From Rhizophagus irregularis (Eukaryota; Glomeromycota; Glomeromycetes; Glomerales; Glomeraceae), in NCBI RefSeq assembly GCF_026210795.1, contig NC_089444.1, forward strand, positions 1,664,501 to 1,728,500: 64,000 bases of DNA, read 5' to 3'. The notes under the pieces are model-generated. The model was not told the origin of the DNA. It worked only from the letters and a program-made list of their open reading frames with translations, and ran no database searches. The translations under genes and the position numbers were made by a program. Below, piece by piece: positions 1 through 64,000 of the stretch. Position 1 is the first letter of the stretch. Every line of letters starts with the position of its first letter.

Positions 1-1160
1 ATAAATCTACACATTCTACTAACAAATTATGTTTAATTAGTTATTATCAATAAAATAGATAACTGGTTAGAGTTTAGATTTATATTTATAACTCAAATTA
101 ACTTAAGTTAAACTTGCATTTAAGTCAAAAATTTTTTGATTCAAGTCAACCAAAATCATATGATTGATAGTGCTGGCTAAACCTTATTTGTAATTCCTAT
201 TGACATTATGATTATAATAGTCTGGATAAAATTATAAATAGTAAACTGATAGTTTTTTAGTTTGCACTTTAACTTTAACTCAAGTTAACTTAAGTCTCAA
301 CTTGAGTTCTAAATTTAAATACTACTCTTTGATGAGTCAAAAAATTTCTTGACTCGTTTTACTTAAATTGACTTATCCTGACTCAAATTCAAACTCTATA
401 ACTAGTAAATATTGTATATATATTTCTTTATATTTTACATATTATATAATAATAGAATAGATTATTTGTAAAAAATAAAAAAAAAATAAATTAAATAATT
501 ATTTTTTTTTAGAATAAAAAAATTAAACTGAAGTCTTTTAGCTTTTTAGTATATTATTAAAATAATTGAATAATATCTTTAAAAAATTCTTTATATAATA
601 GTTTCCAATAAAATTAAATTTTTAAAAGAAAAAACATAAAAAGTTTTAAGTAATAATCTATATTCTACAAATAAAAAGCTTTTAAAATAATTTAATTAAT
701 AAAAAAAATACAAACTAATTACTCTAAAATTTAAAAAATATTTTATATAATATTAAATATAAAAGTTAACTTAAAACTAAATAATTTATATTGAAAATTT
801 TAATAATTTTAATATTAATTTATAATTTAAGGATCCCGGATATTTCCAAAACAGGTCATAAGTCACACTTTTGGTTTAACAAAGCTTGTGCTTGAATTTT
901 ATTAATTTTTGCTGTAAGTAACTTTAGAGAATACCAGGTATTCAAGAAAGAACCACAACAAAGTGTAGAACTAACTAATACAAGAACAAATGATCTTCTG
1001 ATAATTATACTTGTGTCCGAAATTATTTTAGTATTACGGAAATACATAATTATGTAATTCCGTATTCCGTAATTAATTTCGTATTACGAAAATATTTGGC
1101 CAGAATTAGCCTTAATTTTGGCCGATTTATATATAAAAACTTTAACAAATAATAACTCGT
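1..1160. other. AT-rich stretch, no gene seen
   Basis: Very AT-rich sequence with A/T homopolymer runs and no convincing exon. A short open frame on the minus strand near 856-1047 has no recognisable domain and starts in a motif (AAGTCACACTTTTGG near 860) that recurs at 2891, 3125 and about 3344, so it is more likely repeat sequence than a gene. Confidence 0.6.
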
Positions 1161-1556
1161 CACCCAGTGATCCGTTTTGGATGATCTTACTACCATTTGA
1201 TTCGTCTCGATAAGACGATTCTAATGGTAGTAAGATCATTTAAATCCAATCACTAGATCGCGCTCCGATACCAATAACTTTTAAATATTTATAGCATAAT
1301 AGCTCCGCCAATTTCAATGCTAGAAAGATGATTTTACTGCCATTAGAATCGTCTCGTCATGACGAATTGAATGGTGGTAAATTCATTCAAATCTAATCAC
1401 TAGATCGTGTTCCGACACCAAAATTCATTAAATGTTTATAGTAATTTTACTCCATTAATATCGGTGCTATAGAAATGAAACACATCATTAGATTCGTCTC
1501 GATGCGACGAATCGAATGGTAGTAATATCATCGAAATCTGATCACTAGATCCCGAG
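1161..1556. repeat. Three ~150-bp units, each with a hairpin core
   Basis: Three related units contain a palindromic core of the type CCATTNGATTCGTCT / AGACGAATCNAATGG. The cores lie at about 1181-1239, 1327-1373 and 1485-1530, each followed by an AATCACTAGATC-like flank. In the first, the pairing extends outward to about 80 bp. Four further copies occur at 4745-5295. It looks like a minisatellite or the internal repeat of a DNA transposon end; no coding potential was seen. Confidence 0.75.
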
Positions 1557-1806
1557 ATATTCGCAATTTCGCACTATTATGCAAATTTCGGAATTTCAGA
1601 TTACGTAATTAATTTCGTAACATGTAATTAATTACATAATTATGTAATTAATTAAGATCTCGTAATTTCGGATTTTGGATTTGCCAATTGAATTTTGGAA
1701 ACAACTATACTGATAATATATAAAAAGAAAACGTAAGATTATAAACCCAACACCCTCTCTATATAAATTACTACAGCTACTCCCCCGAATTATATCTCAA
1801 ACCCGG

Positions 1807-2089
1807 CCCTATTTAATTACATACTATGGATAACAAACCTACTTCACAAAAGCCTCTGGGAACTTTTTAGTGTCATGCAATCCAGCCGATGGGGAACTTT
1901 TTAGTGTCGTGCAATCCCTGAAGGGACACCCACCTATCAAAAAGGAACAAAATTCAATTTCCCTATTTAACTACATACTATGGATAACAAACCTACTTCA
2001 CAAAAGCCTCTAGGAACTTTTTAGTGTCATGCAGTCCAGCCGATGGGGAACTTTTTAGTGTCGTGCAATCCCTGAAGGGACACCCACCT
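1807..2089. repeat. Two direct copies of a 129-bp repeat
   Basis: Positions 1807-1935 and 1961-2089 are nearly identical 129-bp copies separated by 25 bp. Each copy holds two internal versions of GGGAACTTTTTAGTGT followed by GCAATCC. The near-identity suggests a recent tandem duplication. Function unknown. Confidence 0.85.
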
Positions 2090-2890
2090 CATTGCGAATG
2101 ATCCCAAATGGAGGACATCCATCTCATTGCGAACGATCCTTCGGCCTAAGATCTATCTAGATAAGTCAATCCAATGATAGTCCAACATGTGACCACCATG
2201 ATCGGCATACTACAAAAACTGCGGTACCCAACCTGTCACCCTCCTTATCACCTGAGTGATCATTGATTTTTAAAATTGTAACACCAAGTCACCATGACGA
2301 TCAAATTTTCCAGTATCCCCCACCACCCAAAAAAAATAAGATTACACCGAAAAAAAGTGACCAAGAAAAACAAAAAGCAAAAAATAAAAATATAAACCTC
2401 AGGAAAACTCAAAGTGCAATGAGAAAAACCTGAGTAAAAAACATCAAACATACACCTCAACTCTATCTCCTTATTTTAGAAGACTAAATGAACTCTCCCA
2501 TTAACAACATTAACTAGCAAGAAATACGTTGGTCAGAAGCTCCTTTCAAGAAATAATGGTCTGGCCTGTGAACCACTTGGCCAGTTAGACTTTAAAGGCG
2601 TAGGAACCAAGACGCACTACTTTTCAACCTTTCAGAAAGCCCAGAGGAACGTTTGTATAGAACTGCCATCTTACATTATTATTGGTAACTCCAAGACTCA
2701 TGATAACAGTCCTAACTCAATATAAGCCGTAAGGAATTCGGGCGAAACTAAAGACCTTGGTAATAACTTTATATAACGTCGAAAAGTCCTTTTACTATTA
2801 CTCAAGGCAAAAAATCCTCATATTTTTCATCCATGTCTTTTTGGGAAAAAATGGGCACAACCTAACGGGAGAGAAAGTACGATGATCACT
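2090..2890. other. Non-coding, nothing recognised
   Basis: No exon with splice signals or domain was found. An open frame on the minus strand around 2260-2460 is a low-complexity F/C-rich product without a recognisable domain and was not accepted. Confidence 0.5.
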
Positions 2891-3335
2891 AAGTCACACT
2901 TTTAGGCAAACATGGCATAGCAGCCTTTATCTTTATTAATTAATTATCGAACTTTACAAATTTACATTTTAAGAAAAAAATAAAATAAAATAAAAACTAA
3001 CTAAAAACAAAGCTATATAGTCTCCTAGAAAGAAATTAAAATTAAAAGAAAATTCAAAAGAAAAATCACTAATACTAACACTTCCTAGATCTTCCCTTTT
3101 GATATATTCCAACTAAAGTAGAAGAAGTCACACTTTCGGGCAAACATGGCATAGTAGCCTTTATCTTTATCAATTATTTATTGAACTTTACAAATTTACA
3201 ATATAAGAAAAAGAAAATAAAATAAAAACTAACTAAAAACAAAGCTATATAGTCTCTTAGAAAGAAATTAAAACTAAACGAAAATTTAAAAAGAAAAATT
3301 GCTAATACTAATACTTCCTAGATCTTCCCCTTGAT
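2891..3335. repeat. Two direct copies of a ~212-bp repeat
   Basis: Positions 2891-3104 and 3125-3335 are close copies, both starting with AAGTCACACTTT and GGCAAACATGGCATAG and ending near CTTCCTAGATCTTCCC. A third, partial start follows at about 3344. Could be tandem duplication or two insertions of one element. Confidence 0.8.
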
Positions 3336-4510
3336 AAAGTCACACTTTCGGCAGATTGGCCCATTTTTCAGGGGCTCAAAAAATCATTTTTTGAGTTTCA
3401 GCAAAAAGGGGTGTTTTTGGCCAAAAGTTTATTATGACCTTTATATTAGATATCTGGGGTCCTATAATTTATTAATTTCATACTTTTAGAAAATTTAAAC
3501 TTACATTACTAAACAAAGTCTACCTACGAAGTCAAAAAATCACTTGATAGTGTATATATGTGGTACTATTGGTATGACAAATAGTTTGTAGTTTAATTAT
3601 TATATTAGAGTAATTATTAGGGAATTTTACTTAGTATATATTTTCTTTATTTTTTTACTTTAATAAAACTGCAAATGCACTGCAGAAAAAAAAAAAAAAA
3701 AAAAAATTTAAACTTATGTATTGATTAATATTTGATAAATAAATTGAAAATATTATAAACTCAGTTATTAAAATAAAAGATTTTAAATTGCTAAATAGTC
3801 AGCATATTATCAGATCTCTTTTAATTACTAATAAATTTTTATTAAATAAGATATATCAATTTTAACTGAATTTATGAAATATTAAAGATTTACATATTTC
3901 TGGTAAAGAAAATTGTTCAAATAAATTCTTTAAGCTAATATCTCATAATATATTACTTTTAAATAAAATATTAAATTTGATGATTAAATATTACGATACT
4001 AAGGCTTTTTGTAAAAGATTTAAATAATAATATAATAATTAGAATTAAAATAAGATTCTGCTTATTCCTAATAAAGTCTTTAGGAAAAATTTTAAATTTA
4101 CTAGTAATTTTACTAGTGATCCTATTGGTTAATTAATCTAAAAAAAAAAATTATAACAATTTAATATAATATTTCCTTTTTTAAATGTAATTTATCTACA
4201 TATATATAGTAGGATTTTTAAAAATTCTTAATTATAAATTTTATTTTAAGTTTTTGATAATCTATCTTATAAGTAAGCAGAGACCTGTCAAAATTAACTA
4301 ATTTGAAAGGTGTCAGATTAGTTTTAAAGTCTTTAGATTATCATTATTATTATAATATGTAAAAAGTTTATATATCTTTTAAATGAAATTTATTACAAAT
4401 AATAAAAATGTTGATACTTATTTAAGTCAAATTCAATATTATTTTATTTACTTATATAGTAAACTTTTCAGATAGTTTGTTAAATATTTTCTAGTATACA
4501 TTTATTATTA
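3336..4510. other. AT-rich sequence with a poly-A run and an old MITE-like copy
   Basis: A run of about 20 A residues lies near 3687-3707, possibly the tail of an old retroposed copy. The segment at about 4047-4285 resembles sequences at 26826-27045 (same orientation) and 60655-60885 (opposite orientation). All three are bounded by variants of TTATAAGTAAGC and contain an ACTAGTGATCC- or ATTGATTAATTAG-like interior, suggesting a short non-autonomous DNA element. No gene was seen. Confidence 0.45.
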
Positions 4511-4744
4511 TACAGTCAACTCCCTCTATAGTCACTCCCATTATAGTCACATTCTACTATATAGTCACACCAGTTGAATGTTCAAAACACTTTATTATTA
4601 AAATCTATCCTATATAGTCACAATCTATCTATAGTCACTATCACACCTATCCTCAAAAATCTTATATTAAAAAGAACCATTTATAATCACAGTTATATAA
4701 AGAATATATTAAATAACTTGGCATCTAATAATCGTACAAAGATG

Positions 4745-5295
4745 TACTATAGCTTGTTAGAATCGTCTCACTGAGATGAATCGAATGGTGGTATTTTTAT
4801 CCTTTTACGATCACTGGCTGATGAGTTATTCAACAAAATGGTAAGCATCGGCATTATTATATTTCTTGATTTACATTTACTGCGCCATTTAACATTTTGC
4901 CAAATTTCTCGGTACCTAGTGATTGTAAAAAGACGATTAATAGCTCGTTGGAATCGCCTCATCATGACGAATCGAATGGTGGTAAGCTCATCTCTCTGTG
5001 ATCAATATTGACGGAGTTACTACTTAAAAACTATTTAATATTTTTTAATTTCAGAAATTGATCTAATGATTGGGTTTCGATGTATTTTATACCATTAGAT
5101 TCGTCGCATCAAGACGAATCGAATGGTAGTAAGATTGTCTCTCTAGGATCAATATTGGCAGAGTTCTTACACAAAAACCATTAATATTTTTTTAATTTCG
5201 GAAATTAATCTAGTGATTGGATTTCGATGTATTTTATACCATTAGAACCGTCTCATCAAGACAAATCGAATGGTGGTAAGATCATCTCTCTACAA
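4745..5295. repeat. Four more ~150-bp hairpin-core repeats
   Basis: Palindromic cores related to those at 1161-1556 lie near 4757-4793, 4947-4983, 5091-5128 and 5240-5277. Spacing is about 145-150 bp between the last three, with a conserved flank GTAAGNTCATCTCTCT. They sit in the left arm of the pogo-like shell, which suggests they are part of that element's end. Confidence 0.75.
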
Positions 5296-5469
5296 TTAAT
5301 ATTGACGGAGTTATGATACAATAAAGTTTTGAGTATAATTTTGGCCAAAATTATGTTAATTTTTGGCCGGAATTATGTTAATTTTTGGCCGGAATTATGA
5401 TATACTAATATAAGAAATTTTTTATATAGTCACATCTCTTCATAATCACCAAATATTTTGTTACCGACA

Positions 5470-6467
5470 TCCCACTTTTTCTTACTGAGACTCAAGTCTG
5501 TCAGGCATTTTCCCGATATGGTACCGTAATCAAGTGCAAACTTACCCCTAGAAACCATTACTATAATGGACATATCCAGTTTTCTTCCACGGATGCAATT
5601 ACCCAATTTAATGATATTTGGGCGATTATTTGCCTTGGTAATTCTTTACGTGTCTGCCCGGCATCCTTTTCGAAATCCCAACGCGATAGCCGCAGAGAAC
5701 ATGTTGCTATTCTTGCCGGCATTCCGAAGAATATTAAAGAAGCTGATCTGTTAGAAATTGCTACTCTCAACCGTGCGCCCTTAATGTCCCCTTGTCTATC
5801 AGTTCTTACAAGCCTAAACCCTATGTATATTTGAATTTCTCTTCGTTTGAATCTCTTGAAGCTGCCAAAGAAATGACCGTGGCTTTCCGCGGCAAAGGTT
5901 TAACTTGGCACTCTCCTCTACGAAGCTCACACTTTACGTCACGTCTGCTGGACGTTCGGGTTGCTCTCCTTCGTATGTAGCCCTCGCCCCACACGAAAAG
6001 TGGACGATCGCCTTAACAAACTTTACTCTTGCTTCAATGCTGGCCCTAGACGTGGCCGTCAGGATTCACAACAATCACGTGACAATTCTAATTCCCGTTC
6101 AAGATCGCGTTCCAATTCTCGATCTCGCAATAATAATTCCTCTTCATCCCGCTCTAACAACAGCAATAATAAGTCTAACACTTCTCGTCCCAATACTCCT
6201 CGAAGTAGTAACCAGACTAACAATAATAATAATAATCCCAGGAACAATGGAAATTCTTCCAGACCTACTCAACCTCCGCACAGACCTCATCCTATTATTT
6301 CTACAACACCTACTTCTTCATTCGACAATCCCGCCCCTACGCTTCCTCAACATATTATTGATGAACTAAAGGCGCAGATTAAAGAGATCGCTAACACCCT
6401 CCATACTCTCGAGGAAACTGTCTCTTGGATGAATGATACTATCACGTCCATGAATATAGCTATCTGA
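5470..6467 (+). pseudogene. LINE-1 ORF1 relic: RNA-binding, RRM-like
   Basis: Several frames must be joined to read the product. The first part, around 5490-5760, reads like an RNA recognition motif (AFSRYGTVIKCKL, then YNGHIQF). A second RRM-like part lies around 5800-5910 (PYVYLNFSSFESLEAAKEM). Next comes an R/S/N-rich basic low-complexity region at about 6030-6270 and a short helical, coiled-coil-like end near 6350-6450 (IDELKAQIKEIANTLHTL). ORF1 proteins of this LINE group bind element RNA and assist target-primed reverse transcription. Frameshifts near 5760, 5790 and 5930 break it. The true start cannot be fixed. Confidence 0.7.
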
Positions 6468-6959
6468 GCAGAATCAACGATAGAACTTCGATAACCCCTG
6501 CTGACTCTGATTTGTATCCGCCTCGTGATGATCATGAAAATCAAAATTATTCTTATGATAATGGATGGGATGATGCTCCAACCCATGACACGAATTCTGG
6601 TTTCAATCTTCCTCCCCATACTTCCTCTTCTCTTATGGACGTTTCTCCTGATGCTTCCTTCTCAGCTTTGGATCCTAGCTCCATCCTATCAAAATGACAT
6701 GTCCCCTTACCTATTTCCCGACCTAATAATATCACCCCTGACGCTAACACTTCCCGTTTGCAATCAGAAATTTTTAATGTTACTACTACACAAAAGAATC
6801 TTTCTGCCCAACTTGGTTCGATTATGGAAAAAATTGACTCCTTCTCTCCTTCAAAACCCTCCCCTTCTAATGATTGAACACCAACTTGTATCGGGTGTCT
6901 CACAGGGATTTCACCCCCCTGATAGTGCGATACCTAATTTTAATAGTCCTAATAATCCC

Positions 6960-9900
6960 CCTTCTCCTCCTTTTTCTTTCCCTCTTATTAACTTTGGACA
7001 AATCAATGTTAATGGATTATGTTCCCCTGTACGACAACTGCATTTGTTAAATTATTTCCTTCATTCTTCTTTTGGCGTTTTATCTTTAAATGATACTCGT
7101 CTTACTTCTTCTAGTGCTAAATTTATTTATCAAAATGAACATTCCCAATATAATTTTAAATCTTATTGGGCTCCTTCCCCCCTCTAATTCGCGACCACAT
7201 GATGGTGTTGGTCTTTTACTTCGCCATCCTTTACACAAACATGTTCAGAAGATTGATCCCTGGAAAGGTCGTCTTTTAAAATTAGATCTTTTTTTTCATC
7301 AGACAAAAATTTCTATTATCTCTATTTATATTCCTCCTTATCATTCTATTCATTATAAAGAACGTGATGCTATTCTTGTTCAACTTAATTTATGGCTTGA
7401 TAAAGCCCGTTCCAATAACTATCACGTAGTTATCCTTGGTGATTTTAATGCAGATGAAATTTCACATTCACATCTTCCTCAACATCATTTGAAAATTTTA
7501 CGATCACTCTCTTCTCGATATTTTACGGATCACCAATCCCATATTTCCTCAATTTCAGGTCCTAGTCCTACCTTTTATCATCAAAATGGTTCTTCGAAGA
7601 CTTGATTATATCTGGTCATCCCCTGGATTTCCTGCTCCCGGTCTTTTCTCTCAAGTTGCAACTTGTCCTAAGCTGAATGATAATCAATTTACTGATCATC
7701 GTGTACTTATAACGGCCTTTGATTTTAGCTCATGTTTCGCTATTTTATCCAAAGCTCGATTAAAGCAGAAAAGCGAACAACGCACCATCTTTCTTTACAA
7801 AAATTTGAAAGATGACACTTGGGACAAATTTTCCAATGAAGTAAACTCACGTCTTGAGTTATACTTGACCACACACCACCCTTCAGTATCTTCACTTTCA
7901 GCTCTTTCATTGGACAAACTTTGGCACGCTCTTAAACGTTCTATTCTTGGTGGTGCCATTGATTCTCTACCATTCCAACATGTATCCAATACTCATCACC
8001 ATAAATATCTTCCTGAACTTACCATGCTTATTGCTGTCAACAAATTCTTGGATAGATTATTGTTTAAATTGACCACATCTAGGCCTGGTCGTCCTGCTCA
8101 AATTTTACAAATGATTAATTCTTTACCAACCCAATTAATCCTCCTTAAGTCTCTTTTAACAGATTATACAATACCTTCTTATAGTACAACACCGCTTCCT
8201 ACTTTTGTCAAATTTTTACGTTCACAAAAAGCTTTGGTCTCAGCTTATCTTTCCACACAATTTCATCAGCATCGTGTAGATTCCATTGAATATTATACTG
8301 CTCTTAGAGATGAACATTTCTCTACATCCCCGGGCTCTTTTATTTCTTCAGCCCTATCAGTGGAACATCGTTCTATTGTCCTTGATAGAGTTTTGGTTGT
8401 TATTGACTCCAAACCCACATTACTTACTGATCCTTCAGATATCAAACAAGCTGCTATTAAACACTTCCAATCGGTTGTCACTCCTCCTTTGGACCAGTAT
8501 TCTTCTACGGATTCATTTGCTCCACGATGGCAACGAGCTTATACTCCTCTTCCAGATATTGATTCGTCCTTATATAACTCGGGTAGGTCTCCTATTCTGG
8601 CCGATGAATGGAAAAACACTCTCAATTCTATGCCTAATAATAAAGCCTCTGGTCCTTCCAAGATCTCTTATGAGATGCTCAAACATTTAACTGGAGAAAC
8701 TTTCAATTTGTCCCTTGTATTAGCCAATGCTTGTCTCATTCATGGAGATATTCCTGCCGATTGGCGTGAAGCGCTTGTTTATCCCATTCCAAAGCCTCAT
8801 GAATTTGATGCCCAATTGAAGAATACACGACCTATCACTCTATTGGAAACAGTACGAAAATGTGTGGTTAAGGTCGTTACAACTCGACTATCAAAAATCC
8901 TAGCCAACAATCAAGTGCTCTAAGGTGGTAATTTTGCCGGATTACCAGGCGGCTCCACCGACATTCCTATTAAGATGCTTGATGCTATTATTCATCAACG
9001 ACGCTTTGATAAAAGCGATGACCAAGAACTATGGGTTGTTTCTCAGGACATTTCTAAGGCCTTTGACTCAATTGATTTGAACATGCTTAGACTGGCTTTA
9101 ATCCGTCTGCATATTCCGTCTTTATTGATCAAATTTATCATTAACCTTTTTACAAGGCGTAATAATAAAATTATTACACATCATGGTGATACTTCTGGAT
9201 ATAGAGTTAGAATTGGTATTGACCAAGGTGAAATCATCTCTCCACTATTATGGGTTATATACTTGGATCCATTACTTACCACACTTAATCGAGAAGCTTG
9301 TGATCCCTTTATTTTGAAATCTTCTGCATTATTGGATTATTCTCCAATTGAATATGAACAACATAATCTTCCTGTTTCACATATTACATTTATGGATGAC
9401 TCTACTTTGATTGCTTCATCTAAACAAGCGAATTGAAGATCGCCTTTCCATTACTGCTGAATTTTACACTTTAAATAATACTCAAGCAAATTCAGCAAAA
9501 TATATCCTTCTTTCTTCTGAACAATTTTCTCAAACTATTGTATTTGATCTATTCCCATCTTCTTTAAATACGATTCATACCCTTACTTTAAAGGCGTTAG
9601 CCTTATCTACATCTTTTCGGTTTTTAGGTGTTTGGTTTAACCTTTCGGCTTCTTCTCGTTTCGTTCATAACCAAACTGTTTCCATGGTCAAAGACATGGC
9701 CGCTCTACTCAGTCCTAAAAAACTTTTAGCCCAACATATAGCTTATCTTTATAACGTTGTCCTACTTACTTGAGGCTAGAATTTCGCCTACAAATCACAT
9801 TATTTGCAGAATCCACCATTAATCGCATGGTTTCTCCAATGCTTTCTCTTATTCGTCAGAAGGCTGGTTTGGCCTCAGTCACTCCTCTTTCCACACTCTT

Positions 9901-11874
9901 TACACTGTTGCCTTTCTCTATTCAACAAGCGTTTGGTCGATTTCTATCATCTCATGTGGCTTCATGGCAGAAAATTTTTTCTCACCCTTCATATAAGCTC
10001 TTTGCTAATTATATGATTACTTATCTCCAAGGTTTTTTGGACTGTGATGTCTGCCCTTCTACTATTGACCTGGAACCATGGTCCCACACCTTTTCTTTGC
10101 GAACACATTCTTTATTTAATTCTTTATTGTTCTCTTCTCGTTTAAATATCACGTGGTCTTTACTGTTCCGACCTCCGAGGAAAGATTTACGTTTGGCGAT
10201 TCCACTCCGGTCTATTTTACCAAAAGATTTATTTACTTCCATGAAAAATGTTCGGAAAAATTTCTGCACTCATTTTCTTGCTCAATTGATTACACCGTGT
10301 GGCTCTCGACTTCTCTCCATGGAAAGATTTACGCTTTTCTTAAAAACGAAGTATCGAACAAAAAATCTGTGCCTGCTTGGTTTAATTATTTGTTCAATCT
10401 TATTGTTATTCCTAATTCACCTTCTTTTTTTATTTTACAACAATTTAGAATTCCTAGTTCTCATACCGTAGCTTCTATTTCTTTTATAAATATTAGTCGA
10501 AATTATTGGTTTAACCCTCAATGGGCTATTTCTTTTAATCGCAATACTAACTCTTTCCTCGTTGGCCGTGTGATTACTACCTATCCTGCTCCACGTAATG
10601 AAGCTCTTATTTCACATTGGATTGCGTCATCGGTTGATGATTTACTTTCTGAATTTACTGCATGCCAAGGTTGTGCCTCTGCTATTCCGCGATCCTCTAC
10701 CTACTAAGACTTCTTTGATTAAACGACGTCCCTCCTGAAGGACGTTTCTCTTATGTTCCGTTATCAAGTTTGATCCGTTATCCTACGAAACCTCGTACTT
10801 ATATACATGCGGATACTCGTTCGGTTTCACTTTCTGCCTCGTTAGGCTATGCCAAATCTCTTTTACTATTTCATCTTTCCGGTTCGCTTACCTCCTACGA
10901 ATGAACTAGTGCTTAGGATTTCTGATATCCAACTTCCTTCTTCGGTGTTTACCCTTTATATTGATGGTTCCTTCCTTTCTCCTCCTAGTCATCCGGCATC
11001 CTCGATGGCTTATGCATGGACTGCTATAGATCCTGATGGATTTATTTTGGAATCCCATTATAATATCATTTCTTCCATTTTTCCTTCTGCTTTACGTTCA
11101 GAAGTTTTTGCTTTGTTGCATGGATTGGACTCCCTTCCTCGGAATTCAAAAATTACTGTCGCCACTGATTGTGCTCAATTACTTTCTTTATGGTCTTTAT
11201 ATGTGGATACTCCTTTTATTCCCAGAATGCTTAAAGAATCCAACCACCTTTTGTGGTCCTCCATACGCACTATTATGTTGCAAAAGAATCTGGATGTTAC
11301 CTTGATCAAGGTTCCTGCTCATGCTGACGACCCTTTGAATAATCATGTGAATGCATTAGCCAAAGCCGCTCATACTGACTCACATCTTTCTTCTTGTCCA
11401 CCATCGGAATTGATGGCTCCTTGCATTTTACAATTTAATTCCTTACCTGTGGATATGAATATCCGGCAATTTATTAGAGATATTTTTGACGCCAAAAGTC
11501 TTTTAACTCTTGCTGTATTACCAAGATTTAATTCCTATTCTTCAATTTCTGATATTGATTGGGCTTGCACTAAATTTTGTCTCAATAACAATAAGCATTT
11601 TTGTCTCATCGGAATGGCCGTTCCGAGCTTTTGTGGTTTCCGTATCAAGCTACTTTTAGATATGCTTCCAACGCTTACAACTCTTCAGAGGCGAAAGCCT
11701 CATCTTTATAATCCAAGTTGGCTTTGTCCTCAATGTAATTCCTTTCCTGAGACTTTAGACCACTTGTGGACTTGTCCTTATATTTTACCGGAATTTAGCC
11801 CTTTACAAACTTTTAAAACATTACTATTGGCTCTTCGGACTACTTATCTTGATAATTTCCTTTCCGCGTCATCT
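6960..11874 (+). pseudogene. LINE-1 ORF2 relic: endonuclease, reverse transcriptase, RNase H
   Basis: The endonuclease begins with FGQINVNGL near 6997, continues with VVILGDFNADE near 7430-7456 (metal-binding DFN) and ends with RLDYIW and TDHRVL near 7595-7720. The reverse transcriptase runs from about 8610 (NNKASGPSKISYEML) through KNTRPITLLET, QDISKAFDSID (motif A), GIDQGEIISPLL (motif B) and FMDD (motif C) near 9390. RNase H shows YIDGSF, SEVFALLHGL, VATDCAQLL and a late ADDPLNNHVNALA near 10960-11365. A finger CPQC-x8-H-x4-C follows near 11730-11780. Breaks include a TAA at 8921-8923 where LINE-2 has CAA, and frameshifts near 7190, 7600, 9430, 9770, 10450 and 10710. The 3' end of the ORF lies beyond the inserted transposon. 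Confidence 0.9.
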
Positions 11875-11959
11875 TTACACAGGTCGAAGGAGCACCATTG
11901 TCCAAACTTCAAAAAATGCAAATTCCCCCATTTTCCTGGAAAATGGTGGGAAATTGTGG

Positions 11960-12560
11960 AAAATGCTGCATTACGCTGAGCAATTTTTTGGAATAGCATT
12001 GTTACAACATTGTCCGATTTAGCAAATTTTATAAATTTTATGAAAATTTGGGAAAATGCTACATTATATCTCAAATGTAACGTTTCGTAACATTGTTATA
12101 ACATTGTCAATTAAATCAAATTTTGCTTTTTTTTTGTCAAATGTTCCAATTTTCTTGCAAATGGTGCATTTTTATGAAAATTCCACATTTTGCCTCAAAT
12201 GTAATAACATTTCATAAAATTGTTATAACATTGTCAATCAAAATTAAATTTTGCTTTTTTTTTGTCAAATGTTCCAATTTTCTTGCAAATGGTGCATTTT
12301 TATGAAAATGCCACATTTTATCTCCAATGTGATATCATTGTAACAACATTTCATAAAATTGTTATAACATTGTCAATTAAAATCAAATTTTGTCAAATAT
12401 TCCGATTTCCTAGCAAATGGTGCATTTTTTTATGAAAATTCTATATTTTTTGTCAAATGTTGCATATTTTCAGCAAATTTTATGTTTTTTTGGTCAAATG
12501 TTTCACTTTTGTCAGAATGTTAAAATGTTACATTTTTTTTTTGAAAATGCTCAATAATAT
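11960..12560. repeat. Left subterminal tandem repeats, ~120 bp
   Basis: Three to four tandem, imperfect units share ATTGTTATAACATTGTCAAT, TTTTGTCAAATGTTCC, TTGCAAATGGTGCATTTT and ATGAAAAT. Unit starts are near 12065, 12215 and 12355. Subterminal repeats of this kind are typical of CACTA elements, where they bind transposase; that role is inferred here. Confidence 0.7.
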
Positions 12561-13080
12561 GGCATTACACTGGAAAATGTAGCATTTCACCAAATTACAC
12601 TAAAAAGCATCACAATTATCACATTTTTTGGAAAATTTCACATTAAATTAAATTATACTAAAAAATGTAGCACTATACTAAATTATGCGGCATTGCACTA
12701 AAAAATACCACAATTACACTAGACAATGTAGCATTACACTAAAAAGTACCACAATTATTATATTTTTTAGAAAATTTCGCGTTATACTGGAAAATGTAAC
12801 ATTATGCTAGAAAATGTGGAATTGCACTAAAAAATGCGGAATTGCACTAAAAAACGTGGAATTGCGCTAAAAAACACAAAAAAAATACTACAATTACACT
12901 GGATAACGTAGCATTACACTTAATTACATTAAAATTGTTAATTTTTATTTTTATTTATTTGTAAATTACGAACATTATTAAATTTATAATATTTATATTC
13001 TAAATGAATTATTTAACATTAAATCACATTGTTAATATAAACAATGTATCAACACGATGTGTTGTGATGTTTAATTTAGT
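12561..13080. repeat. Short irregular repeats around CATTACACTAAAAAA
   Basis: Many short variants of GCATTACACTAAAAA, GAAAATGTAGCATT and GGAATTGCACTAAAAAA occur between about 12565 and 12925, followed by plain AT-rich sequence to 13080. No coding potential. Confidence 0.6.
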
Positions 13081-13084
13081 ACTA

Positions 13085-13440
13085 AACCTTACTACTGAAG
13101 ACTCCCTCTTTTTATCACTATAAACAGGCGGAGGGAGCAGCAATGGCTCTCCCCCTATAGGTACTTTATGGCCTCTACCTGTTTACAGAGGAGGGGCTTT
13201 TCGTAAAGTATTAGTTAATAGATATATATATATGTATATATAAGCATATATATACATCTATTTAAAATTATTAAAATAAAAAAAAAAATTCCGGGGCGGG
13301 GGAAAGCCCCTATTTATATAAAATTATATATCACGTGCATCACGTGATATTACTTAATAATTACCGCAGCTGAAGCTGCGGTATAACGAAAAAAAAAAAT
13401 TAAGCTTTTTTAGCAAAAGCTTAATTTTTTTTTTCTCACG
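13085..13440. repeat. Cluster of at least five hairpin-forming palindromes
   Basis: Successive inverted repeats can be read: TACTTTA...TAAAGTA enclosing CCTCT...AGAGG (about 13161-13211), GGGGC...GCCCC (about 13292-13309), TATCACGTG...CACGTGATA (about 13328-13350), TACCGCAGC...GCTGCGGTA (about 13362-13383) and AATTAAGCTTTT...AAAAGCTTAATT (about 13398-13427). The segment is more GC-rich than its surroundings. No known RNA family was recognised. Confidence 0.7.
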
Positions 13441-13700
13441 GCCTTTACCTCTTCTTTCTTTCGCCCTTCCCCTTCCCTCTTTCTTTCACCTTCCCCTTTC
13501 CTCTTTCTCTCACCTTACCCTTCCCTCTTTCTTTCCTTCCCCTTCCCCTCTTTTTTCTCTCGCCTTCCCCTTCCCTCTTTCTCTCACCTTCCTCTTCCCT
13601 CTTCTCTCCTCTTCTCCCCTTCCTCTTCCTCCGCCCTTCCCCTTCCCTTTTTCCTCCCACTCCTTCCCCATTCCCTTTCCCCTTCCCAGAACCGTCTTTC
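13441..13700. repeat. Pyrimidine-rich CCTTCC/CTCTTT tract
   Basis: About 260 bp of almost pure C/T on the plus strand, built of CCCTTCC and CTCTTTCTCTC variants. An open frame in the opposite strand encodes only K/R/E/G repeats and is treated as an artefact of composition. The tract ends just before an ATG at 13710 that abuts the first GTAAG of the intron-like array. Confidence 0.8.
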
Positions 13701-13709
13701 AGAAAAACA

Positions 13710-16054
13710 ATGGTAAGTTTCAAAGCGAAACGCTTCGAAACTTTTTTAAATTTAAATTTTTTTTTTAATTCTTTGTTGTAAGGAAACGTTTCTAACGTTT
13801 CCTTTCTTTCTTTTTTGTAGGATTTTCGATGTTTTGACTACTGAAATTATGGTAAGTTTCGAAGCGTTTCGCTTCGAAACTTTAAAAATAAATTTTTTTT
13901 TTTTTGCTTTTATAAGGATCGTTTTTAACGATCCTTTATTTTTTTTTTTGGTCTTTCGGTATTTTTGACTTAGGAAACGAGGAAACGAAAATGGTAAGTT
14001 TCGAAGCGTTCGCTTCGAAACTTTTTTTAAAAAAAATTTTTTTTAATTCTTTTTTGTAAGGAAACGTTTCTAACGTTTCCTATTTTTCTTTTGTGTAGGT
14101 CTTCAACTTCGGAAAGTGAAATGGTAAGTTTCGTGTTCGAAACTTACTTTTTTTTTAATTTCTTTTAGGAAACGTTTCTAACGTTTCCTTTCTTCTTTTG
14201 TAGGAACGCCGGACGAAATTACGACCCGGACTTTGGAAGAAAGGTAATATTTTCTTTTTTTGTTAAATTTTTTTTTTATTAAAAGAAACGTTAACTAACG
14301 TTTCTTTCCTTCTTTTTGTAGGTTCCGGACGTTTGGATGAAACGAGCCGGTGAGTTTTGCAACGAATCGTTGCGAAACTTAATTTATTGATTTTTTTTAT
14401 TAAAAGAAACGTTAACTAACGTTTCTTTCTTTTTTTGTAGGTTCCGGACGTTTGAAACTCGAAACGAACTGGTAAGTTTCGCAACAATTGTTGCGAAACT
14501 TAATTTTAATTATGTTTTTTTTAAAGAAACGATACTAACGTACGTTTCTTTTACTTTTTGTAGGTTCCGGACATTTGGATAATAGAAATCGAAACGAACC
14601 GGTGAGTTTCGCAATATTGTATTGCTGAAACTTATTTTTTAATTATTTTTTTTAAAGAAACGATACTAAACGTTTCTTTCTTTTAATTTTTGTAGATTCG
14701 GACGTTTGGATAATGAACTTGAAACGAACGGTAAGTTTCGCAACGTTGTGTTGCGAAACTTAATTTTACTCTTTTTTTTTTTAAAGAAACGTTTATATTA
14801 ACGTTTCTTTTTTACTTTTGTAGGTTCAGCGTTAGAATGAATAAACGACCGGTAAGTTTCGCAATGTTACATTAGCGAAACTTAATTTTGTTTTTTTATT
14901 AAAACGTTAATTAACGTTTCTTTTTACTTTTGTAGGTTCCGGATGTTAGAATGAATGAAACGAGGTAAGTTTCGCAATGTTACATTGCGAAACTTAATTT
15001 TTGTTTTTTTATTAAAAGAAACGTTAACTAACGTTTCTTTTTTACTTTTTGTAGGTTCCGGATGTTAGAATGAATGAAACGACCGGTAAGTTTCGCAATG
15101 TTACATTGCGAAACTTAATTTTTGTTTTTTTATTAAAAGAAACGTTAACTAACGTTCTTTTTTACTTTTGTAGGTTCGGATGTTAGAATGAATGAATGGT
15201 AAGACGAAACTTAATTTTTTGAAACGAGTAAGTTTCGTTAACGTTACATTGCGAAACTTAATGTTCTTTTTTTTAAAAGAAACATTATCTAACATTTTTT
15301 TTTACTTTTGTAGGTTCCGGATGTTAGAATGAATGAAACGATTGTCAAGTTTCGCAACATTGTGTTGCGAAACTTAATTTTTACTCTTTTTTTTTTAAAA
15401 GAAACGTTTATATTAACGTTTCTTTTTTACCTTTTGTAGGTTCCGGATGTTAGAATGAATGAAACGACTGGTAAGTTTCGCAATGTTACATTGCGAAACT
15501 TAATTTTTGTTCTTTTTTTAAAAGAAACATTACCTAACGTTTTTTTTACTTTTGTAGGTTCCGGATGTTAGAATGAATGAAACGACTGGTAAGTTTCGCA
15601 ACATTGTGTTGCGAAACTTAATTTTTACTCTTTTTTTTTAAAAGAAACGTTTATATTAACGTTTCTTTTTTACTTTTGTAGGTTCCGGATGTTAGAATGA
15701 ATGAACGACCGGTAAGTTTCGCAATGTTACATTGCGAAACTTAATTTTTGTTTTTTTTTATTAAAAGAAACGTTAACTAACGTTTCTTTTTTACTTTTTG
15801 TAGGTTCCGAATGTTAGAATGAATGAAACGACCGGTAAGTTTCGCAACATTGTGTTACGAAACTTAATTTTTATTCTTTTTTTTAAAAGAAATATTACCT
15901 AACGTTTCTTTTTTACTTTTTGTAGGTTCTGGACGTTTGGATAATAGAAATCAAAACGAACCGGTGAGTTTCGCAACATTGGTTGTGAAACTTAATTTTT
16001 ATTAATTTTTTTTTAAGAAACGTTAACTAACGTTTCTTTACTTTCTTTTTGTAG
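13710..16054 (+). repeat. Tandem array of ~19 intron-like units with twin hairpins
   Basis: The unit, mostly 115-125 bp, reads GTAAGTTTCG, a hairpin that includes this 5' splice-like site, a T-rich spacer, a second hairpin (AGAAACGTTA/TAACGTTTCT type) holding CTAAC or TTAAC at its loop, then a pyrimidine tract ending TTTTTGTAG. A 'mini-exon' such as GTTCCGGATGTTAGAATGAA... follows (31 bases in the commonest form). Intron-like stretches run 13713-13820, 13852-13973, 13994-14098, 14124-14203, 14244-14321, 14350-14440, 14472-14563, 14602-14695, 14731-14823, 14852-14935, 14965-15054, 15086-15173, 15199-15313, about 15344-15439, 15471-15557, 15589-15681, 15712-15803, 15835-15925 and 15964-16054. 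Stem sequences change together between units. Mini-exons are 20-40 nt, mostly not multiples of three, and joining them gives early stops, so a protein product is unlikely. Confidence 0.85.
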
Positions 16055-16260
16055 GTTTTTTTTTCGTTTTCAGCGAACACACTTTGGCATCGGAGATACG
16101 CTGAATGAATTAGATGTGCGGATTACCCATGGATCATTGGATATCTGATGAATATAGATTAATATAGATTCGTATGTTAAATAATAATTGTGCATTTGTT
16201 AATAAATAATATTGTAATAAATTATGTAAAATTATTAAACCAGTGTTTTAAATTGTCAGT
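16055..16260. other. Tail of the array: non-repeat sequence
   Basis: Sequence after the last TAG (16052-16054) no longer follows the mini-exon consensus; it contains GCGAACACACTTTGGCATCG and then AT-rich sequence. It could be a terminal exon of an array transcript, but no long frame or polyadenylation signal could be assigned. Confidence 0.4.
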
Positions 16261-17130
16261 CGGTATTTGCACTAAATTGTTTAAAATTATTACTAAATTT
16301 CACTCAATTGTCCGAAATTATTGCAAAATTTCACTCAATTGTCCGAAATTATTGCAAAATTTCACTAAATTGTCTCCGAAAATGTTGCGTTTATACTGTT
16401 TACACTCAATTGTACAAAATCAGTAAAACATTTTTCACTCAATTGTCCAAAATTATCCTAAATTTCACTAAATTATCAAAAGTTTAGCTAACATTTACCG
16501 AAAAAATGCAAAATTCACCACAATTTTCCACAATTTGTATTACGTTTGCACAACATTGCTGAAAAATTCACCTAAATTTTCAACAATTTATATAACATTA
16601 CTAAAAATACACTACAATTTACCACAATTTGCATTACGTTTGCATAAAATTACTAAAAATTTGACTAAATTCACTACAATTTGCATTACGTTTACATAAA
16701 ATTACTAAAAATTTGACTAAATTCACTACAATTTGCATTACGTTTACATAAAATTACTAAAAATTTGCCTAAAATTTACACAATTTACAATACGTTTACA
16801 TAAAATTACTAAAAATTTGACTAAATTCACCACAATTTGCATTACGTTTACATAAAATTACTAAAAATTTGACTAAATTCACTACAATTTGCATTACGTT
16901 TACATAAAATTACTAAAAATTTGCCTAAAATTTACACAATTTACAATACGTTTACATAAAATTACTAAAAATTTGACTAAATTCACTACAATTTGCATTA
17001 CGTTTACATAAAATTACTAAAAATTTGACTAAATTCACATTACGTTTACATAAAATTACTAAAAATTTGACTAAATTCACTACAATTTACATAAAATTAC
17101 TAAAAATTTACCTAAAATTTCCCACAATTA
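16261..17130. repeat. Right subterminal repeats, including a 52-bp tandem array
   Basis: Between about 16620 and 17110 a 52-bp unit (GCATTACGTTTACATAAAAT then TACTAAAAATTTGACTAAAT and TCACTACAATTT) is repeated roughly nine times with deletions; successive starts are 16631 and 16683. Upstream (16261-16450) a related short repeat, CACTCAATTGTCCGAAATTA, recurs. The arrangement mirrors the repeat-rich left end of the transposon. Confidence 0.8.
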
Positions 17131-17335
17131 ATGATAATTTACTGAAAAATTTCTCAACATTTGAATTAGGAATTCTGTAGGAATTCCGCCATTTTGACAA
17201 AATTTGCCAAATTGTAAGTCCTCCATTATCCCAAAATTGTAACACAATTTACCCCAATTTACCAGGATAATTCTCAATTTGCCAGAAAAATTCCAGGCAA
17301 ATTTTGCGACAATGACATCTGTTCGACCTGTGTTA

Positions 17336-17818
17336 ATCCCTTTACCGGACTCTTTTGCTGCTGAATTTATAGCTTTCTTAATTGTTGGGATTATGGACCC
17401 TTCCGTTATTCCTGCTGCACTCATGAAGAGGCTTATACCGATATCTTTGACAGAATTTCTTGGAATTTATTTTTCTTCACCTACCATATGGTCTATCTTA
17501 GATACACCTTTGCACGACTTTCATTTTGACCTTTATGTTCAAATCTGGTTGTGCCGATCCATTTTCTTTCATCATTGGAAATTAGCTCAAGGCATTACAA
17601 AAAAAATGAAATCGTCAGCTCTTGGGCCTTCTTCTATTCTTCGACCTTCCTCTAACATTCCTCTTGACTCTTCGACACCTTCTTTGGCGACAGCTTCCTT
17701 GGATTCCTGGGTTTCTTGGGTTTCCTCTTCTATAATCCGTGGGGGATCTTGGATTTCGCATTTGGATTTTTGGCGCCGCTTAACAGTTCAGCCTCTACTT
17801 AGGATTTCTTTTTGGTAA
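17336..17818 (+). pseudogene. LINE-1 ORF2, C-terminal remainder
   Basis: The frame reading IPLPDSFAAEFIAFL through YVQIWLCRSIFFHHW to LLRISFW and TAA (17816-17818) is collinear with the end of the LINE-2 ORF (about 21790-22276). It is therefore the missing end of the LINE-1 ORF2 cut by the transposon at 11875. Confidence 0.9.
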
Positions 17819-18102
17819 CGGATTGGATCTTAGGACATGCTGGATAGTTGATCTCACACTGGTTTCCTTTGGGTAAAGATGGGGTATGCGTTTCTGTAAT
17901 AGTTTAGTTTTTCTTTACTTAATTTTATTTTGTTTAGATTTCTTTACTTGTATGAATCGTGAAGCTAGTTCTTTTTATTTTTTATGTTTATTTTCTATAT
18001 TTGATATTTGTAATATTGTTCGATCTGTTTATTGTACTTTTTTTTTAAATTTAATAATAAAAGATAAAGTCATAAGACTGTTTGCTCATAATCACCAAAT
18101 AT

Positions 18103-21100
18103 TACAACACCGCTTCCTGCTTTTGTCAAATTTTTGCGTTCACAAAAAGCCATAGGTTTCTGCTTATACTTTCCACATAATATCATCAACATCGCGTGGA
18201 TTCTATTGAATATTATACTGCCCTAGAGACGAACATTTCTCTACGTCGCCGGGTTCTTTTATTTCTTCAGCCCTGTCAGTGGAACATCGCTCTATCGTTC
18301 TTGATAGAGTTTTGGTTGTAATTGACTCCAAACCCACATTACTTACTGATCCTTTAGATATTAAACAAGCTGCTATTAAACACTTCCAATCGGTTGTTAC
18401 TCCTCCATTGGTTCAACATTCTTCTATTGATGTATTTCCTCCACGCTGGCAAAGAGCATATACTCCTATTTCTGACATTGACCCATCTTTATACACCTCG
18501 GTCATGTCTCCTATTCTGGAAGAAGAATGGAAGAACACTATCCAGTTTATGCCTAATAACAAAGCCTCTGGTCCTTCTAAGATCTCTTATGAGATGCTCA
18601 AACATTTAACTGGAGAAGCTTTCAATTTGTCCCTTGTTCTAGCTAATGCCTGCCTTACTCACGGTGATATCCCCTGCTGATTGGCGTGAAGCGCTTGTTT
18701 ATCCCATTCCGAAGCCTCATGAATTTGACGCTCATTGAAGAATACACGACCTATCACTGTATTAGAAACTGTACGAAAATGTGTGGTTAAGGTCGTTACA
18801 ACTCGTCTTTCAAAAATCCTTGCTGATAATCATGTGCTCCAAGATGGTAATTTTGCTGGATTACCTGGTGGTTCTACTGATATTTCTATCAAGATGCTTG
18901 ATTCTATTATTCATCAACGACGCTTTGACAAATCTGACGACCAAGAAGTATGGATTGTTTCTCAAGACATTTCAAAGGCCTTTCGATTCGATAGATTTAA
19001 ACATGCTTAAATTGGCTTTAAATTCCATCTACATATCCCGCCTTTGTTAATTAAATTTATTATTAATCTTTTTTTACAAGACGCAATAATAAAATTATTA
19101 CTCATCATGGTGATACTTCTGGATGTGAGTTAGAATTGGTATTGACCAGGGTGAAATTATTTCTCCATTATTATGGGTGATCTATCTTGATCCTTTGCTT
19201 ACAACACTTAATCGAGAAGCTTGTGATCCTTTTATTTTAAAATCCTCTGCATTATTGGATTATTCTCCGATTGAATATGAACAACATAATTTTCCTGTTT
19301 CACATATTACGTTTATGGATGATTCTACTTTGATTGCTTCATCTAAACGAGGAATTGAAGATCGCCTTTTCATTACTGCTGAATTTTATACTTTAAATAA
19401 TACTCAAGCTAATTCAGCTAAATATATCCTTCTCTCTTCTGAACAATTTTCTCAAACTATAGTGTTTGATCTTTTCCCATCTCCTTTAATCCCAATTTGT
19501 TCCCTTACTTTAAAGGCATTAGCTTTATCCAAGTCTTTCCGTTTTTTAGGAGTTTGGTTTTGCCTTTCGGCCTCTTTCTCGTTTTGTTCATGATCAATGC
19601 ACTTCTATGGTCAAAGACATGGCTGCTCTACTTAGCCCTAAAAAACTTTTGGCACAACATATGGCTTATCTTTATAATATTGTCCTTCTTCCAAGGCTAG
19701 AATTTCGCCTACAAACCACGTTATTTGCTGAATCCACCATTAAATGTATGGTTTCCCCAATGCTTTCTCTCATTCGACAGAAGGCTAGTTTTGCTTCAAC
19801 GACTCCTCTTTCCGCGCTTTTTACATTGTTGCCATTTTCAATCCAGCAAGCATTTGGTCGATTTTTATCATCTCATGTGGCTTCATGGCAAAGAATTTTT
19901 TCTCACCCTTTATATAAAACTTTTGCCAATTATATAATTACTTATCTCCAAGCGCTTCCTAGATTGTGATGCCTGTCCTTCTACTATTGATTTAGAACTA
20001 CGGTCCCACACCTTTTCTCTTCATACACATTCTTTATTTAATTCTTTATTGTTCTCTTCTCGATTAAATATCACGTGGTTTTTATTGTTCCGACCTCTGA
20101 GAAAGGATCTACGTCCGGCGATTCCACTTCGGTCTATTTTACCTAAAGAATTATTTACTTCCATGAAAAAGGTTCGCAATAACTTTGGTACTCGTTTCCT
20201 CACCTAATTGGTTACTCCGTGTGGCTCCAGACTTCTTTCTTGGAAAGATTTGCGCTTTTTTAAACGAGTTTTGAACAAAGGATCTGTGCCTGCTTAGTTT
20301 ACTTATTTATTTAATTTTGTTGTTGCTTTTAACTCTTCTTCCTTTTTTGTTTTACCACAATTTAAAATACCTAATTCCCATACTGTAGCTTCTATACTTT
20401 CTATAGATATTAGTCGAAATTATTTGTTTAATCCCCAATTAGCTATTTCTTTTAATCGCAATACTAACTCTTTTCTTGTTGGCCGTGTGATCATTACCTA
20501 TCCTGCTCCACGCAATGAAGCTCTTATTTCACATTGGATTGCGTCATTTGTTGATGACTTATTATCTGAATTTACTGCATGTCAAGGTTGTGCCTCTGCT
20601 ATTCCGCGATCCTCTACCTCTAAGACATTGATTAAACGATGTCCCTCTGAAAAATGCTTCTCTTATGTGCCTTTATCAAATCTTATTCGTTACCTACGAA
20701 GCCTCGTACCTATATACATGCGGACACTCGTTCGGTCTTACTTTCCGCTTCGTTAGGCTATGCCAAATCTCTATTATTATTTCACCTTTTTGCTCCAGTT
20801 CGATCACTTCCTATGAATAATCAAGTGTCTAGGATGTCCGATATCCAACTTCCTTTCTCGGTGTCTACACTATATATCGATGGCTCTTTCCTTCCTATTT
20901 CAAGTCATTCGTTACATTCGATGGCGTATGCATGGACTGCTATCGATTCTGATGGATTTATTCTTGAATCTCACTATAATATTATTTCTTCTCTTTTTTC
21001 TTCTGCCTTGCGTTCTGAAATCTTTGCTTTATTACATGGACTGGACTCCCTCCCTCGGAATTCCAAGATTACTGTCGCTACTGATTGTGCACAATTAATT

Positions 21101-22538
21101 TCCTTATGGTTTACGTATGTGGATGTTCCCTTTATTCCTAGAATGCTTAAAGAATCCAACTACCTTTTATGGTCTTTGGCACGGGCTATTACTTCACAAA
21201 AGAATCTGGAAGTTACTTTTATCAAGGTTCCTGCTCACGCTGACGATTCTTTGAATAATCATGTAGATGCATTAGCTAAAGCTGCTCATATTGACTCGCA
21301 TCTTCCTTCTCGTCCGTTATCGGAATTGCTGGCTCCTTGCATTTTACAATTTAATTCTTTACCTGTAGATATGAATATCCAGAAATTTATTAGAGATATC
21401 TTTGATGCTAAGAGCCTTTTAACTCTTGCTGTATTACCAAGATTTAATTCTATTTTTTCTACTTCTGAAATCGATTGGGCTTGTACCAAATTTTGTCTTA
21501 ATAATAATAAGCAATTTGTCTCCCATCGGAATGGCCGTTCCAAGTTTTGTGCTTTCCGTATCAAGATTTTACTAGATATGCTTCCGACACTCACAACTCT
21601 TCAGAAACAAAAGCCTCATATCTACGACCCGAGTTGGCCCTGTCCTCAATGCAACTTCTCTCCTGAGACTTTAAACCACTTATGGACTTGTCCGTATATT
21701 TTACCTGAATTTAGTCCTTTTAATACCTTCAAAACACTTCTGCTGGAACTCAGAACTGTGTGTCTTGAGAAATTTCTTTCTGCGACTCCTTTGATACCTT
21801 TACCGGACTCTTTCGTTGCGGAATTTACGGCTCTTGATTGTTGGGAATGTGATTTTCCTTCGTCTTCTTGCCTGCGACTTGCACGTGGACTTATACCGAT
21901 ATCCCTTACAGGATTTCTTGGACTTTACTTTTCATCATCCGTTATATGGTCTATTTTAGATACACCTTTACATGACTTTCACTTTGATCTTTATGTTCAA
22001 ATCTGGTTGTGCCGTTCTGTCTTCTTTCATCATTGGGAATCAGCTCAAGGCATCACTAATAAAATGAAATCGTCCGTTATTGGACCTTCTCCTATTTCTT
22101 ACTCTTCCTCTCAAATTTCTCCTGATTTTTTGACACCTTCCCTGGCGACAGTTTCCTTGGATTCCTGGGTTTCTTGGGTTTCCTCTTATATAATCCGTGG
22201 GAGATCTTGGATTTCGCACTTGGATTTTTGGCGCCGTTTAACAGTTCAGCCTCTACTTAGGATTTCTTTTTGGTAACGAATTGGATCTTAAGACATGCTG
22301 GATAGTTGACTTACACTGGCCTTCGGGTAAAGTTGGGGTATGCGTTTCTGTAATAGTTTAGTTTTTCTTTACTTAATTTTATTTTGTTTAGATTTCTTTA
22401 CTTGTATGAATCGTGAAGCTAGTTTTTTATTTTTTATGTTTATTTTCTATATTTGTTATTTGTAATATTGTTCGATTTGATTATTATACTTTTCGTTTAA
22501 AAATTAAATAAAAAATAAAGTCAAAAGACTGTTTACTC
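18103..22538 (+). mobile_element. LINE-2: 5'-truncated copy of the same LINE family
   Basis: Starts abruptly at TACAACACCGCTTCC, which corresponds to LINE-1 position about 8190, directly after the junction sequence at 18088-18102. It continues through reverse transcriptase, RNase H and C-terminus to a 3' UTR nearly identical to that of LINE-1. 5' truncation is typical of target-primed reverse transcription. It lies in the same orientation immediately behind LINE-1. Confidence 0.9.
18110..22276 (+). pseudogene. LINE-2 ORF2 relic: reverse transcriptase, RNase H, C-terminal domain
   Basis: Reverse transcriptase fragments include NNKASGPSKISYEML near 18555, NTRPITVLET near 18740, QDISKAF near 18965 and FMDD near 19315-19326. 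The C-terminal half (20654-22276) is one intact frame with RNase H residues (YIDGSF, SEIFALLHGL, VATDCAQLI, AHADDSLNNHVDALA), the CPQC-x8-H-x4-C finger and the C-terminal region missing from the left half of LINE-1. Breaks include frameshifts near 18670, 18985 and 19125 and a TAG at 20295-20297 where LINE-1 has TGG (10378-10380). The element cannot encode a working ORF2 protein. Confidence 0.9.
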
Positions 22539-22553
22539 ATAATCACCAAATAT

Positions 22554-23562
22554 GGGGTTGGTTACCCTATCTTAAAGTGTTACTACTAAGCACTTTATTA
22601 AGCCCTGAGATGGTGAGGTCGCAAGTTTGATTCCTACGACCATAGAAATAAAAAGAATTTTACTGCGGACGCTATAACCAATAGCGTGAAGGTACAGGAT
22701 TGAGTGTGAATTAACCGCATCACAGGTGAATTAAGATAATGACGGTTAGGCCGCACATTTCAACTAAGGTCATGGTGTCCTTCTAACGTTTCCTAAGAGG
22801 TCATTGGTATGTTCGGAGTCCTGTCTTTGAGGTCGCTCGCATAGTATACTTAGATTGGTGTCTGTCTGGTGGTCGGCTCTGATACTGCTGGAGGTACGGT
22901 TTGCTGTGCTAGATGGTCCCATAAATGGTAAAATCATGGGTGCAATGTCTTAATGGTAGTTGACCTTCTAATAGGTCTTAGACCAACTGTGATATTCCTG
23001 AACAGAACAGATAGCTTGGTGATTGAGTTCAATTCCCTTCTCTGATGGGCCCTGGTTGGTGATTCCTGGTGGTTGATACCTACCATAAGGGATGATCCTG
23101 GGTACTATTTTCAAGTTTTATCTGTCAGGTGGTCACTACAAAGTATACCACTTAGGGATTACAACTGTACTATCAGTGGTGGGTAATCGCAGGCTGTAGT
23201 GGCCTTTGAGTGAGACCTAGTACCTAATATGGTGGTATGGAAGGGGTCTAGATGTTTGAAGGTTATCTCACGAAAGTCCTCTGTGACAGTAGTAGTAGTG
23301 AAGGGTTTATAATAGTAGCCATTACAGTATCATGCAGCGGAGTTAGGACGAGTAGGATGGTGTTCAGCAGTTTCAAAGAACCTTCAGGAACCCTGGGGAA
23401 TGTCCTTGCGTTTCGGTTGTGGTGTTGAATTGTCTTTGTTAAAGGCGGCGGGATGGTTACATCATGGCTTAGTGAGGATGATGCATTGAACGACCTACTT
23501 CTAAACTTTTAATAAGAGGGGGCGGAAAGTAGTGGCCACTAAACATACAATACACTTGTAAA
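22554..23562 (+). mobile_element. SINE-like unit 1, tRNA-derived head
   Basis: Begins GGGGTTGGTTACCC and carries a tRNA-like segment ending GGTCGCAAGTTTGATTCC, close to a polymerase III B box. A body of about 900 bp follows that recurs in units 2-4 and ends AATACACTTGTAAA before the next junction copy. No open frame of note. At about 1 kb it is long for a SINE, so the term is used loosely. Confidence 0.65.
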
Positions 23563-23577
23563 ATAATTACCAAATAT

Positions 23578-23921
23578 TGGTATTCAGGCAGGATTTGAAG
23601 GCCGCCGAATGAGGATATGTGCTTTGCGTTTCGGTTATTGGTGTTGAATTATCCTGTTAAAGGCGGCGGGGATGGTTACATCGTGGCCTAGTGAGGATGA
23701 TGCAATGAATGACCTAATCCATAACTGATAGAGGGTGTGGAAAGTAGTGGCCACTAAATGTACAATTATACTTTTCGTCAAAATAACAAAATACTAATTA
23801 AATTTATTTTGACAGACATAATTAATTCATAGTAATTTTATAATAAATAGTGAATTAGTCCGTTCGCCGAAATACGATGTAATCAATTAGCGGAGAAGTA
23901 TATGTACAATACACTTGTAAA
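23578..23921 (+). mobile_element. SINE-like unit 2, 5'-truncated and interrupted
   Basis: Corresponds only to the 3' part of unit 1 (from the GGTGTTCAGCAG region on, including GTTAAAGGCGGCGGG and GTAGTGGCCACTAAA). It is split by a 135-bp MITE at 23767-23901. Confidence 0.7.
23767..23901. mobile_element. 135-bp MITE with 9-bp target duplication
   Basis: Direct repeats ATGTACAAT flank it at 23758-23766 and 23902-23910. Its ends, TATACTTTTCGTCAA and the complement of AGCGGAGAAGTAT, form an imperfect inverted repeat. Comparison with unit 1 shows an uninterrupted ACTAAACATACAATACAC at this place. A 9-bp duplication suggests a Mutator-like origin. Confidence 0.65.
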
Positions 23922-23936
23922 ATAATCACCAAATAT

Positions 23937-24368
23937 TGGTTACTACAAAAGTATATCACTTAAGGATTACAACTGTACTATCGGTGGTGGGTAATCGCGG
24001 GCTGTAGTGGCCTTTGAGTGAAACCTGTTACCTAATATGGTGGTATGGAAGGGGTCTAGATATTTGAAGGTTATCTGACGAAAGTCCTCCGTGACAGTAG
24101 TAGTGGTGAGAGGTTTATAATAGTAACCATTACAGTATCATGCAATGGATTTAAGGACGAGTAGGGTGGTGTTCAGCAGATTTGAAGGCCTTCAGGTTCC
24201 TGGGATATGTCCTTGCGTTTCGGTTGTGGTGTTGAATTGTCTTGTTAAAGGCGGCGGGAATGGTTACATCATGCCCAGTGAGGATGATGCAATGAACGAC
24301 CTACCTCCATGCCTTCAGTAGAGAGTGCGGAAAGTAGTGGTCACTAAAGCATACAATACACTTGTAAA
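23937..24368 (+). mobile_element. SINE-like unit 3, 5'-truncated
   Basis: Starts at TGGTTACTACAAAAGTATA, matching unit 1 from about 23130, and runs collinearly to CACTTGTAAA. The tRNA-like head is missing. Truncation at the 5' side and junction copies on both sides support retroposition. Confidence 0.7.
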
Positions 24369-24383
24369 ATAATCGCTAAATAT

Positions 24384-25623
24384 AAAGGGTTGATCGCGCT
24401 TTCACGGTAGGTGAAGCTGAGAGGCATTAAGCCTGAGTATGGTGAGGTCGCAGGTTCAATTCCGCCGATCATGGAAATTAAACGAATTTTACTGCGGACG
24501 CTACCACCAATAGCGTGAAGGTATAGGGATTAGTTGGATTGGATTGCATCTTGGTGTATTAGTATGTACGGTTAGGCCGCATATTTCAACAAAGAGCCTT
24601 GATGTCCTTTCCACGTTCCCTAAGTGGTCATTGGTATATTCAGAGTCCTGTTTTTGAGGTCACTGCATAGTATACCTTAGAGGTGGTGTTCTGTCCTGGT
24701 AGTCACTCTACGATACTACTGGGGGTACAGTTCGCTGTGCTAGATGTAAGGTTGCTTGCCGAAACCTTCTTAATAACTGCCGAAACTTATATGGAAAATG
24801 CCGAAACTATATTAAATTATATTAAAAATCCTGCCGAAACTTTACCGAAATGCCGAAACCCCCATTTGCCGAAACTGCCAAAACCCTGCCGAAACTATAG
24901 TAAACATATAGTAAAATCTTGCCGAAATTTATCGCAGGATTTTGGAAAGGTTTTGGCAAGCAACCTTAGCTAGATGGTTCCATAGATGGTAAAATCATGG
25001 GTGCAATGTCTTAATGATAGTTGACTTCTTAATAGATCTTGGAGCCAACCATAATGTTCAATGAACAGAACAGATAGGCTTGGTGATTGGGTTCGATTCC
25101 CTTCTCTGATGGGTCCTGGTTGGTGATTCTGATGGTTGATACCCACCATAGTGGGATGATCCTGGGTAACATCTACAAGCTTACTGTCCAGGTGGTCACT
25201 ACAAAAGTATACCACTTGGGGATTACAACTGTACTATCGGTGGTGAGTAATCGCAGGCTGTAGTGGCCTTTGAGTGAGACCTGATACCTAATATGGTGGT
25301 ATAGAAGGGTCTAGATGTTTGAAGGTTATCTGATAAAAGTCCTCTGTGACAGTAATAGTGGTGAGGAGTTTATAATAGTAACCATTACAGTATCATGCAA
25401 CGGATTAAAGGACGAGTAGGGTGGTGTTCAGCAGATTCGAAGACCTTCGGGTCCCTGGGATATGTCCTTGCGTTTCAGTTGTGGTGTTGAATTGTCCCTG
25501 TTAAAGGCGGCGGGGATGGTTATATCATGGCCTAAAGGATGATGCAATGAACGACCTACCTTCATAACCTTCAGTAGAGGGTGCAGAAAGTAGTGGCCAC
25601 TAAACGTACAATACACTTGTAAA
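24384..25623 (+). mobile_element. SINE-like unit 4, full length with tRNA-like head
   Basis: The head (about 24387-24475) reads GGGTTGATCGCGC then GGTCGCAGGTTCAATTCC and CGCCGATCA. It has a good B box, and TGATCG pairs with CGATCA as in a tRNA acceptor stem. The body matches unit 1, with a 222-bp MITE inserted at 24747-24968. It is considered a tRNA-derived retroposon rather than a tRNA gene because the head continues into the repeated body. Confidence 0.7.
24747..24968. mobile_element. 222-bp hAT-type MITE
   Basis: Ends are TAAGGTTGCTTGCC and GGCAAGCAACCTTA, part of a 22-bp inverted repeat with one mismatch. An 8-bp duplication GCTAGATG flanks it (24739-24746, 24969-24976). Unit 1 has the empty site. 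The interior is full of CCGAAACT repeats. A related copy is at 30870-31118. Confidence 0.85.
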
Positions 25624-25679
25624 ATAATCACCAAATATGGACTGTCCTAAATGTGTGACTATAAAGAGAGTTGACTGTA

Positions 25680-27220
25680 TTTAACTAATATTTAATATTA
25701 TTTTAGTAGTGATAAAATTTGTAATATTGAAATCATATTTGTATAATAACTATACATTATATTTTAGGTAGATTTGTATCAATAAATTACAAAATTTTAA
25801 ATCACTAAAATGTAAAGCCATTTTTTCAGCAGAAGTTGCTGAAAGAAAAACTTTAGTTTTTCTTACTTGAGTGATTGTAAAGTGCTTTTATTATTTTTTT
25901 GGACTTCTCAGTCATTCTTTCAAAATTTGAATGAACCTTTAACTTGAAGTTTTAGTGGACTATAGAGTGGTTTTCATCAAAGATAATTTTACTTTTGCGA
26001 AGCTTTTCTTCCCACCAGGTTTTTAAAAGTTGTAATAGTTATATACTGGGTAGTTGGATTTTGAATTCTGCATTAGTATGAAGTTTTTCCATTAATTTCT
26101 TTATTTTTGAAAGTATTGCAAAAGTTTTTTTCTGAAGTACAACTTGAAGTAGAGGTAGCTACTTAGAAAATAGGCTTTTTTTTTTATCAGTTAATATTTA
26201 AGGTATTTGAAGTGGTAGTCAAAGGCTTAGTATTTATTACCTTTTTTACTCAGTTTTTTCTTTAAAGGTTTTCTAAAGTTATGACTTTCTTTTTTGTTCT
26301 TTAGTTTTTTTTTTTCCTAGAATTTCAGCATCTTTACTTTTGGTTTTCTTTTAAGAGGACTGGGATACTGAAATGTTAATCATCTGGGCTGGAAAGGAAT
26401 TATTAAAATTGAAAATATTAGATTGCTTAAAAGTGTATTTAGTTGAATCTGATATATCTATTTGAAATCAGATGGATTATCACAGCACTAATTAAAGATA
26501 TCAAAAGAACTCTATTTCCTTAAGCTTATAAGTTTCTATTTTAGAATATGCTAACTCTTATACAGTATTTGTTTTTGACCAAGCATATTTATTAGTAGAT
26601 AAGGCTTAAAATGAAAAGTGTTGAATATAACTATTTATATTCTATTTTGCTGATAGTAGATAAAGGAATCCTGCAGGAATCATATAGGGATTTGATTTTA
26701 TACATTACTTTTTTTATTTTTAATATTTTCATAATATAATATAGTCTATATTGGAGTTAGTTTTGTAGTTTGTTTAACTTAGACTATAGGATCTGATAAC
26801 TAAGAAAAAGTTATGTTTTATACTAAACTAGGATTCCGCTTATTTATAATAAAGGTCACTGTAAAAAATTGGCCCTTCACTAATAGTTTTTACCTTACTT
26901 TTTTCTTAAATTCTATTGATTAATTAGCTAAAAAGAAAAAAAATCATAATAATGTAACATAAAATTTCCTTTTATAGTAGGATCTCAAAGAATTTTATAT
27001 ATAGGCCTGGAGGTGACCTATTTTATAAGTAAGTGGGTCTTACTAAACTATACCTGTATAGCTATATATATAACTGCCTAACTGCATATACAGTACATAG
27101 GATTCTAATAAAATAGGATAACAAGTAGTTTATTTTGTATTAATTAGTTTTAGTAACTTGCTTATATACATTCTGTATATTTGTAATAACTTTAACTTAT
27201 TATTTCTTTTTCTATACAAA
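25680..27220. other. AT-rich non-coding stretch with one MITE-like copy
   Basis: No exon found. The part at about 26826-27045 belongs to the dispersed family also seen at 4047-4285 and 60655-60885. The remainder is T-rich sequence with no recognisable feature. Confidence 0.5.
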
Positions 27221-27435
27221 TACCGTAAAATCTTGAATTTAAGCACCTACTGAATTTAAGCATCTCTGTCACTTTTGCTGTAATGTCTGTATAAACTAAA
27301 ATCTAATACCTCTAAATTTAAGCACCCCCAAATATAAATTTTACGGTACAAAATTGCGTAATATGATATATCAAAATTTTATTTTTTTTTAATAATTTTT
27401 TTAAAAAATTATTTGGCATAGCAAAACTCCTTTAT

Positions 27436-27698
27436 TTTTTTTTATTTTTTTTTATTTTTATTTTTTTTATGTTTTAGGAGACATCAGCATAGCCGGCTCG
27501 CAAAGCTACGTGGAGGGAGCATTACAACACCAGTTGCAGTAATATACTCCTACCATTGAGCAACAGATAACCAACCAAGCTACTCTAATTATTTAGAAGT
27601 AATCGGATGTTCATCCCCCCTACCCCCTATATACCACACTGGGAAGACGACCCAAGTTTATACCCACACAAGGATGGGTCGTAGTGTAGCAGGGTTTC
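27436..27698 (-). mobile_element. SINE-like retroposon with A-rich tail and 16-bp target duplication
   Basis: AGCAAAACTCCTTTAT at 27420-27435 and AGCAAAACTCTTTTAT at 27699-27714 flank it. The left border is a T-rich tract, i.e. an A-rich tail on the minus strand. Read on the minus strand it contains TTGCTCAATGGTAGGAG, close to a tRNA A box; no clear B box was found. It is distinct from the SINE-like units at 22554-25623. Confidence 0.65.
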
Positions 27699-28245
27699 AG
27701 CAAAACTCTTTTATACACCAGCATTAATTGATAAAATTTTTTGCAAATAATAATAAAATAACTATATAAGCACAAAACATTTTTAATTTATTTCATCCTT
27801 TTTTAAGTTAAAAACATTTATTTCAGCCTTTTTTAAAGACACTTTTTTACAATTCCCCTTTAAGTTAATCTGAAAAAAATATTTTTCTTATTGTGGAATA
27901 CCTGACAACTTTAACGAACGGATTTAATTAATATTAAGGTAAATTAAAAAGGAAAAGGGTATAGATTAAGAAATGTAAATAAGAAATGTTCTAAGCTTTA
28001 ACATTTCTTTTCTTTTTTTTTAAGGACACCAGTGGCACCAACTTCTTGGAACTTAAATGGACTGAAAGGTAAATTAGATACTTGTTTTTTGTTTAATTTA
28101 AGTTTGAATTTTTTTTAATATTTTCTTTTGTATTAAGAACAGCTTTGGATTTTTCAAATTGAGTGTGATGAAATTATGCCGAACTATGACAATAAACTCA
28201 TTGACAATATCGAAATGAATGTAAGAAAATTTTTTATTTGGTTAT

Positions 28246-29639
28246 TTAATTGCAGACAATTTTAACATCATCACCTAACTCTTCTAAATTTTCTTTTTCA
28301 TACTCAGCGATTAATCTATCAATTTCTTCATAGACCATATTATCCTCTGACCCATCCAATAAATTTGAAATAGAACATTTTTTAAATGAATTAAAAATAA
28401 TTTGATCTGAAATGGCATTCCAAGATCGTTTGACCCATCCACATATTTCACTTATCCTTGCTTTTTTTAAGTTACCCTCTTCAGTTACATCTGAACCACC
28501 TTTACACATCCATTCGTGCCATTCTTTTCGTAAATTATCTTTAAAAGGTTTGTTTATTAATACGTCTAATGGTTAACATACACTAGTTAATTCTTCAGGA
28601 ATAATGGCTAATTGAAAATTATGTTGTTTAAATTTAACTTTAACACTTTCTTCTAAGTGACCACGAAAAGAATCATACAACATCACAGCAGGTTCTTTTG
28701 ACAAATTTTCAGACATCCGAATTTTAAATAAAAAATTAATATAATTCTTCATTAAGTCTGAAGTCATCCAACCTTTATCTTGAAACTAACAAATAACACC
28801 TTTTGGAATAACTTCACCTCTTGGAAGTTATTTACCTTTAAAAATATATATTAGTGGATATTTTGTTCCATCTATAAATAAATACAATGAACTTATTAAT
28901 TTGATATATAAAATAATTAAAGTAAATATAAAAAAATAAAAAAATAAAACTTCTTACCTGCAGAACAAGTTAGAACTATGGTAAAATGATTTTTATCATT
29001 TCCAGTAGTACGAATATGCACTGTTTTATCACCCTTATTATTAACAGTTATATTTCCTGCCATGTCAAATCACACAGGAGTTTCATCCATATTAAAAATA
29101 CTATTCAAATCAAAATTATATAGTGTTCTCAGTCTTATAATATATCGTCTAAATTCATTTAATTTTTCTTCTAAATCCTCAGGCAATTTTTGAGAAATTT
29201 TGGTTCTTTTCCTTAATGACAATCCAAATCGTTTCATAAAAAAATTAATCCAAGAAAGATTCCCTTGAAATTCGTACTCTCCCGCTGAATATATTGCTTG
29301 AATTGAAGATTCTTTAAGAATTTTACACATTTGTAATTTTATGGAGATATAATTAACAGCAAACCTTTTTTTTCGCTGTTCTATTATCCAACTGTATAAA
29401 ATCTTTTCTGCTTCAGGATAAAAGGCTTTTCTTCCTGGAGTTCCAGAACGTTTTTTCTTTTTATTTTCCTCTTCCTATTTAGAACTTTGTCTTATCCATC
29501 TTCCTACCATAGGTGCGTCTAAATTAAAATGCTTTGCTGCAGCATTTCTTCCATTTTCTTGGGTATACTTAACTACTATTAATTTTTCTTCAAGTGAATA
29601 TGATGTACGTTGTTTTACACCCACTTTTTTATGCGTCAT
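28246..29639 (-). pseudogene. Pogo/Tigger-like transposase relic (transposon A)
   Basis: Reads from MTHKKVGVKQRTSYSLEEK at 29639 with an N-terminal helix-turn-helix (AAAKHFNLDAPMVGRWI), a CENP-B-type DNA-binding region (around 29330-29170), then the DDE catalytic core with FNMDETPV near 29075-29098 and AVMLYDSFRGHLEE near 28650-28690. The C-terminal acidic part ends at 28246-28248. Nonsense codons in an otherwise open frame lie at 29475-29477 (TAG), just after DETPV (TGA), after IYIFKGK (TAA), before FQDKGW (TAG) and after LTSVC (TAA). A probable intron starts near 28960. Transposases of this group cut and paste the element at TA sites; this copy is dead. Confidence 0.85.
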
Positions 29640-30129
29640 TTCTACTAGAAATATTGTTAAAACACGTGAAGAATTTTTGAAAGAAATAAGGGTAAGATGT
29701 ACGTTGATACGTACGTTAATTAAAAAAATTAATAGTAAAATCAAAATTAAGCACCATTACCAATTTTGTCTATCACATGACTGCAAAAAGGGAGTGCTTA
29801 AATTCAAGATTTTACAGTACAGTTAGACTTCTATGTACCAATATTCTATATACACAGGCAATCTCGATAAATCAGATCCTTGATAAATCGGATTTGGCAC
29901 TATTTCAGATTTTTCTTCTGGAACCAAATCATCTATATTAAAACAGTCTTGATATATCAGACTTTATTAGTAAAATCTCAATATTTCATAAATCGGATTT
30001 TATTCTAGATCAACTATAGTTAAAAAATCTTGATATGATGTATTAATTTTTTCGGAGTCTGAAATAATTATGTCAATCATTTATTAATTAGGCAAACAAT
30101 TTTTCTCACTGTTTTTTTTTCAAACTATA

Positions 30130-31951
30130 CTTTAGCATAAGAGAAAACAAAGATACGAATAATAAAAAAAAGAAAACTTTAACATTAGCTCAAAAGAAAG
30201 AACTCTATGAAAAACGAAGAGATCAAAAACTTAGTGGTATTCAATTAGCAGCACAATATGGAATTTCCACTAGCACAGTTTCTGATATTTTAAAAAGATC
30301 AGAACATTGGCTTCCATTGATACCACTTTACCAAATGCAAATAATTTTCGTGAAAAATCTAGTGTTTATCCATAACTAGAAGAAGTAATGAGCATTTGGG
30401 TTGATCAACAAATTTCAAGAAATTTAACTATAAATGGGCCTATTATCCAACAAAAAGCAGTAGAGTGTGCTAACTTGCTTGATATCACTAACTTTTCAGC
30501 ATCTGCAGGATGGTTAAGCAACTTTAAACAGAGAAATAATTTGCATACATATAAAAAAAAAGGAGAAGCTGACAGTACTCATATTGATGAACTTCCACAA
30601 ATGAGAGCTGAATTACGAGAAATTCTTCAAGCATATGAATTGAAAGATATCTGAAACTGTGATGAAACTGCTCTTTTTGGCGTTTAGAACCATCCAAAAC
30701 AATAGCACACAATCCTGTACTTGGTAAAAAACGTCCTAAAAAACGTATTAGTATTTTGGCAACTTGTAATACTTTTTGTGATAAAAAATTGCCTTTAGTT
30801 TTTATTCATAAATATGAAACACTACGTGCATTAAAGGGAATTGAAAAAAGTGTTTGGTATTATTAGAATCCAGTTGCTTGCCGAAAGCCTAAAGCAGGGG
30901 TTTAGGCAAGATGGCATTTCGCCAAAAAGCGAAATTCTGCTGAAACTATATTAAAGTTATATTAAAAAACAGGTGAAATTTTGGAGAAAGGCGAAACTGC
31001 TGAAACTTATTATAAATGCCGAAACTGCCAAAACTCTGCCAAAACTATAATAAATCTATAGTAAAATTTTGACGAAACTAATCGTAGGATTTTGAAGAGG
31101 TTTAGACAAGCAACCTTAATTGGAACTCTAAAGCTTGGATATAAAGAAGTATTTTCAAACATTATCTTGAAAGATTAAATTCCAAAATGCTTAGAGAAAA
31201 TCGGCATATTATTTTACTAATAGATAATGCTAGATGTTATAAATCTGAGAATATCAATAGTCTTTCAAATGTTAAGGTTCATTTTTTACCACCAAATACA
31301 ACATCATTTCTTCAACCATTAGATCAAGGCATTATTTATAGTTTAAAAGCACAATATTGCAAATTGCTATGTCAAAATCGTATTCAAGCTTATGATTTTT
31401 ATGAAGAGAGAGACCCCATTCCACCCCCAATTGATATTTTTGATTCAATCAATTTAATTGCTGATGCCTGGAAAAAAGTATCTAAAAAAACAATTCTTAA
31501 CAGTTGGGCTAAAGCTGAAATCCTTCCCAATAATAATATGGGAGATTCTGAATGTTCAGACAATTCCAATTATGAAGAAGATAATATTGGACATGAATTA
31601 CAATCATTAATTGATGAGTTAGGATTTGTAAATCCTTTAGCTGTGAATGACTATATTAATATTGATAATAGAGTATCTGCTGAAGAGAAATTATCATTAC
31701 AAGAAATTGTTGACGTTATAAAGGGAACAAATGAAAGGGAAATTGAAGAGGAAGAGGAGCAAGATGAAATCTCTACAATAGTTGCGTTAAATAGCATTGA
31801 AAATGTAATTAAATATATTCAACAAAAAGATTTAGAAATTGGTAATTTAGAAATGAAAAATTTAATTAAATTGAAAAAAAGGATCTTTTTTGATAATATA
31901 AATGAAAAAAGGCAAAGTAAACTAAATGAATATTTTGATTTTAATGTATGA
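30130..31951 (+). pseudogene. Pogo/Jerky-like transposase relic (transposon B)
   Basis: The N-terminal helix-turn-helix reads LSGIQLAAQYGISTSTVSDI (about 30231-30290). The CENP-B-like domain follows (MSIWVDQQISRNLTINGP from 30388; ASAGWLSNFKQRN). The first catalytic Asp is in NCDETALF (about 30657-30680). After the MITE comes ILLIDNARCYKSENI (second Asp, about 31210-31255), then HFLPPNTTSFLQPLDQGI and a long acidic C-terminus ending at 31951. Breaks are a frameshift near 30310, TAA near 30370, TGA at 30652-30654, a one-base loss near 30680 and the 249-bp MITE. Domain order is that of pogo-family transposases. Confidence 0.85.
30870..31118. mobile_element. hAT-type MITE, second copy
   Basis: Same family as 24747-24968: the left end CCAGTTGCTTGCCGAAA has lost part of the terminal repeat, and the right end is GACAAGCAACCTTA. 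The interior carries the same GCCGAAACTGCCAAAACT-type repeats. Flanking ATTAGAAT and ATTGGAAC match at 6 of 8 bases, consistent with an aged 8-bp duplication. Confidence 0.75.
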
Positions 31952-32169
31952 TAAATAGTTCTTTTATAATAATAAAATTATATTCATTTTTTGAATAAAA
32001 TTTTGAAAATTTTGAACAAAAAATCACGTGATTTCTTGGTATTTCAGATTTTTCATATATTTTTATATAAATCCAGTTTGGCGAGATTTTTTTGATATAT
32101 CAGATGTCTTGATATATCGGATATTTTTATTGGAACCAACTGATCTGATTTATCAAGATTACCTGTGTA

Positions 32170-33516
32170 TTAATAATTGCTTATATTGATAAATTTTTTA
32201 GATTTCATTTCAAAAAAACTCGTTGTATTGATATTATATATAGTTTTATAATGTAATATGTACTGATACTTTTCTTTGCCCCTTTATAATTAATACATAG
32301 TAAAATATACATTACACTGGTATTAATTTCTATAAATTTGGCCGGAATTAACATTAACGCTATCACGTGCAACTGTGCAAGTGCATAACTCCTAAACTCG
32401 GGCCAGTTTGTATGTTAAAATTGTACATCCACTGTAAGTTAAGGACGCCCATAATTAGCATCCCGAAAATAAGCACCCCGGCCAGAATTATGAAAATTTT
32501 GGCCTACATTATGCTGTTCCCGGCCAGCATTACTGTCAAAAAGGATGCTTAATTTCGGACGTATACAGTATTTATTCGATATAATTATTAATTAAAAAGT
32601 ATTTTAGATAATGGTTATTTATAAATTCAAACTTAAAAAAAAAAGAGTTAGTATATAAAAGAAAAATTATTTTTGAAAATAGAAAAAACCTTTTTATTCA
32701 TACTTATTATTAATATTAATATTTAAAACTTTAAACATACAAAATTTTCAAAATAATTTAACTTCTAAGGCAAGGCATGTACTTTGCTAATCTTTTAGGT
32801 GGTTTATTTGAGTACGTGTAACACTAAGTTTTCCATTGGTCGTACAATCATGATTGCTAAAAGATTATTACATGAATTGGAAACATAATGCTTAATTTAT
32901 TAAAATAAACCATGTTTGAGAATCAACGAAGTAAAGGATCAATGAGTGCTGGATCATAATGACCAATCAAAAATGATAGATTTTCTATTATAGATGGTAA
33001 ATGTGCAATTTTAAGTTTCATCGTTTTGATGTACTAATAAATAAATATCATATAAATATTTGGGTTCCTTATTTTATAAAGGTATCATTCTATGATGATA
33101 ATCACTAGGACAAGCGTATATTTATAGATTTATAGACGAGTGTGACATATATTAATTAAAGATGAGCATATGATTGGACTATAAGAATGCAATGGACTAT
33201 TCTAAAAGCAAAGCCCAGTTTTAGTAGTACTATTAAAATTATCATATTTCCGACTTGGCAACAAGCCGCTTTGAAATTCTTTTGACCAAAACCTCTTCCA
33301 ATTAGTTAGGTTTGCATATATATATATATAATTTATTTATTTATCCAAGGTCATTATTTATTATTTTTTTTTATTTCTTGTTTTTTTTTAATTCTCTTAA
33401 AACCAGCTTATATAATTTCATGTTAAATCGTTTCTATAAAACAGAGACATTCTAGAATCTAGCTTTATATTTCTATAAACTATCTAATATCAATATTAAT
33501 AATACAATATTAGAAA
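32170..33516. other. Intergenic, with a partial MITE
   Basis: The segment at about 32340-32565 shares GCTATCACGTGCAA, GTGCATAACTCCTAAACTC and GCCAGTT with the MITE at 61233-61340. No gene seen. The last 100 bp before 33517 is the upstream region of the Bsd2/NDFIP-like gene. Confidence 0.5.
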
Positions 33517-34708
33517 ATGAGCAAATATTCGCGAGTAAGTTCATACCAATGAAGTTATTTAAACTTGATAAGACTCTAGTAATAAACTAAATATTTCAAT
33601 TAGGTTCCTAACTCTGAAGACGATGTTCAGGTCGTGGAGCTTCAGGTACCTCCTTCAACCGTTGAAGCTTCCACATCCCGTTCACCAAGTCCTATTCCCT
33701 CTACAAATAACAACGTTGATAGCGATGAAATAATAGAAACAGAGTCTACACCAATGGTAACTGAAAGTGTGGAGACCACATCAACGACTGATAATGATAA
33801 TCATTATGAAAATGATAATGGTGGAACCAGATTATCTATACTGAACAAAATAAAAAGAAAACCCAATGCTACCCAACAAGCTACTTTACCTGTAGTAACT
33901 GATGGCGTATTCTCTAACTTGTCCGCAAAACCTGATACAGAGGCAGATAAAGAAGATGAGAATCCACCAGTAAGTCAAGATCTGTCAGAATGCAATCATG
34001 TTTTCATTTACTGATATTCTTGATTTTTTTTTCAGCCATATGAGACAGCTGCAGCTGATGCAGCACCACCATACTGGGAAACAACTATCATTGCTCCAGG
34101 TTTAAGCGGGGATGAAATTCTTGTTGAAGGTTTACCCGTAGGAAACTTTTTCAGTTTTGTTTGGAATATGCTCGGTATGTGCATAATTTACAAAAAAAAA
34201 ATTAAATAAAATTTTTTAATTTAATTGACATTTTTTTATAGTTTCCATGAGCTTCCAATTTGTTGGATTCTTATTGACTTATCTTTTACATACCAATCAT
34301 GCCGCCAAGGTAACAAATTCTTATTTTTTATTCGAAGGATCTTATTTAATTCCATTATACTGATATTTTTATTATTCATCAGAATGGCTCCCGAGCTGGC
34401 TTGGGTATTACATTGGTGCAGTATGGTTTCTACCTTCGCGGTAGAGCATTACAAGATGATGATTATTATTATGATGAAAATATAAATGACAAAGAAGTGA
34501 TGGCTCGTAGCGCATGGTTAAGGTTTGTTTTTTATATATATTTAAATAACATTTACTTAATCTCCATGTTAATAACACATTTTTCATAATAATTAGTTAT
34601 ATTCTCATGTTTTTGGGCTGGTTCATTGTAATTCGGAGTGTATCAGACTTTATAAGAGTTAAGAGGATGGAAACCGTTATGCGTACCACACCCGAAGAGA
34701 ATGTATAA
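33517..34708 (+). CDS. Bsd2/NDFIP family adaptor for NEDD4-type ubiquitin ligases
   Basis: Six exons (33517-33534, 33604-33969, 34036-34174, 34242-34309, 34383-34522, 34597-34708) join in frame to 280 residues. The N-terminal third is S/T/E-rich and cytosolic. NPPPYETA and APPYWETT near residues 127-145 are PY-type motifs that bind WW domains of Rsp5/NEDD4 ligases; the PPPY is created across the exon 2/3 junction. Three membrane segments follow: around SFVWNMLVSMSFQFVGFLL, GLGITLVQYGFYL and YILMFLGWFIVI. The family (yeast Bsd2, animal NDFIP1/2) sits in Golgi/endosomal membranes and recruits the ligase to sort membrane proteins, including metal transporters. The HTNHAAK...GSRAGLGIT segment is characteristic. 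ATG at 33517 opens an 18-nt first exon. All introns have GT-AG ends. Confidence 0.88.
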
Positions 34709-37700
34709 TATAGACATTTCTTATAAAAAAAATATATATACAATTTTGCTATTATATTTGCCTTTTAACATACTAGTTTATATTTTCTTGTATTATTTTT
34801 TTTTTATTATTATTATTTCAAAGTTTACATTCCACAATTAATTGTTTATTAATGTGATCTTTTGAAGCTGTTTATTTTTTCTTTCTTCAAAAATAATATA
34901 AATCATTGCAAACAATAATATATATATATATATATATTTTATTATTTATTATTTCATTTGAGCTATACATAGTTCGAGGTTTTGTGCCGGATCAAAATTT
35001 CTTCATTATTACTCTCCTTTTTTTATTAATAACATATACAGAGTCTTAGTTTAAGTTAAAGTAATGACTGCGAATAAAGTAATTTATCTTAGAGAATTGA
35101 GATAATTCAAGGGATTTTGTTAGTTGCACCGTAACGAAAATTACATATTCATCACAAGGAATCACTGTTTATATCTCTTATTCGTCACATGATATTTATC
35201 ACCGGCTATCTCACGTGATAGTGTATAACGCCGTAATGTGGGCCAAAATAAATTTTTTCGGGAAAGAAAAGTGTTAATCACTGCCAGTTTTTTTGAGCAA
35301 ATTTGTTTCTGAAATACCTGAACAGAACAGTGCAATAGTACGCATAATTTATATTTACACTTTAATAATTTAATTAAAAAAAGGCAGAATTTGGGATATC
35401 ATTCCGTTAAAAAAACACAAGTACTTTGTTAATTTTCATCGCCATAATGCGTGACATGCATGTTAAGGCGCGAGGAATTTAATTTTAAGCACGAAAAGAA
35501 TAACAGACTGCACACTAGTTGCAAATAAGTAGAACCCAGGCAACACTTATTAATTATTATTGTGATATATTACTACAATTATTGAAAATCATGATACAAA
35601 TATATAATATCTTTCTATCATTCAACCATTAATTTGGATTGAAAAGGTTTTGAGAAATTCAGCTATTTTGCTTGTTTTTGCTTATTTTTCAGCGTTTGTT
35701 TTTTTTTTTACCTTTTACCACTCCAACTGTTATTCGTTTATTTTTACCTTTACCACTGAATGAAATTCAGTTACTTTAAACAACTTTTTTGCCTTTTACC
35801 ATTCCAAAAAAATTTCAGAGACTTTTGAGAAAGATTTGGGTCACTCCGAAAAGTACTTCTACCTTGACATCAATTCTATTCAAACAATGACTCTTGTAAG
35901 ATCATAGTCAATAGGATCGGTCATATTTTAATGTCTTTTGTAACATACCTTTTTGGAAGTTTTAAATTAAGGCTGAGGTTTTTCGGAAGATGATTAACGA
36001 TTATTGTTCCTTGCATATTAAAAGTTTCAAGCCCGGCCGTGACCATGATTTCATTACAATCTACAACATAAATCGTAAGACCCTCCTTAGATTTCAGGCC
36101 AGAGGTCTGAATAAACATATTTATTGTTCCGCCTTAGCAGTAAACAGAAAAGTTAAGTACAAAATGACGCTAAATAGCATGCATACGTTAAATTACACAA
36201 ACCTCTCAACGTCATCACAAATAGCGAAGGGATAATACCCACATTTTCTTTATTGTATCTTTCTCCTCTTTAGATTTGTAGTCGGTGAACTAGAAAGAAA
36301 ACAGTATATGTAGTCCTTTCAATGATTTTTCTTTAGCAGAGGATATCGATATATATATGAGAAACTTATTGTCACACAGATTGATCAGTTACGTAATATC
36401 TGATATACTTACGCGACGCGATGCTGTGATGAATAAAATTACTGACACGTGACTGTGCTTACTGTGCTTGACACGTATGACACGTGCTATAAAATTACAT
36501 GTACGATATGTACAAGTAATTGTTATAAATTTATGGAAGTTCATAAAATTAGTGTCACATGAGACTTAAAGCACAAATGATCCGTTCGTTATATGCCAAA
36601 TAGAATAAGATCGCCGAACGTAAACTTGATTTGAATGTCTATTATTCACCTAATTGAATAAATATCTTTATTTACGAAGTTACTCCTGTGAAATGATACA
36701 TTCAAAGTTAAGGGCTGTGAAATAACATTTAATTATTATAAGCGGTTTGTATTTTGGTTTGTATTTTAGTGCGATCCCGATGAATTTCGATTGGCTTCAC
36801 ATAACATCCTTTACATAGATTATAAACCGTGGCTAATAATAAAGCTTAGTATACCACAAAATTTATTAAAAAAATCCATTTGTTCAATTTTCCCAGCATA
36901 CAAGTTTTATTGTTACATCCTTTCTTTCATAAGGCGAAAGATACAGGTTTTTGACAAAGAAACAATGTTAAAAATAGATTAAAATGAACTTAAAAGTTAT
37001 AATGTAGTTGTTTCCAAAAAAGGCAAGTTCTTCCGACAACTTTGGCTAAGTCAAATTCCACACAAAAAAAAGTCGGAAAAACTTTGATAATATATAAAAA
37101 ATAATATCAAGATTTTAAAACAATTTTTAAACTAAATTTAAACTAAAAATAATTTGTTTCACGAATCCACATTGATAACAGGATTTACTGTTTGACACTA
37201 TACTAACAAAGTTTTTTCTTGCACATGTAGTTTATGCTAAACGGCAAATGTGATCTTAATTTAGTTATCTTCCGGTGGATCTTTATTTATTATCTTCAGG
37301 CAGAAAATAGTTTTTTTTTCAAAAAAAAAAAAAAAAAAAGAGCTTCCCGCAGGCAGAAAATAATCTCTTCAAGAATCTTTATTCTAATTAGCTTCTATTT
37401 TTTTACATAATATGAAATAATATATACGGGATTAGCGGGAACTTTTTGGAAAGCCACTAGTATGGTAAAAAAAACCTCATTCATTCTGATCTGATGGTTA
37501 TAAATATAAATATATATAAATATGTATATATATTTTTTTATATATATATAATTTTTTTTTACTGTACACAACATATTAGATATATATTCGAAAATTTATA
37601 TATATACTTTGTGTAATTATTGCAAGAAATTAATACTCATTTTTTTTTATTCCTCTTTTTCAAATAACACAGCCGTTTTTATTAGATTTTTTGCAAAAAG

Positions 37701-37967
37701 ATCCCGAAAAAATCAATTATATAAAGTGAAAAAAATTCTTTGAGGAAAAAAAAGGAAAAAAAAGGATTATCTTTCAACGCAAACACGTACTAACGCTTTA
37801 TTCTATCAAAATTTTATATACATTTATTCTAAAATTACTTCGCATTATAAACTTCTCTTCATTATTTGAAAAATTCTTTACCTGATAGTCAATACAAGCA
37901 AGCTTTTCACCTTTAAAAAAAAAAAAAGTTATTCTTATTCTACTCAACATAACTAAATTGAATAATA
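34709..37967. other. Intergenic; one unassigned open segment on the minus strand
   Basis: Mostly AT-rich, with A/T runs and several CACGTG-containing sequences around 35200 and 36420-36560. On the minus strand 35948-36118 reads MFIQTSGLKSKEGLTIYVVD and so on, ending KLPKR just before GTATGT, as an exon might. No partner exon or domain was recognised, so it may be a relic. A near-repeat of AGGCAGAAAATA flanks an A run at 37300-37350. Confidence 0.35.
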
Positions 37968-40900
37968 ATGTCCGGAAGAAATCACGAGCACTATAATAAA
38001 CCCAACCACGAAAGTCGTTACTCTAATAATTCGAATAACTTTGGAGATAATTATAATAATTCACCCCGTCACAATAGAAGTTCTCCTCCTCGTCGCGGCC
38101 ATAATGGACAAAGTCGCGGTTATTCTTCAACTGACCAAGGTTATCTGAACAGCTCACCTCGTCCCAGTAACAATTGCGATAGCCAAGATAATCGTAATCT
38201 TAACAATCGATCTAATGCTCGTGCTGCTTGTAGTCCTTATAACAGAAATTCTCAAAGCAGCAGATCTCGCAACTCTCATACCGGATCTTCCGCTCGTGAG
38301 GAACGAGAAAATCCTCGTCCTTCGTCGTTCCAAGATCCCGATGATTTTTTAGGCGGTTGGGGTGAACCTCAAATGGAAAATTGTGGTGAGTCTATCGAAG
38401 AGAGAAAATACAAAGCGGCTGTCAGAGACCCACCTTTCTTAAAATTAAATCCTTCGAAAGAAGCATCCAGGGTCCCCAGTACCGATGATGATGAGGTTGA
38501 CTGGGTAATATCTGAACCTATCCCTTCGAATTCCGTCACGATTCGAACTCAATCGCCGCCGCCATACTTTTTTTCGGAGAATGAAGTTAACAACAAAAAA
38601 GTTTCTCGGAATAATAATAAAGGAAAGTCTAAAGCTTCCCAGGATCAATGTTACGAAGAAAAATTTCCTAATAATGGAGAGGATGATTACAAGGGAAAAA
38701 GTTTTCCCCCACCATATCCAATTGTCCCGGTCTCCCCAGATATCGAACAACACTTGCCTACTGACAGAATTTTTGAGAATGATTCTAGGTCATCCGCACA
38801 ATCCTTTGATAATCTCTGTAAAATAGCAAAAACACTTTGGAGTGATTCCACGGATGTCCCACTCGATTTGGCCAGCAAGCAAGACGTGAATCCTGATGAG
38901 TATTTGAGACTTAATGGAGATAAACTAAGGGAGGCTTCAGTGGAATATAGCAATTCTAACAATAAAAATCGTATAGAACCTGAATGGCCCGAGGAAAAGC
39001 ACGAGGAATGGCCCGAGGAACGAGATTTTTCAAATGTGACGCCTTGCAATCCTGAATTAACATACAATCAATCTTCCTCATTTATAGGCTATCAGTCTTT
39101 CTCATTTACAGATAATCAGTCTTCCTCGTTCATAGACAATCAGTTAAATTCACCTAAATTACCCCCACCTAAATCATCCTCAATTAAAAAAACAGATTTC
39201 AGATACGCATCAAAATTAATATCTTCTTTTATTTCGTAAGTAGAATCTGATTTTAGTTTCTGGTTTTTTTATTATTAATTTAAAATTTATTAAATTGAAG
39301 GAACGAGAAGAGTGAGAGGAGAAAACTCGCTAGAAATCCTCCTAATGATGATGCGGGAAATTATTCGACTGTAATTTCGACAGTTTCGACTATAGAAATT
39401 TCAGAAGTAGAAATTTCAAAAGTAGAAGTTTCAAAAGTAGAAGAATTTTCGATTTTAACATCATTACGAGCAAAAGACGAAGAAGCTGTTCGAGATTTGG
39501 TTGATAACATATCCCGCTCCCCTCCCGATAGTTGGCTTTATCACACTCTTTCTAGAGCTCATTTTTTACTTCCAAAAATCTCATCATTTGATAAACAAGC
39601 TATACAAAATCTTTTAAAAATTCTATCTTCTCCTCTCGTTCTCAAACAAAATAGCGCCGAAACGAAAGAATTAATTGATCTTATTATCGCGCAAGCCGGT
39701 TTTTTCGAAAAGATATTCTTTTATATGAAAGGTGTTATTTTCGGTAGTGACCTTATACCGATTATTAGACTGATCGACTTTATTATTCGATATTTTCCTC
39801 GTGCAGATCTAAATATTCAACACAATGATATCGACGAAGTATATATGAGGGTTAAAAGTACCTTTCTTGAGAAAGAATCGGATGATGTTACCGCAATGCT
39901 TATTAATATTAAAAGGTACCGACCCAAGAAGAGCATAGCTGTTGATTGGAATGTTATCGGCCAAAATGATCAGAAAAAGGCCGTTGAACAGAGTAAGGAC
40001 ATTGAACAGAAGAAGGCCTTAGATTATCAAAAAAAGGACATCGAACTGAAGAATGAACAGAAGAAGGTCTTAGGTCATCAAAAAAAAGACGGTGATCTTC
40101 AGAAGAATGAACAGAATGTCTTAGATTCTCCAAAAAATGATGATCAGAAGAAGGAAAAGCAAAAAAAACCCGATTGGATAATTCATCACAGTGAAAACCG
40201 TACTGAGAAGCCAATAGAGCCTCTTCCTGAAGAAATTTTTAACTTACGAGAAATGATGATTAGGCCCACATTAACACCACATTTGGCTAATCGCTCCTGG
40301 TCGCCTGAACATGAAGAAATATATCGTCAAATTCATTACGATTTACTGAGAACTGAAGTTGTAGAGGACCTGCAGAGGGCTAGCGTATCGTTTTTTGCTG
40401 ATAATTGCAAAGACTATGATATACCAATGAATTCACCCTTTTATAATTATGTTTACTACCAAGATGTTCAAGTTGTCGACACTTACATTGATAAAAACTT
40501 TACTCCGTACGTTAGAGTTGGATTTAAACCAAGTCGACCTGTTGATTGGATTAAAGGTGAACACCTTATATACGGTACCTATGTACTATTGTTTAAGGTC
40601 AAGACCGATCTATCTATCGATATATCAAGTATGACCTGGGCGATGGTCGGATATTTCAACCTTGATGATGTCATCAGACCGAGTTATAATAAAGATCCAT
40701 GTTGGAAATTACGGGAAAGTTTTGTAGGTTTAAATTTCTCCTCGTCAGAATTCGAGAAGCTCGATATTGATGGAAAGTATGTCATGTTGGAATCGACCAG
40801 GAACTATGCTACAATAAGGCCAGTAATGGAATGGCTCAAAGAATCAGGAATCCAAAGATTTATTCCATTGTATCGAGAACTGTTCACATGCAGCCTTAAC

Positions 40901-43900
40901 GTTCCTATCGTTAAGGATACAGAAAATAAACTTATCCCCGGTTATCTTGAGAACGTTTCCTTTAACATAACTTCAATTTTGGTCGATCAAAAAAATAAAA
41001 CCATTGCTAGGGATCTAGCTCAGTGGCCGCATTATTCGATTAAAAATGGCACAGCATACAATATGGAACGTTCTGGTGTCGTTGCTTTACGACATATAAT
41101 TTCGAATAAAGTTGCCGTGATCATGGCACCAATTATTACGTCAAAAGCGAGGGTTGCTTCAAAAGCTGTAGAACTCCTTAATCAAGCCCTTGAACAGAGC
41201 CACTGTCATGAACCAATTCTTATTCTTACTCGTAGTTCATATGCTTTGGATAGTATTTTGGAACAACTGCTTCCTTCCTTTCCGGAACTCATCCGTTGTG
41301 GATCCTTGTCAAAATGCAAAAATCCTGCTCTTAGTGCTAGGCAAATTCAGGATGTGGTTGAAGAAAATTCGAAAAAAACATCTTTACGCAGGGGATGGTA
41401 TAATATTAGTGGCGAAATTATTAGTAAACAAAAAGAATTAATGGAATTATGGAAATTAAGGAAAATTGGTTTATCATTACATTATTTCTTAGAAACATGT
41501 CCCAAAGGATTCCGCGAACAACTGAGTCCTGTGAACCCGAGGACACAATCTAGGGCTTTTGGATTTGAGCACGAAAAAGCAATGCTTATACATTGCTTAG
41601 AACTTTGGTTATCGGGTATACCGATGGTAACTGTAGATAAACTCTATCCATCGAATAAACAAAAGGGTTTAACTGAAGACTTTCCGGCCTTTCCGAGTTT
41701 TCGACATAGCATACAACGAACTGATACAACCTTACCTGCAAATCCTTGGTCCAATGTTACACAAGGTTCTAATCAAGGTATAGTTATGGTCAATAAATAT
41801 CCGAATTTTGTATTTAGCAATCCTAATTTTTTATTTACAAAAGAGATGTATATACGACCTTATCATATTTCACCATCGCTTTTTGATGAACTTTCCAAAT
41901 CATATTTATTCGAAAACGATTGGATGAAAAGCAATGGATGCAATGACGATGAAATCTCTTTTCCAACTGACTCTGACAAAGAGATTTTGAATCATCAAAT
42001 TGATGATCGTGTTATATTCAAATCTGAAGATGGCTATAACAGTTTTTTTTCTAATTCTAATTTTTATAAACACAAGACGGAGTTCGCCAATGTGGCGTTA
42101 GGGTTTTGGCGTAATAATGGAAAGAACATTTGGGATATGAAGGTAGATGAACGCAAAAGTTTATATGATAGGTTCTGTCAGCGCCATAAAAATTTTTGCG
42201 ATCCGAAAATTCGTGACATCCAAAAAAGTGCAATATCAGATGCAGAAAATGCCAAATCGACGCTAATTGCGCGATGGACCGAAGTGTGTAGTTTTGTACC
42301 AGTAATAGGAATGACCGTAAATTATGCTACGGAATATAGAGAACTACTCACTACCATAAAACCAAGAATTTGCATTGTGGACGAAGCATCCGAGATTTTG
42401 GAATCTCAGTTAATGTATTTAATCTCCACAGACCGACTCGAACATTTAATAATGTTCGGTGATACTAAGTATTCAAAGCCTGATGTTAAGAGTTGTACAG
42501 CTCAAAAACACGGATTGGATGTATCATTATTTGATAGGTGGATCCAATGTGATGGAAAATCCGTCTGTTTAAAACAACAATCTCGCATGCATCCAGCTGT
42601 CCATGAACTTGTTCGTACATTTTATGATGAAGATGGGACAGAAAATATAGAGACAAATAATATTCCCAAGATTAAGGGTGTTCCCTCTAATGTGTTCTTT
42701 ATGACACATAATAATTCTGACGATGAAAAATGGACGTCTTTCAAAAAAACAAACACTTTCGAGGCAGAATTTATTATAAGATTTGCTTTCTATTTGTATC
42801 AGCAGGGATATGATCCAGCGAAGATAACTATTCTGACGCCTTATCTGGGGCAAAAACTTTTAATTCTGAATTTGTTAAAACCAGAACTAAAGAAAGACTT
42901 ATCAAGGAATAGCAAATACGGACGATTTGATAAGGAGAGGAATCAAGCCGGAAAGATTAGGGTTGAATTGATCGATAATTATAGTAGTGAGGAGAATGAG
43001 ATTGTTCTGCTTTCATTGGTGTCAGTAAGCAAGAATTGGCATGAAGAAGCTTTAAAAACATTGAATAATAAAAAGCGAGCAATAATCGCTTTGTCAAGGG
43101 CACTTCATGCACTTTATATTTTCGGTAATGACGATATGCTTCGTAAAAGCGAAATATGGGCACCGATTGTTAAGCTGACAGAAAAAAGTAATTAATAAAT
43201 TAATAACTAAAGAACTATTTGTTTGATACTAATAATTATATTGATTTTTCTTCATTTAAATAGAAAATGCGTACGGAAAAAGCTTGATTCTTTCCTGCGA
43301 TACTCATAATAAACAAAGAATAGAAGTTTCAACATTAGAAGATTTTGAAACAAAAGTACCATATGGCGGGTGTTCGGTAAGTATTTTTACCAATATTTTT
43401 CATTATGACAACGGACAAATATAATACGTAAGGGGATATATCTTATCCATTTTATTACATATATTAATAATAATATTTTTTTTTTTTGTTAGAAACCATG
43501 TGACGATTTATTGAAGTGTGGACATGCATGCTCTAGAAAATGTCATCCTATCCAACACTCAAATGAAGTAAATTATATTTGTCATCGCCCATGCGCTCAA
43601 TCTAGACCCGAAGGATGTTCGCACAGATGTCCTAATAAATGTAACGATTGTGAAAAATTAGGAAAGTGTCCACCATGTGAGGAGGAAGTTAGAATCAAAT
43701 TATCATGTGGTCACGTAAAAATCATGTCATGTCGTAGAAAATTTAATATGGATAGAATGAATGTGGAATGCAGTGAAAGGAGAATGGTTACTTTTGAATG
43801 TGGGCATAGTTCCATGTTTCCGTGCAGCACAAGGTATCCTGTGTGCCAAGAAACCTGTGGCAAGCCTTTTCCCTGCGGGCATCGTTGTCAACGCCAATGT

Positions 43901-44958
43901 GGAATAGAACACAATCATGAAAGGTCCGATTGTTTGAGCGAATGTACGAAAGTCTTAATCTGCGGACATCAGTGCGCGAATGGTTGTAACGAACCTAACC
44001 GTCATACTTCTTTTTGCATCAAGCGATGTCGGATTAAGTGCTTGCATGGACGTGTGTGTCCAAAAACTTGTTGTGAGAAATGCACAAGCTGTCGTGAGCC
44101 TTGCCCGTGGAAATGTCCACATTATAAATGCAATAGGAAATGTTTTGAAGTATGTGACCGAATTCCATGCGATAAGCGATGCCAAATATTTTTTAGATGC
44201 GGGTAAATATTTAGTTATTTAATTTTATTTTCCTCTTTTTTAATTAATCATTATTGTTTAATTTTAAATCTTTCATAGTCATCAATGTAATGGTTATTGT
44301 GGCGAAAAGTGCCCTCCCTGTTTAAAGTGTAATCCAAGCCTACAATGTAAGATTACTCTTTTAACATTTTCCGAAATGGAAGAAAATGAGGATCTTTATG
44401 TTCTTCCTGAATGTAATTGCGTGTTTACAGCAACAGGCCTTGATACATACTTTAATAACCAAGCTAAAAATGGTAATATATACTTTTAATTTGTTTATTA
44501 TTTTTATAATATTAATTATATTTATGAATTTTTCACTTCAATTAGGCGATCACACCGCCGTAAAACTCTGGCAATGTCCCAGCTGTCAAGAACCAATCTT
44601 CACCGCTATGAGATATAGCAATTATTTAAAGAGTGAAATTAATCTTTGGAATATAATCAAACATAAGCAAGAAATAGCCCGCAATTCACTCTCAGAAGAG
44701 GAAAGGAGACAGATTATTAATGCCATGAACGAAGAAACACGAACTACCGATTTCAACAGCATGGTCGGAGGTAGATGGTTCGTGTGCCCAAATAAACATC
44801 CGTATTATATTGGGAACTGTGGTGGTGCCACCCAAATATCAAGATGCCCGGATTGTTCCGCAACTATTGGCGGAACCCAACATAGGGTAATTAACTCCAA
44901 TAAATTTTATGGAGAATTTGACAACAGTACTTCGCCTGCTTGGCCAGGCCAGCACTAG
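37968..44958 (+). CDS. ZNFX1-like NFX1-type zinc-finger protein with a degenerate helicase domain
   Basis: Six exons (37968-39235, 39301-43187, 43264-43376, 43493-44202, 44279-44472, 44546-44958) join in frame to 2,194 residues. Residues 1-422 are a disordered N/S/R-rich region; about 500-620 is helical (armadillo-like in relatives); about 645-715 is a QKK-rich repeat. The superfamily 1 helicase region spans about 1015-1750. Recognisable motifs are CIVDEASEIL (II, near 1450), FGDTKYSKP (III), LKQQSRMHPAV (IV), DNYSSEENEIVLLSLV (V) and ALSRALHALYIFGN (VI). The Walker A segment near 1031 reads IMAPIITSKARVA, lacking the GxxxxGK[T/S] pattern, so ATP binding is doubtful. Exons 4-5 encode repeated NFX1-type Cys/His fingers (CGHACSRKCHP, CGHRCQRQCG), and the end has an RZ-type finger (WFVCPNKHPYYIGNC, then CPDC). 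Animal and nematode relatives act in RNA silencing and antiviral responses. Probably an RNA-binding pseudo-helicase. Confidence 0.85.
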
Positions 44959-45380
44959 ATATGTTGTCAGATTTCCTTAATTTATGTATATATAATAACT
45001 TAGATACTAATCAAGTGCAAAGTGCATTTATATAATTAGTAAATTATTTTATTAATAGTAATTTTTACATGATAATTTATGTGCGTCGTAAATTTTAAAT
45101 TTCTTTTGATATTTTAAACAATGTTTGTCGCTAAATAAATAAAATTCAACTACTTGGTTTATTCATCGGAAGGCTATCTCTAAAAAAAAGACGAGAATGT
45201 GGGATCAACTAAATTTATTGATTTTATGGATTTTATGCGAAATGGCAAATAATCTTACCCTAATGTCTCTTCCAAATGTGGAATCATATGAGAACAAAGA
45301 TAAATGGTTATAACAGGTGCTGGCGGTCCATCACGTGATCTGTAATTTTATAAATCATATGAGCGAATTTTGACCTCGTA
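44959..45380. other. Intergenic
   Basis: The gap between the convergent ZNFX1-like and Alba-like genes holds their 3' regions. ATAAATAAAATTC near 45135 could be part of a polyadenylation region. Nothing else seen. Confidence 0.5.
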
Positions 45381-45838
45381 TTACAAAATCTTTTGTACTT
45401 GCATATCATGTTCTTTATGATCTTCGTGATCAAGAATCATCTCGTCGTCATCTTTTTTTTCTTCATCTTGTGTTAAGGAATCCCGTCCGATTTGAGTATA
45501 TTGATGTAAAGAACCATTTAATTTTCGTTTAATTATTTCTACTATGGTAATAGTTTTATTAATAGCTGGACCTTTTCCTGAGAATACAACAACATTTTCG
45601 GGCGTAAAACTTGACTTATCCTAGATTTAATAGGAATATAATTTAAAATTTTTCACTTTTCATTGTAATGGATTATTATATGAGCTACCTGAAAAATTGA
45701 TAAAGCAATTTCAACATATTTCTTGATTTTACTCGATTGAACTATTCTAATAAATTTTTTTGGTTGAATATTTAAAGAATTTTCAGTTTTTTGTTGCAAT
45801 ATTGAATCCTGAGCTAAGTCTTTATCTGATGATAACAT
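45381..45838 (-). CDS. Alba-domain protein, Rpp25/Pop6-like
   Basis: Two exons on the minus strand (45838-45689 and 45620-45381; 68-nt intron with GTAG..CTAG ends) join in frame to 129 residues. The Alba fold signature is clear: FIRIVQSSKIKKYVEIALS, then VVVFSGKGPAINKTITI and VEIIKRKL, with the GKG loop that contacts nucleic acid. In eukaryotes such proteins are subunits of RNase P/MRP (Rpp25/Pop6) or RNA-binding regulators. Which of the two cannot be decided here. The C-terminal 30 residues are acidic and His-rich (DEEKKDDDEM). The ATG at 45836-45838 is the first after an in-frame stop. Confidence 0.85.
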
Positions 45839-46391
45839 TTGGTCTAATATTGAGGGAGGGAAATAATTATTTCCAAAATCAGATTAACTGTGGCAGTGTT
45901 CAAAACTTTTGTTATTTGGTTTAACAAGTACCCGGAAACTTATACCGGTGCACAGACTATATTAAAAATTTCCAAAAGTTACCGTACAATATACACTCTC
46001 CGAAACTTCAAATGACAAGGCCTTATAGGAAATCTGCTAGCCCTGGTTGTAATAGCAGATGAAACAAACGATTATGTAAAGTTGAATGCTGTCACCAAAG
46101 CATATTATATAGTATTTCGTGAGATGCCGGGTATTAAATCATTTAAGTGAGGAGGCACAGTATAATTTTGACCAGAATTAAGCTTAAGTCACCAGAATTA
46201 AGGGGGGGTATTATTGTACATGTAGTTTCTGGGGTCCAACACCATTTTTTAGTTCGACGATTTTTATTGGCTCGGATACAACGAACGGGTCAAACTGAAA
46301 ATTAGTTATTTTTAACTACCGTTAAAAATAAGTTCGTGTTTTTTCAGTTTTTAAATTTTTTTTTTAATTATAAAAGTTTTTTGAATTAAGT
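45839..46391. other. Intergenic, upstream of two divergent genes
   Basis: Shared upstream region of the Alba-like (-) and rhomboid (+) genes. It contains GACCAGAATTAAGC and CACCAGAATTAAGGGGGG near 46170-46208, a short repeat. No further gene seen. Confidence 0.5.
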
Positions 46392-47874
46392 ATGACAGAA
46401 GTTCGAAGAAATATACCTTCTTTTTCGACTGTTACTTCTAGCTTTAAATCATACATTACATCTTTACCGCTATTAACTACGACCATCACGTGTATATCAA
46501 TTTTATTTTATGTGTTTGAGTATGTGTACAAAGCATTATTTTCGGATACTATTTACAATTTGCTATCACTTTCACCCGTTTCATTCTTTAGTGGACAAGG
46601 TAATTTTATATTTAACGCGTAAAACTCGAAAATTTCTTATACCCCCTTTAAATAACTAACAGTAAATAAATGTTTATTATAGTGTGGCGTTTAGTTACGT
46701 TTCCTTATCCATCTGATTCACTTGGAAATATACTTTTTAATTTACTTGCATTTTTACCTTTAAGTACAGCAATAGAACATACGATTGGTACATTAGAATA
46801 TTTTTATATATTAATGACTATATTTACAATACTTTCAGGTTCCTTATATTTATTAGGTTCACTGATTTTTGATTATAAAGATGTCAATATTGGTGGTTTA
46901 AGTGTTTGGATGTTTGGTGTTGTTGTTTGGGAGAGTAGAGAATTAGCTGGACGTGAAAGGGAGTATGTTTCTATCTTACTAATTAATTCTCAAAAGATTT
47001 TCGAATTTTATTTTGAGTGTTGAAATGAACTTTTTTTCGATATTAGCATACTTGGATTTTTTAGAGTTCCAGCACACTTTTATCCTATTGTATTGTTATT
47101 GTTGATGGAAATTTTATTTCCACCTAATTGGTTTGCTAGTCATTTGTGTGGCTTATTTACGGGATATTTTTGTGAGTCACTTTATATTGCAATGTAATAC
47201 TTTTCTTCTTTTTCTTCTAAAAAACATATCTAATTAATTTGGGATCTTCTTATAGATTCCTTTGGATATCTATCATGTATAATACCATCTTCAAGATATT
47301 TTTCAAATTTGGAAAGTAAATTTTCTTATTTATCGAATTTGCGTGGTTTCGTTAAAGCAGATGAGGGTAGTAGAGGTGGATGGTGGTTACCATTATGGAA
47401 TCAAGATGTTGATGGATTAGAAGATTCGCTTGAATCTCCTATACATAGCAATAATGATGGTGGTGCAATTGGTGGAGGTGAAGGTGATCATGATGTCCGT
47501 GATAATAATGTTCGTGATGGCCATGTCAGTGGTGGAGGTGATGGGGATAATACTCTTCTTAACCCAACAAGCGCAACTCCGTAAGTAGTTTTTATATGAC
47601 AAAGTTTTTAATGAAATAATTTTCTAATTCAAAATATCTCCTTTCTTAAAGACAAAATGCACGATCGATATCTCCAGAGATATCAACGCCTGTATTTGTC
47701 GTGCCATCCTCAAACGAATCAAGTAGAGCTAATTCTCCTGATACTTCCCCCTTAACTGATAATAAAAATTCCGAGACCACAACTTCAACACAAATAAATA
47801 ACGATATTGAATTTGATTATCTTCTTCATCAAGATAATTCATCTAAAGATGTAAAATTAGTAAGCGATGATTGA
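46392..47874 (+). CDS. Rhomboid intramembrane serine protease, Rbd2-like
   Basis: Five exons (46392-46599, 46683-46962, 47047-47171, 47256-47580, 47652-47874) join in frame to 386 residues. Hydrophobic segments are spread over residues 20-210. The catalytic Ser is in GGLSVWMF (Ser143) and the His in FASHLCGLFTGY (His195), the Ser-His dyad of rhomboid proteases; the usual GxSG is GLSV here. The C-terminal half is cytosolic and disordered, with a G/D-rich stretch (GGAIGGGEGDHD) and a S/T-rich end. Fungal Rbd2-type rhomboids act in the Golgi, for instance cleaving membrane-bound SREBP. That specific role is inference. Confidence 0.8.
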
Positions 47875-48088
47875 GTATTTGCAAAAATCCGAAAATTTTA
47901 AGTGTAATCTTTTACTGTAAATATATTTTACATATTTTGTATTAGTTATTGAATTTATTAATATTATTAAAGTAATAAATAATTTTTACATATAATAAAT
48001 AAATTTTTTTTAAAAAATAGTATAAAAATTTATTGAGAATTCTTTCTTACACGCATATATTACATATATTTTTTGATCCAAAAAGGTG
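47875..48088. other. Short convergent intergenic region
   Basis: The 3' regions of the rhomboid (+) and Mic10 (-) genes face each other. AT-rich, with AATAAATAA-type sequences that could serve polyadenylation on both strands. Confidence 0.4.
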
Positions 48089-48764
48089 CTAATTAGATGA
48101 AGACGGTTTAATTATTTTTATACCGGGTATAGCAGTTGGATTAAAAGATCTTTGACATTCTGCATAAGCTACCCCAATACCAAAACCTGTTGACATTGCA
48201 ATTGGCCAAGATTTTTCTATTTAAATGAAAAGACGTCATTTTGAAAAGAAAAAATTAATTTTTTTAATATATGATTTTAATATATAATATTAAAATTAAA
48301 ATCAATAAAAAAACCACGTACTTTTAAATAATAAAGCAGATGCTACAATCCCTACGCTTAACCCAATCCCGGATTTTATCAACATATTAGATAAGCAAAG
48401 ATCCCACTAATACAAATAATAATAAATTTTTTACATTATTTATAAAAAGGAAAAAAAGGGCAATTAATTATTCAGTTACTAGTAATTATTATGTTATAAA
48501 AAAATTTCCTATTTTTACCTTTTCATTTAAAATTTGTTCACTTTTTGTATCCATTTCTTCGTTAGCCATAATTATACTATTCTTGTTACTAGAATTCGTA
48601 GTAAGAAAAGGGGTAGTAGAATTAGCGAATGTATTAGCTTCTACAACTTGATTATAACGTTGTTGTTGTTGTTGTTGTTGCTGTTGAAATTTTTGTTGTT
48701 GATTAAGTTGATTTTGTAGAACGGAAATATTATCGAAAGTTGGCAAGTTGAAGTGAGATGTCAT
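48089..48764 (-). CDS. MIC10: Mic10, MICOS complex core subunit, with Gln-rich N-terminal extension
   Basis: Three exons on the minus strand (48764-48519, 48406-48322, 48216-48089) join in frame to 152 residues. Residues 83-152 are a typical Mic10: WDLCLSNMLIKSGIGLSVGI, a first membrane hairpin segment, then KSWPIAMSTGFGIGVAYAEC with the second glycine motif. Mic10 oligomerises in the mitochondrial inner membrane and bends it at cristae junctions. Unusually, 82 residues precede the domain, including an almost pure glutamine run (about residues 26-35, encoded by a TTG repeat on the plus strand at 48661-48690). Known Mic10 proteins have only a short N-terminal segment. The extension could be a real addition or a mis-assigned first exon; MANEEMDTKSEQ within exon 1 offers an alternative start about 65 residues in. 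Confidence 0.85.
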
Positions 48765-48923
48765 AATGGGCGAGAGGAATTATTTTTCTCTTTATTAAAA
48801 AATTTTTTGAAAAAAAAACTCACATGATTTACATGCGTTACTAATTTTATATTAAATTTTTCTTTATAAGGAAATTTCTTTTTCTTTTTTGTTCACGAAC
48901 TAAAAATAATCAAACCCTAAATC
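48765..48923. promoter_or_regulatory. Shared divergent upstream region of MIC10 and the centrin gene
   Basis: Only about 160 bp separate the two divergent start codons, so both promoters must lie here or in the first exons. T-rich. No specific site was identified. Confidence 0.4.
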
Positions 48924-49737
48924 ATGGTCTGTATTTTTATTTTTTACGCGTTTTTTTCAATATATATTCATTTCGATTTAATTTTTTTTTTTTTTGTATA
49001 TATAATAAAATATTTTTTTTAATTATGTACCTACTTGGTTGGATATATTATTAGTCTTCACCAAGTCAAAGATCTACAAAGCAACGATCATCTTCAACTA
49101 AGGCATCTAAAGTAACAAATTCTCAAAAACCAACTTCGACACGTAAAAAGAAACAAAAAACAAACTCAGGTTTAACAATAGAACAACAACAAGAAATACG
49201 TGAAGCTTTTGATTTATTTGACACGGAAGGTAAAGGTATTATAGATATAAAAGAACTTAAAGTAGCAATAAGAGCTCTTGGTTTTGAACCTCCTAAAAAA
49301 GATGAAATAAAAAAATTATTGTCGGAAATCAATAATAAGTCTACCTCTGAAAGCGATGATAATGTTGATACTATTGATTTTGATAGTTTCAATAAAATAA
49401 TGGCTGTTAAGATGGTAATTATTATTATTATTATTATTTTTTATAAAAAAAAAAAAATTCTTTGAATTTTTGATGAGAACTAAAATTTTTTTTTTGAATT
49501 TAAAAGTCTGAAAGAAATTTAAATGACGAGTTTCTAAAAGTATTTCAATTATTTGATGATGATGATACTGGAAAAATTACTTTTAAAAACTTAAAGCGAA
49601 TTGCTAAAGAGTTAAGTGAAGATATAAGTGATGATCATTTAAGAGAAATGATCGAAGAAGCTGATCTCAATGGTGATGGTGAAGTTGATGAAAATGAATT
49701 TATACATTTATTAAAGAGAACAAATTTATACACTTAA
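48924..49737 (+). CDS. CDC31: Centrin (Cdc31-like EF-hand protein)
   Basis: Exons 49055-49414 and 49507-49737 join in frame and read a basic N-terminal tail, then four EF-hand regions: [20 protein letters not shown] (site 1), a degenerate site 2 with an insertion ([20 protein letters not shown]), [20 protein letters not shown] (site 3, ending in Asn, not Glu) and [14 protein letters not shown] (site 4, canonical). Centrins organise spindle pole bodies or centrosomes and also serve in mRNA export and DNA repair complexes. The start is uncertain: an in-frame TAG (49052-49054) precedes TCTTCACCAAG, and the best solution is a one-codon exon, ATG at 48924-48926, with an intron 48927-49054 (GTCTGT...TTAG), giving 197 residues. 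Confidence 0.85.
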
Positions 49738-50142
49738 ATTTCTTTTCTTTCAAAAAAATTGTAATATATTTTATTCTTTTTTCTTAGAGATATATAAGAT
49801 ATATACCTTATTGTTTTTAAAAACTCTAAATAAAAAAAATAAAGTATTGACGTGTGAATCAATCAACATATTTAAAGAAATATACAAAATGGAGTATCTA
49901 ATATATAATATATATAAGTTTGATAAGTATATTTTCTTATAATATATATATATAAATAATAATGCACATGGTTTTTTTTACATTTTTGAAGTACATATTT
50001 TGGATAATAATAAAAGACAAGAAAATATAAAATAAACTAGATAAGTTACAAAATCAAAATCTTTTCGTCTTGTACTAAATGTTCGTTACCACCAGCTTCT
50101 ACTGCGAGTAGGAGACTTATGTTTTCGTTTCCATCAGTTTTA
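49738..50142. other. Convergent intergenic region
   Basis: AT-rich 3' sequences of the centrin gene and the minus-strand gene at 50143-53350. AAATAAAAAAAATAAAG near 49826 is a possible polyadenylation region. No gene seen. Confidence 0.45.
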
Positions 50143-53100
50143 TTAGTCATAAAACCAACCTCCCAATAATCTTTTTAATATACTACTACTATTGTTTGGA
50201 GATGTTTGAGAGATGTTCATATTTTGAGATGATGGTGTTGTACCAGAACCTGAAGATGCATTTCCTTCCACACGATGACGTTTGGAAACCTTATCTTCAG
50301 TCTCTCCTTCCTCTTTATTATTATCTTTCTTTTTACCCTTCAAAAAATTAATATAACGATTAATTTCAAGTACAATTTTTAACAACCGATTTCACAACTA
50401 ATTTTTAATCACTTATTAACTTTACCTTTGGTATAGTAGTTGCATTTGATTCACTTCGTTTACGTTTGGATCCATTCCGAAGATTCGAGTATGACTTACT
50501 ATCCCTGGAACTGCTGCTTTCAATGCTGTTCCTTCGTTGAGTGTCACCCGAAGGTTCGCTACTTGATCTTAAATGTAGAATTAAAATTTGTCACAAACAA
50601 CAATTTTAGGTAATTAATTTTTTCACTTACTCTCTGTTATTTTTACCAAAATCGTAAAATTTTTCTCTATATACATCTTCAGATTGAAGATTAGTAACTA
50701 CTTCGAAATTTTTTTCCGATAATGCACGAACAGCATTTTCAAGAGTCGTTCGGTTTCCTGCAGATACTTCGATAATACTAGGATCTATGGGTTGACCAGT
50801 GGCAGTGTTACCACCAACACGAGCACTTCGTTTCTTAACCCTAGTGCTTCTCGGCGTCTTTTTTGGTTGTGCTGAAGGAGTAAGGTCAACTTGTACTTCC
50901 GGAACATCATCTGATTGTTCGTGAGTGTTACTTATAATATCGTCATCGACTTCCGTATTAGCAACTTTTCTGTCATCTCTTTTATTAACGTCATGACTTC
51001 TAGTAGACCTAGTAGACCTAGAAGATTTAGGCGTATGAGTAAGTGGTTCACTAACTGAACTTTTACTTTTTCGGATCCTTTTTGGACGTGTAGGTGTTGA
51101 AACTGATTCTTCGACAACAGCAATATTGTGTTCTATTTCAGCATTGGATAATTCTTCTACAATCTGATTCTCCGAATTATTATCCACCGTGTCAACAACT
51201 TCCGAGATTTCAATCTCAGATTCGGTTTCCTCTCCACCGGAATATTTATATGAAGTATCATGATTCTTCGGCCTAGAGCCGCGAGTAATTTCACTTCTAC
51301 TTTTTCCTCGACCTCTATTATCCTGCGCAGGTTTTTTCTCCTTCCTTGTAATTTTAGAGGTTTTGGAAATTTTTGGCGCTTTTTTACCTGATAACCTCCT
51401 TTTAGTACTAACTTCTGAGATTGCATCAATGCTCTCAACTTTCTTCGACTTTTTTGGAGTAGTGGATGTTTTTGAAGACAACCGAGCTTTTGAAGTGATA
51501 CCACGACCTCTTGAATTTGCCATTACTGTTTCACTATCATCACCTAACTCATTATCAGCTTCATCTGGATGCCATTCGCGATCTTCATTTTTTTTACGAG
51601 AAGTTGATCTGCGAGATGTTCTACGTTTTGGTATTGTCTTTACAGATTTCTTGGAAGTATTTTTCAAAATAGTTTTTTTAGCTAGTTGTTTAGGTCTTGT
51701 AATTTTTTTGGAAAAAGCAGTAGAAACAGGTTCCTTTTCTGTTTCTTCACTATTATCTACTACTCCTGGTAATGCAAGCATAATCTTTCGAGAACGAAGA
51801 TCATGCTTGAGGTATAAATTATCTTGTAAATAATTATCAAGAATATTTTCATCAATGTTTCCGCCATCACCCACATTTTGAATACCATGAGAATCTTCAC
51901 TAGTTTCCTGTTCTTCATCACTTTGAACAGGAAGATTATGCACAGGCTCATCAGTCTCTTCGTTCTTTTCATTATCAACATTAACAACTTCAGAATCTAC
52001 ATCAGCTTCATTTTCGGTAACAGATAAAGTTCCTTTACGAAGTGAACGACGTTTTTTACGTGTTTTTGATCTTTTACTACTACCATAAGAATAACGAGGA
52101 TAACTATAACTAACCGTGGTTCTATAAATTAAATACCATGGAAGTTTGTTTATTATGGTTATAAAATCATAATTAGTTAATTTATAAATAAATAATATCA
52201 TTATTATAATTTTTTAAAAAACCTTTTACGCGTACTACGCCGTACTCCGGGAGCAATTGGATTAGCGAATTGCTCGATTTCTTCTTCACTTTCAGGTTCT
52301 ACCTTAATAAATTTTAAATTAGAAAATTTGGACGCCATATTGTTGTAATGTTCACTTTGTCTAAATAATGTATCACTAATCTATATTTTAAAAATTATTA
52401 ATAATAAATAAAATAAAATTTTATTGTATATTAACATTAGTCTATGCGTTTTAACATTATACTATTCTATTAAATCTTAAAAATACCTCGTTAGCAATAA
52501 CGAAATCAACGCTTTCCGGATATTCGTTTTCATTCTCATGCTCTCGTTCAAGTTCTGACTGAGAAACTTCGTGAGGTTGCTTAAAAGTCCCAGTGGTTTG
52601 TGTATATTCGATATCCTCCATTTCATTGTCTACCTCATGGTTCTTATATGAAACAGAACTATGATGTACACTATCAAGTATCATATTCGATGTCGTTATT
52701 AAATCTCTAAGTTCATTAATATCTCGATTTTCTGTATCAACTAATGAAGTAGAAAATTCTTGTTCCGTTCTAGAATTGTCTAAATTCCTCGAATTTAACG
52801 TGTTCTTTTCTTGCTCTGATAGTAACAAATCAGTAGATTCATCTAAAACTTCAAAAGCTAATGCCGCAGGACTTTTATTTATTAACTCACAATTATTTGA
52901 ACTGTCCTGAGATTCCAAAGATGCTGAGTCAGATTGTTGTTCGGAAGTTTGTGGTGTTTGATTACTCGAAATTCTTGGGCTCCTTCGGAGTATAGGTGGT
53001 TGTCCTCGTTGCTTACGTACGTTTAGATCAGTACGTTCATCTCCCAAAGAGACATCTAGTGCAGATGAATAAAGAATGCTCTCAGGTGTATGTGGAGCTA

Positions 53101-53350
53101 AATCGCTTGAGTCTTGTATTATTGTTGGGATCGCTGATGAATTATCTAGCGTAGAGCACTCAGAATATGCCCCTTGAGGAACGTCGGATAGAAAAGAGTC
53201 CAGTAGTTGAGTAGTATTTGATTGCGAACTTTGAAGAGTACCTGGGGTCCTTGGTTGTGATGGAGAGCTACTTGATAGAGTATTGTCTGGAGTAGGATAT
53301 TGTGCATACAAAGATCCAGCGTTATCTTGCATATGAGAATATTGAGACAT
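50143..53350 (-). CDS. Large basic, disordered, probably nuclear protein of unknown function
   Basis: Five exons on the minus strand (53350-52487, 52380-52223, 52121-50631, 50567-50426, 50337-50143) join in frame to 949 residues. No enzyme domain is visible. Residues 1-288 are acidic and S/T/Q-rich with one LRRSPRIS motif. The short exon 2 carries SDTLFRQSEHYNNMASKF and APGVRRSTRKR. Exon 3 has many basic S/T-R clusters (KRSKTRKKRRSLRKG, KRRTSRRSTSRKK, RPKRIRKSK, TPRSTRVKKRSARVG) interleaved with acidic stretches, and ends with a more ordered segment (TTLENAVRALSEKNFEVVTN). The GVRRSTRKR element is reminiscent of chromatin- or kinetochore-associated proteins with RRSxR motifs such as CENP-C, but no cupin domain is present and the match is too short to name it. 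A chromatin role is inference from composition only. Confidence 0.75.
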
Positions 53351-55370
53351 TTTTGTATTTTTATTTAATTCTTTGATGAATATAGGACAATACAGGACCT
53401 TGGAAAAAACCTATTTTTCTTATATTATTCGTATACGCAGATGTCTTGACAGTTTTTTTTTATTACCGAGTGAAAAAAAGTATATTATTTAAGGTATATT
53501 GATGATTTCAGGGTAATCATTACAAACATTGTGGCGCATTTTAAACAGTTTAAATTTATAACAAATGTGCTTATTTACGTGTGACAAATGTACGAATAAA
53601 ACTAAAGATCTTGAATAAACATCGCATGATTACAAGAAAATCGAAACTCACATGTTCACTAAATTATTTTCATTATTAAGAAAAAAAAACATTTCGTATT
53701 TCTAATGTAACATGTAAACATATAATGTAACGTAGAGAAAGTAATTGTTCGCTTAAAAGAATCTTATTTTTGGCGAATCTCAAATTCACATTAGCTAATT
53801 GGATGACTTTGCTTTCCCAAACTATTCTTAATCTGGGTTGATTGTGTTTCTCTTATGAGCCAATTATAGATTACAGTCCACTCGGCACTCGCTTTAACGA
53901 ATTTTGATTTAACGAATTTCTTAATATAACGAACCTACCATATAAAAAAATACGACCTGCATTTCATTATCTCGTTGATCCAACCCAATAATACCGCTAT
54001 TATAAATAAGGTAATTTAAAAAATTTTAAGGACTGATCAAAAGACCGATCTGGTCCAGTCCAGTCCTGGCTACCGGATTGGACTGGACCGGACCAATTCA
54101 ACCCTAGTCATAACTTGATATAACAATCAATTTTGGTCCATAACGAACTTTTTTCTTAAATCAAAACCTTCTATAATTAATTTTATAAATTTCGTGATAG
54201 TACATTCATACTTATTTATTCGATACCATCCTAATTCCGGCCAGAATTAATTAGTCTCACACAATAACATTGTATTGATATTATAAAGTGGTAAAATATG
54301 ATTTTATATATATTTTTATATATACCAAATTGGGAATTGCTAACCGTCGCCTAGGTTTTTTTTTCCGAATATGTCACATGATGTATATGTAATATATAAT
54401 ATAATTAGTTTGCGAACGCTTGGGCCTTTAATTTTTCATCGTTAACGATATAGTATATACCACGTATAAAAACGCGTTAGTACTAATGATCATATGATAT
54501 ATCACGATATCACATATGCATACTAGAAGGATTATATATGCAGCTGTGAGTACGAGTATGTGAATTGAATATCATGTACTCATGTACTCACGTGTACTCA
54601 CATGTATTCTCAAATAAATTATTTTTTTAAACCACACTACTTCATTTTTACATTCCTGAAGAGCTTATATATTAAAGTTTTATTTTTACCATATTACAAT
54701 ATGAAATAATTTATTTATCGCACGTGCGATGCAAATTTTTATGTTTATCATTGCCATTTTAAGGGGGGTGGCGATGTATAAGCAGGTTGATCAACATAAA
54801 TAATTTACAAAAAAGGAAAGTGGCGATGCATCGCACGTGCGATGAATAAATTTACTCTTACAATATAACGTATGAAACACGAAATTAATAAAACATAACC
54901 AACTGTACATATAAAAGAAAAAATTGCATTTTTTTTTTATTGGAAAGAAATTGGATAGTTTGTAATCAAACTCCTCTAAAATACATGTTATAAAAAAAAA
55001 TGAATACAAATGAAATAAAAAGGGCGAATTCCTATAAAAAATGTTAGACAGATTATTGTTTTCTACTTTTTTTTAGTGATTGGTAGAAGATGAATTGTTT
55101 TGTCTTATCTACTAACATCCTTACAGGATGTGTAAAATAATAAAAAAGCGATCATAGTTATATAAATATTGTTAATTCTAGTAAACAACCTATATGTCTC
55201 TTTAAAATAATTTTTTAATTATCAGTAATTAACGTCACAGCTTATCTGTTATATTTTATTTAGTTTAGATACATAACAATTTAATTTCCACTAAAATGAC
55301 TAAATCATAAATGTTTCAAAAGCCATAACTTAAAATAAATTCATTATATAATACTTACTAGCCCATAGGC
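53351..55370. other. Intergenic with palindromes
   Basis: TGGTCCAGTCCAGTCC (about 54050) is answered by GGATTGGACTGGACCGGACC (about 54075-54095), forming a GC-rich hairpin. TCGCACGTGCGATGC-type palindromes at about 54718-54733 and 54827-54843 face each other. TTAACGAATTT-type repeats lie at 53895-53935. No gene was accepted. Confidence 0.5.
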
Positions 55371-55600
55371 CCGGGCGTTGCCCTGGGTTTGCTGGTTGGT
55401 ATTAATTTTGGTAATAATTATTTTACTTTCACTTATCCTAAAGTAATGTTTACTATATTCTTAATTTTCTTACCTTAACTCTAACCCACTTACCCTGAGT
55501 CACTTACCTAATCCTAACTAACCCTAATCCACTTACCCTAATTCTAATCCTCACCTTAATAATACTTCCTAATAATCTACTAAAGCTAACCCCCTTTTAT
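55371..55600. repeat. Degenerate TAACCCTAA/CTTACCC minisatellite
   Basis: After a GC-rich patch (CCCGGGCGTTGCCC near 55370) comes a run of CTAACCCACTTACCCTGA, CTAACCCTAATCC and related variants to about 55570. It resembles interstitial telomere-like sequence but is too irregular to be called a telomere. Confidence 0.5.
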
Positions 55601-56060
55601 TTTTTTCATTCCCTTTTCATTTCTTTATACTACTCTTTATTCTTTTCATTTTTATTCCATTTTTACTTCATCTTTTTTGTTCCTTTACATTACTCTTTAT
55701 TATTTTTATTTTTTTTCCATTTCTACTTCATCTTTTTTATTTCTTTACCTATCCTTTGTTATTTTCATTTTTTTTTCATTCCCACTTCATTTTTTTCATT
55801 TTTTTATACTATCCTTTATTCCTTTCATTTTTTCTATTCCCCTTTGCCCCTTTGTTTTTTTCATTTTTTTTCATTCCCATTTGATCTTTTTCGTTTCTTT
55901 TATTTCTTTTACTCTCCCTTTGCTACATTTCGTTCCCCTTTACTTCCTTTTCATTTCTTTTATTTCCTTTCACTCTTCCTATTTTTTTCATTTGCCCTCA
56001 TTCTTTTTTCCCTTTTTCATTTATATATTTCCTTTTCTTTATTATTGTAAGTCTTTTTTC
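55601..56060. repeat. T/C-rich low-complexity tract
   Basis: About 460 bp of TTTCATTTTTTT, CCCCTTT and TTATTTC variants. The open frames in it encode only F/S/P/I repeats and are not accepted as genes. Confidence 0.8.
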
Positions 56061-56600
56061 TTATTATTCCTATCAAAAAAGTTAGTATTTTGGATAGAAT
56101 AAGTTTGTTTTTTTCAATTAATAAATCAAATGTATTAAAAATTAATAAATTGTTATAAACTTTTAGTATAAAAATATTTTAAGTATGTTTATTATATAAT
56201 TAAAAAATTTATTATTAAAAAATTATTATAATTAAAATTTTATTATTAAAAAAATGCAGTCTGTTTAATCATTAATTTATAATATATATGATTGATGTAT
56301 AATCAGCAAAGTACATCACCTATAAACCACAAAAATATCATGTGACTTTAAAATTTTATAAGTTAAAAATTAAACAATAAAATACAAATTTAAACTGATA
56401 AATTAATAGAATAGCATATGCTGAACATTTCTATCAGTTTACTTTTTAAGAATTAATATAAAAATTTAATTTTATTAAATCTGAAAGTTTAAGAATAAAT
56501 CATATAATCTATATGGAAACTGGAAAAGGTGATTAGGATAAATGTTACATGAATTTCATATGAAAATGGCATTTTTTTTGATTAATTTCTTCACATAACA
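56061..56600. other. AT-rich, nothing recognised
   Basis: AT-rich sequence without exon-like segments or clear repeats. Confidence 0.5.
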
Positions 56601-56603
56601 ACA

Positions 56604-57101
56604 ATGACTTGTCCATCTAAGAGAAAAACTAGAGGAAAAAAGCAGATACAAGACAATAATGGGAAGTTTACAAAATGACTAAGGCTATCTGATGGATATG
56701 ATAAATTAGGTGATGAATAGAATGATGAAAATGACAGTGAATGGAATGAAGAGTTTAGTTTATTAAATGAAAAAGAAGCTTTTGAAGATAAATCTCTTGA
56801 GTTAACCTGGTTAGATAACACTCACTTGGAAAAAAAAAATACAGACCATATCTTACTAGAAAAATAAAAAAATCAACATATTTTGATAAATATAGACCAA
56901 GTGACTCCTTTACAAAAGCTGCAAAAGGAACCATAAAAATATCAACTTTCATGAATAATAAACTAATACCAGATGATTTTGAAGACATTCTTGATGATAT
57001 AGATGAGGAAGAATGAAATCAACTTGATGTGAGTGAAAGAATCGAAAATTTAAAAACTAATCTTAAAGAAAAGCAGAAGATTTTAATAGCTGCTGAATTA
57101 T
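56604..57101 (+). pseudogene. Relic of a repetitive, transposon-like protein family
   Basis: The plus strand reads MTCPSKRKTRGKKQ, then after several stops and frame changes YRPYLTRKIKKSTYFDKYR, SDSFTKAAKGTIKISTF, DFEDILDDIDEEE and VSERIENLKTNLKEKQKIL. I recall a YDKYRPSGSFTKAA-like N-terminal region in families multiplied in Rhizophagus genomes; that link is from memory and uncertain. The gene is truncated at 57101 by a MITE-like element. In-frame stops occur near 56677, 56717 and 57014. Confidence 0.45.
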
Positions 57102-57280
57102 ACATGCTGCCCAAATTATTTTAGGATGCCATAATTATATATAATTTGGAATGCCATAATTCATTTAGTTTATATATAATTTACTATGTAAAGTGCTAAA
57201 ATAATTTGGGATGCCATAATTGAATTTGGAATTTTACTTATAATTATGGCAGCTCAAAATAATTTAGATAGCATGTATAT
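57102..57280. mobile_element. ~180-bp MITE-like inverted-repeat element
   Basis: ATACATGCTGCCCAAATTAT at the left is answered by the reverse complement ATACATGCTATCTAAATTAT at the right, with internal repeats of TAATTTGGGATGCCATAATT. It cuts the relic at 56604-57101. Confidence 0.6.
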
Positions 57281-57344
57281 GCTGAATATAAGGGGCATAC
57301 CAGAAATCAGCTGATTTGAAAGGGGGTAGGGAAAGTCAAACTTC

Positions 57345-58189
57345 CTAGGGGTGTGGGGGGGTCCAACTGGTTGGTTACACAATATAATTTCGTATTACCA
57401 AACTGTCCCACTACCGTCACCCCTGAATTTTATTATTTTAATATATCCAAGACAACATTCCAAGCCTAAAACTTTTGACGCACAACGTTTCTAAAAGCCG
57501 ATGTTCGAGAGTAGATTAGTGTTGGTAAGAGTCATATATTGGCAAATTTTCATGACTATTAGAGCGTTATTGGGTTTCTCAGGTCAAAGTTTTAATATAG
57601 CTTATTAGAAAAACTATTATTTCGAAATATGTATTAAAAAAATTTTTTTAAAAAACAATGAAAAATATGTTTTTAACAATAAATATCACTTTTATATTAA
57701 AATTTTATTAAATACATTCTCTGTTATTAGTGAAAACTGCATACAACTATTTATTGTACATTTACTATAGACAATATTTTTTTCAGTTTTTTTTTAAAAA
57801 AAAAGGTTTAAAAGTTATTATAAATTAAAAGTCTATATAAATAACGTTTTCTTGTAATAAATAAACTTGTTTTACTTGTTTTAGACTTCTAAATATTGAT
57901 TTATTCATCATAAATACTAAAATAAAACCGCCGACGTTGTTTTTTTCTTCTGAGGCGTCCAAACATTATTTAAAGATTTGGACGCGACAAAACAGATGTA
58001 AAGATGATCACGTTTCAAGGATGACATAATTGGGTGGCTGGTTTTTTTAATTGCAGGGGTATTTTGTTCACCGATCATCGTAATTTACTAATAACGTATA
58101 TGAATTTATATGGAGGACAGTTTTGATTTATTAGACTTATTGTATATTATATTGTGTAACCAACCAGTTGGACCCCCCCACACCCCTAG
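57345..58189. mobile_element. 845-bp non-autonomous DNA element with ~44-bp inverted repeats
   Basis: The ends CTAGGGGTGTGGGGGGGTCC and its exact complement at the right continue as AACTGGTTGGTTACACAATA, about 44 bp in all. AAACTTC flanks it on both sides (57338-57344 and 58190-58196). A 7-8-bp duplication and NAGGGGTG-type ends suggest hAT. The interior has no open frame. Confidence 0.8.
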
Positions 58190-58233
58190 AAACTTCAGAT
58201 CGTTTATATATCATGTGACATTTACTGTATATA

Positions 58234-59539
58234 CACTAACCTCCCAAAAGTATCCGGTCAACCAATAAAGATTATATTTTATTAATAATAATTAATATTT
58301 AGTTGGCCATCCATTGTTTTTAATGCATGCTTCAATTCGGCGTAGCATGCTCTCAATTAAATTAATATAAGTTTCTTGCAATGCTTCTTCAAGTTCATGA
58401 AAATTCTTTGGATGTACAGATCATTTTCGAAGTCTTCGTTCAAGTTCATGCCACAAATTTTCAATAGGATTAAGGTCCGAAGATTGGGAAGGCCAATCTG
58501 GAAGAACCTTAATCTTTTTCTATGCAATCCAATTTTTAACATCTCTTGCAGTATGAACTGGAGCATTATCATTCTAAAATGCATAGCGTTGTCTGTAATG
58601 TTTTGATCGAATGAATGGCAATAAATGTTTGTTTAAAATATCAATATAATCTAATCTATTCATTTTACCATCTACTTTTACCAATGGCCCCAGTCCTTTC
58701 CCTGAAAAACATCCCCACACCATAACACCACCACCACCATGTTTAACTGTAGAGTTAAATTTTCAATATTGTATCGGGTTCTATTTTTTCGTCAAACACG
58801 GCTAGGACCATCATTTTGAAAAAAAGTAAATCTGGATTCGTCACTCCAGATGATAGTTTTCCATTGTTGCACAGACCAACTTTGTCACTCTATGCACCAT
58901 GATAATCGGTTTTCACGTTGAGATTCTGTAAGAAGTGGTTTTGGTGCAGCAACCCGTGAATAAATTTGCATTTGATGAAGGTTTTTACGAATAGTTTTAG
59001 TTGAAACCTTTTTATCTTGTGAACTATGAAATTTCTGCTTAATTTCATCAAGAGAAAGTTTATTACTCTTTTTAATAATTTTCAAAAGTTTATAATGATC
59101 ATTATTATCCATGGAACATAGTCTTCCAGTTCTTTTAGCTGTTAATCCAGTATTAAAATTTTTGTATTGAACAATTGTGTCTGTAATGATACTTTTTGGA
59201 AATTTTAGGACACGACTGATAGCTTCATAAGTTCTTCCTCCTTTCCAAAGGCCAATAATTTGTCCACGCTCAAATTCACTCAATTCACGAGTTTTTCCCA
59301 TTTTAAAAGTAGCCAAATGGCGCAGTAACAAAAAAAAGCAAAGATCGGCATTGGCAAAATTGAGGCGTTATTATTTGTTTTATTGCCAAATCTGGTACAA
59401 GCATCATAACACAATAAAAATACATCCATTTTAATCGTCAGAACCAGGGGAATCATTTTTTTAAAAAAAATTATAGTTTATAAGTTCAATCTTGAGAAAA
59501 TCAAGTTGAGCTTGGCTGGATACTTTTGGGAGGATAGTG
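58234..59539 (-). mobile_element. Tc1-type transposon
   Basis: The ends CACTAACCTCCCAAAAGTAT (left) and, reverse complemented, CACTATCCTCCCAAAAGTAT (right) are flanked by TA (58232-58233 and 59540-59541). At 1,306 bp the size is typical of Tc1. It holds one decayed transposase gene on the minus strand. Confidence 0.9.
58292..59301 (-). pseudogene. Tc1 transposase relic
   Basis: Reads MGKTRELSEFERGQIIGLWK with the paired-like helix-turn-helix domains (SIITDTIVQYKNF; TRK-type RTGRLCSM), then IIWSDESRFTFF (first Asp), FSGKGLGPLVKVDGK, NDNAPVHTA (second Asp) and [13 protein letters not shown] (Glu) in DD34E spacing. It ends NGWPTKY at 58292-58294. The total length of about 336 codons is normal. 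Nonsense codons interrupt it after WCIE, after SRV, before NDNAPVH, after NWIA and after RLRK, so the copy is inactive. Confidence 0.9.
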
Positions 59540-59579
59540 TATCTAAATATAAATATAAGTAATTTAATTATTTTTATAT

Positions 59580-60245
59580 ATAATTACTATAATGCAATTT
59601 TAACTTGACCTCTAGTGATTTAATTTTAATAACATTTTTTTAACTTATAGCTCTCATTTAGCTCTACAAATCTAGATTTACAAAACAAAAAAAAGTTTGT
59701 TTAAATTGAATTAATAGAAACCAAGATAATTGTATTTACATTATAATAATTATTATAATGCAATTATCTTGACTTCTAGTGATCCAATTTTAACAAACTT
59801 TTTTTTGTTTATAGCTCTCATTCAATTCTACAAATATAGCTTTACAAAACAAAAAAAAGTTTGTTCAAATTGAATCACTAGAAGCCAAGATAATTGTATT
59901 TACATTATAATAATTATTATAATGCAATTATCTTGACTTCTAGTGATCCAATTTTAATAAACTTTTTTTTGTTTTATAGCTCTCATTCAATTCTACAAAT
60001 ATAGCTTTATAAACCAAAAGAAGTTTGTTCAAATTGAATCACTAGAAGCCAAGATAATTGTATTTATAATTTATATTATAATAATAATTATTATAATGCA
60101 ATTATTTTAACTTCTAGTGATCTAATTTTAATAAACTTTTTTTTAATTTATAGCACTCATTTAGCTTTAAAGTCTAGCTTTACAAAACAAAAAAAAAGTT
60201 TGTTCAAATTGAATTACTAGAAGCCAAAATAATTATATAATACTA
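59580..60245. repeat. Tandem array of four palindromic ~165-bp units
   Basis: Units begin near 59586, 59751, 59915 and 60090. Each is an inverted repeat: the left arm CAATTATCTTGACTTCTAGTG, continuing to AACAAACTTTTTTTTGTTT, pairs with the right arm AAACAAAAAAAAGTTTGTT and CACTAGAAG..AAGATAATTG, around a short centre (CATTCAATTCTACAAATATA). Copies 2 and 3 are nearly identical and copies 1 and 4 are diverged. The linker is ATTATAATAATTATTATAAT. Confidence 0.85.
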
Positions 60246-60369
60246 ATTATTATATATAATATTTAATATTTAATAGTAATAATTTTTTTAGCCAATCAGA
60301 TTTCAATCAGGTGGGGTGGGGGTTAAGGCTATTAATTGAGAGAAATCAGCTGATTTCTGGCACGCCCTT

Positions 60370-61425
60370 AATAATTTGAACAATAAAATTCCTATCATTT
60401 TACTTAAGGCGCTCGACGTTCTCGCATTTGCCAAGTAAAAACTAAGACTACCAGTGAACTGAATTGATCAGTATCGGTATTGTTAATTACTGAAACTGAT
60501 CATCAGTTTTAAATCTAATATAGTAGTTTTATCTAATATTCACGTAACACATGCATGTAGATAATTTTTAAAATTATCACAGTTTACTGTACTAAGACTC
60601 TTTAATTTAAGTTTCATTTTAATAGTTTCAGAAAATAATTCTTTCGCAGTTATGTCAGGTTTAACTTATAAGTCATCTTCAGACTTAAGGTAAAAATCAT
60701 ATATAAAATTCTTTACAGATTCTACTATAAAAGGAAATTTTATGTTACATTGTTATAATTTTTTTCCTTTTTAACTAATTAACTAATAGAATTTAAGAAA
60801 AAAGTAAGGTAAAAATTATTAGTAAAGAGCCAATTTTCTACAGTGACTTTTATTATAAGTAAGCAAAGTCCTGTTTAAACTAAGTAAAGTAAAAGTAGAT
60901 ATTAACAATCATTTTTAACTTACACAATACATATCATATGTATGATATTAATGTACATACTGGTCCAAATTTGGAAGTTATGCATTTACATACAATTGAA
61001 TTAACGTTAATTCTAGTATTAAAGACCATGTTAGGTTTCTAACTGGAACCCATTAATAAAAATAAAAATAAAAAATTCTAGTATTAAAGAACCCTGTTAA
61101 GAAGCCTCATTCCGAATATAAGTCCCCCCATTTTTGCACGTAATTCCAGCCAAACACATCATAATGTAGGCCAAATTTGTCATAATTCTGGTAGGGATAC
61201 TTACTTTCTGGTGTGCTTATATTCGGAATTTTATGTCGATATTAACGTACGAACTGGCCGGAGTTAACGTTAACGCTATCACGTGCAAGTGCATAACTCC
61301 TAAACTCGAGCCAGTTCGTACGTTAATATCGTACACCCCCACTGTACGTTTAAGGGATAATCAATACGTATATATAAAGCACCGATATTTGAATATTTAA
61401 CGCGAAGATACGCCTTCCAGGAAAA
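60370..61425. other. Intergenic with two MITE-like copies
   Basis: About 60655-60885 is a reverse-orientation copy of the family at 4047-4285 and 26826-27045. Positions 61233-61340 hold a MITE whose two ends form a perfect 22-bp inverted repeat (starting CGATATTAACGTACG), enclosing GCTATCACGTGCAAGTGCAT. No gene was seen before 61426. Confidence 0.55.
61233..61340. mobile_element. ~100-bp MITE with 22-bp perfect inverted ends
   Basis: Left arm at about 61236-61257 and right arm at about 61311-61332 are exact complements. The centre, CACGTGCAAGTGCATAACTC, recurs around 32365-32395, where the ends have decayed. Confidence 0.7.
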
Positions 61426-63090
61426 ATGTCAAATTCGCAAAACTCCGACGCGAAACACGTGAGATTTATCGAGTTAAGAGATAATTTGATTTTTTCTACG
61501 TTTTATGTTCTGTAGTGAGATTAATGACACTATCGGTAATTGTTAAAGACCTAGCAATGATAATACACCTATAGAGCAAGAATCTGGAAGGTTTCCTCCT
61601 ACACTCTCAGTTTCCACTACGACGTCTACTAATACTGAACAAAAACATAAGAAAAAAAGTAGTATTTTATTTTTATTGAAGTTTGTTTTCGAATGCATTA
61701 ATCAGAAATATCTTTTATAGCTCGTGAAGTTCAGTCGCGTTATATGCAATCCGTTTCAAATAACTCTAATGATAAGACTGCAGTGCCAAATAAGAATCAG
61801 GACGGTAAAAAGACTGCTGCATCTGATGCATTCGTAGGAGGTAAAAGATTCAACATCAAACCCATCAAAGTTGTACAGAAACAATTGGGCATGTCTCGAT
61901 TAACTGTTCAGAAGCATAAGGCTGAATCGTTAAAATTTGCACCTACTCAAACGAATTTGAGCAAAAATCACGGTATTTATTATGATATATGAGATTTCTA
62001 TTACTTCAGATAAAAATATGTACTAATTCATCTTTATACATAGAAGCAGTAAGTCAGGTGAGATTAAAAAAGAAATTTTAAGGTTTGCAATTTTTAAATA
62101 AATTTAAAGTCTGATAATTTTTCGAATAAAAGAAGGCCTTACAAGATACCTATATTCCAGCTGAAGTGAGTAACGAAATTGTTTTAAATCAAAACATTTC
62201 TGTCACTGATAATTAACTTTTTAATTAGAATCACAATTTAGATGATGAAATTGTAATGCTTAATGCGCGTTTGACGCAATGGTGTTTCATAAATGCTAAA
62301 GCAGAACGCGCGTTTGAGTGTCAAAAACGAACTGCAGAGGTAAAGCTCATTTTGAACCAATTTTTGTTTGAGAGTGAAATAATGTTAATAAATTATATTA
62401 GGCACAATTATTGGATGCATGGGAATTGCTTGTCGAGAAACAAGAAGAATTGTCAAAGACAAGTAGGAAATTTACATTAGAAAAAGAAATCATATTTTTA
62501 AATACGACTTTAAAACTCCAGGTATTTCAGTTTTAAAATTATTTAATAATAATTAAAAAAAATTAATTTTATTCACTTTATACGACAATTTAGCAAAACA
62601 TATTATTACAAATCAACGAACATTTTGAGATTTTTAAGAAACATTATATTTCATTCGCATCGTCTTTAGCAAGTACTACGACGACAATGCCAATTGCCAA
62701 TATAATAACTGGAGAATTAGGTATCCTTGCTCGAAAATGAATTCCTTATTTATTGTTTTCTAAAGTCTAGTTCAATTTTTATTTCTACAGGTCAATTGAA
62801 GGATGAAATTATCACGTGTTCATTAGTAGCCGAAGACGTTTTACGTAAATGGGACATGGAGTCACCACTGGTAAGAATTATTTGTTCTTTATTTAAGGGA
62901 ATTTTGTAATTAATTTATACCGTGTCTTTGAAACCAGATACATGATGTCGCTTTCTCCATGTACGTATTATGTACGAACATCAAAGAAGGTATCCAAGAG
63001 TTAAATGAGTGCAATGCTCTTCTTCGGGAAATTTCTGAAGCTGAAACTATTGAAGCTAGCTTGAGAATTCAAAAAGTCGAAACTATTTAA
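61426..63090 (+). CDS. Augmin-complex subunit 8 (HAUS8)-like protein
   Basis: Exons 61549-61658, 61721-61972, 62044-62057 (14 nt), 62133-62165, 62229-62339, 62402-62521, 62594-62720, 62791-62870 and 62938-63090 join in one frame to the stop at 63088-63090. The N-terminus is disordered and basic and contains TREVQSRYMQS, like the SRYLQ motif at the start of HAUS8. The C-terminal half is helical: ECQKRTAEAQLLDAWELLVE, QQNILLQINEHFEIFKKHY, LASTTTTMPIANI and IQELNECNALLREISEAE, in the same order as the HAUS8 coiled coils. Augmin nucleates branched microtubules on spindle microtubules, and HAUS8 supplies the microtubule-binding end. The first exon is unsettled: ATG at 61426 fits, but the frame only joins with a short 37-nt intron (61512-61548), so the 5' end may be wrong. 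Confidence 0.6.
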
Positions 63091-64000
63091 TGATAACTAA
63101 TTATGCCATATAGCAATCCTTCTTGTTTTGGCTAATTTAAATTTTCCCTTTTAAATTGTAAATCAAACATTATGTCTTACTATTGTACGTCTTGTAACAG
63201 ATAGTATAATAATAAAGTAACCCAGATGTTACTTTTATAATTATACTAATTTAAGCTTATTAATTTTATTGTGCCATTTGTTTGGAAAAATGAAATTAAA
63301 ATTCAACACACACTTCCCGGTCAAAAGTATTCGACCACCCTAAAAATTAAAAAATAATTAAGAAAATAGAATTTTTTAATAAAATTTTACATTTATTTTA
63401 AAGTATGAAACATTAAAAACTATTTAAAAGTGTTTTTTTTACTTAAATAGTCTGTATAAATATTTAAGGGTATTGCTAAATCTTTGCACCAGCATCAATG
63501 AGCAGAGTTTATGACATTTTAATTCTGCCCAAAATTCTACTTTAATTACCAGTAGTGATGTTTAGCAATACTCAATATTTAAAAAATGTGAAAAATTTTA
63601 TTTTTAACTAGATTTTTTGACTAAAAAATACCTTGTATTTTTTGTTAAGAAATCTGCCTTTGAAAATTGTTAAGATTTAGTAAAAATAATGGCTTTATAC
63701 ATATAAAATTTGCAAAAATTTATAATAATTTCAACTAGCCCAGTGGTACCAACAAAAATTTTATGATTATGTGACATACTTTTTTAATCATCACAAGCAG
63801 CACATCCTACCAGATTTTCACTATTTACAGTCAGACTTCCATAATTACACATCCCTTGGGACTATATGCATAATTTTCAAAATAGTGCATTTAAAGAGGA
63901 TATGCATTTATAGAGGTAAAATAATTAGAGATTGAAACTGAACCAAAGAGTGGATTTAGAGAAGGTATACATAGTAAATGCAATTATGAAGAGTGCAATT
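63091..64000. other. AT-rich end of window, possible ends of further transposons
   Basis: CACACTTCCCGGTCAAAAGT followed by ATTCGACCACC near 63309-63340 resembles a Tc1-type terminal repeat. CAGTCAGACTTCCATAATTA near 63829 resembles a pogo-type end. No partner ends or transposase are visible before the window stops, so neither is called as an element. Confidence 0.35.

Follow-up and report, generated by a model that had tools for sequence, protein, structure and literature searches.

We found that an array of 19 tandem intron-like units on the forward strand of Rhizophagus irregularis DNA forms the interior of a 5,455-bp element, 11878-17332, which is inserted in a LINE and which we regard with high confidence as a non-autonomous CACTA-type (CMC-EnSpm) DNA transposon. 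Positions are those of the window, that is, the whole analyzed stretch of 64,000 nucleotides (C16:1664501-1728500), and the genome searched comprised 146.7 Mb in 32 contigs. The carrier belongs to the known CACTA type, and the intron-array cargo appears to be the new part. Comparisons of the units support the view that the array is transcribed as a unit without coding function, from which the ordinary spliceosome could remove the introns, and we consider the introns probably spliceable. The whole explanation, which joins a CACTA-type carrier, a spliceable non-coding array and a proposed gain to the element, is tentative and falls slightly short of evenly balanced. A sequence-only reading that had described the array missed both that it is transposon cargo and that several array families exist.

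Units of the array and their coding potential

Splitting of the sequence at 13713-16054 (+) gave 19 introns, each 78-108 nt long, with 18 mini-exons (25-54 nt) between them (Table 1), in agreement with the about 19 tandem intron-like units described earlier. The 5' half of a typical unit contains GTAAGTTTCG, a short apical stem and CGAAACTTA, followed by a T-rich spacer. The 3' half contains AAAGAAACGTT-AACT-AACGTTTCTTT, with the branch-point motif beginning within the loop, and then a T-tract and TAG, after which a mini-exon such as GTTCCGGATGTTAGAATGAATGAAACGACCG follows. The donor was GTAAGT in 14/19 units and GTGAGT in 3/19, and TAG was located at the expected acceptor position in 18/19, the exception being unit 2, with TTTTTGG in its place; the claim that splice-like signals survive in nearly all units was thus upheld. 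A strict scan of the 64 kb for the branch-point hairpin with acceptor found 11 matches within the array and elsewhere one on the plus and one on the minus strand, while shuffles of the array (n=200) gave a mean of 0.025 and a maximum of 1. The poly(A)-signal-like end was observed in 18 of 36 sequences including the window, a set in which L011 was on the wrong strand and some pieces stop short.

Table 1 Features of the element and its intron-like array (window positions).
Feature	Position	Strand	Basis
Left target-site duplication TTA	11875..11877	.	flank comparison
Left terminal inverted repeat CACAGGTCGAA	11878..11888	+	end comparison
Left subterminal region, diverged short repeats, common to transposase-bearing L018	11889..13343	+	
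Palindromes directly 5' of array; L018 homology stops near 13407	13344..13434	+	
CT-rich tract, putative promoter/leader	13448..13690	+	promoter role inferred
Intron unit 1	13713..13820	+	unit split, folding
Intron unit 2, expected TAG lost (TTGG)	13852..13951	+	unit split, comparison of copies
Intron unit 3	13994..14098	+	unit split, folding
Intron unit 4	14124..14203	+	unit split, folding
Intron unit 5, GTAATA donor, without hairpin 1	14244..14321	+	unit split
Intron unit 6	14350..14440	+	unit split, folding
Intron unit 7	14472..14563	+	unit split
Intron unit 8	14602..14695	+	unit split
Intron unit 9	14731..14823	+	unit split, folding
Intron unit 10	14852..14935	+	unit split
Intron unit 11	14965..15054	+	unit split, folding
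Intron unit 12	15086..15173	+	unit split
Intron unit 13	15228..15313	+	unit split
Intron unit 14, GTCAAGT donor	15344..15439	+	unit split
Intron unit 15	15471..15557	+	unit split
Intron unit 16	15589..15681	+	unit split, folding
Intron unit 17	15712..15803	+	unit split
Intron unit 18	15835..15925	+	unit split
Intron unit 19	15964..16054	+	unit split, folding
18 mini-exons between introns	13821..15963	+	unit split
Final exon, with poly(A)-signal-like AATAAATAAT..AATAAATTATG	16055..16230	+	role inferred
Right subterminal region, ~20-50 bp tandem repeats	16231..17321	+	
Right terminal inverted repeat	17322..17332	-	
Right target-site duplication TTA	17333..17335	.	

The mini-exons did not appear to be protein-coding, as had also been noted before. 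Only 4/18 in the window and 56/265 in the family were divisible by three (the 265 came from intact neighbouring units, with 8 put aside on length), and 168 of 186 distinct family exons had at least one frame with a stop. The open frame across exons that was used as the test for a protein-coding multi-exon gene was absent, and window RNA spliced in silico carried stops in all three frames. Exon 1 ends with ATG, and a short open frame was seen by eye in the last exon of some copies, as might be left by a protein gene, now decayed, that once had numerous small exons of repeated type; given the exon lengths and stops, however, we hold such an origin to be most improbable. The outline of the units also resembles that of spliced-leader (SL) RNAs, which contain a mini-exon, a GT donor in a stem, a U-rich spacer and a second hairpin, so that mini-exon and donor hairpin could be read together as a small trans-splicing RNA in an SL-like gene array. 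SL RNAs, however, are not known to have a branch point or acceptor, whereas the acceptor is in place in all window units but one, and the mini-exons are variable (186 distinct among 265), which leaves this reading barely credible.

The carrier element

The element starts with CACAGGTCGAA and ends with its complement, and TTA is located on both sides. The terminal inverted repeats (TIRs) begin with CAC, as in CACTA / CMC-EnSpm elements, with the exception of one copy, L006, which starts with TACAGG. Two LINE copies are present in the window; their mutual alignment runs as far as 11876, and the first LINE continues from 17333. These LINE-like elements, at 5860-11979 and 17243-22276, have reverse-transcriptase-like frames by eye, and it is the first that the transposon splits. 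Matching 3-bp flanks were observed in 10 of 11 copies, namely the window, 7/8 others, L005 and L019, and were lacking in L014. The 24-mer of the left end had 77 genome matches at up to three mismatches, and the reversed pattern had 0. Subterminal tandem repeats, with a putative role in transposase binding, were present in both flanks of the array.

The left end is shared with a relative, L018, which is 88-97% identical over the first 1.37 kb and over 160 bp further on. After its left end, L018 carries a tnp2-type transposase in broken frames, and the array thus occupies the place where this relative has its transposase. One of three L018 transposase pieces matched Transposase_21 (PF02992) in Pfam with E 2.3e-8, above the cut-off, and with E 7.5e-13 in another search; the other two pieces and two open reading frames of L017 gave no Pfam match above the cut-off. 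The right end of L018 was not found within the piece examined, and no relative was confirmed when viral contigs were scanned with that transposase piece. The shared left end, the TIRs, the target-site duplication (TSD) and the L018 transposase together give the element the structure of a non-autonomous CACTA (CMC-EnSpm) transposon. According to PMC8647823, CMC-EnSpm is one of the best-represented TE families expressed in R. irregularis.

Several other features were observed in the course of these comparisons. L017 contains two tandem left ends, at positions 124 and 1148 (reverse-complement coordinates), like an element inserted into the end of another. L015 contains, at 1588-2731 (reverse-complement coordinates, minus), a frame near the left end that is tyrosine-recombinase-like (Crypton-like) by eye, and the window has a tandem repeat at 59560-60238 with 4.1 copies of a 164-bp unit. 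A search of 11870-17340 against Rfam gave three matches, all at 13344-13436 and below the gathering score, which were taken as chance.

Array families across the genome

Searches of the genome returned 335 matches for the array, 264 for the hairpin-1 pattern and 778 for the directional pattern of branch-point hairpin and acceptor, versus 10 when the latter was read backwards. From 150 of the 335 array matches, 39 array loci were grouped by hand. Among the matches listed, 36 of these 39 loci had a same-strand left end upstream within 15 kb, at a distance of 2.4-4 kb in 32 of the 36, and the locus at C4:3843785 had an additional opposite-strand left end close by. Among 20 further array loci, drawn from 100 of the 778 matches, only four were located behind the left end of the window element, which indicates that arrays occur outside this transposon too.

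The arrays fall into several families. In family B (166 genome matches), the exon is close to ATTTCGGCCCGGAACTCGGAAATGGAGACCG and in several units measures 31 nt, and a donor hairpin was found in 0/17 introns. Family D, in L015 and L044, has an exon of the form GGAAATCGGCTCCAATTTGGATACC.. and the donor GTAAAG. Further arrays were observed in L041-L043 and L040/L052, and in those of L045, L046, L049 and L050 a hairpin straddles the border between exon and intron, its loop containing the donor (AATTTCGAAG before and GTAAAACTTCGAAATT after the border; likewise GAACTTCGAAG and GTAATAACACTTCGAAGTTC). L018 also carries a second array family at ~7600-8950 (reverse-complement coordinates), on the strand opposite to its transposase, and a third array from 9300. 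The families that have the GTAAGTTTCG..CGAAACTTA stem in common are probably old relatives, and families B and D look unrelated in sequence when judged by eye. Outside family A (11 pieces), a perfect stem of at least 7 bp over the donor-like motif was found in 29/76 introns with a branch-point hairpin, against 16/760 in the shuffle control; the same count in the window was 9/14 against 0/140. A reading of the arrays as plain satellite was set low; ordered one-strand intron signals were found in several families.

The arrays look as if they lengthen and shorten through tandem duplication of the exon-intron unit, not through one-by-one insertion of introners. Of the earlier suggestion of tandem introner-like amplification, the amplification was retained.

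Host genes touching arrays

Four isolated-looking hairpin-1 matches, among 100 of the 264, were read. Two of them, L061 and L064, are arrays. In L063 (C11:64600-65900), an array abuts a coiled-coil gene that has been cut and the paralogs of which (L068-L070) continue past the junction; the junction is located near position 340-352, near the apex of hairpin 1, and the coiled-coil gene has 42 genome matches. L062/L065 (C10, about 1579539-1580300, minus) is a host Got1/Sft2-like gene holding an array piece. In this piece, an array mini-exon of 38 nt separates two array introns, one partial (80 nt) and the other complete (90 nt), the latter with both hairpins.

In this gene, a 123-aa frame over five host exons is open only if the 38-nt mini-exon stays and both introns are taken out, with exon borders placed by eye and one upstream acceptor picked to preserve the frame; the test of the mini-exon itself depends on the two exons that flank it. 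The match to Got1/Sft2 (PF04178) had E 4.5e-7 with the mini-exon, above the cut-off, and E 6.5e-4 without it, below the cut-off. By our own estimate, such a frame could arise by chance in about 1 in 6 cases. Of the indirect signs that array introns can be spliced, this gene is the strongest. Two other Got1-family matches exist.

That a host gene holds two array introns, one complete and one partial, on either side of an array mini-exon would also fit arrays that seed introner-like introns into host genes. The other three isolated-looking matches, however, were two arrays and one array with a cut gene, and because the L062/L065 piece contains an exon, it resembles inserted DNA and not a copied intron. 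From the four matches read, we consider a role of the arrays as an introner source very unlikely.

Conservation of splice sites

To compare splice sites across the family, 391 unit matches were obtained from 34 pieces; 387 covering at least 46 columns were kept, and 355 with at most 14 gaps were placed in a tree. When read by pattern, with all pieces in the correct orientation, the donor was readable in 378/387 units and the acceptor AG was present in 375/387, six units having TAAG, with the AG displaced by one base, and six having no AG. When aligned columns were counted with gaps as misses, GT was present in 356/387, AG in 353/387 and both in 325/387. The branch-point motif YTAAC was found in 312/382 units, a set that includes 11 wrong-strand matches of L011.

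On the tree of 355 units, donor losses were 7 terminal and 0 internal and acceptor changes were 6 terminal and 2 internal, giving a splice-site total of 13 terminal and 2 internal. Changes in spacer and loops were 141 terminal and 200 internal, and those in loops and pyrimidine tract were 78 terminal and 109 internal; the splice sites differed from both (Fisher p 7e-4 and p 8e-4, respectively). This contrast is support and not proof, because the tree was made from the columns scored, and it was obtained with a loose spacer alignment and with donors and acceptors called by pattern. The results support that donors and acceptors were mostly kept in the lineages that went on spreading, as far as the unit tree can tell.

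The main rival to a spliceable array is a neutral passenger, in which a captured exon-intron piece expanded in a minisatellite-like manner and the signals and hairpins persist by descent and recent copying. We regard it as a real possibility. The pieces contain 7 to 19 units (some pieces cut the array), the stems decay by C-to-T and G-to-A on both arms, and certain acceptor changes are common to several copies. For example, the AG of unit 2 is missing in the window and L009 and kept in L005, L020, L021 and L026, and one orthologous unit has TAAG in both L008 and L009 (not within the tree). Nor were spliced retrocopies of families A, B and D found, their junction patterns, at up to three mismatches, having 0 genome matches each. 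Against a neutral passenger stand the retention of the same signals by several array families that differ in their exons, and splice-site losses that are mainly terminal where spacer and loop changes are mainly internal.

Hairpin structure and stem decay

Both hairpins formed in 8/8 folded introns of the 19, with z of -4.0 to -8.4, and 0/200 shuffles folded as well as the real introns; two hairpins per unit, as first described, are present in nearly all units, hairpin 1 being absent from unit 5. In the alignment of the 19 introns, 94.1% of the stem cells pair, and sliding the partner by 1-3 columns brought pairing down to 40-52%. Changes on both sides were observed in 7/25 pairs (23 cells), consistent with the earlier statement that stems change on both arms. 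Neither the covariation score of the 19 rows nor the count of cells changed on both sides was matched in any of 500 shuffles, and the number of pairs with both-side changes was matched in 4/500. Covariation in the 19 aligned units thus exceeded shuffles in the score, but not in extra pair types, the observed number of which was reached by 432/500 shuffles.

We compared G-U with A-C mismatches as a test for RNA-level selection on the stems. Family-wide, with the donor +3 pair of hairpin 1 excluded, G-U and A-C numbered 186 and 176 over both hairpins, with no consistent G-U excess. In hairpin 1 they were 18 to 12 outside CpG-type pairs and 89 to 70 at them, and in hairpin 2 they were 41 to 29 and 38 to 65, respectively. 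A set of 126 distinct arm pairs that covered several families gave 21 versus 37, with 5 to 6 outside a CpG-like context and 16 to 31 within it. As G-U is about equal to A-C in the family, covariation alone is no proof of RNA-level selection. The earlier proposal of selection on RNA structure or splicing instead of a protein was therefore only partly sustained: constraint on splice sites fits the data, and covariation alone does not demonstrate RNA-level selection.

Terminal changes in family A stems were mainly C-to-T and G-to-A, much of it at CpG, a pattern expected of CpG decay in dead copies; the tree behind these terminal changes contained none of the 11 L011 matches (of 387) that were read on the wrong strand. 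This decay resembles the effect of CpG methylation. The four stem arms had 119 internal versus 234 terminal changes on the unit tree, and CpG decay alone might explain that internal changes are fewer. The double changes of the stems are older and may come from active lineages or from palindrome correction at the DNA level, both of which fit the data.

Near-perfect Watson-Crick stems with an inconsistent G-U bias, as well as the L063 array-host junction near the apex of hairpin 1, would also fit palindromes that act as DNA, as cruciforms or as dyad sites for the transposase or a host factor, with the intron likeness secondary. We consider this improbable, however, because the second palindrome lies over a branch-point-like motif, downstream of which come a T-tract and YAG, all on one strand and in the order that gave 778 matches versus 10 backwards.

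Proposed mechanism

If the array is spliceable, the CT-rich tract before it could serve as promoter or leader and the poly(A)-signal-like sequence after it as the end of a transcript, from which the spliceosome would remove the introns to leave a chain of mini-exons, most often of 31 or 38 nt. The element would retain a promoter, together with an intron-rich RNA that does no harm, because its transcribed, spliced DNA might stay accessible to a transposase supplied in trans. The array RNA could pass as ordinary spliced RNA and be marked less by RNA-based silencing; in Cryptococcus, poorly spliced transposon RNA triggers silencing. The donor and branch-point hairpins may slow or order splicing, or hold neighbouring introns apart. 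A benefit of the array to the element through open chromatin and escape from silencing is the gain that we favour, yet in our judgment it is rather unlikely. A non-autonomous element needs its termini and an outside transposase, and its own RNA is unnecessary for movement, which counts against the main explanation.

A wider conjecture, which we hold to be doubtful, is that these are transposon-borne non-coding intron-array genes of several families, selected for being spliced and not for a product, in which hairpin-gated serial splicing would act as a silencing shield or a spliceosome drain and mini-exons would occasionally enter host proteins.

If the introns are spliced, the cargo of this transposon would be mostly introns with splice sites kept without coding, and the way in which fungi tell self from transposon RNA by splicing would become testable in long-read and small-RNA data of R. 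irregularis. The arrays also offer hundreds of natural structured introns for studying the effects of donor and branch-point hairpins, and the Got1/Sft2-like gene may illustrate the entry of a new exon plus introns into a host gene. That the splicing signals seem to have been kept makes one ask what a DNA parasite gains from an intron-dominated RNA.

Comparison with known systems

The structure had been called unlike any described element. This stood in so far as our literature search, with subscription journals mostly outside its coverage, found no title or abstract that describes introns arrayed in tandem, whether in transposons or among Glomeromycotina; but the carrier is a CACTA-type transposon, and many loci share the architecture. 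Like CACTA / CMC-EnSpm elements, the element has a TIR starting with CAC, a 3-bp TSD, subterminal repeats and, by the same left end in a relative, a tnp2-type transposase. Unlike them, its interior consists of tandem hairpin-bearing introns and mini-exons, and we know of no described CACTA / CMC-EnSpm member with intron-array cargo. The units share head-to-tail arrangement and changing copy number with minisatellite and satellite DNA, and differ in their ordered one-strand intron signals and in forming several families.

The signals of U2 spliceosomal introns, that is, a GT donor, a branch-point motif and an AG acceptor, were present in the family units. SP7-like effector genes of R. irregularis are likewise a repeat-containing, intron-bearing family; as described in PMC11333574, their protein products contain hydrophilic repeats that are imperfect, and the position ahead of the first repeat is occupied by a conserved intron, whereas the array keeps no frame. 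Fungal introner-like elements and symmetrical stwintrons, as described in PMC8469720, are repeated introns with inverted repeats and a predicted stable structure that occur singly in genes by seamless insertion. The stable structure is matched in all eight folded introns. As to single introns in many coding genes, the window units are tandem and lie with their mini-exons in a transposon, and 1/4 isolated-looking matches lay in a host gene. Unlike introners, the array introns are arranged in tandem with non-coding mini-exons between them, are carried within a DNA transposon and have two local hairpins at fixed sites.
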